Shown: positions 1-64,000 of the stretch, in pieces
How the letters are laid out: each line of letters begins with the position of its first letter
How positions within the stretch are numbered: position 1 is the first letter of the stretch
Assembly: GCA_024998815.1 (NCBI GenBank)
Contig: JACEUQ010000002.1
Location: 1,192,501 to 1,256,500 of the forward strand
Direction: 5' to 3'
Length of the DNA: 64,000 nucleotides
Origin: Opitutus sp.
Lineage (GTDB): Bacteria > Verrucomicrobiota > Verrucomicrobiia > Opitutales > Opitutaceae
Program-made: the position numbers and the translations under genes
Notes under the pieces: generated by a model
Databases searched by the model: none
What the model was told of the DNA's origin: nothing
Seen by the model: only the letters and a program-made list of their open reading frames with translations

Positions 1-89
1 GGGTTTAAAAACAACGCGCTTTCCCTAGTTCTTTTGTCGTGCCGACGCCCCTGTCGGTTGCCTGGTCACCTCAACCGCTTTTACCCGCT

Positions 90-860
90 ATGAGCTTACC
101 CACCCGCGTCACCGTCTGGGGCGAATTCCGCCACGAGAAAAAGAACCCCAAGGTTGCCGCAATTTATCCGCAGGGCATGCACGAGACCATCGCCGACTTC
201 CTGCGCCCGCACACCGATTTCGCCGTGCGCACCGCCTGGCTCGACCAACCCGAGCACGGGCTCACCGACACCGTCTTGGCGGCAACCGACGTGCTCATTT
301 GGTGGGGACACCAGGCGCACCACGACGTGGACGACACCGTTGTTGCCAAAGTCAAAACCCGCGTGCTCGAGGGCATGGGCCTGATCGTCCTGCACTCCGC
401 CCATTATTCGAAAATCTTCAAAACCCTGCTCGGCACCACCTGTTCGCTCAAATGGCGCGAGGCCACCGACAAGGAGCGCCTCTGGAACATCAACCCCGCC
501 CACCCGATCACCCAGGGTGTCGGCGAGTATTTCGAGATCCCTGCCGAGGAGATGTACGGCGAGCCTTTCGGTATACCGGAGCCCGACCAATTGATTTTCA
601 TCTCTTGGTTTACGGGCGGAGAGGTTTTCCGCAGCGGGGCGACGTGGCAGCGTGGCAATGGACGAATTTTCTATTTCCGTCCCGGCCATGAAACCTACCC
701 GACCTACCACCACCCGCAGGTCCAGCGGGTGATCACCAACGCCGTGCGCTGGGCAAAGGCCACCGTGTGCATTCCGGATCATTGCCCCAATGCGCAGCCG
801 CTGGAACCGCTCCCGCCCGACCCCGAAGCCGCCGCCCGCTCCACGATCGGCCACGTCTGA
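90..860 (+). CDS. ThuA-like domain protein
   Basis: The 256-residue protein resembles the ThuA (trehalose-utilisation-type, glutamine-amidotransferase-like) family. It has an early beta strand with [10 protein letters not shown], then a [14 protein letters not shown] segment, a [12 protein letters not shown] segment and a late [19 protein letters not shown] segment that is typical of the family. These proteins are often found next to Gfo/Idh/MocA oxidoreductases, as here, and are thought to act in sugar metabolism; the exact reaction is unknown. A GTG at 39 in the same frame would add 17 residues that do not look conserved, so the ATG at 90 is preferred. No clear ribosome binding site decides the start. 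The Pro-rich C-terminal tail is probably disordered. Confidence 0.8.
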
Positions 861-893
861 AATCGCAAAAACCAAAGCGCCCAAACCAAGTCA

Positions 894-974
894 GTTTAGC
901 CGCGAAAGAACGCAAGGAGCGCAAAGAACCGGACCTGTATTCTATGCGCTCTTTGCGTTCTTTTGCGGCTAAAA
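894..974. repeat. Imperfect inverted repeat, possible terminator
   Basis: Arms at about 894-928 and 940-974 match at roughly 31 of 35 positions when one is reverse complemented; both contain AAAGAACGCAA-type sequence. The RNA would form a long stem with an 11-nt loop just after the ThuA gene. It may act as a transcription stop, and its sequence style (Cgaaagaacgcaaggagcgc) looks like a dispersed palindromic repeat rather than a classic terminator, since no U-run follows. Confidence 0.6.
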
Positions 975-1099
975 GGCTCTAAGTATTCCGCTCATTTCGC
1001 AGGACCGACAGATGCGAAAACTCGAAGGTCACTGCCTGCTAGCAACCAACAACTTTCTAGCTTCCCGCTTCTTCGCTTCACCCAGCCCCCCCCTACCCC

Positions 1100-2185
1100 A
1101 TGTCCACCACCGCCTCCCGCAAAGCCAAAACGCCGCAAAAAACCGTCCGCCTCGCCATCATCGGCACGGGCGGCATGGCCGGTAACCACGCCAAACGTTA
1201 CCAGGAAATCCCCGGCTGCCGCGTCGTCGCCGCGGTCGATGTGAACCGCGAACGTGTCACCGCCTTCGCCGCCGAGCACAAGATTCCCGCGGTTTACACA
1301 GCGGTGGAGGACTTGCTCGCGTGGGGCGAATTTGACGCGGTCTCGATCGTCACCCCCGACGCCTTTCACGCCAAACTGTCGATCCAGTGCCTGCGCGCCG
1401 GCAAACACGTGCTTTGCGAAAAGCCCCTAGCGCTCAACCACACCGACGCCAAAAAAATGGTCGCGGCAGCCAAAAAGGCCGGGGTGATCAACATGGTAAA
1501 CCTGTCCTACCGCGACTGGCCGGCCATCCAGGGCGTCGCCCAAGTGATCGCCGCCGGCAAACTCGGCGAGCTTCGTCACGTCGAGGCCAACTACCTGCAA
1601 TCGTGGCTCCCGAGTAAAATTTGGGGCGACTGGCGTACCACCCCGGCCTGGCTCTGGCGGCTGTCCACCCAGCACGGCAGTCGCGGCGTATTGGGCGACG
1701 TCGGCGTGCACATCGTCGATTTTGCATCGTTCCCCGCCGGGCCAATAAAGAACGTTTACTGCAAGCTGAAGACCTTTGCCAAAGCGCCCGGCAACCGGGT
1801 CGGCGACTACGTACTCGACGCCAACGATTCGGCGGTGATGACCGTTGAGTTCGCCAACGGCGCCCTCGGTACGATCCACACCACACGCTGGTCCGGCGGT
1901 CACGCCAACCGGCTCTATCTCAAAATCTCCGGAACCTTGGGCAGCGTGGAAATCGACTCTGACCGCTCGACCAGCAGCTACCGCATCTGCGTCGGGGCCG
2001 ACCTCGACACGGCGACGTGGAAGGAAGTCGCCTGCAAGCCGACGCCAAGCAACTACGCGCGTTTCATTAAAAGCATCCGCACGGGAGTGCAGGACCAGCC
2101 CGATTTCGCGCGCGGAGCCGAGGTGCAAAAAGTCTTGGACGCCTGCATTTCATCCAACGACAAGAAACTGCCCGTTAACCTATAA
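1100..2185 (+). CDS. Gfo/Idh/MocA family oxidoreductase
   Basis: The 361-residue protein is a likely NAD(P)-dependent sugar or inositol-type dehydrogenase. After a basic N-terminal tail of about 15 residues it has the Rossmann motif AIIGTGGMAGNHAKRY, then the SIVTPDAFHAKLS strand and the family signature CEKPLALN, in which the Lys is the usual catalytic-site residue. The C-terminal alpha/beta half contains the DVGVHIVDF segment with the expected Asp and His. The length is normal for the family. Substrate cannot be read from the sequence. It follows the ThuA-like gene on the same strand, a common pairing, but the 240-bp gap with a hairpin suggests separate transcription. Confidence 0.88.
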   Translation: MSTTASRKAKTPQKTVRLAIIGTGGMAGNHAKRYQEIPGCRVVAAVDVNRERVTAFAAEHKIPAVYTAVEDLLAWGEFDAVSIVTPDAFHAKLSIQCLRAGKHVLCEKPLALNHTDAKKMVAAAKKAGVINMVNLSYRDWPAIQGVAQVIAAGKLGELRHVEANYLQSWLPSKIWGDWRTTPAWLWRLSTQHGSRGVLGDVGVHIVDFASFPAGPIKNVYCKLKTFAKAPGNRVGDYVLDANDSAVMTVEFANGALGTIHTTRWSGGHANRLYLKISGTLGSVEIDSDRSTSSYRICVGADLDTATWKEVACKPTPSNYARFIKSIRTGVQDQPDFARGAEVQKVLDACISSNDKKLPVNL

Positions 2186-2254
2186 CACCCATTCGCGTTC
2201 AAGGTGAGCCTGACGAAATCGGTTCGTGGGGCAGCGGCTACCTTCGGGCAAACT

Positions 2255-2504
2255 CCTTGAGCTCACGCTCAAGGCCACACCCTTCGTTAATCCCGAACGC
2301 CGAAGTTTTAACCACGGAATTCACAGATGAGCACAGATAACAGAGTGTTACTGAATTTGAAGACAGGATGAAAAAAAGGGGATCAAGCTGAGTCCGTTTA
2401 CCTCCTAAGGGATTGTATCTGTGCAATCTGTGTAATCTGTGGTTGGTTTGAACTTCGGAATTCAGGTTAATACAATCCTGGTGGCCTTGAGCGTGAGCTC
2501 AAGG
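2255..2504. repeat. Large nested inverted repeat between convergent genes
   Basis: The 24-bp arms 2255-2278 and 2481-2504 are exact reverse complements, and each arm is itself a hairpin (CTTGAGC/GCTCAAG). Inside them is a weaker second layer: about 2281-2340 matches the complement of about 2415-2478, with shared CCGAAGTT and CACAGAT-type blocks. About 70 bp of unrelated sequence lies in the centre. It fills most of the 434-bp gap between the convergent Gfo/Idh gene and menD and may stop transcription from both sides. The CACAGAT stretches resemble short dispersed repeats; no reading frame in it looks like a gene. Confidence 0.75.
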
Positions 2505-2619
2505 ATGCCGCAACGCTCAACTGGAGCGCTCAGTCGTATAACAACCCGTTAGATTGGCCGTTGCTCTAACCGTAGCGGCGTTCGTTGCGCCGGCCTCCGC
2601 ACGCCGTCCGAGTTCTACC

Positions 2620-4347
2620 CTACGCCAACGTATCACCGGCCGCCTGCGCGGCCTCTTTAAGCATGCACTGACGGGTCGCCACATCGTGCGTCCGGTCGGT
2701 GTGCACCTCGATCACCCGCAGACCCGGTTTGCCGACCTCAGTTAGGAGTAAACCACGCAATTCGCTTGGCGTTTTCACCCCGTGATGCGCCACCCCGTAG
2801 GCCGCACACAGGCGGGCAAAATCCACCGTTTGCGGGGTTGCCCAAAACTCCTCGAAGGGCGGATTAAACCGTGCGACCGGCAGGTGGCCAAAAATCCCGC
2901 CCCCCTGGTTGTTGATCAACACCACGGTCAGCGAGCCGCGGAGTTTGGCCGCGACTAAGAACCCGTTGGTGTCGTGCAACAGCGCCAAATCCCCCGTAAG
3001 CAGAACGGTCGGACTGCCACCATGCGCCACGCCCAGAGCGGTCGAGAGGGTGCCGTCGATGCCGTTGGCGCCGCGGTTGCCAAACACCCGCGGTCCGTCC
3101 GTTCGCACGGGAGCGAAGTACTCGAGGTCACGCACCGGCATGCTGCTGGCCACACACAGGACTTGTTCACGGGTTAACGTCTCCGCCAATGTCCGCGTAA
3201 ACGCCCCCTCGAAGCCGGGTACCTCGGCACAACGAACCAGCACCGCTTGCGCCGCCACCTCGGCCTGCGCCCAACGTGCAGCCCATTCGGTCGGTGCGGC
3301 GGGCCAGTCGGCAGCCACTGAATCGAGTGCCGTCGGCGGCAGGCGCAACGTCAGGGTGCGACCGTGAACCCCATCGCGATTACCCGCTTTTTGAGTGACC
3401 TGAACGACTTGGGCATCCACGGCCCCAAGCCAAGCGCGTAGGCTCTTGCTGGTCGGAATTTCGCCCAGAACAAAAACCACGTCAGGCTGAAGCGCCTGCA
3501 CGGCCCTTGGATCGCGCAAGATGGCGTCATAAGCCGCCACCACCACGCCTGTCCCGCCGCCATGGCGCAGCCGGGCCGGGGACAACACATCCGCCAGCAC
3601 CGGCCAATCCCGCGCTGCGGCCCAGCGCACGATGTGGTCATGCGGCCAGTCATTACCCGCGATGACCACCACGCGCTGCGCTTGCGGCGGGGGCATGGCC
3701 AAGGAATTCCCCAAAAGCGCGGGCTCCGTCGCGAGGTGCGGCAGCGCAAAAAACCGATCCCAATCCTGCGCCCCAACGAGGCCTTTAGCGCTATCGTCCT
3801 CGATCGGCGCCAAAGGATCACGAAACGGTGCGTTCAAGTGGACGGGGCCGACGGCCAGCGCGCGCTCGACCGCATGAACCAGAGTCTGGCGAAGGTAGCG
3901 TAACAGTTCGAGATTCGTCTCCGGCACGGCCAGCTCATGGTAAAACCCCACAAAGCCGCCGAACAGTTTTTGTTGGTCGATAGTCTGCCCTGAAGCGCAA
4001 TCGCGCAGCTCTGGCGGACGATCCGCCGTGATCACGATCAGCGGAATGGCGCTCTCTTGGGCCTCAATAATCGCCGGCAGGTAGTGTGCGCCAGCCGAGC
4101 CGCTGGTGCACACGAGCACCACGGGACGCTGCGACTGTTTAGCCAGACCAAGGGCAAAAAAAGCCGCCGAACGCTCATCGAGAACCGGCACCGCCTCGAT
4201 TGCCGGATGACGCACGAGCGCCATCGTGAGCGGAGTCGAACGCGAGCCCGGCGAAACCACTGCCTGGGCAACGCCGCCGCGCACCAGGGTTTCGACCAGC
4301 ACACTGCACCACAAAGTGTTGGTGTTGCGAAAATCCAAAGGCGTCAT
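2620..4347 (-). CDS. menD: 2-succinyl-5-enolpyruvyl-6-hydroxy-3-cyclohexene-1-carboxylate synthase
   Basis: MenD is a thiamine-diphosphate enzyme that joins 2-oxoglutarate to isochorismate in menaquinone synthesis. The 575-residue length is normal. The N-terminal domain has VSPGSRSTPL, the conserved Glu-containing VLDERSAAFFALG, and LVCTSGSAGAHYLPAIIEA; the C-terminal cofactor domain has GNRGANGIDGTLSTALGVA and LTGDLALLHDTNGF, followed by INNQGGGIFGHLP. All are typical MenD segments. It stands alone here, convergent with the oxidoreductase gene. Its presence fits a menaquinone-based respiratory chain, in agreement with the B-type succinate dehydrogenase nearby. Confidence 0.95.
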   Translation of the reverse strand: MTPLDFRNTNTLWCSVLVETLVRGGVAQAVVSPGSRSTPLTMALVRHPAIEAVPVLDERSAAFFALGLAKQSQRPVVLVCTSGSAGAHYLPAIIEAQESAIPLIVITADRPPELRDCASGQTIDQQKLFGGFVGFYHELAVPETNLELLRYLRQTLVHAVERALAVGPVHLNAPFRDPLAPIEDDSAKGLVGAQDWDRFFALPHLATEPALLGNSLAMPPPQAQRVVVIAGNDWPHDHIVRWAAARDWPVLADVLSPARLRHGGGTGVVVAAYDAILRDPRAVQALQPDVVFVLGEIPTSKSLRAWLGAVDAQVVQVTQKAGNRDGVHGRTLTLRLPPTALDSVAADWPAAPTEWAARWAQAEVAAQAVLVRCAEVPGFEGAFTRTLAETLTREQVLCVASSMPVRDLEYFAPVRTDGPRVFGNRGANGIDGTLSTALGVAHGGSPTVLLTGDLALLHDTNGFLVAAKLRGSLTVVLINNQGGGIFGHLPVARFNPPFEEFWATPQTVDFARLCAAYGVAHHGVKTPSELRGLLLTEVGKPGLRVIEVHTDRTHDVATRQCMLKEAAQAAGDTLA

Positions 4348-4703
4348 GAAGCGGCCAAGGTACGCGGCTACCCAGCGACCTCAATACGCGAATCGCGGGC
4401 ACACGGGCGCACCCCCAAAAGCACGAAAGGAGGAGGTGCCACAAGAGTGCGGCGGGATGACTCGTTTTACAGTGATGCAAACGCGGTCTTGCGGTGGGCG
4501 AAACTTAGCCGCTACAACTCGCCCATTCGCAGGGATCACGCCATTTTGGGCGTGTGCGAAGGTTCTTTGGTTTGGCTAAACAGCTCCTTCGGTAAGATCG
4601 TTGCAGGGGTCAGGTTGAGCACAGGTCGTCTCGGTTAAACCGTGAAATGGACGGTGAACCACACGACCTAAACCAAAAACAAGTTGTTATACCGCTAGTG
4701 TTT
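4348..4703. other. Gene-free gap between menD and tRNA-Arg
   Basis: This 356-bp stretch should hold the menD promoter (reading left) and the tRNA promoter (reading right), but I cannot point to convincing -35/-10 boxes. A two-part stem-loop sits at 4526-4560, with outer arms TTCGCA/TGCGAA and inner arms CACGCC/GGCGTG. Its role is unknown. No reading frame here looks like a real gene. Confidence 0.5.
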
Positions 4704-4780
4704 GCGCCCGTAGCTCAGTTGGATAGAGCACCTGCCTTCTAAGCTGGTGGTCGTGGGTTCGAGTCCCGCCGGGCGCACCA
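4704..4780 (+). tRNA. tRNA-Arg (anticodon UCU)
   Basis: The sequence folds as a full cloverleaf: acceptor arms 4704-4710 and 4770-4776, D-stem GCTC/GAGC, anticodon loop CTTCTAA with TCT, T-arm with TTCGAGT, and an encoded CCA at 4778-4780. The anticodon stem CCTGC/GCTGG has a U-U mismatch at its middle pair. The tRNA would read AGA (and possibly AGG) codons, which are rare in the GC-rich genes around it. Confidence 0.95.
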
Positions 4781-4854
4781 GCTTTCCAGTTCGGATCACG
4801 AGCCATGAGCCGTTGGCCCACTGCAGCCTGTAGCAGCCTGCATTCTCCCACTGA

Positions 4855-4871
4855 GCAGACTGGAAGTCTGC
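4855..4871. repeat. Short palindrome GCAGACT-GGA-AGTCTGC
   Basis: A perfect 7-bp-arm palindrome lies between the tRNA and the sdh terminator, next to further GCAGCCTG repeats at 4823-4840. It looks like a small dispersed repeat; only this copy was noticed in the window. Confidence 0.5.
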
Positions 4872-4898
4872 GCTACTTTTCACCGCCACGAACCTCCA

Positions 4899-4942
4899 CA
4901 CCTGCAAAAGCCGCGTCGGTTAGGACGCGGCTTTTGCAGGTG
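4899..4942 (-). terminator. Strong hairpin downstream of sdhB
   Basis: Arms 4899-4917 and 4924-4942 are exact 19-bp reverse complements with a 6-nt loop. It lies 18 bp beyond the sdhB stop codon and is the likely end of the sdhCAB transcript. No long U-run follows on the minus strand, so it may work as a 3' stabilising hairpin or a factor-dependent stop. Confidence 0.75.
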
Positions 4943-4960
4943 GGACTTGGTTTTCGCGAC

Positions 4961-5773
4961 TCAGGCGCCGCCGGCGACGGCATCGCTCTTGGCGCGGAAG
5001 GCCTGGCGGAAGCTGGCCTTCAGGTAATCGCGGTTCATGCGGGCGATGAAGTCGTGGCTGATCGTCTTCGGGCAGGCGGCGCTGCACTCGTACTGATTGG
5101 TGCAGTTGCCGAAACCGAGTTCGTCCATCTTCGCGACCATGTTCAGAACGCGGGAATCGCGCTCGGGCTGGCCCTGCGGCAGCAGGCCGAGTTGCGAAAC
5201 CTTCGCCGAAACGAAGAGCATGGCTGAAGCGTTTTTACAGGCAGCAACGCAAGCGCCGCAACCAATGCATTGGGCGGCATCCATCGCCAGATCGGCATAC
5301 TCCTTGGGAATCGGAATGGCGTTGGCGTCACAAGGAGCGCCGGTGCGCACGCTGATGAAACCACCGGCCTGCTGAATCTTATCGAAGGCCGAGCGGTCGG
5401 TGATCAGGTCTTTAACAATCGGGAACGGCGTGGCGCGGTAGGGCTCGACGATGATCGTCTCGCCGTCGGCGAAGGAACGCATGTAAGTCTGGCAACTGGC
5501 GATGGCCTTGTTGGGGCCGTGGGGCTTGCCGTTGATGACCAGCGAGCAGGTGCCGCAGATGCCTTCGCGGCAATCGTGAGCGAAGGCGATCGGGTCCTGC
5601 CCCTTGCGCTCGAGGTCGTCGTTGATGACGTCGAGCATTTCCAGGAAGGACATGTTGGGGTTGAGGTCCTTCGCCGGATAATCGACGAACTTGCCGGGCG
5701 CTCCGGGGCCGGCTTGGCGCCAGACGCGGATCGTGACGGAGATGTTTTTCTCGGAAACTTTGTGTGCAACCAT
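4961..5773 (-). CDS. sdhB: Succinate dehydrogenase iron-sulfur subunit
   Basis: The 270-residue protein carries electrons from the flavoprotein SdhA to the membrane subunit. It shows the plant-type [2Fe-2S] ligands in [16 protein letters not shown], the [4Fe-4S] motif [11 protein letters not shown] and the last cluster motif in [13 protein letters not shown]. The N-terminal half has the expected ferredoxin fold. It is the last gene of the sdhC-sdhA-sdhB order, 42 bp after sdhA, which is the layout of B-type enzymes in which one membrane subunit holds two haems. Such enzymes are normally linked to menaquinone, in agreement with menD nearby. Confidence 0.95.
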
Positions 5774-5815
5774 GGGAATGGGTGTTGGGTGGGTTGGCGG
5801 TCGGTGGGGCGCGGC

Positions 5816-7801
<1,986 letters not shown>

Positions 7802-7828
7802 GGCGGGTAGAGCGAAATGCGTTAAAGG

Positions 7829-8632
7829 TTACTTGGCGGTGCAGCTGGTGCAGGACGCGGTGGGAATGACCGTGGCGGCGTGGCTACCGGCGTGCGGCTT
7901 GTTCAGGCCGAGCAAAATGGCGCCCGGGATCGCGAGGTTACCGACCAAATAGGCGATGCAGATCAAGGCCGTAAACCGGCGTAGGCAGCAGCACCAGCGG
8001 TGGTTACGCAGGCCAAAGGTCTGGAACATCGACTCGAAGCCGTGCAGCAAGTGGAAGGACAGCAGGCCGGTGGCGAGAATGTAGAAGCCCGAGATGATCG
8101 GGTTGCGGAAACTCAGGAAAATCATGCTGTAAACGTCGTGGACGACGGTGCCCTTGGCGGCCAACGGGAAGCCGAACTCACGCACGTCTTCGGTGAGTGT
8201 ATATTCGGGCAGCTGCGACTTGAAGTTGGCGCTGTCGGCCGTGCCGAGCGTGAAGTGGGCGATGTGGTAAACGATGAAGGCGAGCACCACCAGGCCGGTC
8301 AGGCGCATGTAGCGCGAGGCGACGGTGGCTCGGATGTAACCCTTGACCCCATAGTCCAGAGCACCGCGGGCCTTCTTGTTTTCGAGCGTCAGCACGACCG
8401 CAGCCCAAATATGGACCGCCGCAGTAGCTAAGAGCCCCAGGCGAACAGCCCATAGGACCGGTCCCAAGGACTGGAGGAAGTGAGCGTAGCCATTGATGCG
8501 GTCGGGCGCTCCAAAAATCTGGAGATTGCCGACCAAATGGCCGACCACGAATCCGACTAGGATAAGGCCGGAAACGGCCATGAGGAGTTTTCGCCCGATG
8601 GACGAAGTGAAGAAATTACCGATAAGGCTCAT
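7829..8632 (-). CDS. sdhC: Succinate dehydrogenase cytochrome b subunit
   Basis: The 267-residue protein has about five membrane segments: LLMAVSGLILVGFVVGHLVG, a second near LGLLATAAVHIWAAVV, VVLAFIVYHIAHF, IISGFYILATGLLSFHLLHG, and a last one near LICIAYLVGNLAIPG. Histidines in these helices (GHLVGN, VHIWA, YHIAHF, HLLHGF) are the likely axial ligands of two b haems. It anchors SdhAB and passes electrons to menaquinone. It is the first gene of the operon; no promoter was identified upstream. Confidence 0.92.
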   Translation of the reverse strand: MSLIGNFFTSSIGRKLLMAVSGLILVGFVVGHLVGNLQIFGAPDRINGYAHFLQSLGPVLWAVRLGLLATAAVHIWAAVVLTLENKKARGALDYGVKGYIRATVASRYMRLTGLVVLAFIVYHIAHFTLGTADSANFKSQLPEYTLTEDVREFGFPLAAKGTVVHDVYSMIFLSFRNPIISGFYILATGLLSFHLLHGFESMFQTFGLRNHRWCCCLRRFTALICIAYLVGNLAIPGAILLGLNKPHAGSHAATVIPTASCTSCTAK

Positions 8633-8810
8633 CGAGTAGGTGGGTCAGGGTCTGTGTGTCGAAAAACCAACCGACGGTTGGTTACCGACGAATGGTCGCG
8701 CCACCGTTGCCAGCGCGTTCCCCGATGTAAAGGTAACGCTCCCACCCTGCTTACGTAGCCGGCTTGTATTAGACAACCTACACCACCCCAGAAGCAGCGC
8801 CTCCGCTCGC

Positions 8811-8905
8811 TTAATGACCAAGGACTGATTCCCAATGACCAATTCCCAATGGCCAATGCCCATATGACCAATGACCAATGGGCAAGGAGCAGTTGCTAAT
8901 GACCA
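8811..8905. repeat. Degenerate tandem ATGACCAATn repeats
   Basis: The 285-bp gap between sdhC and the next gene ends in six or so degenerate copies of a unit close to CCAATGACCAATG (8812-8905). A related copy in reverse orientation lies before proA at about 59693-59728. No gene is visible in the gap; it must also hold the sdh promoter, which I could not place. Confidence 0.6.
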
Positions 8906-8917
8906 AGGGGCAGCGGA

Positions 8918-10171
8918 CTACTTGGCGAGGGGCTTAAGCAGGGCAAACTTACCACTCGCCGCTGGAGCGATGAAACGGCGCCTAAACGCGACTACCCGCG
9001 ACCCCGGCCCGAGCGCGGCGGCCACTGCGACCTCTACCGACTTGGGCGCGATGTGATCGGAAACATAGTGGAAATCCCACCGGTTCTCGGAGGTCTGTAT
9101 CAGGCTGTAATGCCAACAGGAAAAATCAGCCGGCAACGCCTCATCGATTTCCGTGGGCGATACCAGCGTGCCATCGGGGCGGAAATACAGTCCTGCCTCG
9201 CGCCCCAGCAGTCGATAGCCCGTCGGCGTGCGTCGCACGATGTCGCCCGTATGGTAGCGCAGTAACGGCATCGCCTCCCGGTCGCGCGTGGTCACATATA
9301 TCTGGAACACGTCGGGCTGGTTAAGGTAGGGCGCGATTTCAACGAACACGTTGTCGTCGATGACGCGTGAATCGTCCTTAAATGCCTCGCCCACAAAAAT
9401 GTAGCCCGCCTCGGTAGACCCATAGAGGTCAACCTGATGCGCGGGAAACACCTCGGCGATGCGCTGGGCATGCTGGCGACTGGCCTTTCCGTAAGTGAGG
9501 ATAACCACCTTCACGCTCGGCACGCGCACGCCGCGTTTTTGCACCGCCCGCGCCAGCAACGAAAGGTAAACCGGTTCGCCCTCGATCACCTCGGGCTGCA
9601 CCGCCTGCAACTCAGTTACGATCCGATCCCATTCGCTCTCGGGAAACACAAACGGGTCGCTGGTGAGATTGAGGTAAACCGTACCGTCAAAGTACCGATG
9701 CGGAAACGGCTGGTCCTCGTACGGGCAGATGTTGCTGGAGCAGCCCACGGGGGCGAGAACGCACTTGCGGTAAGGCCGGCCAGCGTAAGGCGCCAACAGG
9801 GGGTGGGCGCGATACGCCCGGGCCGTCTGCGCATTCCACCACCCGTCCTCCATGATCACCGTCATCGGCGACTGGGTGGTGCCACCGGTCGACTCATACT
9901 CAAATTGGCGCGTAGCCAGGCCTCGCTCGATCACGGCATAATCCTCGAAAAACGCGCGGTGACCGTTTTCGACGATTTCTTTTTTGGAAAGAGCGGGGAT
10001 CTCCCGGTAGCACGACCACTGCAAGGGGTCCGCATGCAGCTCAAAGCGGCGCGAGTAAAGGGGGCTGCGCGCGTAAATCTTGCGAATCTCCGACTCGAGC
10101 GAAACCGGCAGCTGCTGACCGGCAGCGACCAAGGCGTTGGGGTGATTGGCAAACGTTGGTGCAGGTTTCAT
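8918..10171 (-). CDS. PaaK-like adenylate-forming enzyme (phenylacetate-CoA ligase family)
   Basis: The 417-residue protein looks like the phenylacetate-CoA ligase branch of AMP-forming enzymes. It has the phosphate-binding loop YESTGGTTQSP at about residue 93, the adenine-site motif YGSTEAG at about residue 250, and RYHTGDIV at about residue 304. The C-terminal domain is short and I do not see a confident catalytic Lys, so it may be an adenylating enzyme for a free acid or a small-molecule pathway rather than a full CoA ligase. It is single and monocistronic; the 5' gap of about 120 bp separates it from the Nudix gene. Confidence 0.72.
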   Translation of the reverse strand: MKPAPTFANHPNALVAAGQQLPVSLESEIRKIYARSPLYSRRFELHADPLQWSCYREIPALSKKEIVENGHRAFFEDYAVIERGLATRQFEYESTGGTTQSPMTVIMEDGWWNAQTARAYRAHPLLAPYAGRPYRKCVLAPVGCSSNICPYEDQPFPHRYFDGTVYLNLTSDPFVFPESEWDRIVTELQAVQPEVIEGEPVYLSLLARAVQKRGVRVPSVKVVILTYGKASRQHAQRIAEVFPAHQVDLYGSTEAGYIFVGEAFKDDSRVIDDNVFVEIAPYLNQPDVFQIYVTTRDREAMPLLRYHTGDIVRRTPTGYRLLGREAGLYFRPDGTLVSPTEIDEALPADFSCWHYSLIQTSENRWDFHYVSDHIAPKSVEVAVAAALGPGSRVVAFRRRFIAPAASGKFALLKPLAK

Positions 10172-10291
10172 GGCAGTAAAGGCCCCAAGCTAGGAAGCAC
10201 TATCGGGCTGTCAAATGACGGTGACCGAAGTTCTTTTTCGCGTCACCAGCCGCCGCGCACCTGCAGCCCAACGACGCCAGCCCTGTAAAGA

Positions 10292-10891
10292 TCAGGCGAG
10301 ACGCGCCTGCTTCATTTCCGCCCAAACCGGCGTGAACAACAGGAGGGCATTCAGCACCAGCGAATGAGTAATCCGCCCGGACTGCGCCCACGCATAAACC
10401 TCGTCTACCGGCAGGGACAACACCTCGATCTCTTCGTCGGGGTCCCACGCCTGCTCAGTGGTGAGCACCACGTTTTCAACCAGCACCAAATGGCACCGAT
10501 TGTTCATGATCGCCGGATTAGGCGTCACCGAGCCGAGCAAGCGCGCCGAATTACCGACGTAACCGGTCTCCTCCTCCAACTCACGCAGCCCCGCAGCCAC
10601 CGGATCCTCCCCGCGCTCGATCACACCACCCGGAATTTCCCATGAAAAATCATCCATCCCGTAACGAAACTGGTTAACCATCACCAGGCGCCCACAGGGT
10701 GTGAGCGCGAGCACGTTCACCCAGTCAGGCGCGTCAATCACAACAAACTCCCTCTGCGTGCCCCGCACCGGGTGGCGATAATCCACCCCAAGCAGATCAA
10801 AAATACGCGTGGCCGCCAGCGAGCGGCTGGCCCCTTTCACCCAACGAGCGGGCGTGGCAGAAGACGGTGTGGAAGCGGAATTCATGGGCAT
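10292..10891 (-). CDS. Nudix hydrolase, ADP-ribose pyrophosphatase-like
   Basis: The Nudix box is complete: GGVIERGEDP followed by REL-EEETGY, matching Gx5Ex7REUxEExGU and predicting a Mg-dependent cleavage of a nucleoside diphosphate derivative such as ADP-ribose. The upstream strand WVNVLALTPCGRLVMVNQFRYG and the downstream PNPAIMNNRCHL segment fit the ADP-ribose pyrophosphatase subgroup. The longest frame starts at 10927, but its first 12 codons are the terminator hairpin of the upstream gene. The real start is therefore ATG 10891 or the second ATG at 10885. Confidence 0.85.
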   Translation of the reverse strand: MPMNSASTPSSATPARWVKGASRSLAATRIFDLLGVDYRHPVRGTQREFVVIDAPDWVNVLALTPCGRLVMVNQFRYGMDDFSWEIPGGVIERGEDPVAAGLRELEEETGYVGNSARLLGSVTPNPAIMNNRCHLVLVENVVLTTEQAWDPDEEIEVLSLPVDEVYAWAQSGRITHSLVLNALLLFTPVWAEMKQARLA

Positions 10892-10924
10892 AAAAAACCT
10901 CCCGACTTCGAGAAGCGGGAGGTT
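10892..10924 (-). terminator. Intrinsic terminator after the LysM gene
   Basis: On the minus strand, arms of 9 bp (AACCTCCCG and its complement) plus an inner CTTC/GAAG stem are followed directly by six T residues. It lies 30 bp beyond the LysM stop codon and overlaps the region just before the Nudix start, so it separates the two units. Confidence 0.88.
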
Positions 10925-10953
10925 CATTTTTAGCGGCCGAATAAGCGAAGCGC

Positions 10954-11487
10954 TTATTTCTTGGCAGGCAGCTTGATTTTTTGGCCAACGTGGAGCTTGC
11001 CGGAGTTCACGCCAGGATTGGCGGCGGCGATCGCCTCGAGACTGACGCCAGTCGCGCGGGCAATCTTGGCAAAGGTGTCGCCGCCTTTGATCACATACTC
11101 GTTAGCACCGGCAGCAGCGGACTCCTTGGCGGCGCCAGCCTTGTCGCCCTTAGCTGCAACCTTGGGAGCAGCCTTGGCCTCTTGGACCTTGGTGATCTCG
11201 CCGCGGATGTTGCCAATTTCTTGAGCAACTTGGGTGAAGGCGGCCTGGGTGTCGGTGGCGAGCTTGTTAATGCTGCCGGAGGCTTTGTCGGCGGCAGCAG
11301 CGGCGTTGCGCGCTTGGCCTTCGGCTTCGTCGATCTTTTGCACGAGCGGGTCGACTTTTTCGGACATTTCCTTTTTGGCGGAGGAAATCTTAGCCAGGGC
11401 CACGCCCGACAGCACGAGGGCGAGCACGCCGACAATCACGCCTGCAACGGGCAGGTAACTATTATTCTCACGAGAGATGGTATCCAT
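10954..11487 (-). CDS. Membrane-anchored LysM protein
   Basis: The 177-residue protein has one N-terminal membrane helix (VAGVIVGVLALVLSGVALA, residues about 15-33), a coiled-coil stalk of about 70 residues rich in Ala, Lys and Glu, an Ala/Lys linker, and one C-terminal LysM domain (EYVIKGGDTFAKIARATGVS ... NPGVNSGKLHVGQKIKLP). LysM binds N-acetylglucosamine chains, so the protein probably links the inner membrane to peptidoglycan. No enzyme domain is present. Confidence 0.85.
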   Translation of the reverse strand: MDTISRENNSYLPVAGVIVGVLALVLSGVALAKISSAKKEMSEKVDPLVQKIDEAEGQARNAAAAADKASGSINKLATDTQAAFTQVAQEIGNIRGEITKVQEAKAAPKVAAKGDKAGAAKESAAAGANEYVIKGGDTFAKIARATGVSLEAIAAANPGVNSGKLHVGQKIKLPAKK

Positions 11488-11629
11488 TTAGATAAAGAAG
11501 GTTGAAGGGGTCAGCGTGAGTAGGAAAGCGGAACCTAAGCAAGCAGAGAGTGTCCGCATTAATTAACATCACGAATAACTCAGGGTTTACGTTGACAGTG
11601 CTTCATCGGACTGGCCCCTTGGCCTGCAT

Positions 11630-11706
11630 CGGGGTGTAGCTTAGTCTGGTAGAGCGCCTGGTTTGGGACCAGGAGGTCGTAGGTTCGAATCCTATCGCCC
11701 CGACCA
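11630..11706 (+). tRNA. tRNA-Pro (anticodon UGG)
   Basis: A full cloverleaf is present: acceptor arms 11630-11636/11696-11702, D-arm GCTT/GAGC, anticodon arm CCTGG-TTTGGGA-CCAGG, T-arm GTAGG-TTCGAAT-CCTAT and encoded CCA. The Mu-like prophage begins 18 bp downstream and has split the original terminator of this gene (see the target site entries). Confidence 0.96.
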
Positions 11707-11719
11707 TTTTCCCACAAAA

Positions 11720-11723
11720 AAGG
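11720..11723. repeat. Left target-site duplication (AAGG)
   Basis: AAGG precedes the left TG terminus and is repeated at 47559-47562 after the right CA. Joining sequence up to 11723 with sequence from 47563 restores a perfect palindromic terminator that extends CAC-A6-GGCC through GGCC-T6-GTG, which strongly supports this junction. Confidence 0.85.
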
Positions 11724-11740
11724 TGAGGAAGGACAGGAGC

Positions 11741-11874
11741 TTTGATAAATAGATAAATCAGCGCGAATCAGGCCGAATGACCGCGAAGGATAGGCACTTA
11801 TAGAATAATCAGCGCCAAATCTCTGTTTGATAAGAATCCGGCGAAAAACCGCAAAAATGACAAAGGTTTGATAA
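11741..11874. promoter_or_regulatory. Left-end transposase binding sites (candidate)
   Basis: TTTGATAA occurs at 11741, 11826 and 11867, i.e. 17, 102 and 143 bp from the left terminus. The third is part of the 14-mer GACAAAGGTTTGAT (11859-11872), which recurs inverted in the right end at 47515-47528. One site near the end and two more after a gap of about 80 bp resembles the L1, L2, L3 layout of phage Mu. The block GAATCAGGCCG (11765-11775) is also shared, inverted, with the right end. Confidence 0.75.
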
Positions 11875-11927
11875 GTCCCGCGCCGCCAGCAGCGCTTCTG
11901 TCGACACCCTGCCGACCCGCTGCAACC

Positions 11928-12530
11928 TCAGAGCAGCGACATTGTCTGATCGCCTGCATTCGCTTTTTTCGGGCGACCTACAGGCTTGGTTACCGGGACG
12001 TGGTTTGTAACGATCTCCACCATGCTTTCAGCCTTGGGCGTTGCCCTCCGGTCAAGCCCCAGACCAGCCATCACCGCCGCCATCGATTGCGCCCCTTCAT
12101 CCCGACCAGTGCGGCGGGCCAAAGCTTGTAGATCCTCGGCATGCGCGCCGACGTACCGACGCACGGATGACCGAAAGTAGGCGAAGAAGTCATCCACCTT
12201 CCCCTTGCGCTGATAGACACCGATAGGATCCAGGCACGACTTCACCTCTTGAGCCAACCCCGCGCCATCCAACAGCCAACCCCGTCCCCGCAGTTGGCGG
12301 ACCATGACCGTGATCTCGGCGGCACATTGGCCCAACAGCTTTTCGCGGCGGGCGCGATCCTCGGGCCAAGTCAGCGTCTTGAGAAGCGTTGCCTTTACCC
12401 AGCGATTAAAACTCGCCCGGCGCTCCTCGGGGTCGATTCCGCCCCGCTCACGCAGCCAGCGGTCATCGGCCTCGGCTTCACGCTGGGCGTGGTCTTCTCG
12501 GTGATCAGCGATATTTTGAAAAACGTTCAT
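11928..12530 (-). CDS. Prophage early protein, unknown
   Basis: The 200-residue protein is the last gene of the leftward early operon. It is charged and largely helical, with a basic segment ending VTKPVGRPKKANAG near the C terminus, which looks like an AT-hook-type GRPKK tail. I recognise no family. The ATG at 12530 overlaps the stop of the upstream gene as AATGA, so the longer frame to 12548 is not used. Its place beside the left end makes a DNA-binding or regulatory role possible, but this is only inference. Confidence 0.7.
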   Translation of the reverse strand: MNVFQNIADHREDHAQREAEADDRWLRERGGIDPEERRASFNRWVKATLLKTLTWPEDRARREKLLGQCAAEITVMVRQLRGRGWLLDGAGLAQEVKSCLDPIGVYQRKGKVDDFFAYFRSSVRRYVGAHAEDLQALARRTGRDEGAQSMAAVMAGLGLDRRATPKAESMVEIVTNHVPVTKPVGRPKKANAGDQTMSLL

Positions 12531-12772
12531 TTGTTGCGGGCGATCCACTGGTCAATGGCTGAAACGAAGTCCGCCCGCCGCTGATCGGCCTCCGGATCCA
12601 CCGGCTTGGGCTGGCTGACCGTCATTTGTTTAAGGTAGCCCTGATTCCACGCCCGCACCCGCTCAACCGCCCGATATGGGCACACGGACCGAGCTTTGCC
12701 GACCAAGTCGCGTTCATCCATCAAGCGAGCGAGCTTGCCCTCGTGGAACGCAGTTTCTTCCAAGGGTGTCAT
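12527..12772 (-). CDS. Small early protein with ribosome-modulation-factor-like motif
   Basis: The 81-residue protein has the order EGKLARL ... SVCPYR ... RVRAWNQGYL. This recalls ribosome modulation factor relatives, which carry a G-(K/R)-x-CPY ... W-x-x-G(W/Y) core and are sometimes encoded by Mu-like and other phages. The match is by eye and short. It is joined to both neighbours: two bp after the upstream stop and with an ATGA overlap downstream. Confidence 0.6.
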   Translation of the reverse strand: MTPLEETAFHEGKLARLMDERDLVGKARSVCPYRAVERVRAWNQGYLKQMTVSQPKPVDPEADQRRADFVSAIDQWIARNK

Positions 12773-12773
12773 T

Positions 12774-13157
12774 TTAGAGAAAAGTGATCTGTCCCTGACT
12801 CGGTTTCAGCTCTGGTGCTGGCCGATCAAAATTCGCCGGATATTGCCGGTGCAGGCGCATCCTATATAGATCCCGCCGCCGCCGCATTTCGTCGGCCTGT
12901 GACGTATAAGCCGCAACGCAGGCGTGGAGCTCATCCACGGTGCAGCGCGTCCACAGTTTATACCCCGGACTTCCAGGATAACTCACCACGCCCGCACCGG
13001 CGGCGCTGGCGATGGCCCGGACACGGCGCTTATTGGCCTCGCTGTCCCGCGACCATAACGCCACCGCGACCTCGGCAGCGATCATCCAGCCGGTCGCGCC
13101 GTCGAGCACCTCGACCAAGCGCTTTACATCGGCGGCAGTGATAGTGGGCGCGCTCAT
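12774..13157 (-). CDS. Prophage early protein, unknown
   Basis: This 127-residue protein has an N-terminal helical part (TAADVKRLVEVLDGATGWM and AAEVAVALWSRDSEANKRRVRAIA) that looks like a winged-helix DNA-binding fold, followed by VVSYPGSPGYKLW as a possible wing, and a basic C-terminal helix. That is the usual form of phage replication-region regulators, but no named family is recognised. It starts 2 bp after the upstream stop. Confidence 0.62.
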   Translation of the reverse strand: MSAPTITAADVKRLVEVLDGATGWMIAAEVAVALWSRDSEANKRRVRAIASAAGAGVVSYPGSPGYKLWTRCTVDELHACVAAYTSQADEMRRRRDLYRMRLHRQYPANFDRPAPELKPSQGQITFL

Positions 13158-13159
13158 CC

Positions 13160-13630
13160 TTAAAATGGATCGCCGTCATCCCCAGCCTCGGCCTTGGCGG
13201 CCAGCTCCTTGGCGCGCTTTTCCATTACGAAAACCAGCTTGCGCAACGTGTCCGCGCCCAGCTGGCAGAGCTTCTTGTTCGCCAAAAATTTCCAGTAGTA
13301 ACCCTCGACCCCACGCCGTCCGTCCTTGATGCCGCACAACGGTGCGAGCACCTCCACGCGAGCTCGGTAAGCAGCGATCCGCTGCTCCGGCTCCTCCTCG
13401 GCGTGCATCTGAGCCTTCAGATTACCCGGCTCCGACCAGGTGCGGAACTTCGCCAGCACCTTGGTCAGTTCACCATTTGTCAGCACCTTCGACGACTTCA
13501 CCGCCCCGCCCAGCGCCTCTTTCTGCAACACCTTGCGCACCGCGTCATCATGGGCACGCCCCAGCTCGGCGAGCGCCTTACGGCACGCGCCCCACTCACG
13601 GAAATACAGGCTCTGCTGGGCGGGATTCAT
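13160..13630 (-). CDS. Prophage early protein, possibly GemA/gp16-like
   Basis: The 156-residue protein begins MNPAQQSLYFREWGACRKAL and includes LTNGELTKVLAKFRTWSEPGNL, then a Trp/Tyr-containing helix (GVEGYYWKFLANKKLCQLG) and a Lys-rich C terminus. Several Mu-like phages carry a protein of this size and helical layout (GemA, gp16) at this place in the early operon, where it affects host gene expression. The resemblance is weak and based on position and general pattern. Confidence 0.6.
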   Translation of the reverse strand: MNPAQQSLYFREWGACRKALAELGRAHDDAVRKVLQKEALGGAVKSSKVLTNGELTKVLAKFRTWSEPGNLKAQMHAEEEPEQRIAAYRARVEVLAPLCGIKDGRRGVEGYYWKFLANKKLCQLGADTLRKLVFVMEKRAKELAAKAEAGDDGDPF

Positions 13631-13648
13631 CGTGTTCGTTTTTAAAAA

Positions 13649-14011
13649 CTACCAGCCGATCAGGATCCCCTTAAACGGGAGCCCGTAGTTGGCCCGGAAC
13701 CAGTCCTGCATTGCGGCCCAGCTGGTAAAACCGTCCTCACGCGCCAGCAGTTCCAGCCCGAGCAGGTTCTGCGTATTTCCGGCGACCTTCGCGCCCTCCT
13801 CGGTGACCTCGATCGGTGCTGCTTTGGTGCACAGCACCGCGTCGATCCCCACTTGCTTCGAGCGGTAGGCTTGAGCCTCCCACTGACGCAGTTCCAAACA
13901 ATCGCCGACGTAGATCACGGCTTTCCGATCACGGCGTATCGTCTGCTTCTTAGTCTTAGCCAGGATGGCGGGGGCAAACTCCGCCGCGAACATGATCACG
14001 TGGTTTTTCAT
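13649..14011 (-). CDS. ASCH-domain-like phage protein
   Basis: The 120-residue protein has the pattern of phage ASCH/PUA-like proteins: MFAAEFAPAILAKTKKQTIR near the start, VGDCLELRQW, and a C-terminal LPFKGILIGW strand. ASCH domains bind RNA or modified nucleotides, but no activity is assigned to these phage versions. A strong Shine-Dalgarno sequence, AGAAGGAGG, lies just before ATG 14011, which fixes the start. The ATG overlaps the stop of the next upstream gene. Confidence 0.75.
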   Translation of the reverse strand: MKNHVIMFAAEFAPAILAKTKKQTIRRDRKAVIYVGDCLELRQWEAQAYRSKQVGIDAVLCTKAAPIEVTEEGAKVAGNTQNLLGLELLAREDGFTSWAAMQDWFRANYGLPFKGILIGW

Positions 14012-14250
14012 GCACCCTCCTTCTGCTTTTCGGTAAACGCCCGGATCATAGCGACCGCACCTGCGTGCGCCGGATGTAACTCGCCAGTCGAAGGAGCCGA
14101 TGGCGTGAAATTCACTTTCACGTTTAAAGCCCCATCTTTGTGAGTGATCGTGATGACTGCTTCAGGTTCTTTGAAGCAGCAAAGCGCCTTTGTAGACGGG
14201 ATGGTATCAACCGTTTTCCCCTTTGGGAAGTTGGCCTTAGGCTCGCTCAT
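14008..14250 (-). CDS. Small early protein, unknown
   Basis: The 80-residue protein has a Lys-rich start, a central beta-rich part (AVITITHKDGALNVKVNF) and a helical end. No family is recognised. ATGA overlaps on both sides (with the ASCH gene and with gam) show that it is translated as part of the early operon. Confidence 0.65.
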   Translation of the reverse strand: MSEPKANFPKGKTVDTIPSTKALCCFKEPEAVITITHKDGALNVKVNFTPSAPSTGELHPAHAGAVAMIRAFTEKQKEGA

Positions 14251-14783
14251 ACCGCCCCCTCCTCGATCTTCGGCTCGACGAAAAACGCTTCATCCTGGAC
14301 AACCTGCACACCCGCCGTGCGCAGCACCGCAGCCGTAATCTCTCCGCGCGAGTACGCGGCGAGGAGCAGTTCCTTGTCCGTTTCGCTCTTGGTACGAACG
14401 AAGGTCGAATCGAGCACGCCTTTGACTTTATCCCACGTCCACCCCGCGAGCGTCTTGAGCTTCGGGGTTCCGGTGCGGAAACCGATCCGCCCGTGCAAAA
14501 ACTCGATGGACTTCTTGCCCGCCGGAAACTCTTCAGGCGAGGCCTCGGCCCACTGCTGAAGAAGACCGGTCTTTTGCTCGATGTCCTTGCCCAGCGAATC
14601 GATATCGCCTTCGAAGCGTTGGCGGACGGCGGTAAGCTCGCAATCGAGCGCGGCGCGCAGGCCGTTTTGCTCGGCCTTGGCGGCGGTGATCTGACCGAGA
14701 ATAGATTCAGCGGCGGCGCGCGAATCGACGACGGGCCGTGTGAGGCGGATGCGGGATGATTTGGATTGGGTAGCGGTAGACAT
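14247..14783 (-). CDS. gam: Mu Gam-like host-nuclease inhibitor
   Basis: The 178-residue protein matches the Mu Gam pattern. It has a long N-terminal coiled coil (about residues 25-75, ILGQITAAKAEQNGLRAALD and onwards), then the core with the family-type KSIEFLHGRIGFRTGTPKLK and GWTWDKVKGVLD. Mu Gam coats double-stranded DNA ends like the Ku protein and shields phage DNA from RecBCD-type exonucleases. The ATG at 14783 is preferred over the 65-codon N-terminal extension of the open frame, which has a Ser/Arg-rich composition unlike protein. Confidence 0.85.
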   Translation of the reverse strand: MSTATQSKSSRIRLTRPVVDSRAAAESILGQITAAKAEQNGLRAALDCELTAVRQRFEGDIDSLGKDIEQKTGLLQQWAEASPEEFPAGKKSIEFLHGRIGFRTGTPKLKTLAGWTWDKVKGVLDSTFVRTKSETDKELLLAAYSRGEITAAVLRTAGVQVVQDEAFFVEPKIEEGAV

Positions 14784-14802
14784 AGTGGATAAAAACTGCG
14801 TT

Positions 14803-15036
14803 TTAATTGGTTTCTGAAAGGTGACGGGCACCGATGATCGGGGCCCCGTATTGGTGGCACGCTGCGGCGATGGCCGCGCGGTAGCTGAGAGCCGTCGCCG
14901 GATCCGGCCGTGGCTGGTATTCGAGCCGGTGCGTGTAGCGGCCGATCTCGTCACCGCCGATGCTCTCCAGGATGACATCGCGGCCGGGCAGGATTCCGCT
15001 GATGCGGTAGGTGATCGTGGGCGTGTCCGTTTTCAT
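14803..15036 (-). CDS. Small early protein, unknown
   Basis: The 77-residue protein has a beta-rich first half (TITYRISGILPGRDVILESIGG) and a helical second half with one Cys-His pair (AAACHQYGAP). No family is recognised. Its start overlaps the stop of the small membrane protein gene as ATGA. Confidence 0.62.
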   Translation of the reverse strand: MKTDTPTITYRISGILPGRDVILESIGGDEIGRYTHRLEYQPRPDPATALSYRAAIAAACHQYGAPIIGARHLSETN

Positions 15037-15179
15037 GTGAGAACGGCAGCGAGTTGGATCAGCAGAACTAGGCCTGTCGCCGTGATGGCTGCGAGTGCCA
15101 GGCGGCGGGTCTGCAAAGCCGCTGCAAACGGCGTGCGGCGGTCGTCCAAGGGCAGGTGCGCGTGGGTGTGGTAGTTCAT
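15033..15179 (-). CDS. Tiny early membrane protein (48 aa)
   Basis: The frame encodes a short His-rich soluble head (MNYHTHAHLPLDDRR) and one membrane helix near the C terminus (LALAAITATGLVLLIQLAAVL). A GGAG sequence precedes the ATG, and both ends overlap neighbours as ATGA, so translation is very likely. The role is unknown; small membrane proteins in early operons often act in superinfection control or on host membrane functions. Confidence 0.68.
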   Translation of the reverse strand: MNYHTHAHLPLDDRRTPFAAALQTRRLALAAITATGLVLLIQLAAVLT

Positions 15180-15508
15180 GCAGCCTCCTTCAGCTCGACG
15201 GCTTCGGGCCGTAGCACACCCAACTCAACCAGCCAGCGCTGGCGGCATTGGGTGGCCAGTTGCTTGGCTCCGGCCTCGCCATTTTTACGGATGGAAAACT
15301 GGATCACACGCACCACGCCGGCCGCCATGATCGAGGCGACCCAAAAGGCGGTCGGGTTGCCGTAGCCATCGATACGCACCTGTCGAGACACCCCTTTGGT
15401 GAGCGAGGTACGCGGGCGGCGGTAGCGACCCACGTAGTCGCAGATGCTGAGGTAGCCATGGCCATTGCGGGCCCGCTTGAGCGGACGATCGGTGATTTTG
15501 TGGCTCAT
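15176..15508 (-). CDS. Prophage early protein, unknown
   Basis: The 110-residue basic protein contains RYRRPRTSLTKGVSRQVR followed by a beta/helix segment (AFWVASIMAAGVVRVIQFSI) and a C-terminal helix. The order of a basic strand region and a helix recalls AP2-type DNA-binding domains of phages, but the match is weak. It begins 4 bp after the MuB-like gene ends. Confidence 0.62.
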   Translation of the reverse strand: MSHKITDRPLKRARNGHGYLSICDYVGRYRRPRTSLTKGVSRQVRIDGYGNPTAFWVASIMAAGVVRVIQFSIRKNGEAGAKQLATQCRQRWLVELGVLRPEAVELKEAA

Positions 15509-15512
15509 GGCT

Positions 15513-16679
15513 TCAGTTCCAGTCGTTCTCGTTGGTGGCGTTCTGGCGGATCGTCAGGTGGGCGCGCACGAAGTGGCTCCACGCGATCGACTCCTCGCCC
15601 TTCTTCGCGAACTTCGCCGCGTAGCGCAGCCGCTCGGTGATCGCCTTCAACCCCTCCTCCTTGCCGATCTGCTTCAGGATGGCGTAGGGCTCATCGGTAA
15701 AGCTCACCCCGCCCACCTTGACCGTGACGGAGAAACCCTTCTCGGGCATGTCGAGCCCGAGGTGCTCGCAAATCGCCGCCACATCGCCCCGACTCGGCTG
15801 GTCCGGTAAAACTACCCGGTGCACGCCCCGGCGCAGTAGCTGTTCGAGATCGCTCCGGTTATCCTTGATCGACTTGAACAGCAGCTCGGTGCCGCACAGC
15901 ACGATCCCCACCTCGGTGTGGTCATAGATTTCGCGCAGCACCTCCAAGCAGGCAAAAAAGCTCTGCTTGCGGTACGTGTACATCAGCTGGTGGAGCTCGT
16001 CGAAAATGAGCAGCGTGTTGGGCCGCTTTTTGAGCGCCGTTTTTATCCGCCCCACCAACGCCGGGGTAGCCGATTTATCCGAAATCCCCAGCGACTCCGC
16101 GATCGCCCGCACCATACCCATCAAACCGGACGCCGCCGCCATGCGCACGTAGACCGTATGCCCATGGTTGTTGCGCTCCTTGTACTCGATCAGCGACCAC
16201 GTTTTCCCAATATGCGACGGCCCGATTAAAAACACCGGCGAGCGCGACTCACGCGCCAGATCGCAGGCGGTGAACATCCGCCGCGCGGTGGGCGTCAGCA
16301 CGAAGTCCTTACGCGCCGTCCGCGCACCCTCGGTGCAGAGCTCGCGGAAAGTCCGCATCGCCTTCACCAACTTGTCGCCGATCGGCAGGCGCACCTTGGT
16401 TTCCGGGTGGATGTAGGTGCCCCGGATGATGCGGGAAATCGTCGTCTTGTCCGAGTGCACCTGGAGCGCGAATTCGGCGAGCGAGACCGGGTGCATATCG
16501 TCGATGCACCACAGGAAGCACCACGAGAGGAGCTCCTGCGCCTCGGCGGCGGCGTGGGAAATGTTCTTCTGGAGATCGTCCAAGGAAATGTTCCAGGACG
16601 CGCGAGCGTTGTTGCCGTTGCCGCCTGCGGGTTCGTCTTGCGGGGCCGGTGCGGCGGGAGTTGTGTCGTTAATAGCCAT
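15513..16679 (-). CDS. MuB-like AAA+ ATPase (target DNA activator)
   Basis: The 388-residue protein has an N-terminal helix-turn-helix (SLAEFALQVHSDKTTISRII, about residues 66-85) and a AAA+ domain with Walker A GPSHIGKT (153-160), Walker B LLIFDELH (223-230) and a later sensor-like LCGTELL. This is the MuB/TniB-type layout. MuB forms ATP-dependent filaments on target DNA and stimulates the transposase, and it gives target immunity. It lies directly downstream of the transposase gene, as in Mu. Confidence 0.9.
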   Translation of the reverse strand: MAINDTTPAAPAPQDEPAGGNGNNARASWNISLDDLQKNISHAAAEAQELLSWCFLWCIDDMHPVSLAEFALQVHSDKTTISRIIRGTYIHPETKVRLPIGDKLVKAMRTFRELCTEGARTARKDFVLTPTARRMFTACDLARESRSPVFLIGPSHIGKTWSLIEYKERNNHGHTVYVRMAAASGLMGMVRAIAESLGISDKSATPALVGRIKTALKKRPNTLLIFDELHQLMYTYRKQSFFACLEVLREIYDHTEVGIVLCGTELLFKSIKDNRSDLEQLLRRGVHRVVLPDQPSRGDVAAICEHLGLDMPEKGFSVTVKVGGVSFTDEPYAILKQIGKEEGLKAITERLRYAAKFAKKGEESIAWSHFVRAHLTIRQNATNENDWN

Positions 16680-16725
16680 GATGGATGAGGTGTTTTCTTT
16701 GCTGATTATGCTGTCGTTGTGGTGA

Positions 16726-16768
16726 GCCTGCCGCCGGTCGCGCTAACGGCCGGTGGCAGGCGTTTTTT
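16726..16768 (+). terminator. Intrinsic terminator facing against the early operon
   Basis: The hairpin 16726-16761 (GCCTGCC/GGCAGGC outer stem with an inner CCGG stem) is followed by seven T residues on the plus strand, between the leftward transposase and ATPase genes. In this direction it would stop plus-strand antisense transcription. On the minus strand there is no U-run after it. Confidence 0.7.
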
Positions 16769-16783
16769 TAGTTCTCTAAAACC

Positions 16784-18961
16784 TCAGAGGAGGTCTTCGC
16801 TGGGAAGGTGGGTGACGCTGTGCGGCTTCATCGCCGGAGCGCGGGTGGTGCTGGTGGTGGCTGGGGTCGGCTCGTCGATCAGGCTGGCCGATTCGTCACT
16901 GGCCCGTTGCAGGCCCTTTTCCTGGGAAAAACGCTGGGCCTGCTGCTGGGCGACTTCGCCCGCTGCCATGCCGATCCGCTCGGCCTTGGTCAGCCCGGCC
17001 GTCTCGATCTTATGTGCGGCGATGATCGCATCGTTGTGCTCCCGGTCGGCCTTGAGTTCGGCATCCTCACCAGCGTGCCGCTCGCGCAGTTCGCCTACTG
17101 CCCGGTTAAAGACCGTCGCCGTGAGTGCCGCCGCCTCACTGAGTTTCTCCTTGTTGCGGATGTCGACTGCGCCCTTGGTCCCGCCGAGCCGGACCAGCTG
17201 CCCCAGATGGCGACCCGTTGCCGTCGCCACCACTTGGATTATTTCAGGCGTGGCTGGGTTAAGATAGGCCAGCAGCTCCGTGCCATCGGCCAGATCCCGC
17301 AGCACATCGCCGGAAGCATCAAGGTAGGTATAGCCCGTGCGATCATGGATAAAAGCGACCTGGTGGTTACGGTAGGTCACCCGCTTGGGCGTGAGTAACA
17401 GCAGCGCGAGCACCACGGGCGGGATCACTGAAAATTTAACCCCTACGCAGAGGGCCGACCAACGTTCTGCCACGCTCTCCATGCGCTCGACTGGCACCAC
17501 TGCGCCGAACTGCTCCGGCTGCAAAGTAGCCAGTGCCTCGTAGGGAACTGGAGCCTCACCCTCTGCTAATAAAAACTCGGTAACTCGGCGGAACCCGATG
17601 TAATTGTGATTCGTGCGCTGTTCGGAAAGTGCGATCACGCCCTCGAACGCTGCCACGGCCTCATCGGGTGAGGAGAACGGCAGGCGTAGGCGTGCTACGG
17701 CCTCGGGTGGCAAGTTGAGCGAGCGCTCACCCACGCCGATCAACATGCGCGTATACTGCAACTTCTTCTCCAACTCAGCCGGCCCATTCAGCCGCTCGTT
17801 GCTGCCCTTATAGCCCTTCATTGAGCCGAGCATGTTCCAGAGCTGGTTAAACGTGCTCTCGATCCAGCCCTTTTCCCATGGCTTACCGCCGCCCTGGGCA
17901 AACCCATTGGTCAGCGTCTTGTTGTCGATCAGCCCCGTGCGCTCGATTTTAACGCGACCCTCAAACAGCGTCTCGATGCACAACTGCATCTCTGGTGAAA
18001 TCGAAGCCGCCGCGTTTTCGCACAAAATGGTTACCGGGTAGTCGGGCAGACCGTACTTCTCGAAAAGAGAATAGAGCAGCAGCTGAACGTCGATGCGGGC
18101 GATGCCGGTACGGATTGTTTTAACTGTGCCATCAGCCTGCTTCTCCTCGCGCTCCAAACGCTGCCCCAGACCCCACACCAGATTCTTTCGGGTGCCTACA
18201 TCCTTTGCGAGCAGCCCAGCCATGCGCCCGATCTGGCCCTTATGACCGGCGCTGGGCGGGAATATGCAGTAGCAGTCTAATTCAAAGTCGTCGAACGTGA
18301 TCAACTCCAGCGGGCGTAACTGCGAAGGGTCGCGCTTCACACAGGGAAAGTGTTTTTTGGAGGCGGCAACCCCACGCTGTAGCAGTGACCGGGTCCCCTT
18401 GCTTGGGCCGTAGCGGAGTAAGTTGCGCGGACTCCAACCCTGGGGATAAAATCCACGTGGCCATGCCTTGGGTAACGGTGCACCGGGGAAGCGGACCAGA
18501 TAGAGTTCCATCCACGTCCCCCAGCCGGGCACAACCTCGCCCCGTGTCCAGGCCTCGCGCAATTGTTCCAGCGCTTCCGTCTGCGATCGGTGGTTAAGCT
18601 CACACCGACGACGCACCTCCTGTGCGAACTCCGCTGGCTGTTTACTCTGCGCCTTGTAACCCTTGATCAGCGAGCGCCAGCCACCGGCCAGATACGCCTT
18701 GTATTTGCGATCAAGCGACACCTCCGAAAGCCCCCGCAGCGCATGCCGGTGCAAATTGGCCACCTCCGCGAGCGCCGCCATTTTGCCAACGTTCGGGATG
18801 AGCTCATGCAACCGCTCCAGCACCCGCAGGGTGTACAGCATCTCCGTGCGCCACACCTCCGCAATGGCCGTAAACTCCTCCATCTCCGCCATCGGCACGG
18901 CAAATACCGGGACGGTGGCAAGGCTGTTGCAGGCGGTGTGCAGGGAGAGATCAGCGACCAT
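16784..18961 (-). CDS. MuA-like DDE transposase
   Basis: The 725-residue protein is in the MuA/integrase-core class. The N-terminal 210 residues are helical and basic, as expected for the end-binding domains. The catalytic core starts with ELITFDDFELD (candidate first Asp 224/225). The second motif reads TILCENAAAS, with Glu 315 where Asp is expected, and the third is PWEKGWIESTFNQLW with Glu 368. A beta-barrel-like domain follows (VTYRNHQVAFIHDRTGYTYL) and then a charged, Gln-rich C-terminal tail that in MuA contacts MuB and ClpX. It cuts and joins both phage ends during lysogeny and replicative transposition. Confidence 0.9.
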   Translation of the reverse strand: MVADLSLHTACNSLATVPVFAVPMAEMEEFTAIAEVWRTEMLYTLRVLERLHELIPNVGKMAALAEVANLHRHALRGLSEVSLDRKYKAYLAGGWRSLIKGYKAQSKQPAEFAQEVRRRCELNHRSQTEALEQLREAWTRGEVVPGWGTWMELYLVRFPGAPLPKAWPRGFYPQGWSPRNLLRYGPSKGTRSLLQRGVAASKKHFPCVKRDPSQLRPLELITFDDFELDCYCIFPPSAGHKGQIGRMAGLLAKDVGTRKNLVWGLGQRLEREEKQADGTVKTIRTGIARIDVQLLLYSLFEKYGLPDYPVTILCENAAASISPEMQLCIETLFEGRVKIERTGLIDNKTLTNGFAQGGGKPWEKGWIESTFNQLWNMLGSMKGYKGSNERLNGPAELEKKLQYTRMLIGVGERSLNLPPEAVARLRLPFSSPDEAVAAFEGVIALSEQRTNHNYIGFRRVTEFLLAEGEAPVPYEALATLQPEQFGAVVPVERMESVAERWSALCVGVKFSVIPPVVLALLLLTPKRVTYRNHQVAFIHDRTGYTYLDASGDVLRDLADGTELLAYLNPATPEIIQVVATATGRHLGQLVRLGGTKGAVDIRNKEKLSEAAALTATVFNRAVGELRERHAGEDAELKADREHNDAIIAAHKIETAGLTKAERIGMAAGEVAQQQAQRFSQEKGLQRASDESASLIDEPTPATTSTTRAPAMKPHSVTHLPSEDLL

Positions 18962-19021
18962 GGCAGAGGCAGGTTGAAGGGCTAGGGGTGTCGGAGAGAG
19001 GCAGGTAAAAAAAGCCGCAGA

Positions 19022-19867
19022 TCAGGCAGTCAGCAGAAGCGGTTTGGCGGCCTTCTCGACCCTGGTCGCGATGCCATTAAGCGCCTCGACGACACCCCGG
19101 ATAAATTCAGGGCGGAGGATCATGTGCTGGAGCACGTTTTGCTGGATCAGCAGCGACTCGATCCGTTCGATCGCCTGACCCACTTCGTCGCTGGTCTGAT
19201 TGGCGAGCTGCTCGGCAGTGAGGACCGGCAAGGCAATCTTTTCGCCCGGCGTGCGTGCTCCGCCCAGTTTGGGCGTGATGATGCCTAATTCTAACTGTAA
19301 GCCGCGCATCGACTTATTCGCGATAAAGTCCACGACCGCAGCCCGCTTATCTTGATCGGCTTGATCGAGTTCCGAGGCGGGAAGGGAAAACACCCGTACG
19401 GGGTCAGCGATCTGGAACTTCCGGGCAGTGGCCTCCGCGATGTCGCGGTAACGGCGTGCGGTGGTAATCGCAACTTCAGGAGCGTGGTCCGCTAACCAGT
19501 TATTGAAACCATAGGCCCCAGCACCCGCCTTGGGAGAATTAAAACCACGTGTGGATTTAATTCCCTGCTCGACCGCCCAGAAGGCTGCGCCGAAGCGGAG
19601 GATCGCGAGCTCGGCGGCCTGCGCATCGTTGTAGAGTTCGGTCAGTTTTTGGCCGATAGCGGCATCACCGCCGCCCGTGGGCGTGCCAGTGAGTTCGAGA
19701 CTCGTGAATGAGCCGATGACGGGGACGAGTTGGTGTGTTTCTTTTTTAGGCATGGGAGTGGTGGTTGCTGTGGTTTTTTCGGGTCTGCACACGTGCGATT
19801 TGATGCCACGTGAGCTAAAGTTTTTGCGCCCGCAGTCTGGGCAATCGTGGAGGGTTTCGGTGGTCAT
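19022..19867 (-). CDS. Zinc-finger phage protein, unknown (281 aa)
   Basis: The protein begins with a possible C2HC finger (CPDC ... HVC, residues about 9-28), has a Thr/Lys linker, and then a helical domain with AAFWAVEQGIKSTRGFNSP and FNNWLADHAPEVAITTARRYRDIAEAT. That helical part recalls phage DUF3102/ParB-neighbour proteins that use a helix-turn-helix. A third part (residues about 200-280) is helical. It lies directly upstream of the transposase gene in the early operon. Function is unknown; a DNA-binding role is likely. Confidence 0.65.
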   Translation of the reverse strand: MTTETLHDCPDCGRKNFSSRGIKSHVCRPEKTTATTTPMPKKETHQLVPVIGSFTSLELTGTPTGGGDAAIGQKLTELYNDAQAAELAILRFGAAFWAVEQGIKSTRGFNSPKAGAGAYGFNNWLADHAPEVAITTARRYRDIAEATARKFQIADPVRVFSLPASELDQADQDKRAAVVDFIANKSMRGLQLELGIITPKLGGARTPGEKIALPVLTAEQLANQTSDEVGQAIERIESLLIQQNVLQHMILRPEFIRGVVEALNGIATRVEKAAKPLLLTA

Positions 19868-19882
19868 GGTTTGGCGGGGAAA

Positions 19883-20116
19883 TTAGCGATTTTGGCCGAT
19901 GCATACCCACAGGCCGGGATGGGCGTTCAGATCATCGATCAAGTCTTCGCGTGACGGGGCGGTATCTCGGTCGAGATTCCGCAAACAGGCGGTCTCATGA
20001 AACCACAGGACGCACTGCCAGAACGATTGGCTGGGAGTCACGACCAGGCGCACGACACTACCGTGGCCGAGGGGAACGAGCAGAGGAGGGCAGGTGGTGG
20101 AGGAAGGAGTGTTCAT
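19883..20116 (-). CDS. Small early protein, unknown (77 aa)
   Basis: The frame starts at ATG 20116, which overlaps the previous stop as ATGA; upstream in-frame sequence is Arg/Pro-rich and not protein-like. The product has a short beta-rich segment (SVVRLVVTPSQSFWQCVLWF) and a C-terminal DDLNAHPGLWVCIG. No family is recognised. Confidence 0.62.
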   Translation of the reverse strand: MNTPSSTTCPPLLVPLGHGSVVRLVVTPSQSFWQCVLWFHETACLRNLDRDTAPSREDLIDDLNAHPGLWVCIGQNR

Positions 20117-20481
20117 CGGAGGGCTTCGTTGAGGGAGTGCATCAGGCCCTTGCGGGCGGCGGCGGGGAAAGAGCGGGCAACCTCGATAAACAGCTGCTGG
20201 CGGGTAGCCTCGGGCATGGTGGCCAAAAACTTCATCCGCAGATCGACGGGGCCGCTCAGGTTGTTGAGCACGTAGTCGCGGTAGCACTCGATGGGAACGC
20301 GGGCGGCGAGGCGGTTGGTTTTGAACGTCGCGATATTGATCACGACCAGCTTGCCCTCCTCGACTTGGGTGCAGAGGTGGCGCACCGAGCAGCCGATCTT
20401 TTCGCCGATCTCACGCAGCAGCAGCGTTGAGCGACCGGGAAAGTCTAAGCTTGAGAAGAACTGGAGCTGCTCGATGGACAT
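20113..20481 (-). CDS. Early protein, possible DNA-binding (122 aa)
   Basis: The N-terminal half (LREIGEKIGCSVRHLCTQVEEGKLVVINI) looks like a winged helix-turn-helix, with KIGCSVRHLCTQVEEG as the recognition helix and turn. The C-terminal half is helical (LATMPEATRQQLFIEVARSF). No family name can be given. It is closely packed with its neighbours in the early operon. Confidence 0.62.
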   Translation of the reverse strand: MSIEQLQFFSSLDFPGRSTLLLREIGEKIGCSVRHLCTQVEEGKLVVINIATFKTNRLAARVPIECYRDYVLNNLSGPVDLRMKFLATMPEATRQQLFIEVARSFPAAARKGLMHSLNEALR

Positions 20482-20484
20482 GAA

Positions 20485-20694
20485 TCAGGCGGCAGCTTTT
20501 TTGGCGGCTTGGGTGCGCTCTACGCCGGAGACAAAGTGTTCGAGCAGACGGAAATACTCGCTCAGCTTTGCCTTGGGGTTGCCCTCGATGGTCGCCTGGG
20601 TAGCCCCGATGGTCATGAACAACACAGCGGTCTGCCTATCAGGAGTCAGACCCATGAGGCGGTTGAAGATGCTGTTAATTTCGGCGGAATTCAT
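20485..20694 (-). CDS. Small early protein, unknown (69 aa)
   Basis: The product is helical (SAEINSIFNRLMGLTPDRQTA ... YFRLLEHFVSGVERTQAAKK). There is no recognised family. It sits 5 bp after the antirepressor-like gene and 3 bp before the next gene, which supports co-translation. Confidence 0.6.
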   Translation of the reverse strand: MNSAEINSIFNRLMGLTPDRQTAVLFMTIGATQATIEGNPKAKLSEYFRLLEHFVSGVERTQAAKKAAA

Positions 20695-20699
20695 GGCAT

Positions 20700-21428
20700 T
20701 CAGGCGGCGAAGTCGCTTTGGGAAATCACTGTGGCGAGGTCGGCAGGCAGGGCGGTCAGCACGAGGGCGTGGCCACTCTTCTCTTTGCCCAAGGGGCGCC
20801 CCAGCACCCGCAAGCGGCGAGCGAGTCGCTGGGCGGCGATACGCGTTTCACCCCGCATACCCTGCTCGCGCAGCCATTCGTGGATCGATACGCTGTCGGC
20901 GAGTTCGCCCATGGGCGTCGCCGCATCGTGCACCGGCTTGGTCCGCTCGGGCATTGGCTCGCCCGAGAGCAGCGCGGCCTTGCGGGCGCTCAGTCGCAGC
21001 ATCGCCCGCTCCACCGTCAGCAACCCGCGCAGACGTTCTATCCGCTCCTCGCCACTCCCACCCACCACATAGCCACCTTGCTTGCGGATCGTCGGCAGCA
21101 CCTCGCTCGTTACCCACTTGCGGAAGGATCGTGCCTCAGCCTTGCGACTTTGGAAGATCGTGGCGTATAGCCCAGACTCGGTGAGTAACACCATCTGCTG
21201 GGTCCGTCCAAGTGAGTCGATGACTCCGGTAGTAACGGACTCATCGTCATCCAAAAACCCGAGGCTATCGGTTCCTTTCCATGCAATGCCCAGACTTGAG
21301 AAAATGTCTTTGGCCACAAAGACAGGGGCAGAATTTAGGGTGCCGCCACGGATAGCGGTATTGTTCAACGCAAAGCTCGTGAGCGTTGCGGCATTGACTT
21401 TCGGGTCGGTGGGGATCGTGGTTGTCAT
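20700..21428 (-). CDS. BRO-N domain antirepressor-like protein
   Basis: The 242-residue protein has an N-terminal BRO-type domain: VFVAKDIFSSLGI, then VTTGVIDSLGRTQQMVLLTESGLYATIF, and SRKAEARSFRKWVTSEVLPTIRKQGGY. The C-terminal half has a helix-turn-helix-like region (SVSIHEWLREQGMRGETRIAAQRLARRL). Such proteins act as phage antirepressors or transcription regulators. Its location one gene away from the divergent control region fits a part in the lysis-lysogeny choice. The ATG at 21428 is preferred; the frame upstream reads through the hairpin and is Ser/Thr/Arg-rich. Confidence 0.8.
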   Translation of the reverse strand: MTTTIPTDPKVNAATLTSFALNNTAIRGGTLNSAPVFVAKDIFSSLGIAWKGTDSLGFLDDDESVTTGVIDSLGRTQQMVLLTESGLYATIFQSRKAEARSFRKWVTSEVLPTIRKQGGYVVGGSGEERIERLRGLLTVERAMLRLSARKAALLSGEPMPERTKPVHDAATPMGELADSVSIHEWLREQGMRGETRIAAQRLARRLRVLGRPLGKEKSGHALVLTALPADLATVISQSDFAA

Positions 21429-21445
21429 CTTCTTATTTGTTTTGT

Positions 21446-21473
21446 GCCCCCGGCTGTTACCGGGGGCTTTTTT
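21446..21473 (+). terminator. Second plus-facing terminator in the early arm
   Basis: Arms GCCCCCGG (21446-21453) and CCGGGGGC (21460-21467) are followed by six T residues on the plus strand. It lies between the Ner-like and antirepressor genes, both of which read left, so it faces against the operon like the one at 16726. Confidence 0.72.
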
Positions 21474-21477
21474 GTGG

Positions 21478-21687
21478 TCAGGCGGCGAGGTGGTGTTTGT
21501 TGGCCTCGACGAACTCCTGGTAGCGGGCGGCGTAGTTGCCGTGGTCGGGGAACTGCCCCTTGAGCACCCGCGAAAGCGTGTTGCGGTGGATGCCAAAGGA
21601 CTGGGCCGCCGCACACATCATCGGAAAGCGGGTCAATGGGTTACCCGCCTTACGGATTTGTATTGGTTGGTGAGTCGTTGTTTTCAT
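21478..21687 (-). CDS. Small HTH regulator, Ner/Cro-like
   Basis: The 69-residue protein is the first gene of the leftward early operon. It contains a helix-turn-helix, MCAAAQSFGIHRNTLSRVLKG, at residues about 24-44. Position (divergent from the candidate repressor, first in the transposase operon) and size match the role of Ner in Mu, which turns down early transcription and repressor synthesis. Confidence 0.72.
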   Translation of the reverse strand: MKTTTHQPIQIRKAGNPLTRFPMMCAAAQSFGIHRNTLSRVLKGQFPDHGNYAARYQEFVEANKHHLAA

Positions 21688-21701
21688 AACGTAGACAACA
21701 A
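21678..21701. promoter_or_regulatory. Candidate operator in the divergent control region
   Basis: The two genes at 21687 (left) and 21717 (right) are only 29 bp apart. A palindromic pair of half-sites, TTGTTTTC and the complement of GACAACAA (7 of 8 matching), spans 21678-21701 and overlaps the Ner-like start codon. This would suit binding of the repressor or the Ner-like protein. Promoter boxes could not be assigned with confidence. Confidence 0.45.
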
Positions 21702-21716
21702 TCCGAGAAATCAGAT

Positions 21717-22382
21717 ATGAATCAAGATAAATCCGATAAACACGCGAACTTTTCCGATATTTCCGAGAAACTAGCCCTGCATCTAGGTGTCAATCTGGAT
21801 GAACTTCCCGCTCGTATCGGCATCTCCAAAGACATGTTTTACGCCTATAGATCGGGACGGCATCGCATCTCGGAAAAAGCGTGGCGGAAATTGGAGTCGG
21901 CGGAGGCGGCTGCGGGGATCAAGCCGACAGCGCCAGCGCCAGCGCCAGCACCCGCACAGCGCCCAGCATCAGGCCTGCATGAGGACATTCCCCCCACGGC
22001 GTTGCACCTGCTCGCCCAAGCGCATCTGGCACTCATGCACTTCAAGGCAACTGAGGCGGTGGTAGATTGCTGCATCAAGGCCAAGCCGACCTTTGCCGAC
22101 GCCGAGGCCGCTAAGGATTTCCGTGAAATGCTCCGTATCTTCGGGGCCAAGCGTCAGCGTGGTGCCGAGGCGATCAGCCAAGCGTGCGATGCCCTCAGAA
22201 AGCTCGCCGATGTAGAGATTTACCGGGTTGTCATGGAGCAACAAGCGCAGGCCAGTTTTGCGCAAACCAAGTCGGCTGTAGCCGCCGAAGCCGATGCGTT
22301 CCTAGCGCAATCCGAGGCCGAGGTGCAGGCGATATATTTAGCCCGTGCCCGAGCCAACCGCACGACGGCAAAGTCGGCCTAG
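21717..22382 (+). CDS. Candidate phage repressor (lysogeny maintenance)
   Basis: The 221-residue protein has an N-terminal DNA-binding domain (HLGVNLDELPARIGISKDMFYAYRSGRHRISEKAWRKL) with an XRE-like helix-turn-helix, a Pro/Ala linker coded by tandem GCCAGC hexamers (about 21930-21955), and a long helical C-terminal domain rich in Ala and Glu. It has no visible protease (LexA-like) site. It reads right, back-to-back with the Ner-like gene, exactly where a Mu-like c repressor would be in a two-arm genome. Confidence 0.72.
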   Translation: MNQDKSDKHANFSDISEKLALHLGVNLDELPARIGISKDMFYAYRSGRHRISEKAWRKLESAEAAAGIKPTAPAPAPAPAQRPASGLHEDIPPTALHLLAQAHLALMHFKATEAVVDCCIKAKPTFADAEAAKDFREMLRIFGAKRQRGAEAISQACDALRKLADVEIYRVVMEQQAQASFAQTKSAVAAEADAFLAQSEAEVQAIYLARARANRTTAKSA

Positions 22383-22532
22383 TGTGTGGTTCACAAAATC
22401 CAACTCATACCGCAGCCGCTTAACCTCTGCCTGCAACTCGGCGATCTCGGTTTCCTTCTCCACGTTGAAACGAAACACCAATTGCCCATCGGCATCGGGT
22501 CTTTTTCGTTTGGGCTTCGCAGCAGGTGGCAC
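22338..22532 (-). CDS. Possible small coiled-coil protein (64 aa)
   Basis: A GTG-started minus-strand frame encodes a basic start (KPKRKRPDADG), a beta strand (QLVFRFNV) and a coiled coil (ETEIAELQAEVKRLRYELDFV). The composition is protein-like, but the 3' end overlaps the repressor gene by 45 bp on the other strand, the start is GTG and no good ribosome site is seen. It may be a real anti-repressor-type small gene or chance. Confidence 0.4.
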   Translation of the reverse strand: MPPAAKPKRKRPDADGQLVFRFNVEKETEIAELQAEVKRLRYELDFVNHTLGRLCRRAVGSGTG

Positions 22533-22594
22533 GGATACAGTTTAGCATGGCCGAACGGTAGATTTTAAAACGACACTTTGTTTTTCCAATTAAC

Positions 22595-22942
22595 ATGAAA
22601 ACTAACCACCTGGTAGCTCTAGTCTGGTCTATCGTATTTTTCACTCTGGCAAGCGGGTCTCCATCCCTGCACGCCACTACTTTACTCAACGATAAACAGC
22701 GGGCAATCGTGGTGCAGTTGCAAGCTGATGGAGTGGTGAAAATCGATGTGAAACTAAGCAAAGTTTGGATCGATCCGATAGAGTGGATCACAGTTGATGC
22801 AGCTGGGAAACAACAGTTGGCGACCCTGTTTGCTGGCTATGTCTGGGATGCGAATCCTGATTCTAAGAGCATCGAGATTTTCGACAAACAATCGGCGAAG
22901 CGACTAGCGCGGTTTGGCCGTATGGGATTCCAGGCTGATTAA
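22595..22942 (+). CDS. Secreted prophage cargo protein, unknown (115 aa)
   Basis: A signal peptide (LVALVWSIVFFTLASGSPSLHA, residues about 7-28) precedes a small mature domain with VVQLQADGVVKIDVKLSKVW and LATLFAGYVWDANPDSKSIEIF. No family is recognised. Base composition is more AT-rich than the genes around it. It has its own terminator, so it is probably expressed independently in the lysogen, as expected for a cargo (moron) gene. Confidence 0.7.
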   Translation: MKTNHLVALVWSIVFFTLASGSPSLHATTLLNDKQRAIVVQLQADGVVKIDVKLSKVWIDPIEWITVDAAGKQQLATLFAGYVWDANPDSKSIEIFDKQSAKRLARFGRMGFQAD

Positions 22943-22968
22943 CCGCTCGATTTAACGTCGCCTCTATC

Positions 22969-22998
22969 GCCCCGCTACCACCCGAGCGGGGCTTTTTT
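22969..22998 (+). terminator. Terminator after the secreted cargo gene
   Basis: Arms GCCCCGCT (22969-22976) and AGCGGGGC (22985-22992) are followed by six T residues, 27 bp after the stop codon at 22942. Confidence 0.88.
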
Positions 22999-23026
22999 GT
23001 GCCCAGTTACCTAGGTAAAGCGGGGC

Positions 23027-23083
23027 AAATTTCCACCAAATCAAAAGTCCATTTAGCGGACTTTTCCAATTTTGTGGAGATTT
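23027..23083. repeat. Extended palindrome in the intergenic region
   Basis: An inner perfect hairpin (AAAAGTCC 23043-23050, GGACTTTT 23058-23065) is flanked by outer arms 23027-23041 and 23069-23083 that match at 13 of 15 positions. The 312-bp region between the cargo gene and the minus-strand gene at 23254 holds this, the terminator before it, and a GC-rich hairpin at 23191-23213; no gene is visible. It could be an operator or late-arm control element. Confidence 0.55.
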
Positions 23084-23253
23084 GATTGAACCGGCTGAAT
23101 GGCAGGGAAGCGCTCCGGCGCGAGTTCGTTTAAGGTGGGGGCTCTTCAATTCGTGCCCGCTCACCCGATCAGTTCAACCCAGCAGCAATCGCCCCGCCGC
23201 ACAAGCGCGGGGCGTGAGGGAGTGTGCGCGTGATTCACTCGCACTATCCCACC

Positions 23254-23667
23254 TCATCCCTGCGCGGTTTGGCCCCCGAAGCCGGTGATCTTGCGGCTCT
23301 CCGTGGGAACTCGGGGCAGTGTGACCACGGTCACATTCACTTGGGTATGGTGCAACAGCATGGTGGCAGCTTGCCCCATGTGATGCCCTCGAAAAGCAAT
23401 CAAGCCACCATCGAGAACGGCGATTTCACCAGCCACAAAAGCCCCCCCCTGAAGCGTGGCCAATACGTGAAACTGATCACCGGCACGGGTGGCGATGGAG
23501 TTGATCTCGCTGCGCAAAGTTTCAGCCGCGATCTCGCCGGGGGAAATAATAGTAGGCAGCTTAAAATCCGGCAGGTGCAAGGAGGGCAAGTCGCCGAACA
23601 GCCGGTCGAGATCGAGTGTGAAGGGCAGGCCGGTGGCCCCCCCGTTAATTTTCGGAGTGGTAGTCAT
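23254..23667 (-). CDS. Minus-strand prophage gene in the late arm, unknown
   Basis: The 137-residue protein reads against its neighbours. It has a beta-rich centre (AGDQFHVLATLQGGAFVAGEIAVLDGG) and no recognised family. ATG 23667 is preferred to the upstream frame. Its product has no signal peptide or membrane helix. A minus-strand gene alone between the repressor block and late genes is a common place for cargo or control genes. Confidence 0.55.
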   Translation of the reverse strand: MTTTPKINGGATGLPFTLDLDRLFGDLPSLHLPDFKLPTIISPGEIAAETLRSEINSIATRAGDQFHVLATLQGGAFVAGEIAVLDGGLIAFRGHHMGQAATMLLHHTQVNVTVVTLPRVPTESRKITGFGGQTAQG

Positions 23668-23738
23668 ACAACCCACGAAACTGCACGGGCTCGGGTGTCG
23701 CCGCAAGGCGCACCGATCCCGGACCAGGAGCCCCACGC

Positions 23739-24068
23739 ATGAACCGCTCCATTCAAATCTTCGGCTTCACGAATCCCGTCCGTCGCAAAGACGGGCTCGT
23801 GCAGCTCGACGTTGTCTTCGGTGCGGGGCAGGCCGGAACGATAACCGCCACGCCCGCCATGTGGGACCGGATTACCGGGGCCCTCCTGGTAGTGATCAAG
23901 CCCGCCTCCTCCGCCCCGCTCAACCCGCAGATCGGCCAGCAAGGCCTGCCCAAGACCCCGGCCGGTGCCCACACACCTGCCCACGGTGCCGCCTGCGAAA
24001 AGTTCGGCTGCGACTACGTCTGCGAGCGTCTCGCCCCCATCACCAAGCCCTCGGGCTCCATGCTTTGA
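23739..24068 (+). CDS. Prophage protein, unknown (109 aa)
   Basis: The protein starts with a beta-rich half (RSIQIFGFTNPVRRKDGLVQLDVVFG), followed by a segment with three Cys near the C terminus (AACEKFGCDYVC). No family is known. It is the first gene of the rightward block that leads into the lysis genes, and the 70-bp gap to the divergent gene at 23667 may hold a late promoter. Confidence 0.6.
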   Translation: MNRSIQIFGFTNPVRRKDGLVQLDVVFGAGQAGTITATPAMWDRITGALLVVIKPASSAPLNPQIGQQGLPKTPAGAHTPAHGAACEKFGCDYVCERLAPITKPSGSML

Positions 24069-24128
24069 TCGGACCGATCCTAACTCCGAATCCGGCTACT
24101 CACTACCCGCTACTCGCTACTCACTACT

Positions 24129-24350
24129 ATGCAAAAAGACACCATCCTCTCCCTCATTCGCCACGCCATGACCTTTGGTGGCGGTGTCCTGGTCGGCAAA
24201 GGCCTCCTCTCAGGTGAGACGCTCTCCATCGTCATCCCTGCCATCGTCAGTGCCATTGGCGCTCTGTGGGGTGCGGTCGACGAGTTCCAGGCCGCCAAGA
24301 AAGCCCAGGCCGTTGCCACCACGGCCCCGGTCACCACCCCGTCGGCCTAA
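24129..24350 (+). CDS. Holin-like small membrane protein
   Basis: The 73-residue protein has a short N-terminal helix (TILSLIRHAMTFGGGVLVGKG) and one clear membrane segment (LSIVIPAIVSAIGALWGAVDE), with a short Ala/Thr tail. This is the Pam3-gp28-type holin pattern found in phage lysis blocks. Holins form inner membrane holes at the set time of lysis. It lies in the lysis region between unknown small genes. Confidence 0.72.
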   Translation: MQKDTILSLIRHAMTFGGGVLVGKGLLSGETLSIVIPAIVSAIGALWGAVDEFQAAKKAQAVATTAPVTTPSA

Positions 24351-24359
24351 TCTACTCCC

Positions 24360-24617
24360 ATGCGCGCAAAACTTAGAATCGGCTCTGTCATCAAGGACTC
24401 TCCCGCACAGGAGACCCTGCATTTCCACGGAGTAAGCAAATGCTCCGGCTATCCCGAGGATGGCTCCGACGAGGATAACACCTACGCCAAGTTCAGCCCG
24501 TGTGCTGAACTCAAGCTGACCATCGCCAACCCGGCGCTGATCGGGAAGTTCCAGGCGGGACAAGTCTTCTATGTGGACTTCACCGAGGTGCCCGCGCCCG
24601 TCCCTCCGGTCGTTTAA
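24360..24617 (+). CDS. Conserved phage protein, unknown (85 aa)
   Basis: The small beta-rich protein has VSKCSGYPEDGSDEDNTYAKFSP, then LKLTIANPALIGKF and FYVDFTEVPAP. This kind of protein with the SDEDNTYAKFSP-type core occurs in many phage genomes, but its function is not known to me. It follows the holin by 9 bp. Confidence 0.68.
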   Translation: MRAKLRIGSVIKDSPAQETLHFHGVSKCSGYPEDGSDEDNTYAKFSPCAELKLTIANPALIGKFQAGQVFYVDFTEVPAPVPPVV

Positions 24618-24620
24618 CCC

Positions 24621-24920
24621 ATGCTCGCGCTGCTCACCGCCCTAGCTGAGGCCCTGCGTCTCTGGCTTCAGCTCAAGGTGGTGAGTGCGCAGTACGACCT
24701 CCAACGCCGCATCGAAGCCGACATCGCCGCCGATGAATTTGAAATCAACAGCCTACGCCATTTTGGCGGTGATGATAACAACCGCGCTGCTGACCGGCTG
24801 CGCGACCGCGTCCTCCGCGCCCAAGGCATCGTGGCAGCTCTACCAGCCACGAGTGCTCCAGCTGTCGGCGGGGCAACCGGTGCACAGCCAGGCGGGGATT
24901 TACACCCCACAGGTGGATGA
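24621..24920 (+). CDS. Possible i-spanin-like protein (overlaps lipoprotein gene)
   Basis: The 99-residue product has a hydrophobic N terminus (LALLTALAEALRLWLQL, residues 2-18) followed by a charged helical region (QYDLQRRIEADIAADEFEIN). It overlaps a lipoprotein frame by about 190 bp in a different reading frame. In many phages Rz (anchored N-terminal helix plus coiled coil) and Rz1 (lipoprotein) overlap like this. The hydrophobic helix is short and atypical, so the assignment is tentative. Confidence 0.55.
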   Translation: MLALLTALAEALRLWLQLKVVSAQYDLQRRIEADIAADEFEINSLRHFGGDDNNRAADRLRDRVLRAQGIVAALPATSAPAVGGATGAQPGGDLHPTGG

Positions 24921-25020
24921 AGTCTGGCACAGCGCCGCCGCCTACCAGGACCTCGAAACCGAACTTTTAAACACTGCCGCCGCGCTCGCCCAAATCCGTA
25001 ACCGCGCCGACTCCCACTAA
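24733..25020 (+). CDS. Rz1-like lipoprotein (o-spanin candidate)
   Basis: The 95-residue product has a lipoprotein signal peptide (AYAILAVMITTALLTGC, lipobox LLTG-C at Cys 23). The mature part has LYQPRVLQLSAGQ and VHSQAGIYTPQVDEVWHSAAAYQD and a helical end. It starts inside the previous gene in another frame. Outer-membrane lipoproteins of this type pair with an inner-membrane partner to break the outer membrane at lysis. The mature part is longer than typical Rz1 (40-60 aa), so another lipoprotein role is possible. Confidence 0.65.
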   Translation: MNLKSTAYAILAVMITTALLTGCATASSAPKASWQLYQPRVLQLSAGQPVHSQAGIYTPQVDEVWHSAAAYQDLETELLNTAAALAQIRNRADSH

Positions 25021-25026
25021 TTTTCC

Positions 25027-25398
25027 ATGCTCATCGAAATCCTCCTCATAACCATCGGCGTGCTCCTCGTGATCATCGCAGTGATGGCCTACCAAATCGG
25101 TCATTACAAAGCCTTCGTGCTCTTCGATTCCGAGCACTACGAGGCACGCATTCAGTGCCTGCTCGACCGGGTTGATGCGGCCGAAGCCTTGGTCGCTGCC
25201 CCTCGCGCAACGGGGCTGTTTCCCGATGCCCTGGCTCGAAAGCATGAGACCGAAGCGCACCACCGTTGGTGGCAGGAGCTCCTTAGAAAAACATTTCCCG
25301 TCCGGCGGCGTGGTGCCGTCACCCGCCACAGCACCGACCAGCCCCGCTCCCACCGCCTAAGCCGGCTGAGTCCCACCCTTAGCCTCCCAGCTCCATGA
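25027..25398 (+). CDS. Membrane-anchored phage protein, unknown (123 aa)
   Basis: The protein begins with one strong membrane helix (IEILLITIGVLLVIIAVMAYQIG) and continues with a charged helical segment and a Pro/Arg/Ser-rich tail. The stop overlaps the next start (ATGA). Position in the lysis block suggests a holin or spanin-related part, but I cannot assign it. Confidence 0.6.
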   Translation: MLIEILLITIGVLLVIIAVMAYQIGHYKAFVLFDSEHYEARIQCLLDRVDAAEALVAAPRATGLFPDALARKHETEAHHRWWQELLRKTFPVRRRGAVTRHSTDQPRSHRLSRLSPTLSLPAP

Positions 25399-25844
25399 TT
25401 TCCCTCCTCGCCGAATCCACGCCTCCGCCTGCCGTTCTCGCCTCCTGGCTGGAGGTGGGGATGTACCTCGTCGTGAGCGGAGGTGGCGTGGTGGGTCTCA
25501 TGGTCGGGATTAAAACCCTGCGTGAGCCCAAAGCCGAGACGCCCCAGCCCCTGATCATCAAAGGGCATGTGCGCTACGTCGAACACGCGGAGTTCGAAAA
25601 AGAAATGAAGCAGGCCCACGGGCGCATGAACCGGGAGAAAGAAGAAGCCCGCCTTGCCCTGGAAGCCTTCGCCAAACGCTTCGAAGCCGACCTCGGGTCA
25701 CTGGCGCGCCAGGTCAACGCCTACAACACCAACGCCGAGGCCCGCACCGACCGCATCAATGAACGCATCGACGGGCTCCGCGACGCGGTCGCCGGGATGC
25801 CGCAAGAAATTCTCCAGCTCATCCGCAACGCTCAGCAAATCTAA
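25395..25844 (+). CDS. Membrane-anchored coiled-coil phage protein
   Basis: The 149-residue protein has one membrane helix (LVVSGGGVVGLMVGIKTL, residues about 26-43) and a long coiled coil (HAEFEKEMKQAHGRMNREK and onwards to residue 145). This N-anchored coiled-coil form is that of Rz-type spanins and of other lysis-region proteins. It may be the true inner-membrane partner of the lipoprotein at 24733. Confidence 0.62.
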   Translation: MISLLAESTPPPAVLASWLEVGMYLVVSGGGVVGLMVGIKTLREPKAETPQPLIIKGHVRYVEHAEFEKEMKQAHGRMNREKEEARLALEAFAKRFEADLGSLARQVNAYNTNAEARTDRINERIDGLRDAVAGMPQEILQLIRNAQQI

Positions 25845-25846
25845 AC

Positions 25847-26101
25847 ATGTCCCCCCTCGTCATCCGTCGCACGATCCTCGCCGAGCTGGCTGCCTACGGT
25901 AGCGGTCTCACGCCCGGCGGCCTGCTGGAGCTGGTCAAACTCAAGCTCCCCGCCACCACCTTGGGCGATATCGCCGATGAGCTGTCCTGGCTGCGCGATC
26001 ACCAGCTGGCGGCATACACCGCCAACCCGCTCGATGCCGATGACCGTACCCTGCGCCAGTGGACGATCACCACCACCGGAGAGCTCGTGCTCAAGAAATG
26101 A
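25847..26101 (+). CDS. Small phage protein, winged-helix-like (84 aa)
   Basis: The pattern VIRRTILAELAAYGSGLTPGGLLEL, followed by LGDIADELSWLRDHQLAAY and a beta hairpin (RTLRQWTITTTGELVL), is that of a winged helix-turn-helix. Mu-like phages often encode a protein of this size just before the terminase genes. No name can be given. It starts 2 bp after the upstream stop. Confidence 0.62.
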   Translation: MSPLVIRRTILAELAAYGSGLTPGGLLELVKLKLPATTLGDIADELSWLRDHQLAAYTANPLDADDRTLRQWTITTTGELVLKK

Positions 26102-26337
26102 TCCGCACCGCGCCCATCGACCTTGCCTGCTTCGGCGGCCCAGCGATCACCGGCGTGGCCATTCTCAACATCATTTTCACGACCCGTGCCGCCGCAGACG
26201 GAGAAAACCGCTCTCGCGCCTCGCATCGCTCCGTAGTCCCGGCCGGGCGTGATCCCCACCTCCCTGCGACGCCATGCGCAGGGCCTCAACAGTCGGACGG
26301 TTCCGTCGTCATACCGGCGCGGGCTCCCGTTTCTTGA
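26098..26337 (+). CDS. Possible small membrane protein (79 aa)
   Basis: The start overlaps the previous stop as ATGA. The first 40 residues contain a hydrophobic stretch (LACFGGPAITGVAILNIIF), then the sequence becomes Ser/Arg/Pro-rich and less protein-like. It may be a real coupled gene with a disordered tail, or the frame may be decayed. Confidence 0.42.
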   Translation: MIRTAPIDLACFGGPAITGVAILNIIFTTRAAADGENRSRASHRSVVPAGRDPHLPATPCAGPQQSDGSVVIPARAPVS

Positions 26338-26384
26338 CCCGCGAAAGCGATACCCAAGCTGCCGCCCGACTGCCCCTTTTTCGA

Positions 26385-26517
26385 TCAGACGTCAGAAATC
26401 AGAGATCTGACTTCTGCCACCTGACCTCAGCCCTCTCCCCTCCGCCCTCCGACATCTGCCCTCTGACATCTGATCTCTGACCGCTGCCCTCTGACATCTG
26501 CCCGCTGCCCTCCTCCT
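26385..26517. repeat. Tandem degenerate CTCTGACATCTG repeats
   Basis: Between the small gene and the terminase there are about ten degenerate copies of a unit near CTCTGACATCTGC (for example at 26458, 26467, 26491). The unit is close to dispersed chromosomal repeats seen elsewhere in such genomes, which is odd inside a phage. No gene is present in 26338-26519. Confidence 0.62.
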
Positions 26518-26519
26518 CC

Positions 26520-27071
26520 ATGCCTTCCATCAAAAAGCCCCGCTCCGACTCCAAGGTAGCCGGTCTCGCCCCCGAGATCCGCGCCGAGGTGGCGCGTCGG
26601 CTCGGTGAGGCCAACGAGAGTTACAAGGACGTCGCCGCCTGGCTCAAAGCCGAGCACGGCGTAACTGTCTCCGATGGTGCCTTGTGCAACTGGTACAGCA
26701 TCCACAGCTGGTCGCAGAATGCGGCCACCGCCCGCCAGTTTGCCGAGCAGGTCAAAGCCGAGTCCAAAGCCCAAGGCAACTATGACGCAGCCACCCTCGC
26801 GCTCATCCAGGAGCGCGCCTACATCATGGCCCGCACCCAAGGGGCCGACGTCAACGCCCTCGCCACCCTCGCTGGCATCATCGGCGACAGCGCCAAGCTC
26901 CGCCTCAAAGAGCGCGAGGTGACCCTCAACGAAAGCTCCCTCAATTTAAAGCTGCGCCAGTACGAGGACAAGATCAGCGCCGCGCGCGCTTCGCTGGAAA
27001 AGGCTAAGAGCAAGGGCGGCCTCAACAAGACCACGCTGGAGCTGATCGAAGAACAGCTCCGCCTCCTCTAA
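26520..27071 (+). CDS. Terminase small subunit, Mu gp27-like (DUF3486)
   Basis: The 183-residue protein fits the DUF3486/gp27 family: a helix-turn-helix N-terminal half (SKVAGLAPEIRAEVARRL ... SYKDVAAWLKAEHGVTVS) and a long helical C-terminal half (LRQYEDKISAARASLEKAK). It recognises phage packaging sites and starts head filling together with the large subunit. Its stop overlaps the start of the large subunit (TAATG). Confidence 0.85.
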   Translation: MPSIKKPRSDSKVAGLAPEIRAEVARRLGEANESYKDVAAWLKAEHGVTVSDGALCNWYSIHSWSQNAATARQFAEQVKAESKAQGNYDAATLALIQERAYIMARTQGADVNALATLAGIIGDSAKLRLKEREVTLNESSLNLKLRQYEDKISAARASLEKAKSKGGLNKTTLELIEEQLRLL

Positions 27072-28507
27072 TGGCCCGCCCCGTCAAATCCAAGGCCAAG
27101 CCAGCGGACGCCTCCGCCTTCTTCCTCGGCTACCAAGCCCGCTGGATCAAAGACGGGTCGCGCCTCAAGCTGATGGAAAAGAGCCGCCAGATCGGCTTGT
27201 CCTGGTCGTCTGCCTACCGGCTCGTCCGCGAAAAAAGCGGCGAGGGTGCGCGCCAAGACGCATGGATCAGCAGCCGCGACGACTTGCAGGCCCGTCTGTT
27301 TAAGGAGGACTGCAATAGCTTTGCCGGTATTCTTAACACGGCGGCGCAGGATCTCGGCTCGCAGGTGATCGACCCCGAGCGCGCCATCAGCGCTTACGTG
27401 CTCCAGTTCGCCAGCGGGGCCCGGATCAATTCGATGTCGTCCAACCCCGACGCGCAGGCGGGGAAACGCGGCGACCGTATTCTCGACGAGTTCGCCCTGC
27501 ACCCCGATCCGCGCAAGCTCTACGCGATCGCCTATCCCGGTATCACGTGGGGCGGCTCGATGGAAATCATCAGCACGCACCGTGGCTCGGCCAATTTCTT
27601 CAACCAGCTCGTCCAGGAGATTAAGCACAAGGGCAACCCCAAGGGTTTCTCCCTGCACACGGTCACCCTCAAAGACGCGCTCGACGCCGGCTTCCTCGCC
27701 AAGCTGCAAGCCAAGCTCCCGCCCGACGATCCCCGGCAGGACATGGACGAGGCCGCTTACTACGATTTTATCCGCTCCGGCTGCACCGACGAGGAATCGT
27801 TCCTGCAGGAGTACATGTGTATCCCTGCCGATGATGCGGGCGCGTTCCTCACCTACGAACTCATCGACGGCATCAAGTACAAGGCCGATGAAAAGTGGGA
27901 GTACACCCTCGCGCAACTCGCCGCCTGCAAAAACGAGCTCTACCTCGGCGGCGACATTGGCCGAGTGAAGGACTTGACCTGCTTCTGGGTCAACGAGCGC
28001 GTGGGCGGGATGAACCTCACCCGCAAACTGGTGCGCCTTCAAAATGCGACCTTCGAGTCGCAGGAGGCCGCTCTCTACGAGCTGCTCGCCTTGCCCATGC
28101 TGCGCCGCGCCTGCATCGACAACACCGGCATCGGCCGCCAGCTCGTCGAGCGTGCGCAGAAGCGCTTCGGCGACTACAAGGTCGAGGCAGTGACCTTCAC
28201 CGGCCCGGTCAAAGAGGAGCTGGCCTATCCCGCCCGTGCTGCCGCCGAGGACAAGAGCGCCCGCATCCCCGACGACAAACAGGTCGTCGCCGCCTTCCGC
28301 GCCATTCGCAAAGAGACCACGGCAGCGGGCAATATCCGCTTCCTCGCCGAACGCACCGACGGCGGCCACGCCGACGAGTTCTGGGCGTGGGCGCTCGCCC
28401 TGCATGCCGGAAAGTCGCCCGCCACCCCCGGCTCATTCCGCCGCTTCCAACCACACCGGGCTGCCCGAGCCCTCGCCGCCCGCCGTGACCGTCAACTGAT
28501 CGCCTAA
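27071..28507 (+). CDS. Terminase large subunit, Mu gp28-like
   Basis: The 478-residue packaging motor has the ATPase region near the start (KSRQIGLSWSSAYRLVRE, an adenine/Walker-A-like site in gp28 relatives), a Walker B-type ILDEFALH, then a nuclease domain beginning YLGGDIGRVKDLTCFWV with the first metal-binding Asp, CIDNTGIGRQLVERAQ, and a C-terminal HADEFWAWALALHAGK. It cuts and pumps DNA into the procapsid, in Mu with adjacent host DNA. The length is normal. Confidence 0.88.
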   Translation: MARPVKSKAKPADASAFFLGYQARWIKDGSRLKLMEKSRQIGLSWSSAYRLVREKSGEGARQDAWISSRDDLQARLFKEDCNSFAGILNTAAQDLGSQVIDPERAISAYVLQFASGARINSMSSNPDAQAGKRGDRILDEFALHPDPRKLYAIAYPGITWGGSMEIISTHRGSANFFNQLVQEIKHKGNPKGFSLHTVTLKDALDAGFLAKLQAKLPPDDPRQDMDEAAYYDFIRSGCTDEESFLQEYMCIPADDAGAFLTYELIDGIKYKADEKWEYTLAQLAACKNELYLGGDIGRVKDLTCFWVNERVGGMNLTRKLVRLQNATFESQEAALYELLALPMLRRACIDNTGIGRQLVERAQKRFGDYKVEAVTFTGPVKEELAYPARAAAEDKSARIPDDKQVVAAFRAIRKETTAAGNIRFLAERTDGGHADEFWAWALALHAGKSPATPGSFRRFQPHRAARALAARRDRQLIA

Positions 28508-28633
28508 ATGAAAACCCGCGTTTTAAGCCGTTTTAAGCCCTGGGGTGCTACCTTGACCCGTTTTGGGGCCGATACCCGTCTTGCATCAAATTGCAGCGGC
28601 ATTGCAGCGCGGGTTCTGGGGGTCCGCTCATGA
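28508..28633 (+). CDS. Possible tiny coupled ORF (41 aa)
   Basis: An ATG directly follows the terminase stop codon, and the frame ends in an ATGA overlap with the portal gene. The product is basic (KTRVLSRFKPWGATLTRFGAD) with two nearby Cys-free and one Cys segment and no known family. Coupling at both ends is suggestive; the composition is neutral. Confidence 0.4.
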   Translation: MKTRVLSRFKPWGATLTRFGADTRLASNCSGIAARVLGVRS

Positions 28634-30111
28634 GCATTACCCGCCAACTCAAGGTCGCTGCCAAGTGGCGTGCCCAATTTAACCCGCTTCGTTCGCTGAC
28701 ATTCCAGCGCGCCGTGTCGCTGCTCGAAGAGGGCGAGCGCGGGGCCTACGCCGAACTCCAGTGGACTTACCGCTTCATCGAAAAGCGCGAGGCCACCCTG
28801 CGTGCGCTCAAACACCTGCGGCTCTCTGCCCTGGGCAAACTCGACTGGGACATTAAGACTGTGGACGAGTCGCCCGCCGCCGCCGCTCAGGCCGCCAAAC
28901 TCCGCGCCGCCTACGACCGCATCGAAAATCTGCGTGAGGCCATTCGCTTCCTCGGCCTCGCCTCGTTTCGTGGCTACGCTCACCTAGAGCGGCGCTACGA
29001 GGGCGACAACCCCGCCGCCGCCCTGGTGCGGCTGGAGCCGGTCGAGCAGTGGTTCCTCGCTCGCGATACCGTCTACGGCCCGTGGGTCTATAACGAGAAA
29101 GCCGGGAGCGGCACCGTGAGCGGCACGCCCATCGACCCTGCGCACTTCCTCATCCGTGAGGTCGAGGACCCGATCAACGAGATCGGCCTGATCTGCTTTT
29201 TGCGCAAAAATCTTTCGCAGAAAGACTGGGACGCCTTCATCGAAGTGTACGGCATCGACCCGCTTTTCGTGGAAATGCCCGCGCAGGTGCCGCCTGAAAA
29301 GGAGGCCGAGTATCAAGCCCTCGCCGAGGCCGTCGTGGGTGACATGCGCGGTGCCCTGCCCAATGGGGCCAAGATCCAGACCGTCACCAGCGGGGCGCGC
29401 GGGGTGAACCCGTTTCAGCAGCACCTCGATTACCAGGACGCCCAGCTCGTGCTCGCTGGCACCAGCGGCAAGCTTACCATGCTCAACGGCCCCACTGGTC
29501 TCGGTGGCGGCCAGAGCGAGGTGCATGCCGACACGTTTGCCGAGCTCGCCCAGGCCGAAGCCGGTGAGATCAGCGAAATCTTTCAGCGCCAGCTCGACCG
29601 TTCGATCCTCGGCCTTGCCTCCGGGGTGCGCCCGCTCGCTTATTTTGAACTCGCCGCCAAGGACCAGACCGACGTGGGCCAACTGCTTGATCACGCCGTC
29701 AAAGCCACGCAGGCGGGTTTCCGCCTAGATGCCGCCGAGCTCTCCGAAAAGACCGGCTTAAAACTTACCGCCGCTCCCGTGCCCGCCGCGCAAGGCTTCG
29801 GTGGTGGCGCTGCCTTTAACCGCGCCTCCTCGGCCTCTGCCGATGCTGAGACCCTGCGCCGCGCCTCCCTCGACAAACTCACCAAGGCCATCCAAGCCGA
29901 CCTCGCCCCACTGCGCGCCGCGCTCCAGGACGCGCTGGCCAAAGAGGACGACGCTGCCTTCCGCGCTGCCGCAGCCGAGATCCGCACGCAACTGCCCTCG
30001 CTCGTCAAGAAGCAGGGAGCCGACAGCGCCACCACCAAGGTTTTTGAAGAAATCCTCGGCACGGCGCTGGGCGGCGCGGGCGCAGAGGCCACCTCAACCC
30101 CAAACCGATAA
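28630..30111 (+). CDS. Portal protein, Mu gp29-like (DUF935)
   Basis: The 493-residue protein forms the ring through which DNA enters and leaves the head. It shows the DUF935-type segments DWDIKTVDESPAAAAQ, SFRGYAHLERRYEGDNPAA, GLICFLRKNLSQKDWDAFIEVYG, and a late helical part (ELAQAEAGEISEIFQRQLDRSIL). The C-terminal 100 residues are Ala-rich and partly coiled. ATG 28630 overlaps the small upstream frame; the earlier ATG at 28591 is not preferred. Confidence 0.87.
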   Translation: MSITRQLKVAAKWRAQFNPLRSLTFQRAVSLLEEGERGAYAELQWTYRFIEKREATLRALKHLRLSALGKLDWDIKTVDESPAAAAQAAKLRAAYDRIENLREAIRFLGLASFRGYAHLERRYEGDNPAAALVRLEPVEQWFLARDTVYGPWVYNEKAGSGTVSGTPIDPAHFLIREVEDPINEIGLICFLRKNLSQKDWDAFIEVYGIDPLFVEMPAQVPPEKEAEYQALAEAVVGDMRGALPNGAKIQTVTSGARGVNPFQQHLDYQDAQLVLAGTSGKLTMLNGPTGLGGGQSEVHADTFAELAQAEAGEISEIFQRQLDRSILGLASGVRPLAYFELAAKDQTDVGQLLDHAVKATQAGFRLDAAELSEKTGLKLTAAPVPAAQGFGGGAAFNRASSASADAETLRRASLDKLTKAIQADLAPLRAALQDALAKEDDAAFRAAAAEIRTQLPSLVKKQGADSATTKVFEEILGTALGGAGAEATSTPNR

Positions 30112-30114
30112 CCC

Positions 30115-31125
30115 ATGCACACCACCTGCCTGCCCATCACGCTCAACCGCTCCGGCGACACCGCGTTCACGCTCCCTGCCGACGGCTGGGTGCACCTCGC
30201 GCCCTACGGCGAACAGCCCGCCCCCATGCAGCTGCCGGGCGGCCGCGAGGTCGCCATCGTGCAGGTCCTCGACCGCGCTGCTGCCGATGGGCTCGCCGCC
30301 CGCTTCCGCGAGAGCGCTGCCGCCGTTAATTTCCCCGGCCTGCTTGTCGACTTTGATCATTTCTCCCACGACACCGACAAATCCACGCGCGCTGCCGGCT
30401 GGATTGAGGAAGTCGCCGCCCGCGATGACGGCCTGTGGGGCCGGGTTAAGTTTTCCGCCTCGGGCAAGGCCGCACTGGAGGGAGGCGATTACCGCTTGTT
30501 TAGCCCCGTGCTCGGCTTCGCCCCCGGCAACTACACGCCCGGCGCACGCGTCACCCCCGTGGCGCTCCTGCGCGGCGCACTCACCAACGATCCCCGCCTC
30601 AAGGGCATGGTGCCCATTTCCAACCGCCTTTCCCCTGAATCCTCCCATACCATGGACTACAAAGCAGCACTGCTCACCCAACTCGGGCTCCCGCCCGACT
30701 CCACCGATGAGGCCATCCAAGCCGCCATCACCAGCCAGATGAACGAAGTCGAGAGCCGCAAAACCGCGCTCGGCACCGCCCACAATCGCATCACCGCGCT
30801 TGAGACCGAGCTGATCGGTCACGATCTCGACCGCGCCGGTCTTCAGGGCGAGGCCCGCACGGCCGCTACCGCGCTGCTCACCAAGAATCGCACCGAGGGC
30901 CTCGCCTTCATCGCGGCCCTCGGCAAGCAGGGCAGCGGCTACGCCCCCGTGCATAATCGCAACGGCAAGCAAGCCCCGAGCTTCACCCCCGGCGCAGATG
31001 ATACCGGCGACCTGGGCGAAAAGCGCCGCAAGGCGATTGGCGAGCACCAGATCGCCAACCGTTGCTCCTACGACGTGGCCTTCCACGCCGTGCGCGCCGC
31101 GCAGCCCGCCCTCTTCGTCGAGTAA
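30115..31125 (+). CDS. Mu I-like head protease/scaffold
   Basis: The 336-residue protein has the Mu protease I pattern in its first half: GWVHLAPYGE, LLVDFDHFSHDTDKSTRAAGW and GDYRLFSPVLGFAPGNYTPG. The second half is a helical scaffold-like region (TSQMNEVESRKTALGTAHNR). In Mu, the scaffold Z is made from an internal start in the I gene; here Met 180 (ATG 30652) would give a 157-residue scaffold, but it has no strong ribosome site. The protease trims head proteins during maturation. Confidence 0.82.
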   Translation: MHTTCLPITLNRSGDTAFTLPADGWVHLAPYGEQPAPMQLPGGREVAIVQVLDRAAADGLAARFRESAAAVNFPGLLVDFDHFSHDTDKSTRAAGWIEEVAARDDGLWGRVKFSASGKAALEGGDYRLFSPVLGFAPGNYTPGARVTPVALLRGALTNDPRLKGMVPISNRLSPESSHTMDYKAALLTQLGLPPDSTDEAIQAAITSQMNEVESRKTALGTAHNRITALETELIGHDLDRAGLQGEARTAATALLTKNRTEGLAFIAALGKQGSGYAPVHNRNGKQAPSFTPGADDTGDLGEKRRKAIGEHQIANRCSYDVAFHAVRAAQPALFVE

Positions 31126-31159
31126 ACTTTTCCGTTAACCACCAACCCGTAATCCTACC

Positions 31160-31555
31160 ATGTCTAAACTCGTATTTGATGTCCCCATTCTGTCGATCAG
31201 CAATGGTGCCCAAGATCAAAGCCTCTCGCGCGGCTTTTTTGTCCAGGCCTCCGGCCAGCTTGTCAGCGCTGCCACCGGCCAGCTCCCCCTCGGCGTGATC
31301 CTCGACGGCGGCTTCGCTAATGTTGGCCGCAGCGCCGTGCTGCTCTCCGGCTCCGGCGAAATCGCCAAGGTCAAGCTCAACTCCGTCCCCGGCTCCATCG
31401 TGGTGGGCTCGTTCTTGACCCTCCGCGCCGATGGCACTGTCGGCCTCGACCAAGGCACCGGCACCGCCCGCGTACAAGTCGCCCGCGCCCTCGAAGCCGG
31501 TGCGGCCAACGAACTCATCGACGCGATCCTCCTGGATACCGTCGCCCTCGCTTAA
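31160..31555 (+). CDS. Head decoration-like protein
   Basis: The 131-residue beta-rich protein (GFFVQASGQLVSAATGQLPLGVIL ... VVGSFLTLRADGTVGLDQGTGT) matches the DUF2190-type of small proteins that lie between the protease and major capsid in Mu-like phages. They stabilise the capsid shell. A short gap of 35 bp separates it from the protease. Confidence 0.75.
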   Translation: MSKLVFDVPILSISNGAQDQSLSRGFFVQASGQLVSAATGQLPLGVILDGGFANVGRSAVLLSGSGEIAKVKLNSVPGSIVVGSFLTLRADGTVGLDQGTGTARVQVARALEAGAANELIDAILLDTVALA

Positions 31556-31572
31556 CCCCAGAACTCACCACC

Positions 31573-32502
31573 ATGTCTCAACTCGCCTCCTCCACGGTCC
31601 TTTCGACCCTCACCGACTACGCTCGCGGCATTTTCCCCGAGATCGTCGCCGCCCAAGATCCCATCATCCAGTGGCTCGCGCCCTTTACCCAGGTCGCCAG
31701 CGCCACGGGTAAGTACAAGGAGTTCTCCGACAAGAACGCTTTCCAGACTGTGCAAACGGCCCGCGCCATCGGCGGCACCGCCAAGCGCCTGGAGTTCCTC
31801 GCCACCGATCGCGACTACAGCTGCCTACCGCAGGCACTTGAAATCGGCATCGACGACCACGAGCGCAAAGCGGCTGGCGGTCTCGAAGCTCTGCTGGAGA
31901 GCGCCAAGACCAAGACGCTGCTCACCAGTGCTGCCGTCTCGCACATCAACGATGTGGTCACCGCGCTTAACGCCGCCCGCTCGGCCGATGCGACCCCGGC
32001 TTGGTCGGTTCCTGCTTCCGGCAATCCGGTCTCCGACCTCGACACGCAGATCCAGAACATCGCCGACGACATCGGCCAGTTCCCGACCCACATCGTGTTC
32101 GGCCTCACCGCTTGGCGCTGGTTCCGCAACAGCAACGCCGTCCTCGGCCGCTTCCCCAACGCTGCTGCCGTCAACGTGAGTTCTGATGCTGCCGCTGGCA
32201 TCCTGCTCAACCCCGCGATCAAGGTCGGTGTCACCACCGCGATCCGCGATAGCAACAAGCCCGGCACCACGAAGGCCACCGCCAACATGCTCGCGAGCAA
32301 CGTGTGGGTGTTCTACTCCTCGCCCAACCCCGACCAGTTCGACGCATCGTTTGCCAAAACCTTCGTCACGCCCGGCGCAGGCATCGACTCGGTGCGCAAG
32401 TACCGCTCCGAGAGCAACCGCTCGGACATCCTCGCCCTCGACTGGGCCCGCGACATCCGCGTGACCAGCACGATCAGCGCCCGCCGCCTCACGCCAACCT
32501 AA
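31573..32502 (+). CDS. Major capsid protein
   Basis: The 309-residue protein is at the place of the major head subunit (Mu T-like) and has a HK97-fold-like order: N-terminal helix, RLEFLATDRDYSCLPQALEIGIDDHERKAA, spine helix, FGLTAWRWFRNSNAVLGRFPNAAA, and a C-terminal LDWARDIRVTSTI. The size fits a mature capsid subunit without a large delta domain, in agreement with a separate scaffold. No other gene in the window fits this role. Confidence 0.82.
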   Translation: MSQLASSTVLSTLTDYARGIFPEIVAAQDPIIQWLAPFTQVASATGKYKEFSDKNAFQTVQTARAIGGTAKRLEFLATDRDYSCLPQALEIGIDDHERKAAGGLEALLESAKTKTLLTSAAVSHINDVVTALNAARSADATPAWSVPASGNPVSDLDTQIQNIADDIGQFPTHIVFGLTAWRWFRNSNAVLGRFPNAAAVNVSSDAAAGILLNPAIKVGVTTAIRDSNKPGTTKATANMLASNVWVFYSSPNPDQFDASFAKTFVTPGAGIDSVRKYRSESNRSDILALDWARDIRVTSTISARRLTPT

Positions 32503-32580
32503 AGCCCCGCGTGGTGGTTTCTTCGAGCCTCCCCGCACCAGCGGGGCGGCTCCCTAGAACTCACGACCCTTCGAAAACCC

Positions 32581-33030
32581 ATGTCCTGGATCACACTCAC
32601 CGAGGCCAACGTCCTCACCAAGCTCTCTGGCCCGGAGCTAACTGCGCTTAAAACCGCAGCCCTCGGCTCGGGGCAGATCAACCCGCTGCCCGAGATCACC
32701 TCGCAAATCGTGCGCGAGGTGCGCGGCTACGTGCGCGGCTGTGCGGGCAATACCCTGGGCAGCGGTGAGACGATCCCCGACGAGCTTCTCGGCCCGGCCA
32801 TCACCCGCATCCGCTTCGAATTGGCCACGCGCCTGCCCGTGTCGTCGCTCCTCACTGAGGATCGCCGCTCGGCCAACGCCAACGCCCTCGCGCTCCTGCG
32901 CGACGTTGCCTCTGGCAAGTTCTTCGTCGTCACCCCGGCCGTACCCACCACCGAGGCCACCAGCACGCCCTCCCCAAGCTGGTCGGGCCGCGAACGCACC
33001 ACCACCCGCAGCCAGCAAGCTGGCCTCTGA
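32581..33030 (+). CDS. Head-tail connector, Mu gp36-like (DUF1320)
   Basis: The 149-residue protein starts SWITLTEANVLTKLSGPELTAL and continues with a helical connector-type core (EITSQIVREVRGYVRGCAGN, AITRIRFELATRLPVSSLL). This is the DUF1320 pattern. These adaptor proteins join portal and tail. The gap before it (32503-32580) contains a small GC hairpin. Confidence 0.78.
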   Translation: MSWITLTEANVLTKLSGPELTALKTAALGSGQINPLPEITSQIVREVRGYVRGCAGNTLGSGETIPDELLGPAITRIRFELATRLPVSSLLTEDRRSANANALALLRDVASGKFFVVTPAVPTTEATSTPSPSWSGRERTTTRSQQAGL

Positions 33031-33032
33031 TC

Positions 33033-34235
33033 ATGCCCACCCTCACCACTCAACCGCTGCCCGCCGCCGTGCGTCGTCTGGAGTCCAAGACTCCGGTCGC
33101 CTCGCCGCTGCGCTCGGCTGAGTGGGCTCAGCTGCAGCTCGGACACCGTGACCGCGCATTCTTCAGCGCTGGAGTGGAACAGGCCCGTACGATCGCGCTC
33201 CTTCAGGACGGCATTCGCCAAGCCCTCGACCAATCCGGCACCACCACGATGGACCGGTCTAAATTCGTCGCCACGATCCGCCAGGCCCTTGGTGCGCCCG
33301 AGGGCGACAGCGGTGAATTGACCGACCTCGTGAGCCGCCGCCGCCTAGAAACCATCTACGACTTCCAGACCGAAGATGCCTTAGAATACGCACGCTGGGA
33401 TGCCGGCAATGCCCCCGCCATCCTGGACGCTTTCCCCGCGCAGGAACTCGTGCGCATCGAAGACCGTGAAGATCCGCGCGATTGGGCCGAGCGCTGGGCT
33501 GAGGCTGGAGGCGAGTTTTTCGGCGGTCGTATGGTTGCGCTCAAGGATGATCCGTTATGGACCAAGATCAGCCGCTTTGGCCGCCCGTGGCCGCCCTTCG
33601 ACTTTGGCAGTGGCATGGGCTTGGAAGACATCGCCCGCGACGAGGCCGAAGCCATGGGCCTGCTCGGCCCCGATGACTTGGTGCGCCCGCCGGATCTCGA
33701 TTTCAACCACGCCCTAGAAGCCTCGATCCCCAAGGCCACCCCTGCCGTCATGGAAGGCTTTAAGCAGCTCTTCGGCGACCAAGTCGATGTGGGGCGCGAC
33801 GGTAAAGTCGTCTGGCAAGGCCAGCGTATCGTAAAGCTCTACGAAGCCGCCCTCGCAGATCCTGGGGTCAAGTGGTCCATCGACCTCGGCACGACAACCG
33901 CTGCAGCCCGCGCCCAAGCAGCCGCCGCCGGCGTAGAACTGCGCCCTGAAGCCGTCCTCAACCTCGACGCCGACCACCTGCGCCATGCTCAGGCGCGGCA
34001 TGGCGCGGGCGAAGCGCAAGGCGACCAACGCCCCCTCACACTCATAGACTACCAGCTCATCCCCCACGTGTGGCGCGAGCCCGATGTCGTGCGCACGGGC
34101 AACCAACCCGGTGACCTCATCTTTGAAAAAAAATTGGCCGGGAGACTCGCCATGGTCACCTGGAAGCCCGCCCCCATCACCGGCAACATGCGCCTGCACA
34201 CGCTCTACGTAAAAAAAGAAGGAGGCACCCCGTGA
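33033..34235 (+). CDS. MuF-like minor head protein with extra C-terminal domain
   Basis: Residues 1 to about 230 form the minor head part, with a helical start and ERWAEAGGEFFGGRMVALKDDPLWTKIS, then FGRPWPPFDFGSGMGLEDIA, typical of MuF/SPP1 gp7-type head morphogenesis proteins. About residues 310-400 are an extra domain: a His-rich helix (DADHLRHAQARHG), LIDYQLIPHVWREPD, DLIFEKKLAG and a final strand MRLHTLYVKK. That order of His helix, IP-x-x-(W/L)-x-x-PD segment and paired strands resembles PBECR-type (barnase/EndoU/colicin-RelE-like) nucleases found at the ends of MuF proteins. The domain call is by eye. Confidence 0.75.
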   Translation: MPTLTTQPLPAAVRRLESKTPVASPLRSAEWAQLQLGHRDRAFFSAGVEQARTIALLQDGIRQALDQSGTTTMDRSKFVATIRQALGAPEGDSGELTDLVSRRRLETIYDFQTEDALEYARWDAGNAPAILDAFPAQELVRIEDREDPRDWAERWAEAGGEFFGGRMVALKDDPLWTKISRFGRPWPPFDFGSGMGLEDIARDEAEAMGLLGPDDLVRPPDLDFNHALEASIPKATPAVMEGFKQLFGDQVDVGRDGKVVWQGQRIVKLYEAALADPGVKWSIDLGTTTAAARAQAAAAGVELRPEAVLNLDADHLRHAQARHGAGEAQGDQRPLTLIDYQLIPHVWREPDVVRTGNQPGDLIFEKKLAGRLAMVTWKPAPITGNMRLHTLYVKKEGGTP

Positions 34236-34372
34236 AGAGAGCCTCCCATGCCAGCCAGTGCCCGATGTCGTTTCACCCCAGGCTTTACGTCCTGCACGTC
34301 TCAGACTGCGCACCTGCCAAGCAACCCGCCTGCACGCCCATTGCAACCGCAAAGCAGGAGGCCCGCCCATGA
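34232..34372 (+). CDS. Tiny coupled ORF after MuF (46 aa), candidate immunity or Com-like
   Basis: A GTG start overlaps the MuF stop (GTGA), a strong AGAAGGAGG ribosome site lies 7 nt before it, and the frame ends in an ATGA overlap with the next gene, which has its own GGAGG. The product is basic with three Cys and two His (SHASQCPMSFHP ... HVSDCAPAKQPACTP), so it may bind a metal. Its place directly after a toxin-like MuF domain makes an antidote possible; Mu also has a small zinc protein (Com). Confidence 0.58.
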   Translation: MKRASHASQCPMSFHPRLYVLHVSDCAPAKQPACTPIATAKQEARP

Positions 34373-34944
34373 GCGTCGAAGTCAAAGTCGTCACCGACGA
34401 GGCCTCGCAGCTCCTGCGTGGCCTCACCACCACGCTCGGCCCCGGCCAACGCCGCCCGCTCATGTCCGTCCTCGGTCGCACCGTGGAAAAGGAATACCGC
34501 GAATGGTTCAAGATCGCGGATGCCGAAAAACCCAACCGCAGGGGCTGGAAGCGCCAGCACTTCTGGGCGCAGATCCGCAAGGCCACCGCCTTCGCCTTTG
34601 CCACCGATGACTCGGCGACCGTCACGATCGCCGATCCGCGCATCCGCACCCAAGTCTACGGCGGCACCATCCGGCCCAAGGAGAAAAAGTTCCTCGCCAT
34701 TCCCCTGCGTGCCGAAGCCTACGGCGTGCGCCCGTCGTCGGGATTAATCGAGGGGCTGTTCCCGTACCGCTCCAAACGCGGCACGCTCCTGCTTGGCCGC
34801 GAAGAAGGCGGGAAGCTCGTCAATTTCTACAAGCTCGTGCGCTCGGTCACGGTGAAGGCCGATCCTTCGGCCCTGCCACCGCCCGCACTCACCAGCCAAG
34901 CCGTCCTCACCGCCGCACGCTCCTTCGTCCAGCGCCAGCGCTGA
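34369..34944 (+). CDS. Head-tail/tail completion protein (191 aa)
   Basis: The protein has an N-terminal beta-helical part (MSVEVKVVTDEASQLLRGLT), a central RQHFWAQIRKATAFAF and a region KFLAIPLRAEAYGVRPS with a pair of strands. This resembles Mu gpG/virion morphogenesis-type tail completion proteins with a FAIP-like core. The ATG at 34369 has a GGAGG site before it; longer frames upstream overlap the small ORF in another frame. Confidence 0.68.
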   Translation: MSVEVKVVTDEASQLLRGLTTTLGPGQRRPLMSVLGRTVEKEYREWFKIADAEKPNRRGWKRQHFWAQIRKATAFAFATDDSATVTIADPRIRTQVYGGTIRPKEKKFLAIPLRAEAYGVRPSSGLIEGLFPYRSKRGTLLLGREEGGKLVNFYKLVRSVTVKADPSALPPPALTSQAVLTAARSFVQRQR

Positions 34945-34954
34945 TTTTTTAAAA

Positions 34955-35404
34955 ATGCCCAACGCCTTCATCGATCTCCAGTCCCGCCTCGCCGCGCTGC
35001 TTGCCGTCGCTTTCCCGACCGACACGATCCTCACCGAAAAGCTCGGCGACCTGCCGCAGCAGATCGAAACCACCCTGCTCAACATCGGCTTCGGCATCGT
35101 AGTCACCACCGCACGCGGCACCGCTCAAAACCTCGATCAAGCCGGCTGGAGCCAGCCCATGCCCCTCGTCTTCCAGGAAGAGCTCACCGTTGCCGTTATC
35201 CACGCCCCGCTGCTCAAGACCGACCGCAATACCCTCGACGCCGTCTCCACCGCCATCGCCGCCCTCCACAACCAGCCCGTCGCCTTCGGCCAGCGCTCCA
35301 CGCCCCTCATCCGTGTGACCGGGCACGAGCTCGCCACCGACGCGCCCGACGGCGTCGTCGTGCATCACCTGCTCGTGCGCACCGTCCTCCCCTTTTCCGT
35401 CTGA
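34955..35404 (+). CDS. Tail terminator-like protein (149 aa)
   Basis: Order and size fit a tail terminator/gp37-like protein: an N-terminal helix (FIDLQSRLAALLAVAF), strands with NIGFGIVVTTARG, FQEELTVAVIHAPLL, a helix of regular AIAAL type and final strands HHLLVRTVLPF. It would cap the tail tube and join it to the head. No family can be named with certainty. Confidence 0.62.
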   Translation: MPNAFIDLQSRLAALLAVAFPTDTILTEKLGDLPQQIETTLLNIGFGIVVTTARGTAQNLDQAGWSQPMPLVFQEELTVAVIHAPLLKTDRNTLDAVSTAIAALHNQPVAFGQRSTPLIRVTGHELATDAPDGVVVHHLLVRTVLPFSV

Positions 35405-35439
35405 TTAGCAAAAACCAAACCTAAAGCACACCTCCTCCA

Positions 35440-36252
35440 ATGGCCGTTAATTCCAACCTCCAAAACATCCGCAGCATGGTAATCGGCACCACCGCCGAGT
35501 TCGCCTTCGCGGAAAATGCCACCTCCGCTGCCCTCGCTGGCGGTGTTTCCTTCCCGTTCCGCGATTTCGGTAACATGACCGTCGTCGATGTCGACTCCAC
35601 CGTCGAAACCGAGGGTCGCATCGTCTCCGTACGCGGCATCCGTCGCCAGATCTCCAACGAGCCCACCCTCACCAAGCTGTCGTTTAAGTTGAAGAGCAAC
35701 GAGGCCGACCCCTACAAGCTGGCCTACGCTTTTAACGCCAACATCGTCGGCGACTTCTTACAAGCCGCCCTGACCGCCACCGCCGGTCAGCCGCTCGACT
35801 TCAGCGTCGCCCCCGCCGTGATCGGTCGCTGGTACCAGCTGCGCACTGCAGGCGGCGTCTCGGTGCGTAACGTCACCGCGTTGACCATCACGACCCTCAC
35901 GGAAAACACCGACTTCGTGGTGGACCGCGACCTTGGCCGCGTGCGTTTCCTCACGTCGCAAGCGGTGAGCCGCACGCCCACGATCACCGCCTCGGCCATC
36001 ACCGCCGATCCGTCGAACTTGGCGATGACTCAGCTCAACCCGATGCAGACGGCCATCCGCCGTGGTTACGGCCGCTTGGCCTTCTTCGACCGCGACAGCA
36101 CCAACAAAGTGTTCCTCGATTATGTCGACTTCAACTGCGAGGTCATCCTCGACGGCAACGGCCTGAATGCGCAGGACGGCAAGAGCGCCGCTGAAGTGAG
36201 CCTCATGGTCACGATCCTCGACGTCTCGGGCAGCCTCTTCGTCCGCAGCTAA
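35440..36252 (+). CDS. Major tail tube protein
   Basis: The 270-residue beta-rich protein (VSFPFRDFGNMTVVDVDSTVETEG, LTKLSFKLKSNEADPYKLAYAF, FLDYVDFNCEVILDGNG) is placed between the terminator and the chaperone gene, where tube proteins are found in long-tailed phages. Its size and strand content fit a siphovirus tube subunit. There is no sheath protein gene, so the tail is not contractile. Confidence 0.72.
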   Translation: MAVNSNLQNIRSMVIGTTAEFAFAENATSAALAGGVSFPFRDFGNMTVVDVDSTVETEGRIVSVRGIRRQISNEPTLTKLSFKLKSNEADPYKLAYAFNANIVGDFLQAALTATAGQPLDFSVAPAVIGRWYQLRTAGGVSVRNVTALTITTLTENTDFVVDRDLGRVRFLTSQAVSRTPTITASAITADPSNLAMTQLNPMQTAIRRGYGRLAFFDRDSTNKVFLDYVDFNCEVILDGNGLNAQDGKSAAEVSLMVTILDVSGSLFVRS

Positions 36253-36272
36253 GCCGAGGAACTCAACCCAAC

Positions 36273-36301
36273 TGCGCCCCGCGAATAAACCGTGGGGCGC
36301 A
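36273..36301 (+). other. Hairpin between tail tube and chaperone genes
   Basis: Perfect 8-bp arms TGCGCCCC and GGGGCGCA surround a 13-nt loop. No U-run follows. It may lower readthrough from the strongly expressed tail tube gene into the chaperone gene. Confidence 0.55.
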
Positions 36302-36312
36302 ACCCATCCACC

Positions 36313-36744
36313 ATGTCCCTGCTCAACCACACGCCCTTCACCGTCGCGAAGACCGACGGCACCCACGAACAGCTCGCCCTCGGGCGCCTCTCGATTCGCA
36401 ACCTCTATCTGTTCGCCCAAAAACTCGCTGCCACCGATGGCGTCGGGCTGGTTGTTTTGGCCACGGGTAAGAGCGCCGACTGGGTCGATACGCTCACACC
36501 GGCCGCGTTTGGCGAACTGCACAAGAAGATCATCGAGCTAAATTTTCCAGCGGCGACCGAGATCGCGAAGGGCGATCCCCGGCTCGCCGCCCTGCTCATG
36601 CCCTTCATTCAAGAGGTTCAGATCCTGAGCGTGATCGCGGTCTCGGCTGGGATGAACTTGCCCGCCTTGTTGCCCGTGCCTGCGCCCTCGGAGTCGAAGG
36701 TGGATGCCGCGAGCGAGTCCTCGACCTCTGCCCCGATCATCTGA
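36313..36744 (+). CDS. Tail assembly chaperone
   Basis: The 143-residue protein is in the place of lambda gpG/P2 gpE. It begins with a beta domain (LNHTPFTVAKTDGTHEQLALGRLS), followed by helices and a Ser/Pro-rich end. ATG 36313 is preferred over the GTG-type upstream extension that reads through the hairpin. The stop overlaps a second start as TGATG, and a -1 frame stays open before and after it. Confidence 0.7.
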   Translation: MSLLNHTPFTVAKTDGTHEQLALGRLSIRNLYLFAQKLAATDGVGLVVLATGKSADWVDTLTPAAFGELHKKIIELNFPAATEIAKGDPRLAALLMPFIQEVQILSVIAVSAGMNLPALLPVPAPSESKVDAASESSTSAPII

Positions 36745-36890
36745 TGGCGATCCTTGCCGAACATCATCGCCTCCGGGCTGAACAAAACCTGCAGCTGCTG
36801 CTCTGCGTGAACCACGGTTTCAACGGCGGCGATGGGGCCACGAAGCTAGCCGAACAGTTCAGCGCTGAAGCCTCTAGTTCAACCCGCTAG
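36744..36890 (+). CDS. Second tail chaperone frame (T-like), coupled
   Basis: The 48-residue frame (MAILAEHHRLRAEQNLQLLL ...) starts at the TGATG overlap and is in the -1 frame of the chaperone. In siphoviruses and P2-like phages the chaperone is made in two forms through a -1 slip. The -1 frame is open back to at least 36660, but I find no classic slippery heptamer, so stop-start re-initiation is also possible. Confidence 0.5.
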   Translation: MAILAEHHRLRAEQNLQLLLCVNHGFNGGDGATKLAEQFSAEASSSTR

Positions 36891-37074
36891 GTCCAAGTCC
36901 CTGCGAAGCCCGCACCCGCTCACACTCCGCACGCCGCTGTTTGGCGGTCGCCTTATCTCCCACCCAAAGCACCGCCAGGCACAGGCCGCAGGCCAGCATC
37001 ACCGGCAGCACATCACGCACCATCAACGACGCTATAATCCCCCCGAAAAAAAACAGGATTAGCAGCGCCTTCAT
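36874..37074 (-). CDS. Antisense small membrane protein (66 aa)
   Basis: The minus-strand frame fills the 193-bp gap before the tape measure almost exactly. The product has two hydrophobic helices (ALLILFFFGGIIASLMV and DVLPVMLACGLCLAVLWVG) and a basic tail (KATAKQRRAECERVRAS), which is typical of small inner membrane proteins. The ATG is preceded by a GTGTGGGA stretch, a weak ribosome site. Read on the plus strand the same DNA has no protein-like frame. Function is unknown. Confidence 0.6.
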   Translation of the reverse strand: MKALLILFFFGGIIASLMVRDVLPVMLACGLCLAVLWVGDKATAKQRRAECERVRASQGLGPSGLN

Positions 37075-37083
37075 TCCCACACC

Positions 37084-39636
37084 ATGAGCCAAGTAGACCT
37101 CCAAATCAAGATCGGCGTCGCCACGCAGCTGGAGCAACTGCGTGCCATGGAGTCTCAGTTTGCCAAGAATATCGTGCAACTGCGCACCCTTGGCACAGGG
37201 GGTGCCGAAGCCTTGCAGAAGGTCGAAAAGAACCTCGGGCTGGTGCGTAGTCAGCTCGCCAGCATTGGCGGCATGGGTAAGGTCAGCGAGGCTGTGGGCG
37301 ATGTGTTTAAGTCCATCCCTGTCGTGGGAACGGCGATGAACATGCTCAACGGCTCCGCTGCCGCCGTGGGCGTGGGGCTCACAGCTGCCGCTTATGCCGC
37401 CAACCAGTTTCACGCCTCGCTCCAGTTCGCCGATAACCTCCAGGATGTCTCCGAGCAGCTCGGTGTGTCTGCCTCCAATTTACAGGCTCTCAACGCCCAT
37501 TTCGGCGACGCCGGTATCAAGGCCCCGCAAGTCGCGCAGACAATGCAACGCCTCAGCCTGGCACTGGCAGGGGCGGCCTCCGGGAGTCAGCCGCTCATCA
37601 CGGCGTTTTCATCGCTGGGTCTGTCGGTTGAAACGCTTCGTGGGCTCGCTCCCGACGAAGCACTGGCCCGCGTTGGTGCCGCCTTGGCGGCGCATGCAGG
37701 CAGTGCCGAAGCTGCGGCCGCCGCCACAGCCATCCTTGGGCGGGGTACAGGCAAGCTCCTCGCCGCACTCAAAGAACTAGGCGCGGCTGGGCTGGAAAAA
37801 ACCACCTCCGCGATGACGGAGGCGGGGCGTGTCCTCGACGATGCGATGGTTAAAAAGCTGGCTGCTGCCAACCAGAAGCTCGAAGAGCTGGACCAACGCT
37901 GGACCATTTTTAAGGCCGGTCTGGTGGGCATTGTTCTTCCGGGCGACCCCATCACCGGGCCCCGTGGCCGTGCCGGGGCCTACGCCAAAGTAAATCAGCC
38001 CCCAGCACCTGCGGCACGATCTGCCCTCGAAGCCCTCGCCGCCCAACCACTCAAGCCGGTTAAGACCGAAGCCGAGATCCTTCGCGCCACTCAGTCCTCC
38101 CGTCGGGTAGCCCCCGAACTGCTAGAGGAAAATCGGGGCAAACTTCGCGCCGAGTCGCAGGCCAACCAGCTTTCCAACGCTCCGATCCTCGCCGCCCGCG
38201 CTGAACTCGCCACGCTCGCCGCCACTAAAAAGGCGACGCTGGATGCTGCCGAAGCCGCCAAGGCACTCGCCGAGGCCAAGGCCCCGATCCTCGCCGAACA
38301 GGCAAAGCTCGATGCCGCCATTGACGCTGCGCAAACCAAGCAACTCGACCTCGCCACCCAGCTTGCCCTGGCTGAAGACGCCCGCCACCGCGTGATCATG
38401 CAGATGCCGGCCGCCGAAGATCAATCGGTGCAGGCGGCCAAGGACCGGCTGGCTCTCACCACCCAGCTTGCCGCGATCGACGCCGACATTGTTGCCACGA
38501 AAAACGCCCAAGCTGAAGCCGACAAGGCACTCGCCGAGAAGGCTGCTAAAGCCATAGCAGACGCCAAAGAGCTAAAGCTAAAAGAAGAGCAACTCGCGGC
38601 CGCTCGCAGGATCGCCACTGGGGATGCCGCGATTTCTAATCTTAAAAATGATCCGCTCGCTCTTAATGAGACCAAGCGCAAAGGTGAGATCGCTCTGTAT
38701 GCGGAACAAAACCGCTTCATCAAAGAGCGGATCGACCTGCTCAATAAAGAGCGGGAATCAGCGACCGATGTTCGCCGTGGTCAAATTGACTCCGAGGTCT
38801 CTGGACTCAATGCCAAGGCTGGCGAGAACAACATATCAAGCATCAACGCGCAGGCTAAGTCTATAGGCACCGGCGCGACCCAAGGAGCCGTGGAATACCT
38901 TAACAGCATCCCTGATGCCGCCGGTCGGGCGTCGGTTGCCGTCTTGTCCGTTGCCCAGGGCTTGGAGAACGGCATCGGCTCAAGCCTGCAAGGACTGATC
39001 AATCAAACAATGACTTGGGGGCAGGCGCTGGCTAACATCGGCCAGTCCATCGTTGATTCAATCATTGGGGCATTTGTGAGGATGGCCGCCCAGTGGATCA
39101 CCCAGCAAATCGTCATGGCGGTATTTGGTAATGCCATCCGCGCCGCTCAGCTTGCAGCGCTCCTGCCCGTCACCTCGGCAACCTTGGCAATGTGGGCTCC
39201 AGCGGCAACCGCAGCGAGTATCGCAACCATGGGCGGCGCAGCAGTCACCGGCGCGGCCGCCTCTAAAGCCGCGATCATTAGCAGTGTCGCCGGTTTTGCC
39301 GAAGGCGGTCGAATCTCAGGGCCCGGCACCGGTACCAGCGATGATGTGTTTATTAGGGCATCAAACGGCGAATTCATGATGACAGCTCAGGCCACGGCCA
39401 AATACGAGCCGCTGCTAAAGCAAATGAATGCGGGTAACTTTAACCCCGGCCAGTTGGCGACAAACACAGTCAGCAGTGGGGCTACATCGCCCGTGCAGGC
39501 AGGCGGCAACACGCAGATCAACATCGGCCTCATGGGCTACATGACCCCGCAGCAGTGGGCCGCCAGCCAAGAAGGCCAAGCCCACATCCTCGATATCGTG
39601 TCCCGCAATATCCACACGATCACCGGCAACGGCTAA
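37084..39636 (+). CDS. Tail tape measure protein
   Basis: The 850-residue protein sets tail length. It has a helical N-terminal half with long Ala-rich coiled coils (about residues 330-560), then a hydrophobic part (MTWGQALANIGQSIVDSIIGAFVRMA and WITQQIVMAVFGNAI), and a C-terminal Gly-rich FAEGGRISGPGTGTSDDVF region that is common to tape measure proteins. Assuming 1.5 angstrom per residue, the tail would be about 130 nm long, a siphovirus value. Confidence 0.85.
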   Translation: MSQVDLQIKIGVATQLEQLRAMESQFAKNIVQLRTLGTGGAEALQKVEKNLGLVRSQLASIGGMGKVSEAVGDVFKSIPVVGTAMNMLNGSAAAVGVGLTAAAYAANQFHASLQFADNLQDVSEQLGVSASNLQALNAHFGDAGIKAPQVAQTMQRLSLALAGAASGSQPLITAFSSLGLSVETLRGLAPDEALARVGAALAAHAGSAEAAAAATAILGRGTGKLLAALKELGAAGLEKTTSAMTEAGRVLDDAMVKKLAAANQKLEELDQRWTIFKAGLVGIVLPGDPITGPRGRAGAYAKVNQPPAPAARSALEALAAQPLKPVKTEAEILRATQSSRRVAPELLEENRGKLRAESQANQLSNAPILAARAELATLAATKKATLDAAEAAKALAEAKAPILAEQAKLDAAIDAAQTKQLDLATQLALAEDARHRVIMQMPAAEDQSVQAAKDRLALTTQLAAIDADIVATKNAQAEADKALAEKAAKAIADAKELKLKEEQLAAARRIATGDAAISNLKNDPLALNETKRKGEIALYAEQNRFIKERIDLLNKERESATDVRRGQIDSEVSGLNAKAGENNISSINAQAKSIGTGATQGAVEYLNSIPDAAGRASVAVLSVAQGLENGIGSSLQGLINQTMTWGQALANIGQSIVDSIIGAFVRMAAQWITQQIVMAVFGNAIRAAQLAALLPVTSATLAMWAPAATAASIATMGGAAVTGAAASKAAIISSVAGFAEGGRISGPGTGTSDDVFIRASNGEFMMTAQATAKYEPLLKQMNAGNFNPGQLATNTVSSGATSPVQAGGNTQINIGLMGYMTPQQWAASQEGQAHILDIVSRNIHTITGNG

Positions 39637-39664
39637 CTTCGAAGCTCCCAGCTCATAGCTCCGC

Positions 39665-41737
39665 ATGATCCCGCTCACCTACAATTCCCAGAGCCTCTAC
39701 CTGCTCGACGACCTGCCCGACTGGGGCACGCCGATCAAGGCGACGGCCTCGCTCCTCACCGCTCAGGAGTCGGGCCTGACCGACCGCGAAGCCCGCCGCG
39801 CTCACGGTGAAACCCTCCGCCTGCGCCTGCGTTATCAGATCAAGGTGAGCGGCACCGATGCTCGCCAACTGGCAGCCGGACTCCGAGCGCACCAAAATGA
39901 GCCGGTATGCGCCCCGCTCTGGCCTGCCGCTTGCGCATGGTCCGCCCGTGCTTCGGCTGACATCACCGGCGGACTCAAGGCCGTGTTCCCGGCTGCCGGT
40001 GGAACGCCGCGCATTTACCAAACGGGCGACACCGAGCCCTCCAGCCCCACGCCCTCGGCCAACGACACCCTTGTCCCGCTCGTCGTCGGCTATTTGGAAA
40101 GCCGCGACCTACGCTGGATCACCGACGGCTTTTGCTCCTTCGACGTGGCCCTCGTCGAAAATTCACCTGCGATCTGGGCGATCACGCCCGCAGCCTACAC
40201 CGCGCCCGCAGGCCCGTTGCCGAGTGGCTACGGCACCGCCCCCCGCCTGTTTCCATTTTTAACCCATTGGGACGGCCCGCGCACCGGCTACACCCTGCGC
40301 ATCGCCCGCGACGAAATCGGCTTCGGCCGCCAGACCTCCGACGTCGCCCGCGCTGCGGCCGTTGCCCGCACGGTCGAACAAACAGCGTGGGCCTCCACTG
40401 CCGACGGTTGGAGTGCCTCCAAGCTGCTGGCCTTCTTCGCTGCCCACGGTGCGGGCGCGTCTTTTTGGGCCTCGGGCCAGCAGTCCGCCGCCGTCCTCGC
40501 CTCCAACCTTGCGGCCTCTGCCACGACCGCGACCGTCACCGACACGACTGGCCTCGTGATTGGTGACCGCTTGGGCCTCGTCCAAAAAGGCCAGCTCACC
40601 GGCTGGGTTGGTCCGCTCACGACCATTGCCAGCCCCACGATTTCCTTCCTTTCCTCGGGCAACGCTGCGAGCCCTGCCGCCACGACCTCACTCGTGCCGC
40701 TGCTGCTGGCCCGTTTCGACAGCCCGAAACTTGAGCTGGAATGGATCACCGACCGCCTCGCCACGGCCTCCTTCCGCGTGCGCGAGCTGCCCCCCGAGCT
40801 GGCACTGCCCGCCGGTGAAACCCTCGGCACGACCCTCGGCAACCTCACGCCCCGCGCATGGATTTATCTGTTCGAGCGTAACTACGAAGCCGGTGGGACA
40901 ATCCCCTATTTCTTCACGTCGTATGAGCGCGATTTGTATGTCGATGACGCTGATCCGGTCTTAGGCGGCGCTACGATTGCGTTTACGCGGATCACCCACG
41001 GCGACATCAAGACCGGCCTCGCCCTCGATCGTGACGAGCTTTCAATCGACTGCGACGGCCTTGATGTCGCCCCGCTGCTCGATGTCGCGCTTCTGCGAAT
41101 GGACGTGCCGCTGACTCTTAGGGTCTATCGCGCTATTTTGATAGGCGGCATCGCGTACAATCTCACGGCCGCTTGGTCGGGCGAAGTCGTTTCAGCCTCG
41201 ATTAAAGGCAAACGTATTTCCGCCAAGGCGACCGCCCTCGGTTCGGCCTTCGACCGCAAAGCCCCGCGTTTTTACCTACAGCCCGGCTGCAATCACGGCC
41301 TATTTTCTATGGGTTGCGGCCTGAGTAAGTCCACTTTTGTGCACACTGCAATTTTGACCGCTGTGGGCACGGCAGGTTTTCCGTACACCTTCACCATTGG
41401 CTCTCTCGCCCGCTCGGGCGGAGCCGTGCTCACCGCTGCCGATATTTTCGCAGGTGGGTGGGCCGATATAAATCCGGGCATGGGTAATCTCCGCGCCATC
41501 CTCGCATCGACCGCTGTCGTGGGCGGCTCCTGCGTGCTCACGCTTTCCGGCGACCCTTCGCCGTTCCCGAGCAACGGCACCGCCATCCTAATCTATCCCG
41601 GCTGCGACGGCCGCCGAGAAACCTGCGCGGGCACGTTTAATAATTACGCCAATTTTGGCGGCCACCCCTTCGTGCCCACCGGCAACCCCAGCTTGTTTAA
41701 ACTCTCCAGCGACGCCGGAAGTGGCGGCAAAAAGTAA
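39665..41737 (+). CDS. Distal tail protein, DUF2163/BR0599-like
   Basis: The 690-residue protein has a C-terminal half with the DUF2163/phage BR0599 pattern: HGDIKTGLALDRDELSIDCD, DVPLTLRVYRAILIGG, and the Cys-bearing LQPGCNHGLFSMGCGLS. In gene transfer agents and related siphoviruses such proteins form the tail hub with metal or cluster-bound cysteines. The N-terminal 350 residues form another beta domain (DIT-like). It follows the tape measure as in GTA and Rhodobacter phages. Confidence 0.75.
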   Translation: MIPLTYNSQSLYLLDDLPDWGTPIKATASLLTAQESGLTDREARRAHGETLRLRLRYQIKVSGTDARQLAAGLRAHQNEPVCAPLWPAACAWSARASADITGGLKAVFPAAGGTPRIYQTGDTEPSSPTPSANDTLVPLVVGYLESRDLRWITDGFCSFDVALVENSPAIWAITPAAYTAPAGPLPSGYGTAPRLFPFLTHWDGPRTGYTLRIARDEIGFGRQTSDVARAAAVARTVEQTAWASTADGWSASKLLAFFAAHGAGASFWASGQQSAAVLASNLAASATTATVTDTTGLVIGDRLGLVQKGQLTGWVGPLTTIASPTISFLSSGNAASPAATTSLVPLLLARFDSPKLELEWITDRLATASFRVRELPPELALPAGETLGTTLGNLTPRAWIYLFERNYEAGGTIPYFFTSYERDLYVDDADPVLGGATIAFTRITHGDIKTGLALDRDELSIDCDGLDVAPLLDVALLRMDVPLTLRVYRAILIGGIAYNLTAAWSGEVVSASIKGKRISAKATALGSAFDRKAPRFYLQPGCNHGLFSMGCGLSKSTFVHTAILTAVGTAGFPYTFTIGSLARSGGAVLTAADIFAGGWADINPGMGNLRAILASTAVVGGSCVLTLSGDPSPFPSNGTAILIYPGCDGRRETCAGTFNNYANFGGHPFVPTGNPSLFKLSSDAGSGGKK

Positions 41738-41769
41738 GCGCCGGACAATTGACGACCCATTAAACAGAC

Positions 41770-42216
41770 ATGCGCCCCGAAACCCTCAACATCGACGCAC
41801 TCACCACCAATGCCTTCCTGTGGCGCGGCACGCCTTTTGCGCCCAACTCCTGCGAGCGCGGCCCGCGTGGCGGCGTGTGCTGCCACCTGCTCGTTGCCGA
41901 ACTCTACAAGTCGGCTGGCCTCGATCTGGGCGAAGTCCCCCACGGCCCTCCCGGCCACGCCCGCAGCGGTGCGCCCTCGATCATGGTGCCGTGGCTCGAT
42001 GCCAGCCCCCTCTTCCAGCTCCTAGCTCCAAGTTCCCAGCTCGAACCCGGCGACCTGCTCGGCTTCACCCTTGGCAGCACGATTCACCACCTCGCGATCC
42101 TTCTGCCCGGTGACCAAATCGTGCACGCGATTAACCACATGGGCGTGGTCATCACCCCGCGCCTCGACGCCACTTGGGCGAGCCGCCACGCCGCCACTTG
42201 GAGGCCCATCGCATGA
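41770..42216 (+). CDS. NlpC/P60-family tail peptidase
   Basis: The 148-residue protein has the catalytic Cys in a GGVCCHLLVAELYKSAGLDLG helix and the His in GSTIHHLAILLPGD. It probably cuts peptidoglycan cross-links during DNA injection, as lambda tail protein K does. It lies between the hub and the tail tip genes, as usual. No separate endolysin gene was found, so this is the only clear wall-cutting enzyme of the prophage. Confidence 0.78.
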   Translation: MRPETLNIDALTTNAFLWRGTPFAPNSCERGPRGGVCCHLLVAELYKSAGLDLGEVPHGPPGHARSGAPSIMVPWLDASPLFQLLAPSSQLEPGDLLGFTLGSTIHHLAILLPGDQIVHAINHMGVVITPRLDATWASRHAATWRPIA

Positions 42217-42410
42217 GCTTTGGCGGATCTAAAAAACCCAACCCGACGCCTGACACGGGCAACGTGCAGCAAAACGAGGTCGCGACCAATCAACAGGCCG
42301 TCGCCATCCCGCTCGTCATGGGCACGAACAAAGTCGCGCTGCGCTGGATCACGCCAGCCACGAACCAATTCACCAAACCCGCGCCAACTCAACGGCCCGG
42401 CAAAAAGTAG
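42213..42410 (+). CDS. Small tail protein (65 aa)
   Basis: ATG 42213 overlaps the previous stop (ATGA). The product has a Gly/Pro-rich start (SFGGSKKPNPTPDTGNVQQNE) and one beta segment (VAIPLVMGTNKVALRWI). It lies before the J-like protein and may be an adaptor, perhaps like a GTA tail accessory part. No family is recognised. Confidence 0.6.
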   Translation: MSFGGSKKPNPTPDTGNVQQNEVATNQQAVAIPLVMGTNKVALRWITPATNQFTKPAPTQRPGKK

Positions 42411-42421
42411 TCGTTAAAACT

Positions 42422-45325
42422 ATGGGCGGCTCATCATCAAAAGGCGGCGGCGGTGCAGGCGGTGGCATGAACGATTACTTCGGCGATGTCGCCGGGGTGA
42501 TTTGTTCCGGCCCCATCGATCGCCTTGTCGCCATTTTGGTCGACGGCAAAAAGGTCTGGCCCGATTCCGGCACCGGCCTTGACCGCTCGGGCCAGCCGAA
42601 CCCCGTGCAACTCACCGTCACCGGCTACGGCGAGGCATGGCTTTATTGGGGAACGGCAACGCAAACCCTCGACGCCTCGGGCGAGGCCAACTTGGCAACG
42701 GGCGGTCATCCGGCCTACCGCCGCCAAGCGGTTCTCAGCCTCAAGAAATTCCTCTTCGGCCGCGAAAAGGTTTCTTGTCCCTCGGTCGCGTGCATCGTCC
42801 GCCGCACGCCGGTTCAGTCCATCGTGACCGGCACCGCCGCGCTGCTTGATGCCGATGGCCAAGCCAACCCCTTGGCGGTGCTCGCTGAACTGCTGACCCA
42901 TCCCGTGTTCGGCCTCGGGCTGCCGGACACCGACTTCGACCTAGACTCATGGCAGGCGACCGCCGATGCGCTCCTTGCCCGTGCGTCGACGACCTACATC
43001 AGCCCCGTGTTTGATCGCCCCGCCTCGGCGCGTTCCTTGGTAGATGATTTGCGCGGGTATTTCGACGGCTGGTTCCGCGCCGATACTGCCGCCAAGATCG
43101 TGGCGGGCCGCTTCCTCCACGGCGAGGCTGCGCCGACCTTTAACTCATCGAATACCCTCACCGCCGACGACCTCCTCGAAGAGCCATCGATCACCTCCAA
43201 GGGCTGGGCCGAAACCCTCAACGAGTTGGCAGTCAAATTTCAGGATGCCGAGAACGCCTACAAAGACTCCGCGTTTACGATCACGTCAGGCTATAACCGC
43301 CAAATCACCGGCGAGCCCCGCCAGTCCAATTTTGAGCGCCCGCACATCACGCGCCGCGCCCAAATCGCCGCCCTCGCCAGCGAATACCTCAAGCTCGCCG
43401 CCGAGCCGGGTTTCAGCGCCACGCTCGTCGTGCGCGCGCCTAAAGGCGTGGCCTACCCCACCGGCACCATTTTAAAATTCACCCACGACCTACTCGGCGT
43501 GGACTTGATTTGCCGTGTCACCGAACGCACCGAAGCCGCCCCGCCCAGCGAGCGCGTCACCCTCAGAATCGAAGCCGAGCGAGGGATCACGGCAACGCCG
43601 GTGCCCGTGGTGGCAGGCGTGAGCATCATCACCTCGGGCAACGGCGTGGAACGCCTGCCGCGTTTTTATTTCGCGATGCCGCCCGCCAATCTTTTTGGCG
43701 AAAGCTACCTGCTTGTCCCGCTCGTCGCCCGCCGCGTGGCCGCAACGCTGGGCTTCAATCTGTTTTACCGCAGCGACGATGCGACCCAGCTGCAAGAGCT
43801 CGGCACGCAGGGCACCTTCGCCGTGCGCGGCACGCTGACTCAAGCCTACGCCGCAAACCTCGGCACACCGGACGACAACAGCGAAACCCTGCGCATCGCC
43901 ATTGATGCCGAAACGACCGCAGGCGACCTCGAACGCGTCACGACCGCACTCACCGAGGACGAGGTGCAAGACGACACGCTTTTGCTCTGGATCATCCGCG
44001 CCGACAACCCGAATACCGTCGAAATCCTCTCCGTTCGCGCCCTGCGACTCGTCTCGGGCCAATGGTACGCCAAAGTGCGCCGCGCCCAAGGCGGCACGGT
44101 GGCGGCATCCTTCGCCGCTGCCGACGAATGCTGGCTGATCCGTTACGAGGACCTCATCACCTACCGCCACAGCCGCCTGCCCGCACTCGCGGCTGCCGGT
44201 GCGACGGTCACGCTACGCCTCCAAGCTATCGGATTCGCTGGCGTTGAGGCCGCTCTCGACGACGCTACGCTGTGCCCTGATCTAGCTTGGAAACTTCGCC
44301 CCGGTGCGCCTGCCGACGTGACCACTTTCACCGTCGAAGGCGGCCGGTTCTCATGGGCTGCTGTCGATGACAAGTCGGTGGTGGGCTACCGGCTGCGCTA
44401 CCAGCCCGGCACACGCCAAGAGTGGAGCGATGCCACCGACCTGCATACCGGCATCATCACGACCAACCCGTTCGAGCCGACGATTATCCCCAAGGGATCG
44501 ACGACCTTCCTCGTCAAAGCGGTGGATGTCACCGGGGCGGAAAGCCTCAACGCTGCCGTGATTGTCACCAACCTTGGCGACCCGCTTGTCGCTAACGTGG
44601 TGGAAACCTTCGACCGCCGCTCCGCTCTTTGGCCCGGCACGCGCTCGGGGTTCGCAATCGACGGCTCGAACAACCTCGCCGCAAACTCGATCACGACCAT
44701 GTGGGCCGCTGACGAAACGGCCCCGATGTGGGCTGGCGATGGTGCCGCCGTAATGTGGCCCGCGCTTACCTATGCCGCCGCAACCTACATCGACAGCGTG
44801 ACGATCACGCAGGCTTTGGCCGGTTCGACGATGACCCTGACCTCAACGGTTGCGGGCGACCCGTGGAAAATCGAATACCGAGAAAACTCCCCTGCATCCA
44901 TGTGGGCGGTAGATGCGAACGCAGCAATGTGGACCGACGATGCGTCCGCATTTTGGGACGTGCCCGACTGGCAGGCATCGCCGGGCCAAGTCACGGTTTC
45001 CGGTAACACCATTTACGATTTCCGCATCTCGACGGGCGAAGCGCAGACGCAAGGCACGGTGACGGCATTCGCGGTCGTGGTCGATGCCCCTGACGTTATC
45101 GAGTCGATCAACAACGCTGTGCTGGCGAGCGGCGGCACGCGCTTGGCCCTGACCAAGACTTACAAAGTCATCAAAAACATTTCCCTGACGATTCAGCAGG
45201 ACGGCAACGGCGCGGCCTCAATTCAGATTCTCGACAAGCTTAAGGCAGGCCCGCTCGTCCGCGCCTTTAACACATCAGGAACGGGCGTAGCCGCCCTCAT
45301 CGACGCCACCATTCAAGGCTACTGA
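42422..45325 (+). CDS. Tail tip (J-like) host-specificity protein
   Basis: The 967-residue protein starts with a Gly/Ser-rich segment (GGSSSKGGGGAGGG) and has the order of lambda J/GTA g15: an N-terminal tail-hub domain (DYFGDVAGVICSGPIDRLVAIL ... VFGLGLPDTDFDLDSW), beta domains, a fibronectin-III-like domain (TTFTVEGGRFSWAAVDDKSVV), and a Trp-rich region with repeated MWA-x-D motifs (about residues 759-850). It makes the tail tip and contacts the host receptor. Confidence 0.82.
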   Translation: MGGSSSKGGGGAGGGMNDYFGDVAGVICSGPIDRLVAILVDGKKVWPDSGTGLDRSGQPNPVQLTVTGYGEAWLYWGTATQTLDASGEANLATGGHPAYRRQAVLSLKKFLFGREKVSCPSVACIVRRTPVQSIVTGTAALLDADGQANPLAVLAELLTHPVFGLGLPDTDFDLDSWQATADALLARASTTYISPVFDRPASARSLVDDLRGYFDGWFRADTAAKIVAGRFLHGEAAPTFNSSNTLTADDLLEEPSITSKGWAETLNELAVKFQDAENAYKDSAFTITSGYNRQITGEPRQSNFERPHITRRAQIAALASEYLKLAAEPGFSATLVVRAPKGVAYPTGTILKFTHDLLGVDLICRVTERTEAAPPSERVTLRIEAERGITATPVPVVAGVSIITSGNGVERLPRFYFAMPPANLFGESYLLVPLVARRVAATLGFNLFYRSDDATQLQELGTQGTFAVRGTLTQAYAANLGTPDDNSETLRIAIDAETTAGDLERVTTALTEDEVQDDTLLLWIIRADNPNTVEILSVRALRLVSGQWYAKVRRAQGGTVAASFAAADECWLIRYEDLITYRHSRLPALAAAGATVTLRLQAIGFAGVEAALDDATLCPDLAWKLRPGAPADVTTFTVEGGRFSWAAVDDKSVVGYRLRYQPGTRQEWSDATDLHTGIITTNPFEPTIIPKGSTTFLVKAVDVTGAESLNAAVIVTNLGDPLVANVVETFDRRSALWPGTRSGFAIDGSNNLAANSITTMWAADETAPMWAGDGAAVMWPALTYAAATYIDSVTITQALAGSTMTLTSTVAGDPWKIEYRENSPASMWAVDANAAMWTDDASAFWDVPDWQASPGQVTVSGNTIYDFRISTGEAQTQGTVTAFAVVVDAPDVIESINNAVLASGGTRLALTKTYKVIKNISLTIQQDGNGAASIQILDKLKAGPLVRAFNTSGTGVAALIDATIQGY

Positions 45326-45352
45326 GCCACTCACTTTTAACCAAACCATATC

Positions 45353-46471
45353 ATGCTCACAATTGCACCCAATGTAGATTTTACCAGCGCACTTAATCAG
45401 GCAGCTTTCAAAACTGCCTTTAACACGTTCCTCAATGAGCTGCGCACCAACGGCGCGGCCCTTGCCGACATTCGCGGAATGAAAAACCGCATAATCAACG
45501 GTAAGATGGATCGGTCAATTCGTGGAACAACCTTTGCGGCGGCAAACGGCTTCACCCTCGATAGATGGTCTTACGCTGGTTTGACCGAGGGCGTAGTGAC
45601 TATCACCCAAAACTCAGATGTTCCTTCCAGCAAAGAGTTTCAGAATAGCCTTCGGGTTGCGGTAACCACGCTTGATGCTTCAATTGCCGCAGGGCAGTAC
45701 AGCTTTGTGACGCAGCCCATTGAAGGCTATAATGTCCGAGACCTCATCGGGAAAGCGTTCACCATCTCTTTCTGGGTTCGCTCAACAAAGACCGGAACCC
45801 ATTGCTTGTTTTTACGAAACAGTATCGCTGACCGTAGCTACATTGCGGAATACACCGTTATCGATTCAAACACTTGGGAGTTGAAGACTGTAACGGTGGC
45901 GGGTGGTTTGCCCACGGCCGGAACTTGGAATTGGACTAACGGGCGAGGATTAGAAGTCGGCTTTGCCCTCATCGCTGGTTCAACGTACCAGACTACCGCT
46001 GGGGCTTGGCAGACTGGTAATTTTCACGGCACCTCAAATCAGGTTAATTGCCTAGATAACACCGCAAACATTTTCGCCATTACCGGCGTACAGTTGGAGC
46101 TTGGCACCATTACATCCCCGCAATTTGAGCACCGTCCATACGGGGTGGAAGAAAACCTGTGCCTGCGTTATCTTCCCGTAGTTAGTTTTGCTGATTACAA
46201 CTACCAAGGGCAGGCGTATGCCTCAACAGCAATCAGAGCTTGGGTGCCTTTCCATGTCCCTGCGCGTGTGGCACCAACAGGTAGCTCATCTCTTACTGGT
46301 ATTGTTGCTTCACAAGCCAACCTTGCTAACGCTGGTGGCACCCCTGCATTTATGGCTGCTAGCACCAGTGGTTGCAACCTATCTGTGACAGGAGCGACAG
46401 GCCTAACCATTGGCAATTCCTCAATGCTTCAGGGTGTTGCAACTGTTTATTTTAACGGATGTGAATTATGA
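45353..46471 (+). CDS. Tail fibre/receptor-binding protein
   Basis: The 372-residue protein has a short N-terminal attachment region, KNRIINGKMDRSIRGTT and FTLDRWSYAG, then a lectin-like jelly roll and VQLELGTITSPQFEHRPYG followed by a C-terminal knob. The NG(K/D)M-R and QLELG-x-x-x-SPFE-RPYG segments occur in many tail fibres. Base composition is clearly more AT-rich than the rest of the late arm, which points to module exchange with another phage. Confidence 0.78.
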   Translation: MLTIAPNVDFTSALNQAAFKTAFNTFLNELRTNGAALADIRGMKNRIINGKMDRSIRGTTFAAANGFTLDRWSYAGLTEGVVTITQNSDVPSSKEFQNSLRVAVTTLDASIAAGQYSFVTQPIEGYNVRDLIGKAFTISFWVRSTKTGTHCLFLRNSIADRSYIAEYTVIDSNTWELKTVTVAGGLPTAGTWNWTNGRGLEVGFALIAGSTYQTTAGAWQTGNFHGTSNQVNCLDNTANIFAITGVQLELGTITSPQFEHRPYGVEENLCLRYLPVVSFADYNYQGQAYASTAIRAWVPFHVPARVAPTGSSSLTGIVASQANLANAGGTPAFMAASTSGCNLSVTGATGLTIGNSSMLQGVATVYFNGCEL

Positions 46472-46884
46472 AAACATACAAACAAAACGCCTGCGGAACA
46501 TTTGATAAATATATTAACGGGATTCTTGTCGGGCATTGCATCAGCACAGACTCCGAGTTTGTCGCATGGTGTGAGGCAGGCAATACGCCCGAGCCCTACG
46601 TCCCGCCCGCACTGACGGTCGCTGACTACATCGCCGCCACGCAGATGCACCTCGATGCCCACGCTCAGGCATGGGGCTACGACGACCTTAAGAGCGCCTG
46701 CACCTACGATGGCGATCCGTACCCGCGTTTCGCTGCCGAGGCCCTCGCCCTGCGCAACTGGCGCTCCCAAGTCTGGGCCTACCTCGACTCCACCAGCGCG
46801 GCCCCGCTGCCCGAAGTGCTACCGACCGTGGCGCAGTTAATCGCGCTTCTGCCAACCGCTCCAACGCGCCCTTTAGTCGAGTGA
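46468..46884 (+). CDS. Tail fibre-associated protein (138 aa)
   Basis: ATGA overlap with the fibre gene. The first 40 residues (KTYKQNACGTFDKYINGILVGH) are beta-rich and AT-rich. From TVADYIAATQMHLDAHAQAWGYDD on, the sequence matches the DUF4376-type proteins located after tail fibre genes and thought to help fibre assembly; the GC content rises again there. It looks like a fusion of an exchanged fibre-linked head and a conserved tail. Confidence 0.68.
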   Translation: MKTYKQNACGTFDKYINGILVGHCISTDSEFVAWCEAGNTPEPYVPPALTVADYIAATQMHLDAHAQAWGYDDLKSACTYDGDPYPRFAAEALALRNWRSQVWAYLDSTSAAPLPEVLPTVAQLIALLPTAPTRPLVE

Positions 46885-47420
46885 TCACAACGGAGAACAG
46901 AACCTTTTCCGCACCCGCCAAGGGCATCGCTGACACCGCTGCTTATGGCGTTTCGGACGGCGAGGCGATAACCCGTTGCACGTTCATAGGCGGCAAGGGC
47001 AGCGAGGCGCTTAAGCTCTCAAGCAACGTGGCCAGCGCCCTTATTCAGAGCTGCACGTTGTCGGGTGGAGTTGAGGATTGCGTGGACATCCTCGGCGCAA
47101 GGCACGCTACGTTTATCGGCTGCGTGTTTGCCCGCTGCAACGCCGTGCGCGACTGCACCATCAAGGGCGGTGCTCATTCGATCATGTTCGTCGATTGCCA
47201 CGGCCTGCGCTACATTAAGGCGGGCGACTGCACTATCTACGAAAAGGCGGGCCTCGGCGAACCCGTGAGCGGTTGCCATGTTAAAAACCCTGACGGCCGC
47301 AAAACCCTAGTGCTCTGCCTCAACTCGGAATCTTTCACGGGCGACGTTGTTAACCTTCGCGTGCCCAGGCTGATCGTACGCCTCTATTTCTGGGCGCGGT
47401 GGCGGTTCTTCCCGAACTGA
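46881..47420 (+). CDS. Cys-rich beta-helix-like protein at the right end
   Basis: The frame has a GTG start overlapping the previous stop (GTGA). The 179-residue product has about ten Cys in short repeated turns (CTFIGG, CTLSGG, CTIKGG) that look like a right-handed beta-helix, and a hydrophobic aromatic C terminus (VPRLIVRLYFWARWRFFPN). It lies beside the right terminus, where transposable phages often carry cargo or a last tail gene. Function is unknown. Confidence 0.62.
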   Translation: MITTENRTFSAPAKGIADTAAYGVSDGEAITRCTFIGGKGSEALKLSSNVASALIQSCTLSGGVEDCVDILGARHATFIGCVFARCNAVRDCTIKGGAHSIMFVDCHGLRYIKAGDCTIYEKAGLGEPVSGCHVKNPDGRKTLVLCLNSESFTGDVVNLRVPRLIVRLYFWARWRFFPN

Positions 47421-47486
47421 TCGCGTGACCGCAGTGGCCTTGCATCACCCCTGCAAGACTAGCGCAGTGCGTGGGTAGATGAACCG

Positions 47487-47545
47487 GAATCAGGCGAATG
47501 AAACGGCCTGATTCATCAAACCTTTGTCCAAACTCGTCAAACCTG
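47487..47545. promoter_or_regulatory. Right-end transposase binding sites (candidate)
   Basis: On the minus strand TTTGAC starts at 47541 (17 bp from the right terminus) and TTTGAT starts at 47520 (38 bp from it). The 21-bp spacing is similar to adjacent R1 and R2 sites of Mu. The 14-mer at 47515-47528 is the inverted copy of 11859-11872. CGGCCTGATTC (47504-47514) is the inverted copy of 11765-11775, and 47487-47501 is a near-exact direct copy of 11765-11780. Confidence 0.75.
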
Positions 47546-47557
47546 ATGGCGGTTTAC

Positions 47558-47590
47558 AAAGGCCTGCCGAATCGGCAGGCCTTTTTTGTG
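47558..47590. terminator. Host bidirectional terminator, split by the prophage
   Basis: The stem GGCCTGCCGA and its complement is followed by six T residues on the plus strand. The minus-strand U-run is now cut from six to three by the insertion. In the empty site it would have served tRNA-Pro from the left and the TPR-like gene from the right. 47559-47562 is the right copy of the AAGG target duplication. Confidence 0.85.
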
Positions 47591-47604
47591 CGTAAACCCA
47601 GCGG

Positions 47605-48342
47605 TCACTTAAAGCTAATCGAGGGAACGGCATCCGACTTGGCGTCAGCAGCGGGTTGCGCAACGATGGCCTGAGGCAATGACGCACGTAACAGGGAGGC
47701 GCGCTCGGCCCACTGACCCTCCAGATCAATGCTGGCGACTTGCTCGATGTAGCGGATCGCCTCGGCGCTGTTGCCACTCACAGCGGCCAGCGTGGCCAGG
47801 TGGTAGGCAGCCTCAGCACGAACCATTTTGGCCACAACCAAATCGGCCGTAATCAACTTCAGCGCGGCCTCACCCTCAGATGCCGAACCCGCCTGCACGG
47901 CAGAAATAGCTCCACCGAGGCGAGCGCGCTGGCCAAACGTGGTGTCTTTCAGGATACCCGCCGCCTTACCATAAAACGCACGCGCATCAGTGTAATTACC
48001 GGCAGCATAAGCCTGATCAGCCAGTCGCACCTCGGCCAAACCACCCAGCGCGTGATCCGCATGCGAAGCGGTAAACGCCTTGAGTTGTGCATCGCTGGTA
48101 GCGCTGGCGTACTCAGCCGCGATCGCTTTCTCGCGTTGCGCGGAGACGATCTCGTAACCGCCCTTGGCCAAAATCCCCACCAGCACGATAGCGCAAGCAG
48201 CCAGTACCGTGCGCGAGTTTTGCTCCCAAAACAGGCGCAACCGATCCTCGAACGTCGGGGCAATATAAGCCGCGTCGATCGAGACCAGATTGCGGTCGTC
48301 ACCTGAAGATGGAGTGGAATCTGAATGCGGGGTCATGGACAT
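47605..48342 (-). CDS. TPR-like membrane protein, YfgM-type
   Basis: The 245-residue protein has a cytoplasmic N-terminal tail, one membrane helix (TVLAACAIVLVGILAKGGYEI, residues about 45-65) and a helical TPR-like domain (LKAFTASHADHALGGLAEVRLA, AAGNYTDARAFYGKAAGIL, AEAAYHLATLAAVSGNSAEAI). This is the layout of YfgM, an ancillary part of the Sec translocon. Its 3' end is 47 bp from the prophage; no part of the gene is lost. Confidence 0.75.
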   Translation of the reverse strand: MSMTPHSDSTPSSGDDRNLVSIDAAYIAPTFEDRLRLFWEQNSRTVLAACAIVLVGILAKGGYEIVSAQREKAIAAEYASATSDAQLKAFTASHADHALGGLAEVRLADQAYAAGNYTDARAFYGKAAGILKDTTFGQRARLGGAISAVQAGSASEGEAALKLITADLVVAKMVRAEAAYHLATLAAVSGNSAEAIRYIEQVASIDLEGQWAERASLLRASLPQAIVAQPAADAKSDAVPSISFK

Positions 48343-48429
48343 GGTTTTGAAATTAAACGGTCACCGAAACAGATCATGCGTAGGCCGTAAAGGCGGGATT
48401 CAAATCACGTCTTTACGTCTTCGCCCGAG

Positions 48430-50343
48430 TCAAGGCGTGAGCTTGGCGGCTTCGGTTTCGAGCCGGGTGACCAACTCGTCCATCTGGTCAATGACCGCCT
48501 GAACTGTCTCGCGCTTAGACAGGTCGACGCCGGCTTTGCGCAGCTGTTCCATCGGGTGGTCGTTGCCGCCGCTCTTGAGCAGCGTGAGATAACGTGCGGT
48601 CGCGCCGGCGCGTTCGTCGGCCGTGCCCGTGTTCATCGCCTTGTAGATCTGCGCCGAGGAGGCGAAGCAGGTGGCGTATTGGTAAACGTAGTAAGGCGAG
48701 TTATAGAAATGCGGGATGCGCGTCCAGGTGTAGCGGTAGAGCTCATCAAGTGTGACGGCATCACCGTAGTAAGCCTTGAGCAGGTCGCCGTAGAGCGCGC
48801 TGAACACGTCGGCGGTCAGCGGTTGCCCCTTCTCAGCGAGCGTGTGCGCGCGCAGCTCGAAATCCGCAAACATCACCTGAGTATAGAAGGTTCCCACAAT
48901 CGCATCGATGGCATGCTGCAGCAGGAGGAACCGCTCCTTGGAGTTGGCACTTTCGGCCAGGAGTTTTTCCAGCAACAGGCGCTCGTTGATGGTCGAGGCA
49001 ACCTCCGCCACGAAGATCGTATAATCAGAGGTGACGAAGGGCTGATTCTCCTCGGACAGGCGCGTGTGCATCGCATGCCCCATCTCGTGGGCGAAGGTAA
49101 AAACCGCATCGAGCGTGTCGTTGTAGTTCATCAACACGTAGGGTCCAACACCGTACACGCCCGCACTGTACGCACCGGAGCGCTTGCCGTCGTTCTCGTA
49201 CACATCAAGGCGGTTACGCGCCAGCAGGTCGGCGTACTTTTGCTGATATTCGGTACCGAGGGGCTCGATGGATTTCAGCACCAGATCACGCGCCGGAGCG
49301 TAGGGCCAAACCGTCTCGTCTTTAACCAGAGGAATCTGCCCGTCGTACAGGTGATAGCTGTCGAGCCCAAGGAGCTTTTGGCGGAGTTTCAAATAACGCT
49401 GCAAAGGTGCGGTGCCTGCGCGAACGGTTTCCACCAACGTGGTGTAAACCTCCTGCGGGATCGCGTTGCCATCGAGGGCGCGCGCCAGCGTCGTGGGGTA
49501 GGCGCGCGCTTGGGACATAAACCAGCCGCGCTCCAAGGTGCCCCGATAAATCGCCGCGTAGGTATTCTTGGTGGCCTCGTAGGTTTTCAGGTACGCCGCA
49601 AAAGCCTTGGCGCGATCAGCCTGATTGTAGTTGGTCGCCAAAATCGACTGATAAGCGCCGGGCGAAAGTGTCACCGCACGGCCGTCGGAGAGCGTGACTG
49701 AGGGGAATTTAATGTCAGAGGTGCTCAGCTCGGAGTAAACCGACTGGGGCGTCTCGCAGAAGCGGGTGGCGAAGGAGAGGAGCTTTTCCCCCTTCTCGTC
49801 GAGCACGTGCTGCTGCTGGCGGTAGGCGTCGAGGATCGTGAACCGGTAAGGCGATAAATCGGGCGTGGCATCGAGCCAGCCGCGCATCATTGCCTCCGGC
49901 ACGGCGAGCAGCTCGGGGTTGAACCAGGCGGTGGCGGTGCCGAATTTGGCGAAGAGGGCCTGCACTCGCTGCAAGCGACCGGCGATATCTTGATTACGCG
50001 TGTCGGTGTCGCGCTGGAGCGACGGGTAACGATAAACGCGATACTGGATGATCCCGATTTCGTCGTAGAGTCGGTAGGCCTTGAGCACGGCGGCGGGGCC
50101 GTCCTTGAGCGTGCCCTTAAGCGCGGCGAACTCATCCATTTTAACCTCCATGGTTTTCATACCGGTCTCCCACGCCGGCCAGTCGGCGTAGATAGGCGAA
50201 AAATCCCATTTATAGGCGGCGTCGATTTCGGCGCGGTTACGCGTAGCGGGCTTGGTGGCGGCGAGGGCTTGGGTCATGAGCAAAAACGAGGCGGTGGCAA
50301 ATAACAGCGGTCGGGCTGCGCGGGGGTGGGTTAGGCCAAACAT
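48430..50343 (-). CDS. Secreted M3 family oligoendopeptidase F-like
   Basis: The 637-residue protein has a signal peptide (ARPLLFATASFLLMTQALAA, ending at about 29) and the M3 zinc site FTFAHEMGHAMH at about residue 417, with the third ligand in the following FVAEVASTINERLLLEKL segment (Glu of VAEVAS). The N-terminal half is the helical cap of PepF-type peptidases. It cleaves short peptides, here probably in the periplasm because of the signal peptide. It stands alone, in the same direction as the YfgM-like gene. Confidence 0.88.
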   Translation of the reverse strand: MFGLTHPRAARPLLFATASFLLMTQALAATKPATRNRAEIDAAYKWDFSPIYADWPAWETGMKTMEVKMDEFAALKGTLKDGPAAVLKAYRLYDEIGIIQYRVYRYPSLQRDTDTRNQDIAGRLQRVQALFAKFGTATAWFNPELLAVPEAMMRGWLDATPDLSPYRFTILDAYRQQQHVLDEKGEKLLSFATRFCETPQSVYSELSTSDIKFPSVTLSDGRAVTLSPGAYQSILATNYNQADRAKAFAAYLKTYEATKNTYAAIYRGTLERGWFMSQARAYPTTLARALDGNAIPQEVYTTLVETVRAGTAPLQRYLKLRQKLLGLDSYHLYDGQIPLVKDETVWPYAPARDLVLKSIEPLGTEYQQKYADLLARNRLDVYENDGKRSGAYSAGVYGVGPYVLMNYNDTLDAVFTFAHEMGHAMHTRLSEENQPFVTSDYTIFVAEVASTINERLLLEKLLAESANSKERFLLLQHAIDAIVGTFYTQVMFADFELRAHTLAEKGQPLTADVFSALYGDLLKAYYGDAVTLDELYRYTWTRIPHFYNSPYYVYQYATCFASSAQIYKAMNTGTADERAGATARYLTLLKSGGNDHPMEQLRKAGVDLSKRETVQAVIDQMDELVTRLETEAAKLTP

Positions 50344-50415
50344 CGTGCGACTAAGAATCTTTTCATCGCGTGCGTCGAGACATCGGCCAAGAAAGAATCC
50401 GTCTTTTTTTAACCT

Positions 50416-51063
50416 ATGCTCCGCGCCCTTATTTTTGATTTTGACGGCCTTCTAGTGGACACCGAAACAGTGCTCATCGACGCCTGGGAGCAGATGCACG
50501 CCGTCGACGGCCTGCCGTGCGACCGCGCTGTGCTTCACCACATCGTCGGACATACCGACGTCATCTACGATTATTGGTCGGCCTACGGCCCCGAGATCAG
50601 CCGAGCCACACTGGAAACACGCTATCGCGAGACCGCCCGCGAACTCACCCTCGCCGCACCGCCTCTACCGGGCACGATCGACCTGCTCAATGCAGCCCGC
50701 GCCGCCGGTCTGCGTATCGGCCTCGCCTCCAACTCCACGCACGCCCACGTCGAAGGTCACCTCGAACACAGGGGCATGCGCGGCTACTTCGATTTCATCG
50801 CCTGCCGTGACGACGTCACCATCGGCAAACCCGAGCCCGACGTTTATCTGCACGCCCTCCAAGGACTCAGCGTCGAGCCGAGTGCCGCGCTCGCGTTTGA
50901 GGACTCGGTGCCTGGCCACGTTGCCGCCCACCGCGCCGGCCTGCGCGTTGTCGTCGTCCCCAATCCCTCGACCGGCCACTGCGAATTTACCCACGCCTGG
51001 CTCCAACTGACGTCGATGGCCGACACCTCCCTCGCCGCACTCACCCGCCAGTTTTCCACCTAA
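50416..51063 (+). CDS. HAD family phosphatase, beta-phosphoglucomutase-like
   Basis: The 215-residue protein has HAD motif I (FDFDGLLVDTE, with the Asp pair at residues 8 and 10), a helical cap, motif II (IGLASNSTH), motif III Lys in TIGKPEPDVYL and motif IV in LAFEDSVPGHVAA. The DGLLVDTE and GKPxPD segments fit the phosphoglucomutase/sugar phosphatase subgroup. It is divergent from the peptidase gene; the substrate is unknown. Confidence 0.85.
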   Translation: MLRALIFDFDGLLVDTETVLIDAWEQMHAVDGLPCDRAVLHHIVGHTDVIYDYWSAYGPEISRATLETRYRETARELTLAAPPLPGTIDLLNAARAAGLRIGLASNSTHAHVEGHLEHRGMRGYFDFIACRDDVTIGKPEPDVYLHALQGLSVEPSAALAFEDSVPGHVAAHRAGLRVVVVPNPSTGHCEFTHAWLQLTSMADTSLAALTRQFST

Positions 51064-51067
51064 ACCC

Positions 51068-51109
51068 AAAAAAGGGCGCGAGCGTGCCTCGGGGCGAGCA
51101 CCCGCGCCC
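51068..51109 (-). terminator. Intrinsic terminator of the glpD operon
   Basis: On the minus strand the stem GGGCGCG/CGCGCCC with inner GTGC/GCAC pairs (51074-51109) is followed directly by six T residues (51073-51068), just after the glpD stop codon. It also lies 10 bp after the HAD gene stop and may work in both directions. Confidence 0.85.
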
Positions 51110-51113
51110 TGCA

Positions 51114-52742
51114 TCAAAACACGTAGCCGCTCGCCAGTCGCGTATAGGCCTCGACCTGCAACCGCTGCCAAGCCTCGTCGCGGCCGAGCTCACCGGCCAG
51201 CAGCCGGGCAACCACAGGTGCCGCTTCGATCGAAGCACGGGCGTTGAGCAACAGCGCCCGCGTCCGCCGCGCCAATACGTCCTCCACCGTGCGCGCCATC
51301 TCGTTGCGCGCGTGCCAAACCACCTCGGCTTGCACGCACGCCAGAAGCGGGTGCACCGCAGCGGCGAGTTCGGGGCGCTGCGCCACCAGCGCGTGAATCG
51401 CCGGAGTATCGGAGCCGTAGCAGCCGTAACCGAGTTCATTTATTGGCTCAATCGCCGCCTCCCGCGACGTCGCCCCCTCGCCAGCCTCCTGCCAGCCATG
51501 AATGCGCAAGTCCACGGTCGGGCTCGTGCCAACACGCCGCGGCAAATCGGCGAGCGCCTCCGCACGGTCGATGACCTCTTCGCCCATTTGCCGATAAGTC
51601 GTCCACTTCCCCCCGGTAATCGTGACCAACCCGCCTGCGCTCACCACCAAGGTGTGATCTCGCGAAAGCGACGCCGTACGCCCCTGCCCTCCCGCCCGCA
51701 CCAGCGGCCGTTGACCGGCGAACACGCTGAGCACGTCGCCCGCAGTGGGGGCCTCGGTAAGGAATTTGCCGGCGTGCTCCATCACAAAGGCACGCTCCTC
51801 ATCGAGCGCCCGCGGCTCCGGCGTTGCCTGCGCGACCGGCGTATCGGTGGTGCCCACGACCACGCAATCGTGCCACGGCACCGCAAAGAGCACGCGTCCA
51901 TCCGCAGTTTTCGGCACCATCAGGGCCGCGGCTCCAGGCAAGAACCGCTTCGGCAGTACCACGTGAATGCCTTGGCTCACCGTCACCAGCGACTCGACCT
52001 TCGGCTCCTCGATCCGACGCAGTTCATCGACAAAAACACCCGTGGCGTTGATCACCACCTTCGCCCGCACCGTGAACTCGCCGGCAGAGGCGCCCGCACC
52101 GACACCAGCCTCGTCGGCTTCGTAATCGCGCACCTTGGCACCCACGATGAGCCCTCCCGCGTCTTTAATGAACCCGGTGCACGCACAATAGTTAACCACC
52201 ACCGCGCCTCGTTCAGCCGCCGTCTGCGCGAGTGATAGGGCCAGTCGCGCATCGTCGAACTGACCGTCGTGATAAACCACCCCGCCAACCAACCCCGCCG
52301 GCACCACGGTCGGCAACAGCCGCAACGCGTTCGCACGGTCAATGTGGTGCGAAGCACCCAGGCTCAAATCGCCCGCCAACCAGTCGTAAAGTTTGAGCCC
52401 CGTGGCATAGAAAAAACCGTCCCAACGTGTGTACGCTGGGATCACGAACGCCAGGTTACGCGTGAGGTGCGGCGCGTTACGCAGCAAGCGCCCGCGCTCA
52501 CGCAGCGCGGTGCGCACTAACGCCACGTTCCCTTGTTTAAGATAACGCACCCCGCCATGCACCAACTTGGTCGAGCGACTCGATGTGCCTTTGGCAAAGT
52601 CATCGCGTTCAATGAGCGCCACCCGATGCCCGCGTGCGGCCGCCTCGACCGCCGCGCCGAGCCCCGTGGCACCACCGCCGACCACCAAAACGTCGAACTC
52701 ATCACCCGCCCGCAACCGCTCCAGCATGGCGTCGCGTTGCAT
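51114..52742 (-). CDS. glpD: Glycerol-3-phosphate dehydrogenase (FAD)
   Basis: The 542-residue protein has the FAD site DVLVVGGGATGLGAAVEAAARG, then the family segment DDFAKGTSSRSTKLVHGGVRYL, PAYTRWDGFFYATGLKLYDWL, and the later VINATGVFVDEL and VITGGKWTTYR. It oxidises glycerol-3-phosphate to dihydroxyacetone phosphate and gives electrons to quinone. It starts 2 bp after ugpQ, so glycerol-3-phosphate released by UgpQ is used directly. The longer frame to 52775 overlaps ugpQ and is not preferred. Confidence 0.92.
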   Translation of the reverse strand: MQRDAMLERLRAGDEFDVLVVGGGATGLGAAVEAAARGHRVALIERDDFAKGTSSRSTKLVHGGVRYLKQGNVALVRTALRERGRLLRNAPHLTRNLAFVIPAYTRWDGFFYATGLKLYDWLAGDLSLGASHHIDRANALRLLPTVVPAGLVGGVVYHDGQFDDARLALSLAQTAAERGAVVVNYCACTGFIKDAGGLIVGAKVRDYEADEAGVGAGASAGEFTVRAKVVINATGVFVDELRRIEEPKVESLVTVSQGIHVVLPKRFLPGAAALMVPKTADGRVLFAVPWHDCVVVGTTDTPVAQATPEPRALDEERAFVMEHAGKFLTEAPTAGDVLSVFAGQRPLVRAGGQGRTASLSRDHTLVVSAGGLVTITGGKWTTYRQMGEEVIDRAEALADLPRRVGTSPTVDLRIHGWQEAGEGATSREAAIEPINELGYGCYGSDTPAIHALVAQRPELAAAVHPLLACVQAEVVWHARNEMARTVEDVLARRTRALLLNARASIEAAPVVARLLAGELGRDEAWQRLQVEAYTRLASGYVF

Positions 52743-52744
52743 AC

Positions 52745-53494
52745 TCAAAGTCCGGCCAGTTTCGCCCTTAACCAACCGGGCCTGTCGGTGGTGATGCTCG
52801 CCACCCCGGCGTCGACCAACTCACGGGCGCGGCGCGGGTCGTTCACTGTCCACACGTGCAATTCCAACTTCGCCTCGCGCAGCCGTTGCACCAGCGCCTT
52901 GTTGATCGGCCATCCCGCGCTCACATCGAGTCCGGCAAAACCCTCGGCCTGACAAAAACGAATCATCTCAGCGAGTTTATCGGGAGCCGAATCCGGCGTA
53001 TCCGCCAAAAAAAACGCAGGGCATAGGGGCAACGCGCGCTTGGCTTCACTCAGCGTAGCCGCCTCGAAGCTGATCAACACGATTTGCTCCAGCGGAACCG
53101 GCCCCGCCTCGATCGCACGTCGCAAAGCGGGCACGAGCCCCTCGGCGGCCTTTAACTCCACGTATAGCCGCCGCCCGCTGGGCACGGTTGCCAACACCTC
53201 GGCCAGGGTCGGCACTCGCTCGTGGCGATAGGCCGCGCTTTTCCATACTCCCGCATCCAGTTTTTGGATTTCGGCCAAGGTCAACTCATCCACCCGAGCG
53301 TCCCGGCCGGTGGTGCGCAACAAAGTGGGATCATGGATCGCCACCACCTGCCCATCGCGCGTCAGGTGCACGTCGATCTCAACGGCGTCGGCCTGTTGCG
53401 CCCAGCCGAGCGACACGGAGGCGACGGTGGTTTCGGGGGCTTCCTGCGAAGCACCGCGATGCGCAACGAGGATGACGGGGGGTATCATGGACAA
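52745..53494 (-). CDS. ugpQ: Glycerophosphodiester phosphodiesterase
   Basis: The 249-residue protein has the GDPD pattern: VAHRGASQEAPETTVAS with the catalytic His-Arg and Glu, EIDVHLTRDGQVVAIHDPTLLRTT with metal-binding Glu, Asp and the second His, and VELK near residue 118. No signal peptide is seen, so it is the cytoplasmic (UgpQ-like) type. It breaks glycerophosphodiesters from phospholipids to glycerol-3-phosphate, the substrate of the next gene. It starts 3 bp after the exonuclease gene. Confidence 0.9.
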   Translation of the reverse strand: MSMIPPVILVAHRGASQEAPETTVASVSLGWAQQADAVEIDVHLTRDGQVVAIHDPTLLRTTGRDARVDELTLAEIQKLDAGVWKSAAYRHERVPTLAEVLATVPSGRRLYVELKAAEGLVPALRRAIEAGPVPLEQIVLISFEAATLSEAKRALPLCPAFFLADTPDSAPDKLAEMIRFCQAEGFAGLDVSAGWPINKALVQRLREAKLELHVWTVNDPRRARELVDAGVASITTDRPGWLRAKLAGL

Positions 53495-53497
53495 AAA

Positions 53498-54172
53498 TCA
53501 GTCAAAAAGTCCGCCCTGACGCAACGCCGCACGTTTATCCGCATCGAGCGTGCTCATCTCCAGCAGCCAGGCGCAGGACTGGCCGGCCAAAGAGGGTTCC
53601 GCAGCCAGTCGAGTTAGCAGCAAAGCCCCCGCCAGCGCATCGTAAAGTGCCGCGTGATACCGCCGGCGGTCAGGCGGACAATGCAGTGAGGCCAACTCAT
53701 CGAGTTGCCCCTGTAACCCAAACACCGCCACCACCTCGGCCAGTTTAGCCGATGCCAGTGAAGGATAGAGCTGGGGGTAAAGCCGCCCAGTGTCGATCCA
53801 CGGCCCCCAGTCGGTGACCGCCTGACCGGGTCGGGCGAAATCGGGTGAAGTCCGCGGGTAAGGCCAAGCGGATTTGACGAGGGTGTTTTCCGCGTTGGCG
53901 AAATGAGCCGCCAGCGGGCCTGTTTCACGCCACTGCGCGAAAGCCTCAAAGTCCTCGATGAACGGAGCGTGTTGGGCGACCGCTGCCGCATCGATGCCAT
54001 GAATGGCCGCATCATCGGCGCGGATTCGGCCCATGGCCCGGCACAGCCGCGTTTGAGAGGAAACCACTTCCGTGCCACGCAACGTGACCACCCCGTATTC
54101 GAGAATACCAGACGCAATGCTGCCCTCGAAATCGACGAAGTGAATGAGTTGGTCAGTCCAGGTGTTGCACAC
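53498..54172 (-). CDS. 3'-5' exonuclease, DnaQ-like
   Basis: The 224-residue protein has exonuclease motif I in IHFVDFEGS (Asp-x-Glu), motif II in AAIHGIDAAAVA with the following FAQWRETGPLAAHFANAENTL, and motif III in YHAALYDALAGALLL. It would cut single-stranded DNA or RNA from the 3' end. It starts with GTG and is the first gene of the operon with ugpQ and glpD; a functional link to lipid turnover is not obvious. Confidence 0.78.
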   Translation of the reverse strand: MCNTWTDQLIHFVDFEGSIASGILEYGVVTLRGTEVVSSQTRLCRAMGRIRADDAAIHGIDAAAVAQHAPFIEDFEAFAQWRETGPLAAHFANAENTLVKSAWPYPRTSPDFARPGQAVTDWGPWIDTGRLYPQLYPSLASAKLAEVVAVFGLQGQLDELASLHCPPDRRRYHAALYDALAGALLLTRLAAEPSLAGQSCAWLLEMSTLDADKRAALRQGGLFD

Positions 54173-54261
54173 GGAACACTCGGAACATACGGAACGGACG
54201 GAGTCGAAACCTAGTTCAGCTCAAAATTTTTCCGTGTATTTCGTGTATTCCGTGGGCAAAC

Positions 54262-55044
54262 ATGTCTCCTGTGGATCTCACGCCCTACCGCTCGTTTCTA
54301 AAAGAACTCGCTCTGCAAAGCGGCGAATTAATCAGGCCGCTCTTCGCCAACCCATCGTTGGCCGTTGAGTTTAAATCCGATCAGTCTCCCGTGACCGCCG
54401 CCGACCGGGGTGCCGAGGAACTGCTGCGCACGCTCATCGCCGCCAAGTTTCCCGCCCACGGGATCATCGGCGAGGAACACGGTAACGACCGGGCCGACGC
54501 CGAATTCGTCTGGGTGCTCGATCCGATTGATGGCACCAAAGCGTTCATCACCGGAGTGCCGCTGTGGGGCACGCTCATCGGCCTTCTCCATAACGGCCAG
54601 CCCGTGCTCGGAGCGATCCACCAACCCATTCTGAGTCAACTCATGATCGGCGACGGCAAAGTGACCACGCTTAACGAGCGGCCGGTGACGGTGCGGCCCT
54701 GCTCGCGCATCGAAGAGGCCACGCTGCTCACCAGCGACCCGCTCAACCCGGCCATCTATCAAAACGGGGCCGCCTACGAGGCATTAACCCAACGCGCCCG
54801 CTTGGTGCGGACCTGGGGTGATTGTTACGGTTACCTGCTGCTGGCAGCGGGTTGGGCTGACGTGGCCATGGACCCGATCATGAACCCTTGGGACATCGCC
54901 GCATTGGTCCCGGTGATACGCGGTGCCGGCGGAGTGATCACCGACTGGCAAGGTGCCGCCGCCTACCCCGCAGAGTCCACCGTCGCCGCCGGACCCGGCC
55001 TGCACGCCCAGGTGATCGCCGCACTCGCAGCACGCACCGCCTGA
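54262..55044 (+). CDS. hisN: Inositol monophosphatase family, HisN-type phosphatase
   Basis: The 260-residue protein has the metal-binding motifs of the family: TAADRGAEE, IIGEEHGND, LDPIDGTKAFITG and DPIMNPWDIAALVPVIRGAGG. The LDPIDGTKAFITGVPLWGTLI segment and the GDCYGYLLLAAGWADV segment are typical of HisN-type histidinol-phosphate phosphatases; a 3'-phosphoadenosine or inositol substrate is possible. It is divergent from the exonuclease gene. The gap between them has short CGTGTATTTCGTG-type repeats (54229-54255). Confidence 0.85.
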   Translation: MSPVDLTPYRSFLKELALQSGELIRPLFANPSLAVEFKSDQSPVTAADRGAEELLRTLIAAKFPAHGIIGEEHGNDRADAEFVWVLDPIDGTKAFITGVPLWGTLIGLLHNGQPVLGAIHQPILSQLMIGDGKVTTLNERPVTVRPCSRIEEATLLTSDPLNPAIYQNGAAYEALTQRARLVRTWGDCYGYLLLAAGWADVAMDPIMNPWDIAALVPVIRGAGGVITDWQGAAAYPAESTVAAGPGLHAQVIAALAARTA

Positions 55045-55106
55045 GTCGAACCACTACAGGCGCTTACTGTCTCACCCGATTTCACGCATTAACACCCTCT
55101 GGCATC

Positions 55107-55868
55107 ATGAACTGTATTAAAAAATCATCCATTTATTTGGTCTTAACTTTGGCCCTCGCCGGTGCGAGCCGCCTCCCTGCCGAGAAGATGACGCTGACCG
55201 ATAAACAAGGCCGCACCCTCACGGCAGACGTACTCGCCATCGAAAAGGACACTGGAAAGGTGAAAATCAAACGTGAAGACGGCCAGATTTTTAGCCTGCC
55301 CCTCGATAACCTGATCACGGCCGACCACGACAAACTCTTGGTGCTGGCTGACACGTTAGCAGCTGCAGAGGCCGCTAAACCACTCAAGCCCGACGCCATC
55401 AAATTGGAGCTTAACCGAGGCAATTTTAAGACCACCAAAAAATCCGAGGACGTCAAACTCACTACAGGAGACACCGTCAAAGACGGGGTAACCATTACCC
55501 AAGAAAACTGGGGTTACGCGCTGACGATTTCCAATCGTACGCCCAAACCCATCGACGAACTTCGCGCGGAATATCGGCTCTTCGCAACCGTGGATAACAT
55601 GGGCGTGGCGGAGGATAAACTGGTTTTGAAAAATAAAGCCTATAAAACCCCTATCGAGAAAATCGAAGCCTTGAACAAAATCACCCTGCGCACCGAAACA
55701 ATCGCAGCAGTCAAAATGGCGTACAACGGAAACATCGTATCGAGTAAAACGGGCCGCAGTGAATCCGGTGAGCGACTCTACGGCATCTGGCTACGCGTCT
55801 TCCGCGGCGACCAACTCGTCCAGGAAATCGCCATGCCAGATAGCCTGCGCACTAAAGAAAAATGGTGA
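55107..55868 (+). CDS. Secreted SHD1-domain protein, unknown
   Basis: The 253-residue protein has a signal peptide (SSIYLVLTLALAGASRLPA) and an SHD1 (SLA1 homology) domain at about residues 27-72 (MTLTDKQGRTLTADVLAIE, KIKREDGQIFSLPLDNLI). This small domain is frequent in secreted proteins of Planctomycetes and Verrucomicrobia. The C-terminal part is beta-rich (LTISNRTPKPIDELRAEYR) and of no named family. ATG 55107 gives the signal peptide; the longer frame overlaps hisN. Confidence 0.78.
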   Translation: MNCIKKSSIYLVLTLALAGASRLPAEKMTLTDKQGRTLTADVLAIEKDTGKVKIKREDGQIFSLPLDNLITADHDKLLVLADTLAAAEAAKPLKPDAIKLELNRGNFKTTKKSEDVKLTTGDTVKDGVTITQENWGYALTISNRTPKPIDELRAEYRLFATVDNMGVAEDKLVLKNKAYKTPIEKIEALNKITLRTETIAAVKMAYNGNIVSSKTGRSESGERLYGIWLRVFRGDQLVQEIAMPDSLRTKEKW

Positions 55869-55890
55869 TTAGGGGGCCGTATCGGCCATT

Positions 55891-55907
55891 CCCCCCCCCC
55901 CCCCCCC
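55891..55907. repeat. Poly-C tract (17 bases)
   Basis: Seventeen uninterrupted C residues lie between the SHD1 gene and the convergent queF gene. Such runs change length by slippage, and length calls in assemblies are often uncertain. It is outside the coding regions, 22 bp after the SHD1 stop. Confidence 0.9.
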
Positions 55908-55929
55908 GAATCACAGCCCCGCACCAACA

Positions 55930-55955
55930 GGTCCGCTTAACGGCGGGCCTTTTTT
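55930..55955 (+). terminator. Terminator of the SHD1 gene inside the queF end
   Basis: The stem GGTCCGC/GCGGGCC (55930-55936, 55943-55949) is followed by six T residues on the plus strand. It overlaps the last codons of queF on the other strand. Confidence 0.82.
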
Positions 55956-56305
55956 GCGGGCGCTTTGTACTCAGCGGTGACGATGGATGAAAAACCGCCG
56001 CGGGCCTTGAAGTCGGCGATGATCACCAATGAGCGCGGCTTGAGCGCTTGGCCCAGATCGTCGCAGATCTTGTTGGTCGCAGCTTCAAAGAAGATTCCCT
56101 CGTTGCGATAGGCGTGGAAGTACAGCTTGAGCGACTTGAGCTCGACGCAGGTTTTGTCGGCCACGTACCGCACCGTGATGCTGGCAAAATCTGGATGGCC
56201 GGTCATTGGGCACACCGAGGTGAACTCATGGTGCGTGTGCGCGATGGTAAAATCACGGTGCGGCGCAGGATTGGGAAAGGTTTCGAGGATTTTTGGATCA
56301 GCCAT
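55937..56305 (-). CDS. queF: NADPH-dependent 7-cyano-7-deazaguanine reductase
   Basis: QueF makes preQ1 from preQ0 in queuosine synthesis. The 122-residue length is that of the short type I form. The catalytic Cys is in EFTSVCPMTGHPDF and the NADPH/substrate motif ELKSLKLYFHAYRNEGIFFE follows at the usual distance. It is single here, with no other queuosine genes in the window. No preQ1 riboswitch was recognised upstream. Confidence 0.93.
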   Translation of the reverse strand: MADPKILETFPNPAPHRDFTIAHTHHEFTSVCPMTGHPDFASITVRYVADKTCVELKSLKLYFHAYRNEGIFFEAATNKICDDLGQALKPRSLVIIADFKARGGFSSIVTAEYKAPAKKARR

Positions 56306-56426
56306 TTGGCACCACGAAACACACGAAGCCCACGAAAAGGAAAACCAAAAACCATCAAGTCGCAGGAATCTTTACTTCCCCATGACCGAATCCAGGGCGT
56401 TTCGTCGGGAAAACTCCGCCCCTGCC

Positions 56427-58070
56427 TCAGGTCGCCGTCTCGGTGAAACGCGCCTCGCGGATAACCGTGACCTTGATCGTACTGGGGTACTGCAGCTGCG
56501 TCTCGATACGCAGACGGATTTCCTTAGCGATGGCGTGAGCCTGATCATCGGTAACACTCTGGGGGTTGACCACCACGCGCACCTCGCGGCCCGCCTGAAT
56601 CGCGTAGGCGTGGTGCACGCCCTCTACTGAAACCGCGAGTTTCTCCAGCCGCTCAAGTCGCTGGATGTAGCCGGTCATCGACTCAGCGCGCGCACCCGGA
56701 CGCACGGCCGAAACCGTGTCGGCAAGAATAACCAACCCGGCATAAACTGTCTCCGGCTTAACCTCTTCATGGTGTGCCGCGATGGCGTTAACGACAATGG
56801 GGGTCTCGCCAAAGCGCTTCACAAAGCTTGCACCGACAGAAGCGTGGCTGCCCTCATAGTCGCCCTCGACCGCCTTGCCAATGTCATGCAACAAGCCGGC
56901 GCGCTTGGCCAAGCTCGGATCAAGCCCGATTTCGCTGGCCAACATCGAGCACAGAAAGCCCACCTCAATGGAGTGATCGAGCGCGTTTTGCGTATAGGAG
57001 AAACGGTACTTAAGGCGACCGAGCAACTTGATGACCTCGGGGTGCAGACCGTTGATGCCAAGACGCTGCACGGCATCCTCACCCGATTGCTGCACGTTGA
57101 GCTCCACGTCCTCCAACGCACGCTGATAAAAATCTTCGATAGACGCCGGGTGAATGCGCCCGTCCTTGACCAAACCCTCCAGGGTAATGCGGGCGACTTC
57201 ACGCCGCACCGGGTCAAACGACGAGATGAGCACCATCTGTGGCGACTCGTCGATGAGCAGCGTCACGCCAGTGGTGGCCTCGAAGGATTTGATGTTGCGC
57301 CCCTCGCGCCCGATGATGCGACCCTTCATCTCCTCACTTGGCAACTGGACGATGGTCGCGGTGATGTCGTTATTCGGCTTGGAGGACAACCGCTGCATCG
57401 CGGTCACTAGAATGCGTTGGGCCTGCGTATTCAGATCCTGTTCCGAGCGATCGATGATCTCGTGGCGCAGGGCGCGCAACTCGTCTTGGCACTCCAACTG
57501 AACCTCTTCACGTAGCGCACGCTTGATCTCCTCGGCGTCCATTTGGGAGACACCCTCAAGGCGCTTGCGCACCGACTTGGACAACGTGCGCATGGCATCG
57601 CGGGCCTGGGTAATGGCAGCGGTCTCACGGGCGAGGCGCTCGCCCTTTTGCTCGAGCTGATAGTCGAGCAACCCAAGGGATTCCTCATGGGAGCGGATCT
57701 CACGCAGTTTGACCTCACCCTCGATTTCTCGGCGGTCGAACTCACGATTAACTTCCGCACGCCGGGAGGCAATTTCCTCTTCGGCCTGCTGCCGGACTTC
57801 ATTGGCGGCAACTGCGGCCTCGCGCTTGGCGACCTCAAGCAGCTCCTTCGCCCTTTTATCTGCCGCCTGACGAACATACCGAGTCGACAACCAAACGGAC
57901 AGAAATCCCAAGCTTACACCCACTGCGAGTGCAGCCGATATCGCCCACCACTTGGGATCGATTGCAGCCACAGACAGACGGGAAATTTCTGTAACGGCTA
58001 AATTCAAGAAAAGCAGCCAGTGCGACTCACCGACAAATTTCAACCTACATTCTTCGCCGTCACTGACCAC
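56427..58070 (-). CDS. rny: Ribonuclease Y
   Basis: The endonuclease starts bulk mRNA decay at the membrane. The product has one N-terminal membrane helix (WWAISAALAVGVSLGFLSVW), a long coiled coil rich in Glu/Arg (to about residue 200), a KH domain (IVQLPSEEMKGRIIGREGRNIKSFE) and an HD domain (LLHDIGKAVEGDYEGSHASVG). The first 33 residues before GTG 57971 look unusual, so the real start may be that GTG or another internal codon. The C-terminal part has the usual KVTVIRE end. Confidence 0.92.
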   Translation of the reverse strand: MVSDGEECRLKFVGESHWLLFLNLAVTEISRLSVAAIDPKWWAISAALAVGVSLGFLSVWLSTRYVRQAADKRAKELLEVAKREAAVAANEVRQQAEEEIASRRAEVNREFDRREIEGEVKLREIRSHEESLGLLDYQLEQKGERLARETAAITQARDAMRTLSKSVRKRLEGVSQMDAEEIKRALREEVQLECQDELRALRHEIIDRSEQDLNTQAQRILVTAMQRLSSKPNNDITATIVQLPSEEMKGRIIGREGRNIKSFEATTGVTLLIDESPQMVLISSFDPVRREVARITLEGLVKDGRIHPASIEDFYQRALEDVELNVQQSGEDAVQRLGINGLHPEVIKLLGRLKYRFSYTQNALDHSIEVGFLCSMLASEIGLDPSLAKRAGLLHDIGKAVEGDYEGSHASVGASFVKRFGETPIVVNAIAAHHEEVKPETVYAGLVILADTVSAVRPGARAESMTGYIQRLERLEKLAVSVEGVHHAYAIQAGREVRVVVNPQSVTDDQAHAIAKEIRLRIETQLQYPSTIKVTVIREARFTETAT

Positions 58071-58140
58071 CTACCCACGGGCGATTTACCCGCTTGCGCC
58101 CCGCCCCCCATCTTCAGCAGGGTGAGAGCTTATTTATTAA

Positions 58141-58524
58141 ATGCGCTCCAAGCCCCAAGTTCTTGCCTGGCTCACCTGTGATGGCGTCCACGTCGATCCC
58201 GGCTCCGGTAAACACACCATTTTGGGGGTCTTTTCCAACATCCGCGGGCGCCAGTTCCCCTTCGCCCACCCCTTCATGGTCTGGTTTCTCACCCTGAGCG
58301 ACGTCCCCTCCGGCGAACATAAGATCAAAATCGCCATGGGGCTCAACGCCACCAACCCCAAGCCATTGATCGACCGCACCTTCGAATCCCAGGGACCGCT
58401 CCATCGCATCAACCTCATCAGCGAGATCCGCAACCTCGTCTTCCCCCAACCCGGCGACTACTCGATCCTCATCGAGATCGATGACGAGCCCCTGCTTGCC
58501 ACCAATATCACTGTTTCAAACTAA
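58141..58524 (+). CDS. Conserved small protein, unknown (DUF6941-like)
   Basis: The 127-residue beta-rich protein (VLAWLTCDGVHVDPGSGKHTILGVF, HPFMVWFLTLSDVPSGEHKI, FPQPGDYSILIEIDDEPL) has the general order of the DUF6941 family of Verrucomicrobia, Planctomycetes and other bacteria: an N-terminal strand, a turn with GKxxILGVF, and a final GxYxxxIxxxDxxL strand pair. Function is unknown. It is not clearly linked with the neighbours. Confidence 0.7.
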   Translation: MRSKPQVLAWLTCDGVHVDPGSGKHTILGVFSNIRGRQFPFAHPFMVWFLTLSDVPSGEHKIKIAMGLNATNPKPLIDRTFESQGPLHRINLISEIRNLVFPQPGDYSILIEIDDEPLLATNITVSN

Positions 58525-58601
58525 TCCCGACCACCCCGCCCCGCGCAAACCACCGCGGAAACCGCCCCACCCACACGCATCGCAGCTCATTTTAAAAACT
58601 C

Positions 58602-59615
58602 ATGACCACCTCCTCGCATTCCTTCGATCTCATTGGTGTCGGCTCACCCATTATGGACCTGCTGGCGCAAGTCCCCGAGAGCTTCATTAGCACGCTCACG
58701 GGCGTCAAAGGCGGCATGGTCCTCGTCGACGCCGTCGAAATGGAGTCCATCGTGGTCCGGCTTGAGAAAACTCCCGCCACCGTCGCAGGCGGCTCGGCCG
58801 GCAACACCGCCGTGAGTGCCGCCCGCCTCGGCCTGCGCACCACGTTTTTGGGCAAACTGGGCAACGACGCCACGGCCACCGCCTACCGCACCCACTTCAG
58901 CGCAGCCGGCGGCGACAGCACGCGCTTCAAATACGCCGACTTGGCCAACGCCCGCTGCGTTTCCCTGATCACGCCTGACAGCCAACGCACCATGCGCACG
59001 TGCCTCGGTGCCGCCATGACGATGGGGCCCGGTGAGATCAGCCCGGCCGACTTCGTAGGCTGCCGCCACGCCCACATTGAAGGGTACTTGTTATTTAACC
59101 CTGAACTGGCCAACGCCGTGGTGGCAGCCGCCCGCGCCGCCGGTTGCACGCTCAGCATCGACCTCGCCTCCTTCGAGGTGGTTAACGCCGCCCGCGACTG
59201 GATTTTCGCCCAACTGCGCACCGGCATCGACGTGGTTTTCGCCAACGAGGACGAAATCCACGCGCTCTTCCCCGATCACGCCGACCCAACCGACTACGCC
59301 GGACTTGCGCAACGTCTCGCCCAATTCGGCGGAACCGCCGCAGTGAAAATGGGCAAAGATGGTGCCTGGTTGGCACGCGGCAGCGAACTGCACCGGATCG
59401 CGCCAATCGCCGCAGCGCAGGTCATCGACACGACCGGCGCCGGTGATGCCTGGGCCGCCGGATTTCTCTACGGTTATCTGAAAAACTGGAGTCTGCCCGC
59501 CTCCGGCGCGCTCGGTTCGCGCCTAGGTTCGGAGTGCGTGAGCCACCTCGGCCCCGCCATCCCCCTCGCGCAGTGGACGGCGATCCACACCCACGCCCGG
59601 ACCCTCGCCAACTAA
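58602..59615 (+). CDS. PfkB family sugar/adenosine kinase
   Basis: The 337-residue protein has the PfkB features: [11 protein letters not shown] start, the [16 protein letters not shown] substrate loop, and the C-terminal signature [16 protein letters not shown] with the catalytic Asp. The adenosine-kinase-type GGSAxNT segment fits enzymes that act on ribose or nucleosides (adenosine kinase/ribokinase type). The true substrate cannot be told. The gap before proA has a GC hairpin at 59622-59649. Confidence 0.87.
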
Positions 59616-59621
59616 ACCAAA

Positions 59622-59728
59622 AGCGGCGCGCGCACTACCGGCGCGCGCCAGCCTTCACCGTGGTGCATGTGTGGCACTGCTTCCGAGGCTTGCCATTGGG
59701 CAGTGGGCATTTGTCATTGGTCATTCCC
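59622..59728. repeat. GC hairpin and CATTGGTCATT-type repeat before proA
   Basis: The hairpin GGCGCGCGC/GCGCGCGCC (about 59624-59649) can end the kinase transcript, although no U-run follows. The sequence at 59693-59728 is a reverse-complement relative of the ATGACCAATn repeats at 8811-8905. Confidence 0.58.
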
Positions 59729-59749
59729 GCGCCCCGCGCGGCCCACGCC

Positions 59750-61030
59750 ATGCCTGCCGACCTCGTCCAACTCGTCACCTCCATTGCCCAGCGCGCCCGC
59801 GCCGCCTCGCTCGTGCTCGCCACGACCCCGTCGGCGCGCAAAGACGCCGCGCTCCTGCGCCTCGCCGAGCTCATCCCAGCCTCCGCCGACGCGCTCCTCG
59901 CCGCAAACGCTCTCGATCTGGCCGAGGCCCGCGCCAACCAGCTCCCCGCCCAACAGCTCGACCGACTCACACTTACGCCTGCCCGACTCGACCACCTCGC
60001 CGAATCCGTGCGCCAGGTCGCCGCGCTCACCGACCCGGTCGGCACCGTGCTTGAAGAGTGGACACGCCCCAACGGCATCCAAATTCGCAAGCGCCGCGTG
60101 CCCATCGGCGTGATCGGCATCATCTACGAGGCGCGTCCCAACGTGACCATCGACTGCGCCATCCTCTGCCTGAAGTCGGGCAACGCCGCCATCCTGCGCG
60201 GGGGCAAAGAGATTATCCACACCAACACCGCCTTCGCCGCGCTCATCACGCAGGCGCTCGCCGAAACCGGCCTGCCCGCCGAGGCCGTGCAACTCATCCC
60301 CACCACCGACCGGTCGGCCCTCAACACGTTGCTCAAACTCGACACGCTGGTGCACTGCATCATCCCACGCGGCGGCGAGAGCCTGATCCGCTTCGTCGCG
60401 CAGAACAGCACCATTCCGGTCATCAAACACTACACGGGTGTGTGTTTTGTATACGCCGACCTAGACGCCGATCCGTCCATCGCGGAAGCCATTCTGATTA
60501 ACGCCAAAACCCAGCGCCCCGGCGTGTGCAACGCCGCCGAACAACTGCTTGTTCACGCCGCCGCCGCGCCCACGCTCCTTCCCCGCCTCGCCGCGGCGCT
60601 ATTGGCCAAAGGCGTGCAACTTCGCGTCGATCCTGCCGCCGCCGCCATTTTGGCCGGCGCATCGCCCGCCATCGCCCACTCCGCCGCCACCGAAGCTGAT
60701 TACACCGCCGAGTTCCTCGATCTGATTATGGCGGTGCGCATCGTGCCCGACTTAGAGACTGCCATTGCCACCATCAATCGCGACAGTTCTGGCCACACCG
60801 AGGCGATCATCACACAAAACGAGGCGACGGCACGCCGCTTTCAGGATGCGGTCGACAGCGCCGTGGTGACCTGGAATGCCAGCACGCGCTTCAACGACGG
60901 CTTTGAGTTTGGTTTCGGCGCGGAGATCGGCATCAGCACCGACCGCCTGCACGCCCGCGGCCCGATGGGGTTAAACGAACTCTGCACCTACAAATACGTG
61001 ATCGATGGTACGGGCCAGGTGCGGGCCTAA
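59750..61030 (+). CDS. proA: Glutamate-5-semialdehyde dehydrogenase
   Basis: ProA reduces glutamyl-5-phosphate to glutamate-5-semialdehyde in proline synthesis. The 426-residue protein has the family segments [49 protein letters not shown], the catalytic Cys in [19 protein letters not shown], and the C-terminal [22 protein letters not shown]. The longer frame from 59534 overlaps the kinase gene; ATG 59750 gives the usual length. proB is not in the window. Confidence 0.94.
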
Positions 61031-61075
61031 GCCAGCTTCGCAAGGCGTGGACGCTGTCGGGCGTGCCTGCCTTCC

Positions 61076-63577
61076 TCAGCGCCGCCAGGCCCCGCGCATG
61101 CCCCAGCCCACCATGGCCAAGGTGGCTAGCGAGCTGGCCGGCATCAGAATTGCAGCAACGAGCGGGTTCATATGCCCGGACACCGCCATGCCTACGGCAA
61201 ACAGATTGTAGGCGATCATAAACACCAACAACGCCACCTGGGTGCGGTGCCGCGCGTCGTTAATCTCAAACAACGCGCGGATACCGGCGATACCGCGCCC
61301 GAGATAATAAAAGTCCGCCCTCTGCTCCAGCACGCCGCGGTGCACCACCGGCGTACCCCGACACAGCGCCTGGTCGAATGCCAGGCTATCGTTGGCCCCG
61401 TCACCCAGCATCAGCGCATCATCGTGCGCAGCGAACCACGCGGCCTTCTGCTGAGGGGTAAGTTCGGCGTAACCATTTGCCTCGGGCAGCCCCAACTCGC
61501 GCATCAGCGCGGCGACTTTTTCACGGCGATCACCACTTAAAACCACGATCTGCAACCCGCGCCGGGCGAGTGCGTCCAGTTCCCCGCGGGCGTCGGCCCG
61601 CGCTGTATCCGCAAACGCAAACCGCGCCACCACCCGCCCCTCTCGAGCCAACACCACTTCCCCACCCCCACGCGCCAACACCCTATCGCCACCAGTCCCA
61701 CCGCCCTCCACCGCTAAACCCAAAGTGTCACCTATTAGGTGACACTTTGGGTTTCCACCTTCGAAGTTAACCGTTTGCACGTTGGCTGCGGTGCGCCACT
61801 CGGGGCGACCTAAAGTCCAGTCGCCGAGGAGGACTCCTTGGCCGACCGTCTCGATCACTTCACCGACCAACGCTTCGCCGCCTCCACGAGCCAGTAGCGC
61901 TTCGTGCAACGAGCAGCTCACCGGATGCGGGTTGTCGCGCACCAGTCCCAACAACGCCGCCCGCGCCTCGGCGTCCAGGCCAGCAAGCATCTCGGGATTT
62001 TGCAGAACAGGATTCTCCAGGGTGAGCGTACCGGTCTTGTCGAAAACCACGGTGCGCACCCGGCGCAACCTTGGCCACAGGTCCGCCGCACGCACAAACA
62101 CCCCGCGCTTCCGCAATGACACCGTCGCCACTTCTTCGGCCAGAGGGTAAGCCAGTCCCAGTGCACACGGGCACGACACCACCAGGATCGCCGTCACCAC
62201 CGCTCCGGCATGCAACCAATCACCGGTCGCCCATGCCCAGAAAAAACCCGCCAAGACAGCCACGGCGAGCACCGCGACCAAATAACACCGAATCACTGTC
62301 TCGATCAGCTTATGCCGATAATCCGCGCGTGGCATCGGCTTGATTAACTCCGCCAGGAGCGACTTTTCCCAACCTTGGGTCGCCACCAACTGAATACTGT
62401 TGCGCCCGATATTTTGCGCGCCCGCCGCCACCCGTTGCCCCGCGCGAAATCCGCGCGGCTCGGCCTCGCCATTGATCCACGCCAGGCTGAGCACTGCTTC
62501 GGCCGTCTCCAAACGCGCCTCAACCGGAACCATGCGGCCCATCGCCACCTCAAAGCGTTGCCCCTCGCGCAAAGTCTCCGGCGCCACCTCGCGCACCACT
62601 CCCTCGGCGGTGATTAACCGTACCCGGGGGGCGGTCGGCTGGCGACTGAGCAGACGGCGGCGGTTACGCTCCACAGCCACAACCTGCGCCCAGCGCCCCA
62701 CCAGCATCAGCACGATGAACGCGCTCACAAAATCGAAATACACGTAGAGCTCATCGCCCTTCAGCCAGCCATAGAGCGAACCAGCGTAGGAGCCGATGAT
62801 GCCCAGCGCGATGGGCAGGTCGATGTGCAGCACACGCTCGTGCAGCGCCCGCAACGCCCTCGACACAAAGTACCCGCCACCGGCCAGTAAACTGAGCGTG
62901 GCAAAGGCCAGCTGCAGCGTGGCGAACAGACCGGCGTACTCGTCGGTGCTCGCCATGCCGAAATAGGCCGGCAGGGCGAAAAGCATCACGTTCATCGCAA
63001 AGGCCGTACAGAGGCCCACCCGCCGGATGAGCACGCGGCTCTCGGCGTGCTCGGCATCGATCACCCCCGCCGCCCCGACCAGGTAGTTAAACCGCTGGAG
63101 TTCCCGCGCGCACTCAACCGCGTCAAAATCTCCTTTGGACCAAGTCCAACGCATCTGCCCGGTTTGCGCATTGACCTCGATCCGCCCCGCTCCGGGTTGC
63201 TTCGAAAATACCTTTTCGATCAGCCACACACAGCCGGCGCAGGAGATACCCTGCACTTCGAGCACGAGACTGGGCGTGCGGCCGTTGGTCGCGTTGGTAT
63301 CAGCCTCCTGCTGCGCCTCAGACAGCCATGAGTAGTCGCGCGGTTGCAGCAGCGAAGTGTCGGCGGGTGTGGTCACCTCGTCCTTGATTTTGTAATACGC
63401 ATCCAGCCCAGCCTCGTGGACGAGTCGGTAAACATAGGCGCAGCCCGCGCAGCAAAACTCCCCTTGAGGCGAGGGCGCGCCGCAATGACGGCATGTCGGC
63501 TTGGCCTTGGCTGACGAAGCGACCGGGGCTGACTTCGCTCTTGGGACATTAGCCTCAATGGGGGTGTTTAATTGCAT
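61076..63577 (-). CDS. ccoI: Copper P1B-type ATPase, CcoI/FixI-like
   Basis: The 833-residue pump has an N-terminal Cys-rich metal region (CRHCGAPSPQGEFCCAGC), a heavy-metal-associated domain with SCAGCVW, eight membrane segments, the metal channel motif SCPCAL, the phosphorylation site DKTGTLTLENP and the hinge LGDGANDSLAF. This order with the CxxC ... CCxGC start matches FixI/CcoI, which delivers copper to cbb3 oxidase. Start ATG 63577 is used because the upstream frame overlaps the next gene. Inside the nucleotide domain is a 39-bp palindrome (see separate entry). Confidence 0.9.
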   Translation of the reverse strand: MQLNTPIEANVPRAKSAPVASSAKAKPTCRHCGAPSPQGEFCCAGCAYVYRLVHEAGLDAYYKIKDEVTTPADTSLLQPRDYSWLSEAQQEADTNATNGRTPSLVLEVQGISCAGCVWLIEKVFSKQPGAGRIEVNAQTGQMRWTWSKGDFDAVECARELQRFNYLVGAAGVIDAEHAESRVLIRRVGLCTAFAMNVMLFALPAYFGMASTDEYAGLFATLQLAFATLSLLAGGGYFVSRALRALHERVLHIDLPIALGIIGSYAGSLYGWLKGDELYVYFDFVSAFIVLMLVGRWAQVVAVERNRRRLLSRQPTAPRVRLITAEGVVREVAPETLREGQRFEVAMGRMVPVEARLETAEAVLSLAWINGEAEPRGFRAGQRVAAGAQNIGRNSIQLVATQGWEKSLLAELIKPMPRADYRHKLIETVIRCYLVAVLAVAVLAGFFWAWATGDWLHAGAVVTAILVVSCPCALGLAYPLAEEVATVSLRKRGVFVRAADLWPRLRRVRTVVFDKTGTLTLENPVLQNPEMLAGLDAEARAALLGLVRDNPHPVSCSLHEALLARGGGEALVGEVIETVGQGVLLGDWTLGRPEWRTAANVQTVNFEGGNPKCHLIGDTLGLAVEGGGTGGDRVLARGGGEVVLAREGRVVARFAFADTARADARGELDALARRGLQIVVLSGDRREKVAALMRELGLPEANGYAELTPQQKAAWFAAHDDALMLGDGANDSLAFDQALCRGTPVVHRGVLEQRADFYYLGRGIAGIRALFEINDARHRTQVALLVFMIAYNLFAVGMAVSGHMNPLVAAILMPASSLATLAMVGWGMRGAWRR
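61716..61754. repeat. Perfect palindrome inside the ccoI reading frame
   Basis: Arms of 19 bp around a single central base are exact complements (AAACCCAAAGTGTC ... and its mirror). They code for NPKCHLIGDTLGL in the ATPase nucleotide domain. The surrounding stretch of about 40 residues (from NVQTVNFEGG to GGDRVLARGG) is longer than in typical FixI proteins, as if a mobile palindromic element had been inserted in frame. Confidence 0.85.
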
Positions 63578-64000
63578 AAGAAACCTCCTGGCGCGCGGCT
63601 CAGGCGCCACGTGATGACCAACGCAGTTAACAGGGCGAGACCGGCCTGAAGGCGTGCCAGCCAGACGGGCGATAGTTTCAGGCGGAGGCGGCCGTAGTTG
63701 GCCTGAACGATCCACAGGAGCGGTACGGTGCCCAGGCCGAAGGCCAGCATGAACTCCGCGCCGCGAAGCGCCGTTCCACTGAACGCACTAATCGCCAGCA
63801 GGAAATAAAGCGGGCCGCAGGGCAGCAGCGGGGTGGCAAATCCCATGACAGCGGCCACGCGCAGGCGGGAGCGGCCGCGGAGCGCCGCCTGCAAGCGCCA
63901 TTGCAGCCGAGTCAGCGCTGCGAAACGGGGGAAGTGTTTTTCAAGTCGAAGTCCGACTACCACGAAAAACAGCACGAGGGTCCACGGCAGCAGTAGCAGG
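63568..64000 (-). CDS. TauE/SafE-type membrane protein, partial
   Basis: The C-terminal 143 residues are visible; the frame runs on past the window edge. It has membrane segments VAAVMGFATPLLPCGPLYFLL, FMLAFGLGTVPLLWIV and a last one near LALLTALVITW. The LLPCGPLY motif is the signature of the SafE/UreH-like (DsbD-related) permeases that occur directly beside ccoI/fixI, e.g. CcoS/CcoH-neighbour copper proteins. It overlaps the ccoI start by 10 bp, so the two are co-translated. Confidence 0.85.
   Translation of the reverse strand, partial: LLLLPWTLVLFFVVVGLRLEKHFPRFAALTRLQWRLQAALRGRSRLRVAAVMGFATPLLPCGPLYFLLAISAFSGTALRGAEFMLAFGLGTVPLLWIVQANYGRLRLKLSPVWLARLQAGLALLTALVITWRLSRAPGGFLCN

Follow-up and report, generated by a model that had tools for sequence, protein, structure and literature searches.

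An in-frame palindrome in an Opitutus ATPase gene belongs to a dispersed family associated with genes for predicted helix-turn-helix proteins

Proteins of ParB/Noc/SlmA-type systems have tens of palindromic chromosomal sites, some of which lie in genes. For the palindromic elements of Rickettsia (RPEs), we know of no partner gene that is flanked by the element. According to the extract of PMC3733652, RPEs are palindromes inserted in frame into host genes that stay functional, and the same extract records intragenic in-frame copies of REP elements in Opitutus terrae.

The palindromes described here share features with each of these systems, the nearest known kind being REP/RAYT, which they match in copy number and from which they depart in tag and transposase. 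As in REP/RAYT systems (REPtrons), short palindromes occurred in tens of copies and formed several families in a genome, each linked with a repeat-flanked gene, whereas the partner in the present case was a predicted helix-turn-helix protein in which no nuclease domain was found, the palindrome had a symmetric core without a GTAG tag and with little sequence information beyond it, and orthologous sites changed core type. In common with RPEs, intragenic copies were in frame (61 of 166, in one frame) and the 14 further host genes tested all had Pfam domains, but RPEs are longer or CGTC-tagged according to the extract of PMC3733652. The predicted fold of the partner and the presence of palindromes at gene ends recall XRE/Cro regulators and their operators, from which the present family differs in having tens of sites per genome, many of them as insertions inside genes. 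Compared with ParB/Noc/SlmA, the partner is of another protein family and the sites are insertions with type switching. The open-licence literature, from which most subscription papers are missing, was searched for such a helix-turn-helix partner and for palindromes in Opitutaceae and contained no description of the partnership.

The ATPase palindrome and its dispersed copies

The window, i.e., the whole stretch of 64,000 nucleotides that was analysed, contained a perfect palindrome (Table 1) with 19-nt arms at 61716-61734 and 61736-61754 that were 100% complementary and 1 nt apart. In the preliminary description this was called an almost perfect mirror sequence; the palindrome was confirmed, but the sequence is an inverted rather than a mirror repeat. 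A random sequence of 64 kb is expected to contain about 2e-7 exact palindromes of this kind; the next-longest perfect odd-centred palindrome in the window had arms of only 13 bp. The latter (AAAGGCCTGCCGAATCGGCAGGCCTTT, 47557-47584) was followed by a T run and is an ordinary terminator by appearance. An arm of the ATPase palindrome may resemble the SP6 promoter, in which case we take the resemblance to be due to chance. A reading of the region as an RNA element was dropped, as no RNA family match was found in Rfam, up to an E-value of 1, across 60900-62600.

The palindrome lies in a minus-strand open reading frame that spans 61076-63715, for which the in-house gene caller chose 63577 as the likelier start. 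Its in-frame translation (N-P-K-C-H-L-I-G-D-T-L-G-L) forms part of an extra loop, as the preliminary description had noted, and this loop was variable or absent among relatives. The orthologues of other genera that were compared lacked the peptide, which speaks against a loop that distant homologues conserve through different codons. The host protein, previously labelled a copper ATPase, was identified by Pfam as a heavy-metal P-type ATPase, and its specificity for copper is only probable because matches to the NCBIfam copper and heavy-metal subfamily models were below cut-offs.

Table 1. Positions of features in the window and at the partner locus, and core types of the genus
Feature	Position	Strand	Remark
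Perfect 39-bp palindrome	61716..61754	.	19-bp arms and 1-bp spacer
Type A core, 23 bp	61724..61746	.	AGTGTCACCTA-T-TAGGTGACACT; common to the dispersed family
Left outer arm	61716..61723	.	variable among copies; weak consensus CCAACCCAA
Right outer arm	61747..61754	.	complementary to left outer arm
P1B-type heavy-metal ATPase gene (copper probable)	61076..63577	-	palindrome in frame inside
Partner gene (predicted helix-turn-helix protein)	G000:C2:531639-531965	-	outside the window
Type A core			AGTGTCACCTA + reverse complement; genus
Type B core			TTTGT[CA]ACTTA + reverse complement; genus
Type C core			A[AG]AGTAACCTA + reverse complement; genus
Type D core			TGTTCGTA + reverse complement; genus
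Type E core, imperfect			ACAAC[TC]AAC... + reverse complement; genus

Many short matches to the palindrome were found by DNA search of the source genome (G000; 3 contigs, 4.24 Mb in total). A 29-bp palindrome pattern with up to 3 mismatches occurred at 42 places and the 23-bp core (AGTGTCACCTA-N-TAGGTGACACT) with up to 1 mismatch at 60 places, compared with 0 places for the reversed-pattern control in each case. A dispersed, high-copy short palindrome of the sort that marks REP/RAYT systems was therefore present (60 copies versus 0 in the control). With up to 1 mismatch, the core was present in 11 of 56 genomes, i.e., G000, 8 of the 12 other genomes of the genus (1-17 copies each) and 2 of 23 genomes from other genera of the family (6 copies in G030 and 5 in G033), and was absent from 20 genomes of other families of the order. 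An exact core scan of 84,980 species genomes, which may omit records near G000, gave 52 stretches, each with a title that named an Opitutaceae, Opitutus, Opitutae/Opitutia, Rariglobus or Verrucomicrobia MAG. The palindrome family is thus limited to this lineage. Among 61 copies in the stretches fetched from G000, the core was near-invariant and information dropped sharply outside it.

Intragenic copies accounted for 23 of 61 in G000, 31 of 83 in named loci and 7 of 22 in G010, or 61 of 166 in total, the remaining 105 being intergenic; these counts rest on gene calls from a simple in-house hexamer model, not on annotation. All 61 intragenic copies were read in one frame, as C-[HNR]-[LP]-[ILM]-[GS]-[DY]-[TKI]. 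Since the other frames contain stops, selection against truncation would be expected to produce this restriction to a single frame. Genes were under-represented among copy sites, given a coding density of 85% by the same hexamer caller. Besides the ATPase, all 14 host genes of G000 that were tested had Pfam domains. Four of the copies lay between domains (in NnrE/NnrD, HPPK-PabB, urea carboxylase and allophanate hydrolase) and the rest lay at termini or within domains. Shorter orthologues were also noted. Thus, at an M32 peptidase site the G007 orthologue was 60 bp shorter, and at a methyltransferase site, where G000 holds two palindromes, the orthologues of G007 and G012 were 66 bp shorter; the flanks of such sites were too variable for reading a target-site duplication. 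These findings show that palindromes entered genes as in-frame insertions, and the earlier likening of the ATPase palindrome to elements that invade coding genes in frame was borne out by the 60 genome copies, the single frame of the 23 intragenic copies among 61 in G000 and the shorter orthologues.

Tandem palindrome arrays with a 90-bp period were noted at L017 3044-3314, where four copies lay in frame in an AcrB-like gene, and at L033 3060-3241, where three copies were intergenic. Doublets and a triplet that mixed types A and B, 56-59 bp apart, were seen at L059 (5432/5489), L076 (159/215/272) and L096 (3309/3368). Doublet spacings of 45-46, 56-59, 66 and 78 bp appeared to be helically phased when all 28 distances were used (0 of 3000 random sets) but less so with the 14 distinct spacings (175 of 3000 random sets), and phasing is not claimed, as the 28 distances repeat homologous doublets.

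Partner genes and palindrome types

Clustering of the proteins encoded near palindrome copies gave, as the top family, a protein of approximately 115 amino acids at 8 loci in 8 genomes, the gene for which always lay between two palindromes 416-444 bp apart. The best Pfam match of this protein was YdaS (E 0.007, below cut-off) and the best PHROGs match had an E-value of 0.03, while no NCBIfam family matched and no nuclease domain was found by domain searches. A structure model based on 29 sequences (mean pLDDT 77.9) had five helices with a helix-turn-helix at residues 69-90, and XRE-like proteins ranked first in a Foldseek search with this model, none of them at an E-value of 0.001 or better. 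The partner is accordingly described here as a predicted small helix-turn-helix protein, XRE/Cro-like. A reading of the partner as a defence gene was dropped after a PADLOC search with 4 partner proteins gave no match. Similarly, an origin from plasmids or phages was left unsupported by tblastn with one partner protein, which found no match in either.

A profile built from the 8 seed loci detected 29 genes, which were spread over 18 of the 56 genomes. Of the 13 genomes in the genus 10 had such a gene, as did 8 of the 23 from other genera of the family and none of the 20 from other families of the order. A second profile, applied to 387 genomes across the phylum, found the partner gene in 18 of the 37 listed members of the family, other genera included, and gave one weak match (E 1e-8) in another family in what was a shallow first look at the 350-odd genomes outside the family. 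When genomes were compared in pairs, the locus of the partner gene was shared in 15 of 15 pairs for type B, 3 of 3 for type D and 1 of 1 for type E, but in 3 of 10 for type A and 0 of 6 for type C. These counts indicate that the gene is mostly not mobile.

The association of the gene with its own palindrome type was evident from 54 distinct partner genes, 53 of them in the family, after exclusion of 5 new loci with genes that had already been counted. Within about 170 bp of the gene, palindromes with a score of at least 7 were present on both sides in 37 cases and on at least one side in 47 (31 and 41, respectively, of the 48 genes other than the 6 seed genes), while 7 genes, including the only one from outside the family, had no score-7 palindrome on either side. 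The palindromes often lay 13-80 bp before the start, and were also found past the stop. Among 29 genes, upstream and downstream cores agreed at 16.3 of 19 positions within the same gene versus 11.7 of 19 between genes, and among 25 further genes at 13.3 versus 9.4 of 19 positions, values that were reached in 0 of 2000 permutations in either set. Protein identity and core similarity were weakly correlated (Mantel r 0.17, 26 of 2000 permutations, 47 of the 54 genes used). In addition to the types of the genus (Table 1), further core types were noted in other genera of the family.

Copy number followed gene content in the genus. Thus, type-A copies in the 13 genus genomes numbered 60, 12, 7, 17 and 14 where a type-A gene was present versus 8, 0, 0, 0, 1, 0, 1 and 3 where it was not (p 0.003), and type-B copies numbered 27, 62, 23, 53, 64 and 47 with the type-B gene versus 0, 0, 5, 1, 0, 0 and 0 without it (p 0.001). 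The exceptions were G001 (77% complete), which has 8 type-A copies and no type-A gene that was found, G010, with one A-like site and no A gene found, and two genomes from outside the genus that gave no partner gene match, namely G030 with 6 and G033 with 5 type-A-like palindromes.

Orthologous sites across the genus

Anchors beside the copies of G000 were located in its relatives, and 27 loci of G000, including the ATPase, had a counterpart in the sister genome G012, 18 of which were seen by eye to hold a palindrome or relic. These 18 sites were then examined in seven genomes, so that the 18 of 18 for G012 is by construction. Palindromes better than 95% of shuffles were found at 13 of 18 sites in G012, 10 of 16 in G008, 10 of 16 in G010, 9 of 15 in G011, 8 of 15 in G003, 2 of 3 in G001 and 1 of 9 in G007, a few of these being unrelated sequences, e.g., that of G007. 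Recognised cores outside G012 numbered 34, and by manual count 31 of these were of the type whose gene is held by that genome; the other three were of type A in G001 (two sites) and A-like in G010 (one site). One A core scored by script was a type-C sequence flanking the type-C gene of that genome. Two sites in G011, which holds a type-E gene, resembled type E.

At the ATPase site, the centre of the palindrome lay at the identical base in G000 and G012 (type A) and in G003, G008 and G010 (type B) and was 3 bp off in G001 (type A), and no palindrome was found in G007, G011, G002 or G004. The peptide at this site was CHLIGDT, CHLISDK, CNLLSDK or CNVLSYK, depending on the species. The element is thus maintained here at the DNA level, while core and peptide differ among species of the genus. 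In the tree of the ATPase, G001 (A) grouped with G003 and G008 (B) with a support of 0.96, the inner nodes being weak. An allophanate hydrolase site had A, B and E-like cores with exactly the same left-flank spacing.

Among 58 site comparisons, 20 were exact on one flank, 19 were within 6 bp and 19 had no match, a split by which change in place is secure at some sites but does not hold generally. The corresponding numbers for the 40 comparisons outside G012 were 9, 14 and 17, some of the unmatched ones being unrelated palindromes. These results show that sites persist while cores change. In G012, where no partner gene was detected, cores departed from type A at an average of 4.3 of 22 positions, compared with 0.5 for these sites in G000. 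The variant cores of G012 possibly reflect decay or a further type; this genome is 93% complete and its partner gene may be unassembled.

Proposed explanation, alternatives and neighbouring repeats

The explanation that we favour, with somewhat better than even confidence in the model as a whole, is that the ATPase palindrome belongs, as a single site, to a dispersed family that arose by insertion and is tied to a dedicated small protein with a predicted helix-turn-helix (XRE/Cro-like). The position of palindromes on either side of the gene and the covariation of core with gene suggest that the partner protein binds the palindrome. It would bind the two half-sites as a dimer and control its own gene through the flanking palindromes, and the scattered copies would serve it as chromosomal binding sites. 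The single frame in genes and the shorter orthologues show entry of the sites as short insertions, retained in genes only where the single open frame could be kept. Once present, sites tend to remain in place across the genus, while the core is re-typed to match a paralogue present in the genome, candidate causes being selection for binding and copying from the resident palindrome.

Among the alternatives, the one that fares best, although we consider it unlikely, is an ordinary regulon in which a transcription factor has many operators, some in genes by chance. Resemblance of the partner to a small XRE/Cro regulator, placement of palindromes just before the start and after the stop, the constant locus of the type-B gene in all 15 genome pairs and one core position in G010 that varies independently on each arm, as in a double-strand binding site, would all be expected of a regulon. 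Operators, on the other hand, are not normally in-frame insertions of 40-66 bp in enzyme loops, nor are perfect palindromes of 39-51 bp common among them, and the large intragenic share (61 of 166 by in-house calls) and the many intergenic copies with no predicted gene within 100 bp also argue against this explanation.

Mobilisation of a REP-type element by a tyrosine transposase (RAYT), with the partner gene as a merely unrelated neighbour, is improbable and was rejected. The short palindrome in tens of copies, the doublets and tandem arrays and the in-frame genic copies are all REP-like, G000 has 5 Y1_Tnp genes, and GTAG REPs with intragenic copies in Opitutus terrae are described in the extract of PMC3733652. 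However, the palindromes lacked a constant GTAG or CGTC tag (28 of 61 copies had one of these tetramers within 45 bp, whereas shuffled flanks would give 41.9), the stretches of 3.2-3.5 kb surrounding the 5 Y1_Tnp genes contained none of the 61 detected core copies, the core is symmetric and palindromes flank the partner gene in most of the 54 cases. The only recurring transposase family beside palindrome copies was that of an IS701-like element, the ends of which differ from the palindrome.

Marginally less probable still is a neutral effect of hairpins, by which template switching or gene conversion would keep palindromes perfect with no protein partner. Pairing of outer arms within copies, after exclusion of 10 duplicated or tandem G000 copies, did exceed that of permuted arms in G000 (0.484 versus 0.390, 0 of 2000 permutations) and, in other genomes, among the type-A copies (0.423 versus 0.380, 25 of 2000), but no excess was seen in G010 (1597 of 2000 permutations as high) or for 9 copies of type B (1996 of 2000 as high). 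Outer-arm covariation is therefore limited to type A, and the sharing of cores by unlinked sites and the gene association are left unexplained by hairpin effects. Selection on the encoded peptide was rejected as highly improbable for, although the C-H-L-I-G-D-T heptapeptide recurs in many proteins, these proteins are unrelated, 105 of 166 copies are intergenic and four peptides occur at the ATPase site alone.

Returning to the dedicated-protein explanation, the whole has the look of a so far undescribed pairing of a protein with scattered DNA addresses that are writable even inside genes. A bolder version, which we put forward as tentative and rather doubtful, is that of a private DNA-address system. 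Genomes of the family would hold up to eight helix-turn-helix paralogues, each owning a palindromic "address" that brackets its gene and, for those types of which copies were counted, is written at tens of chromosomal places, including in-frame positions in enzymes; on a change of repertoire, addresses would be overwritten in place by another type, through selection or through active copying without a classical transposase. If the dedicated-protein explanation is right, a scattered, gene-invading palindrome family is linked to a dedicated DNA-binding protein instead of a transposase. Types A to E and more, the gene losses and the mixed doublets would then provide a natural series on how a protein and tens of sites change specificity together, one that also bears on how very short insertions multiply in bacteria, and the family would be a clear-cut system in which to ask why palindromic elements become established in coding genes.

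Other repeats were noted in G000. A second dispersed hairpin (GTAGCGCAGACTTCCAGTCTGC), by appearance a GTAG-type REP in this genome with its 5 Y1_Tnp genes, was present in the flanks of L177, L180, L184, L192 and L193. The IS701-like element (DDE_5 transposase, ends CTGGAGTTTGGCC) was located at L025 3058-4877, L010 3023-4842, L029 3039-4858 and other G000 loci (L176-L195). A small open reading frame beside its transposase (L025 4517-4828, minus strand), present in 3 element copies, had a weak MazE-like match below cut-off. Direct repeats of 17-43 bp, which are palindromes in their own right and unrelated in sequence, flank the element as well as its short derivatives. For 22 end pairs there were 19 distinct targets, 17 of which had a stem longer than shuffles (p 0.05), and several loci were not resolved. 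Replacement of inverted repeats without duplication is described for IS1272 in the extract of PMC5678879. The IS701-like element seems to duplicate the whole hairpin on insertion, and five of its targets were the type-A palindrome.
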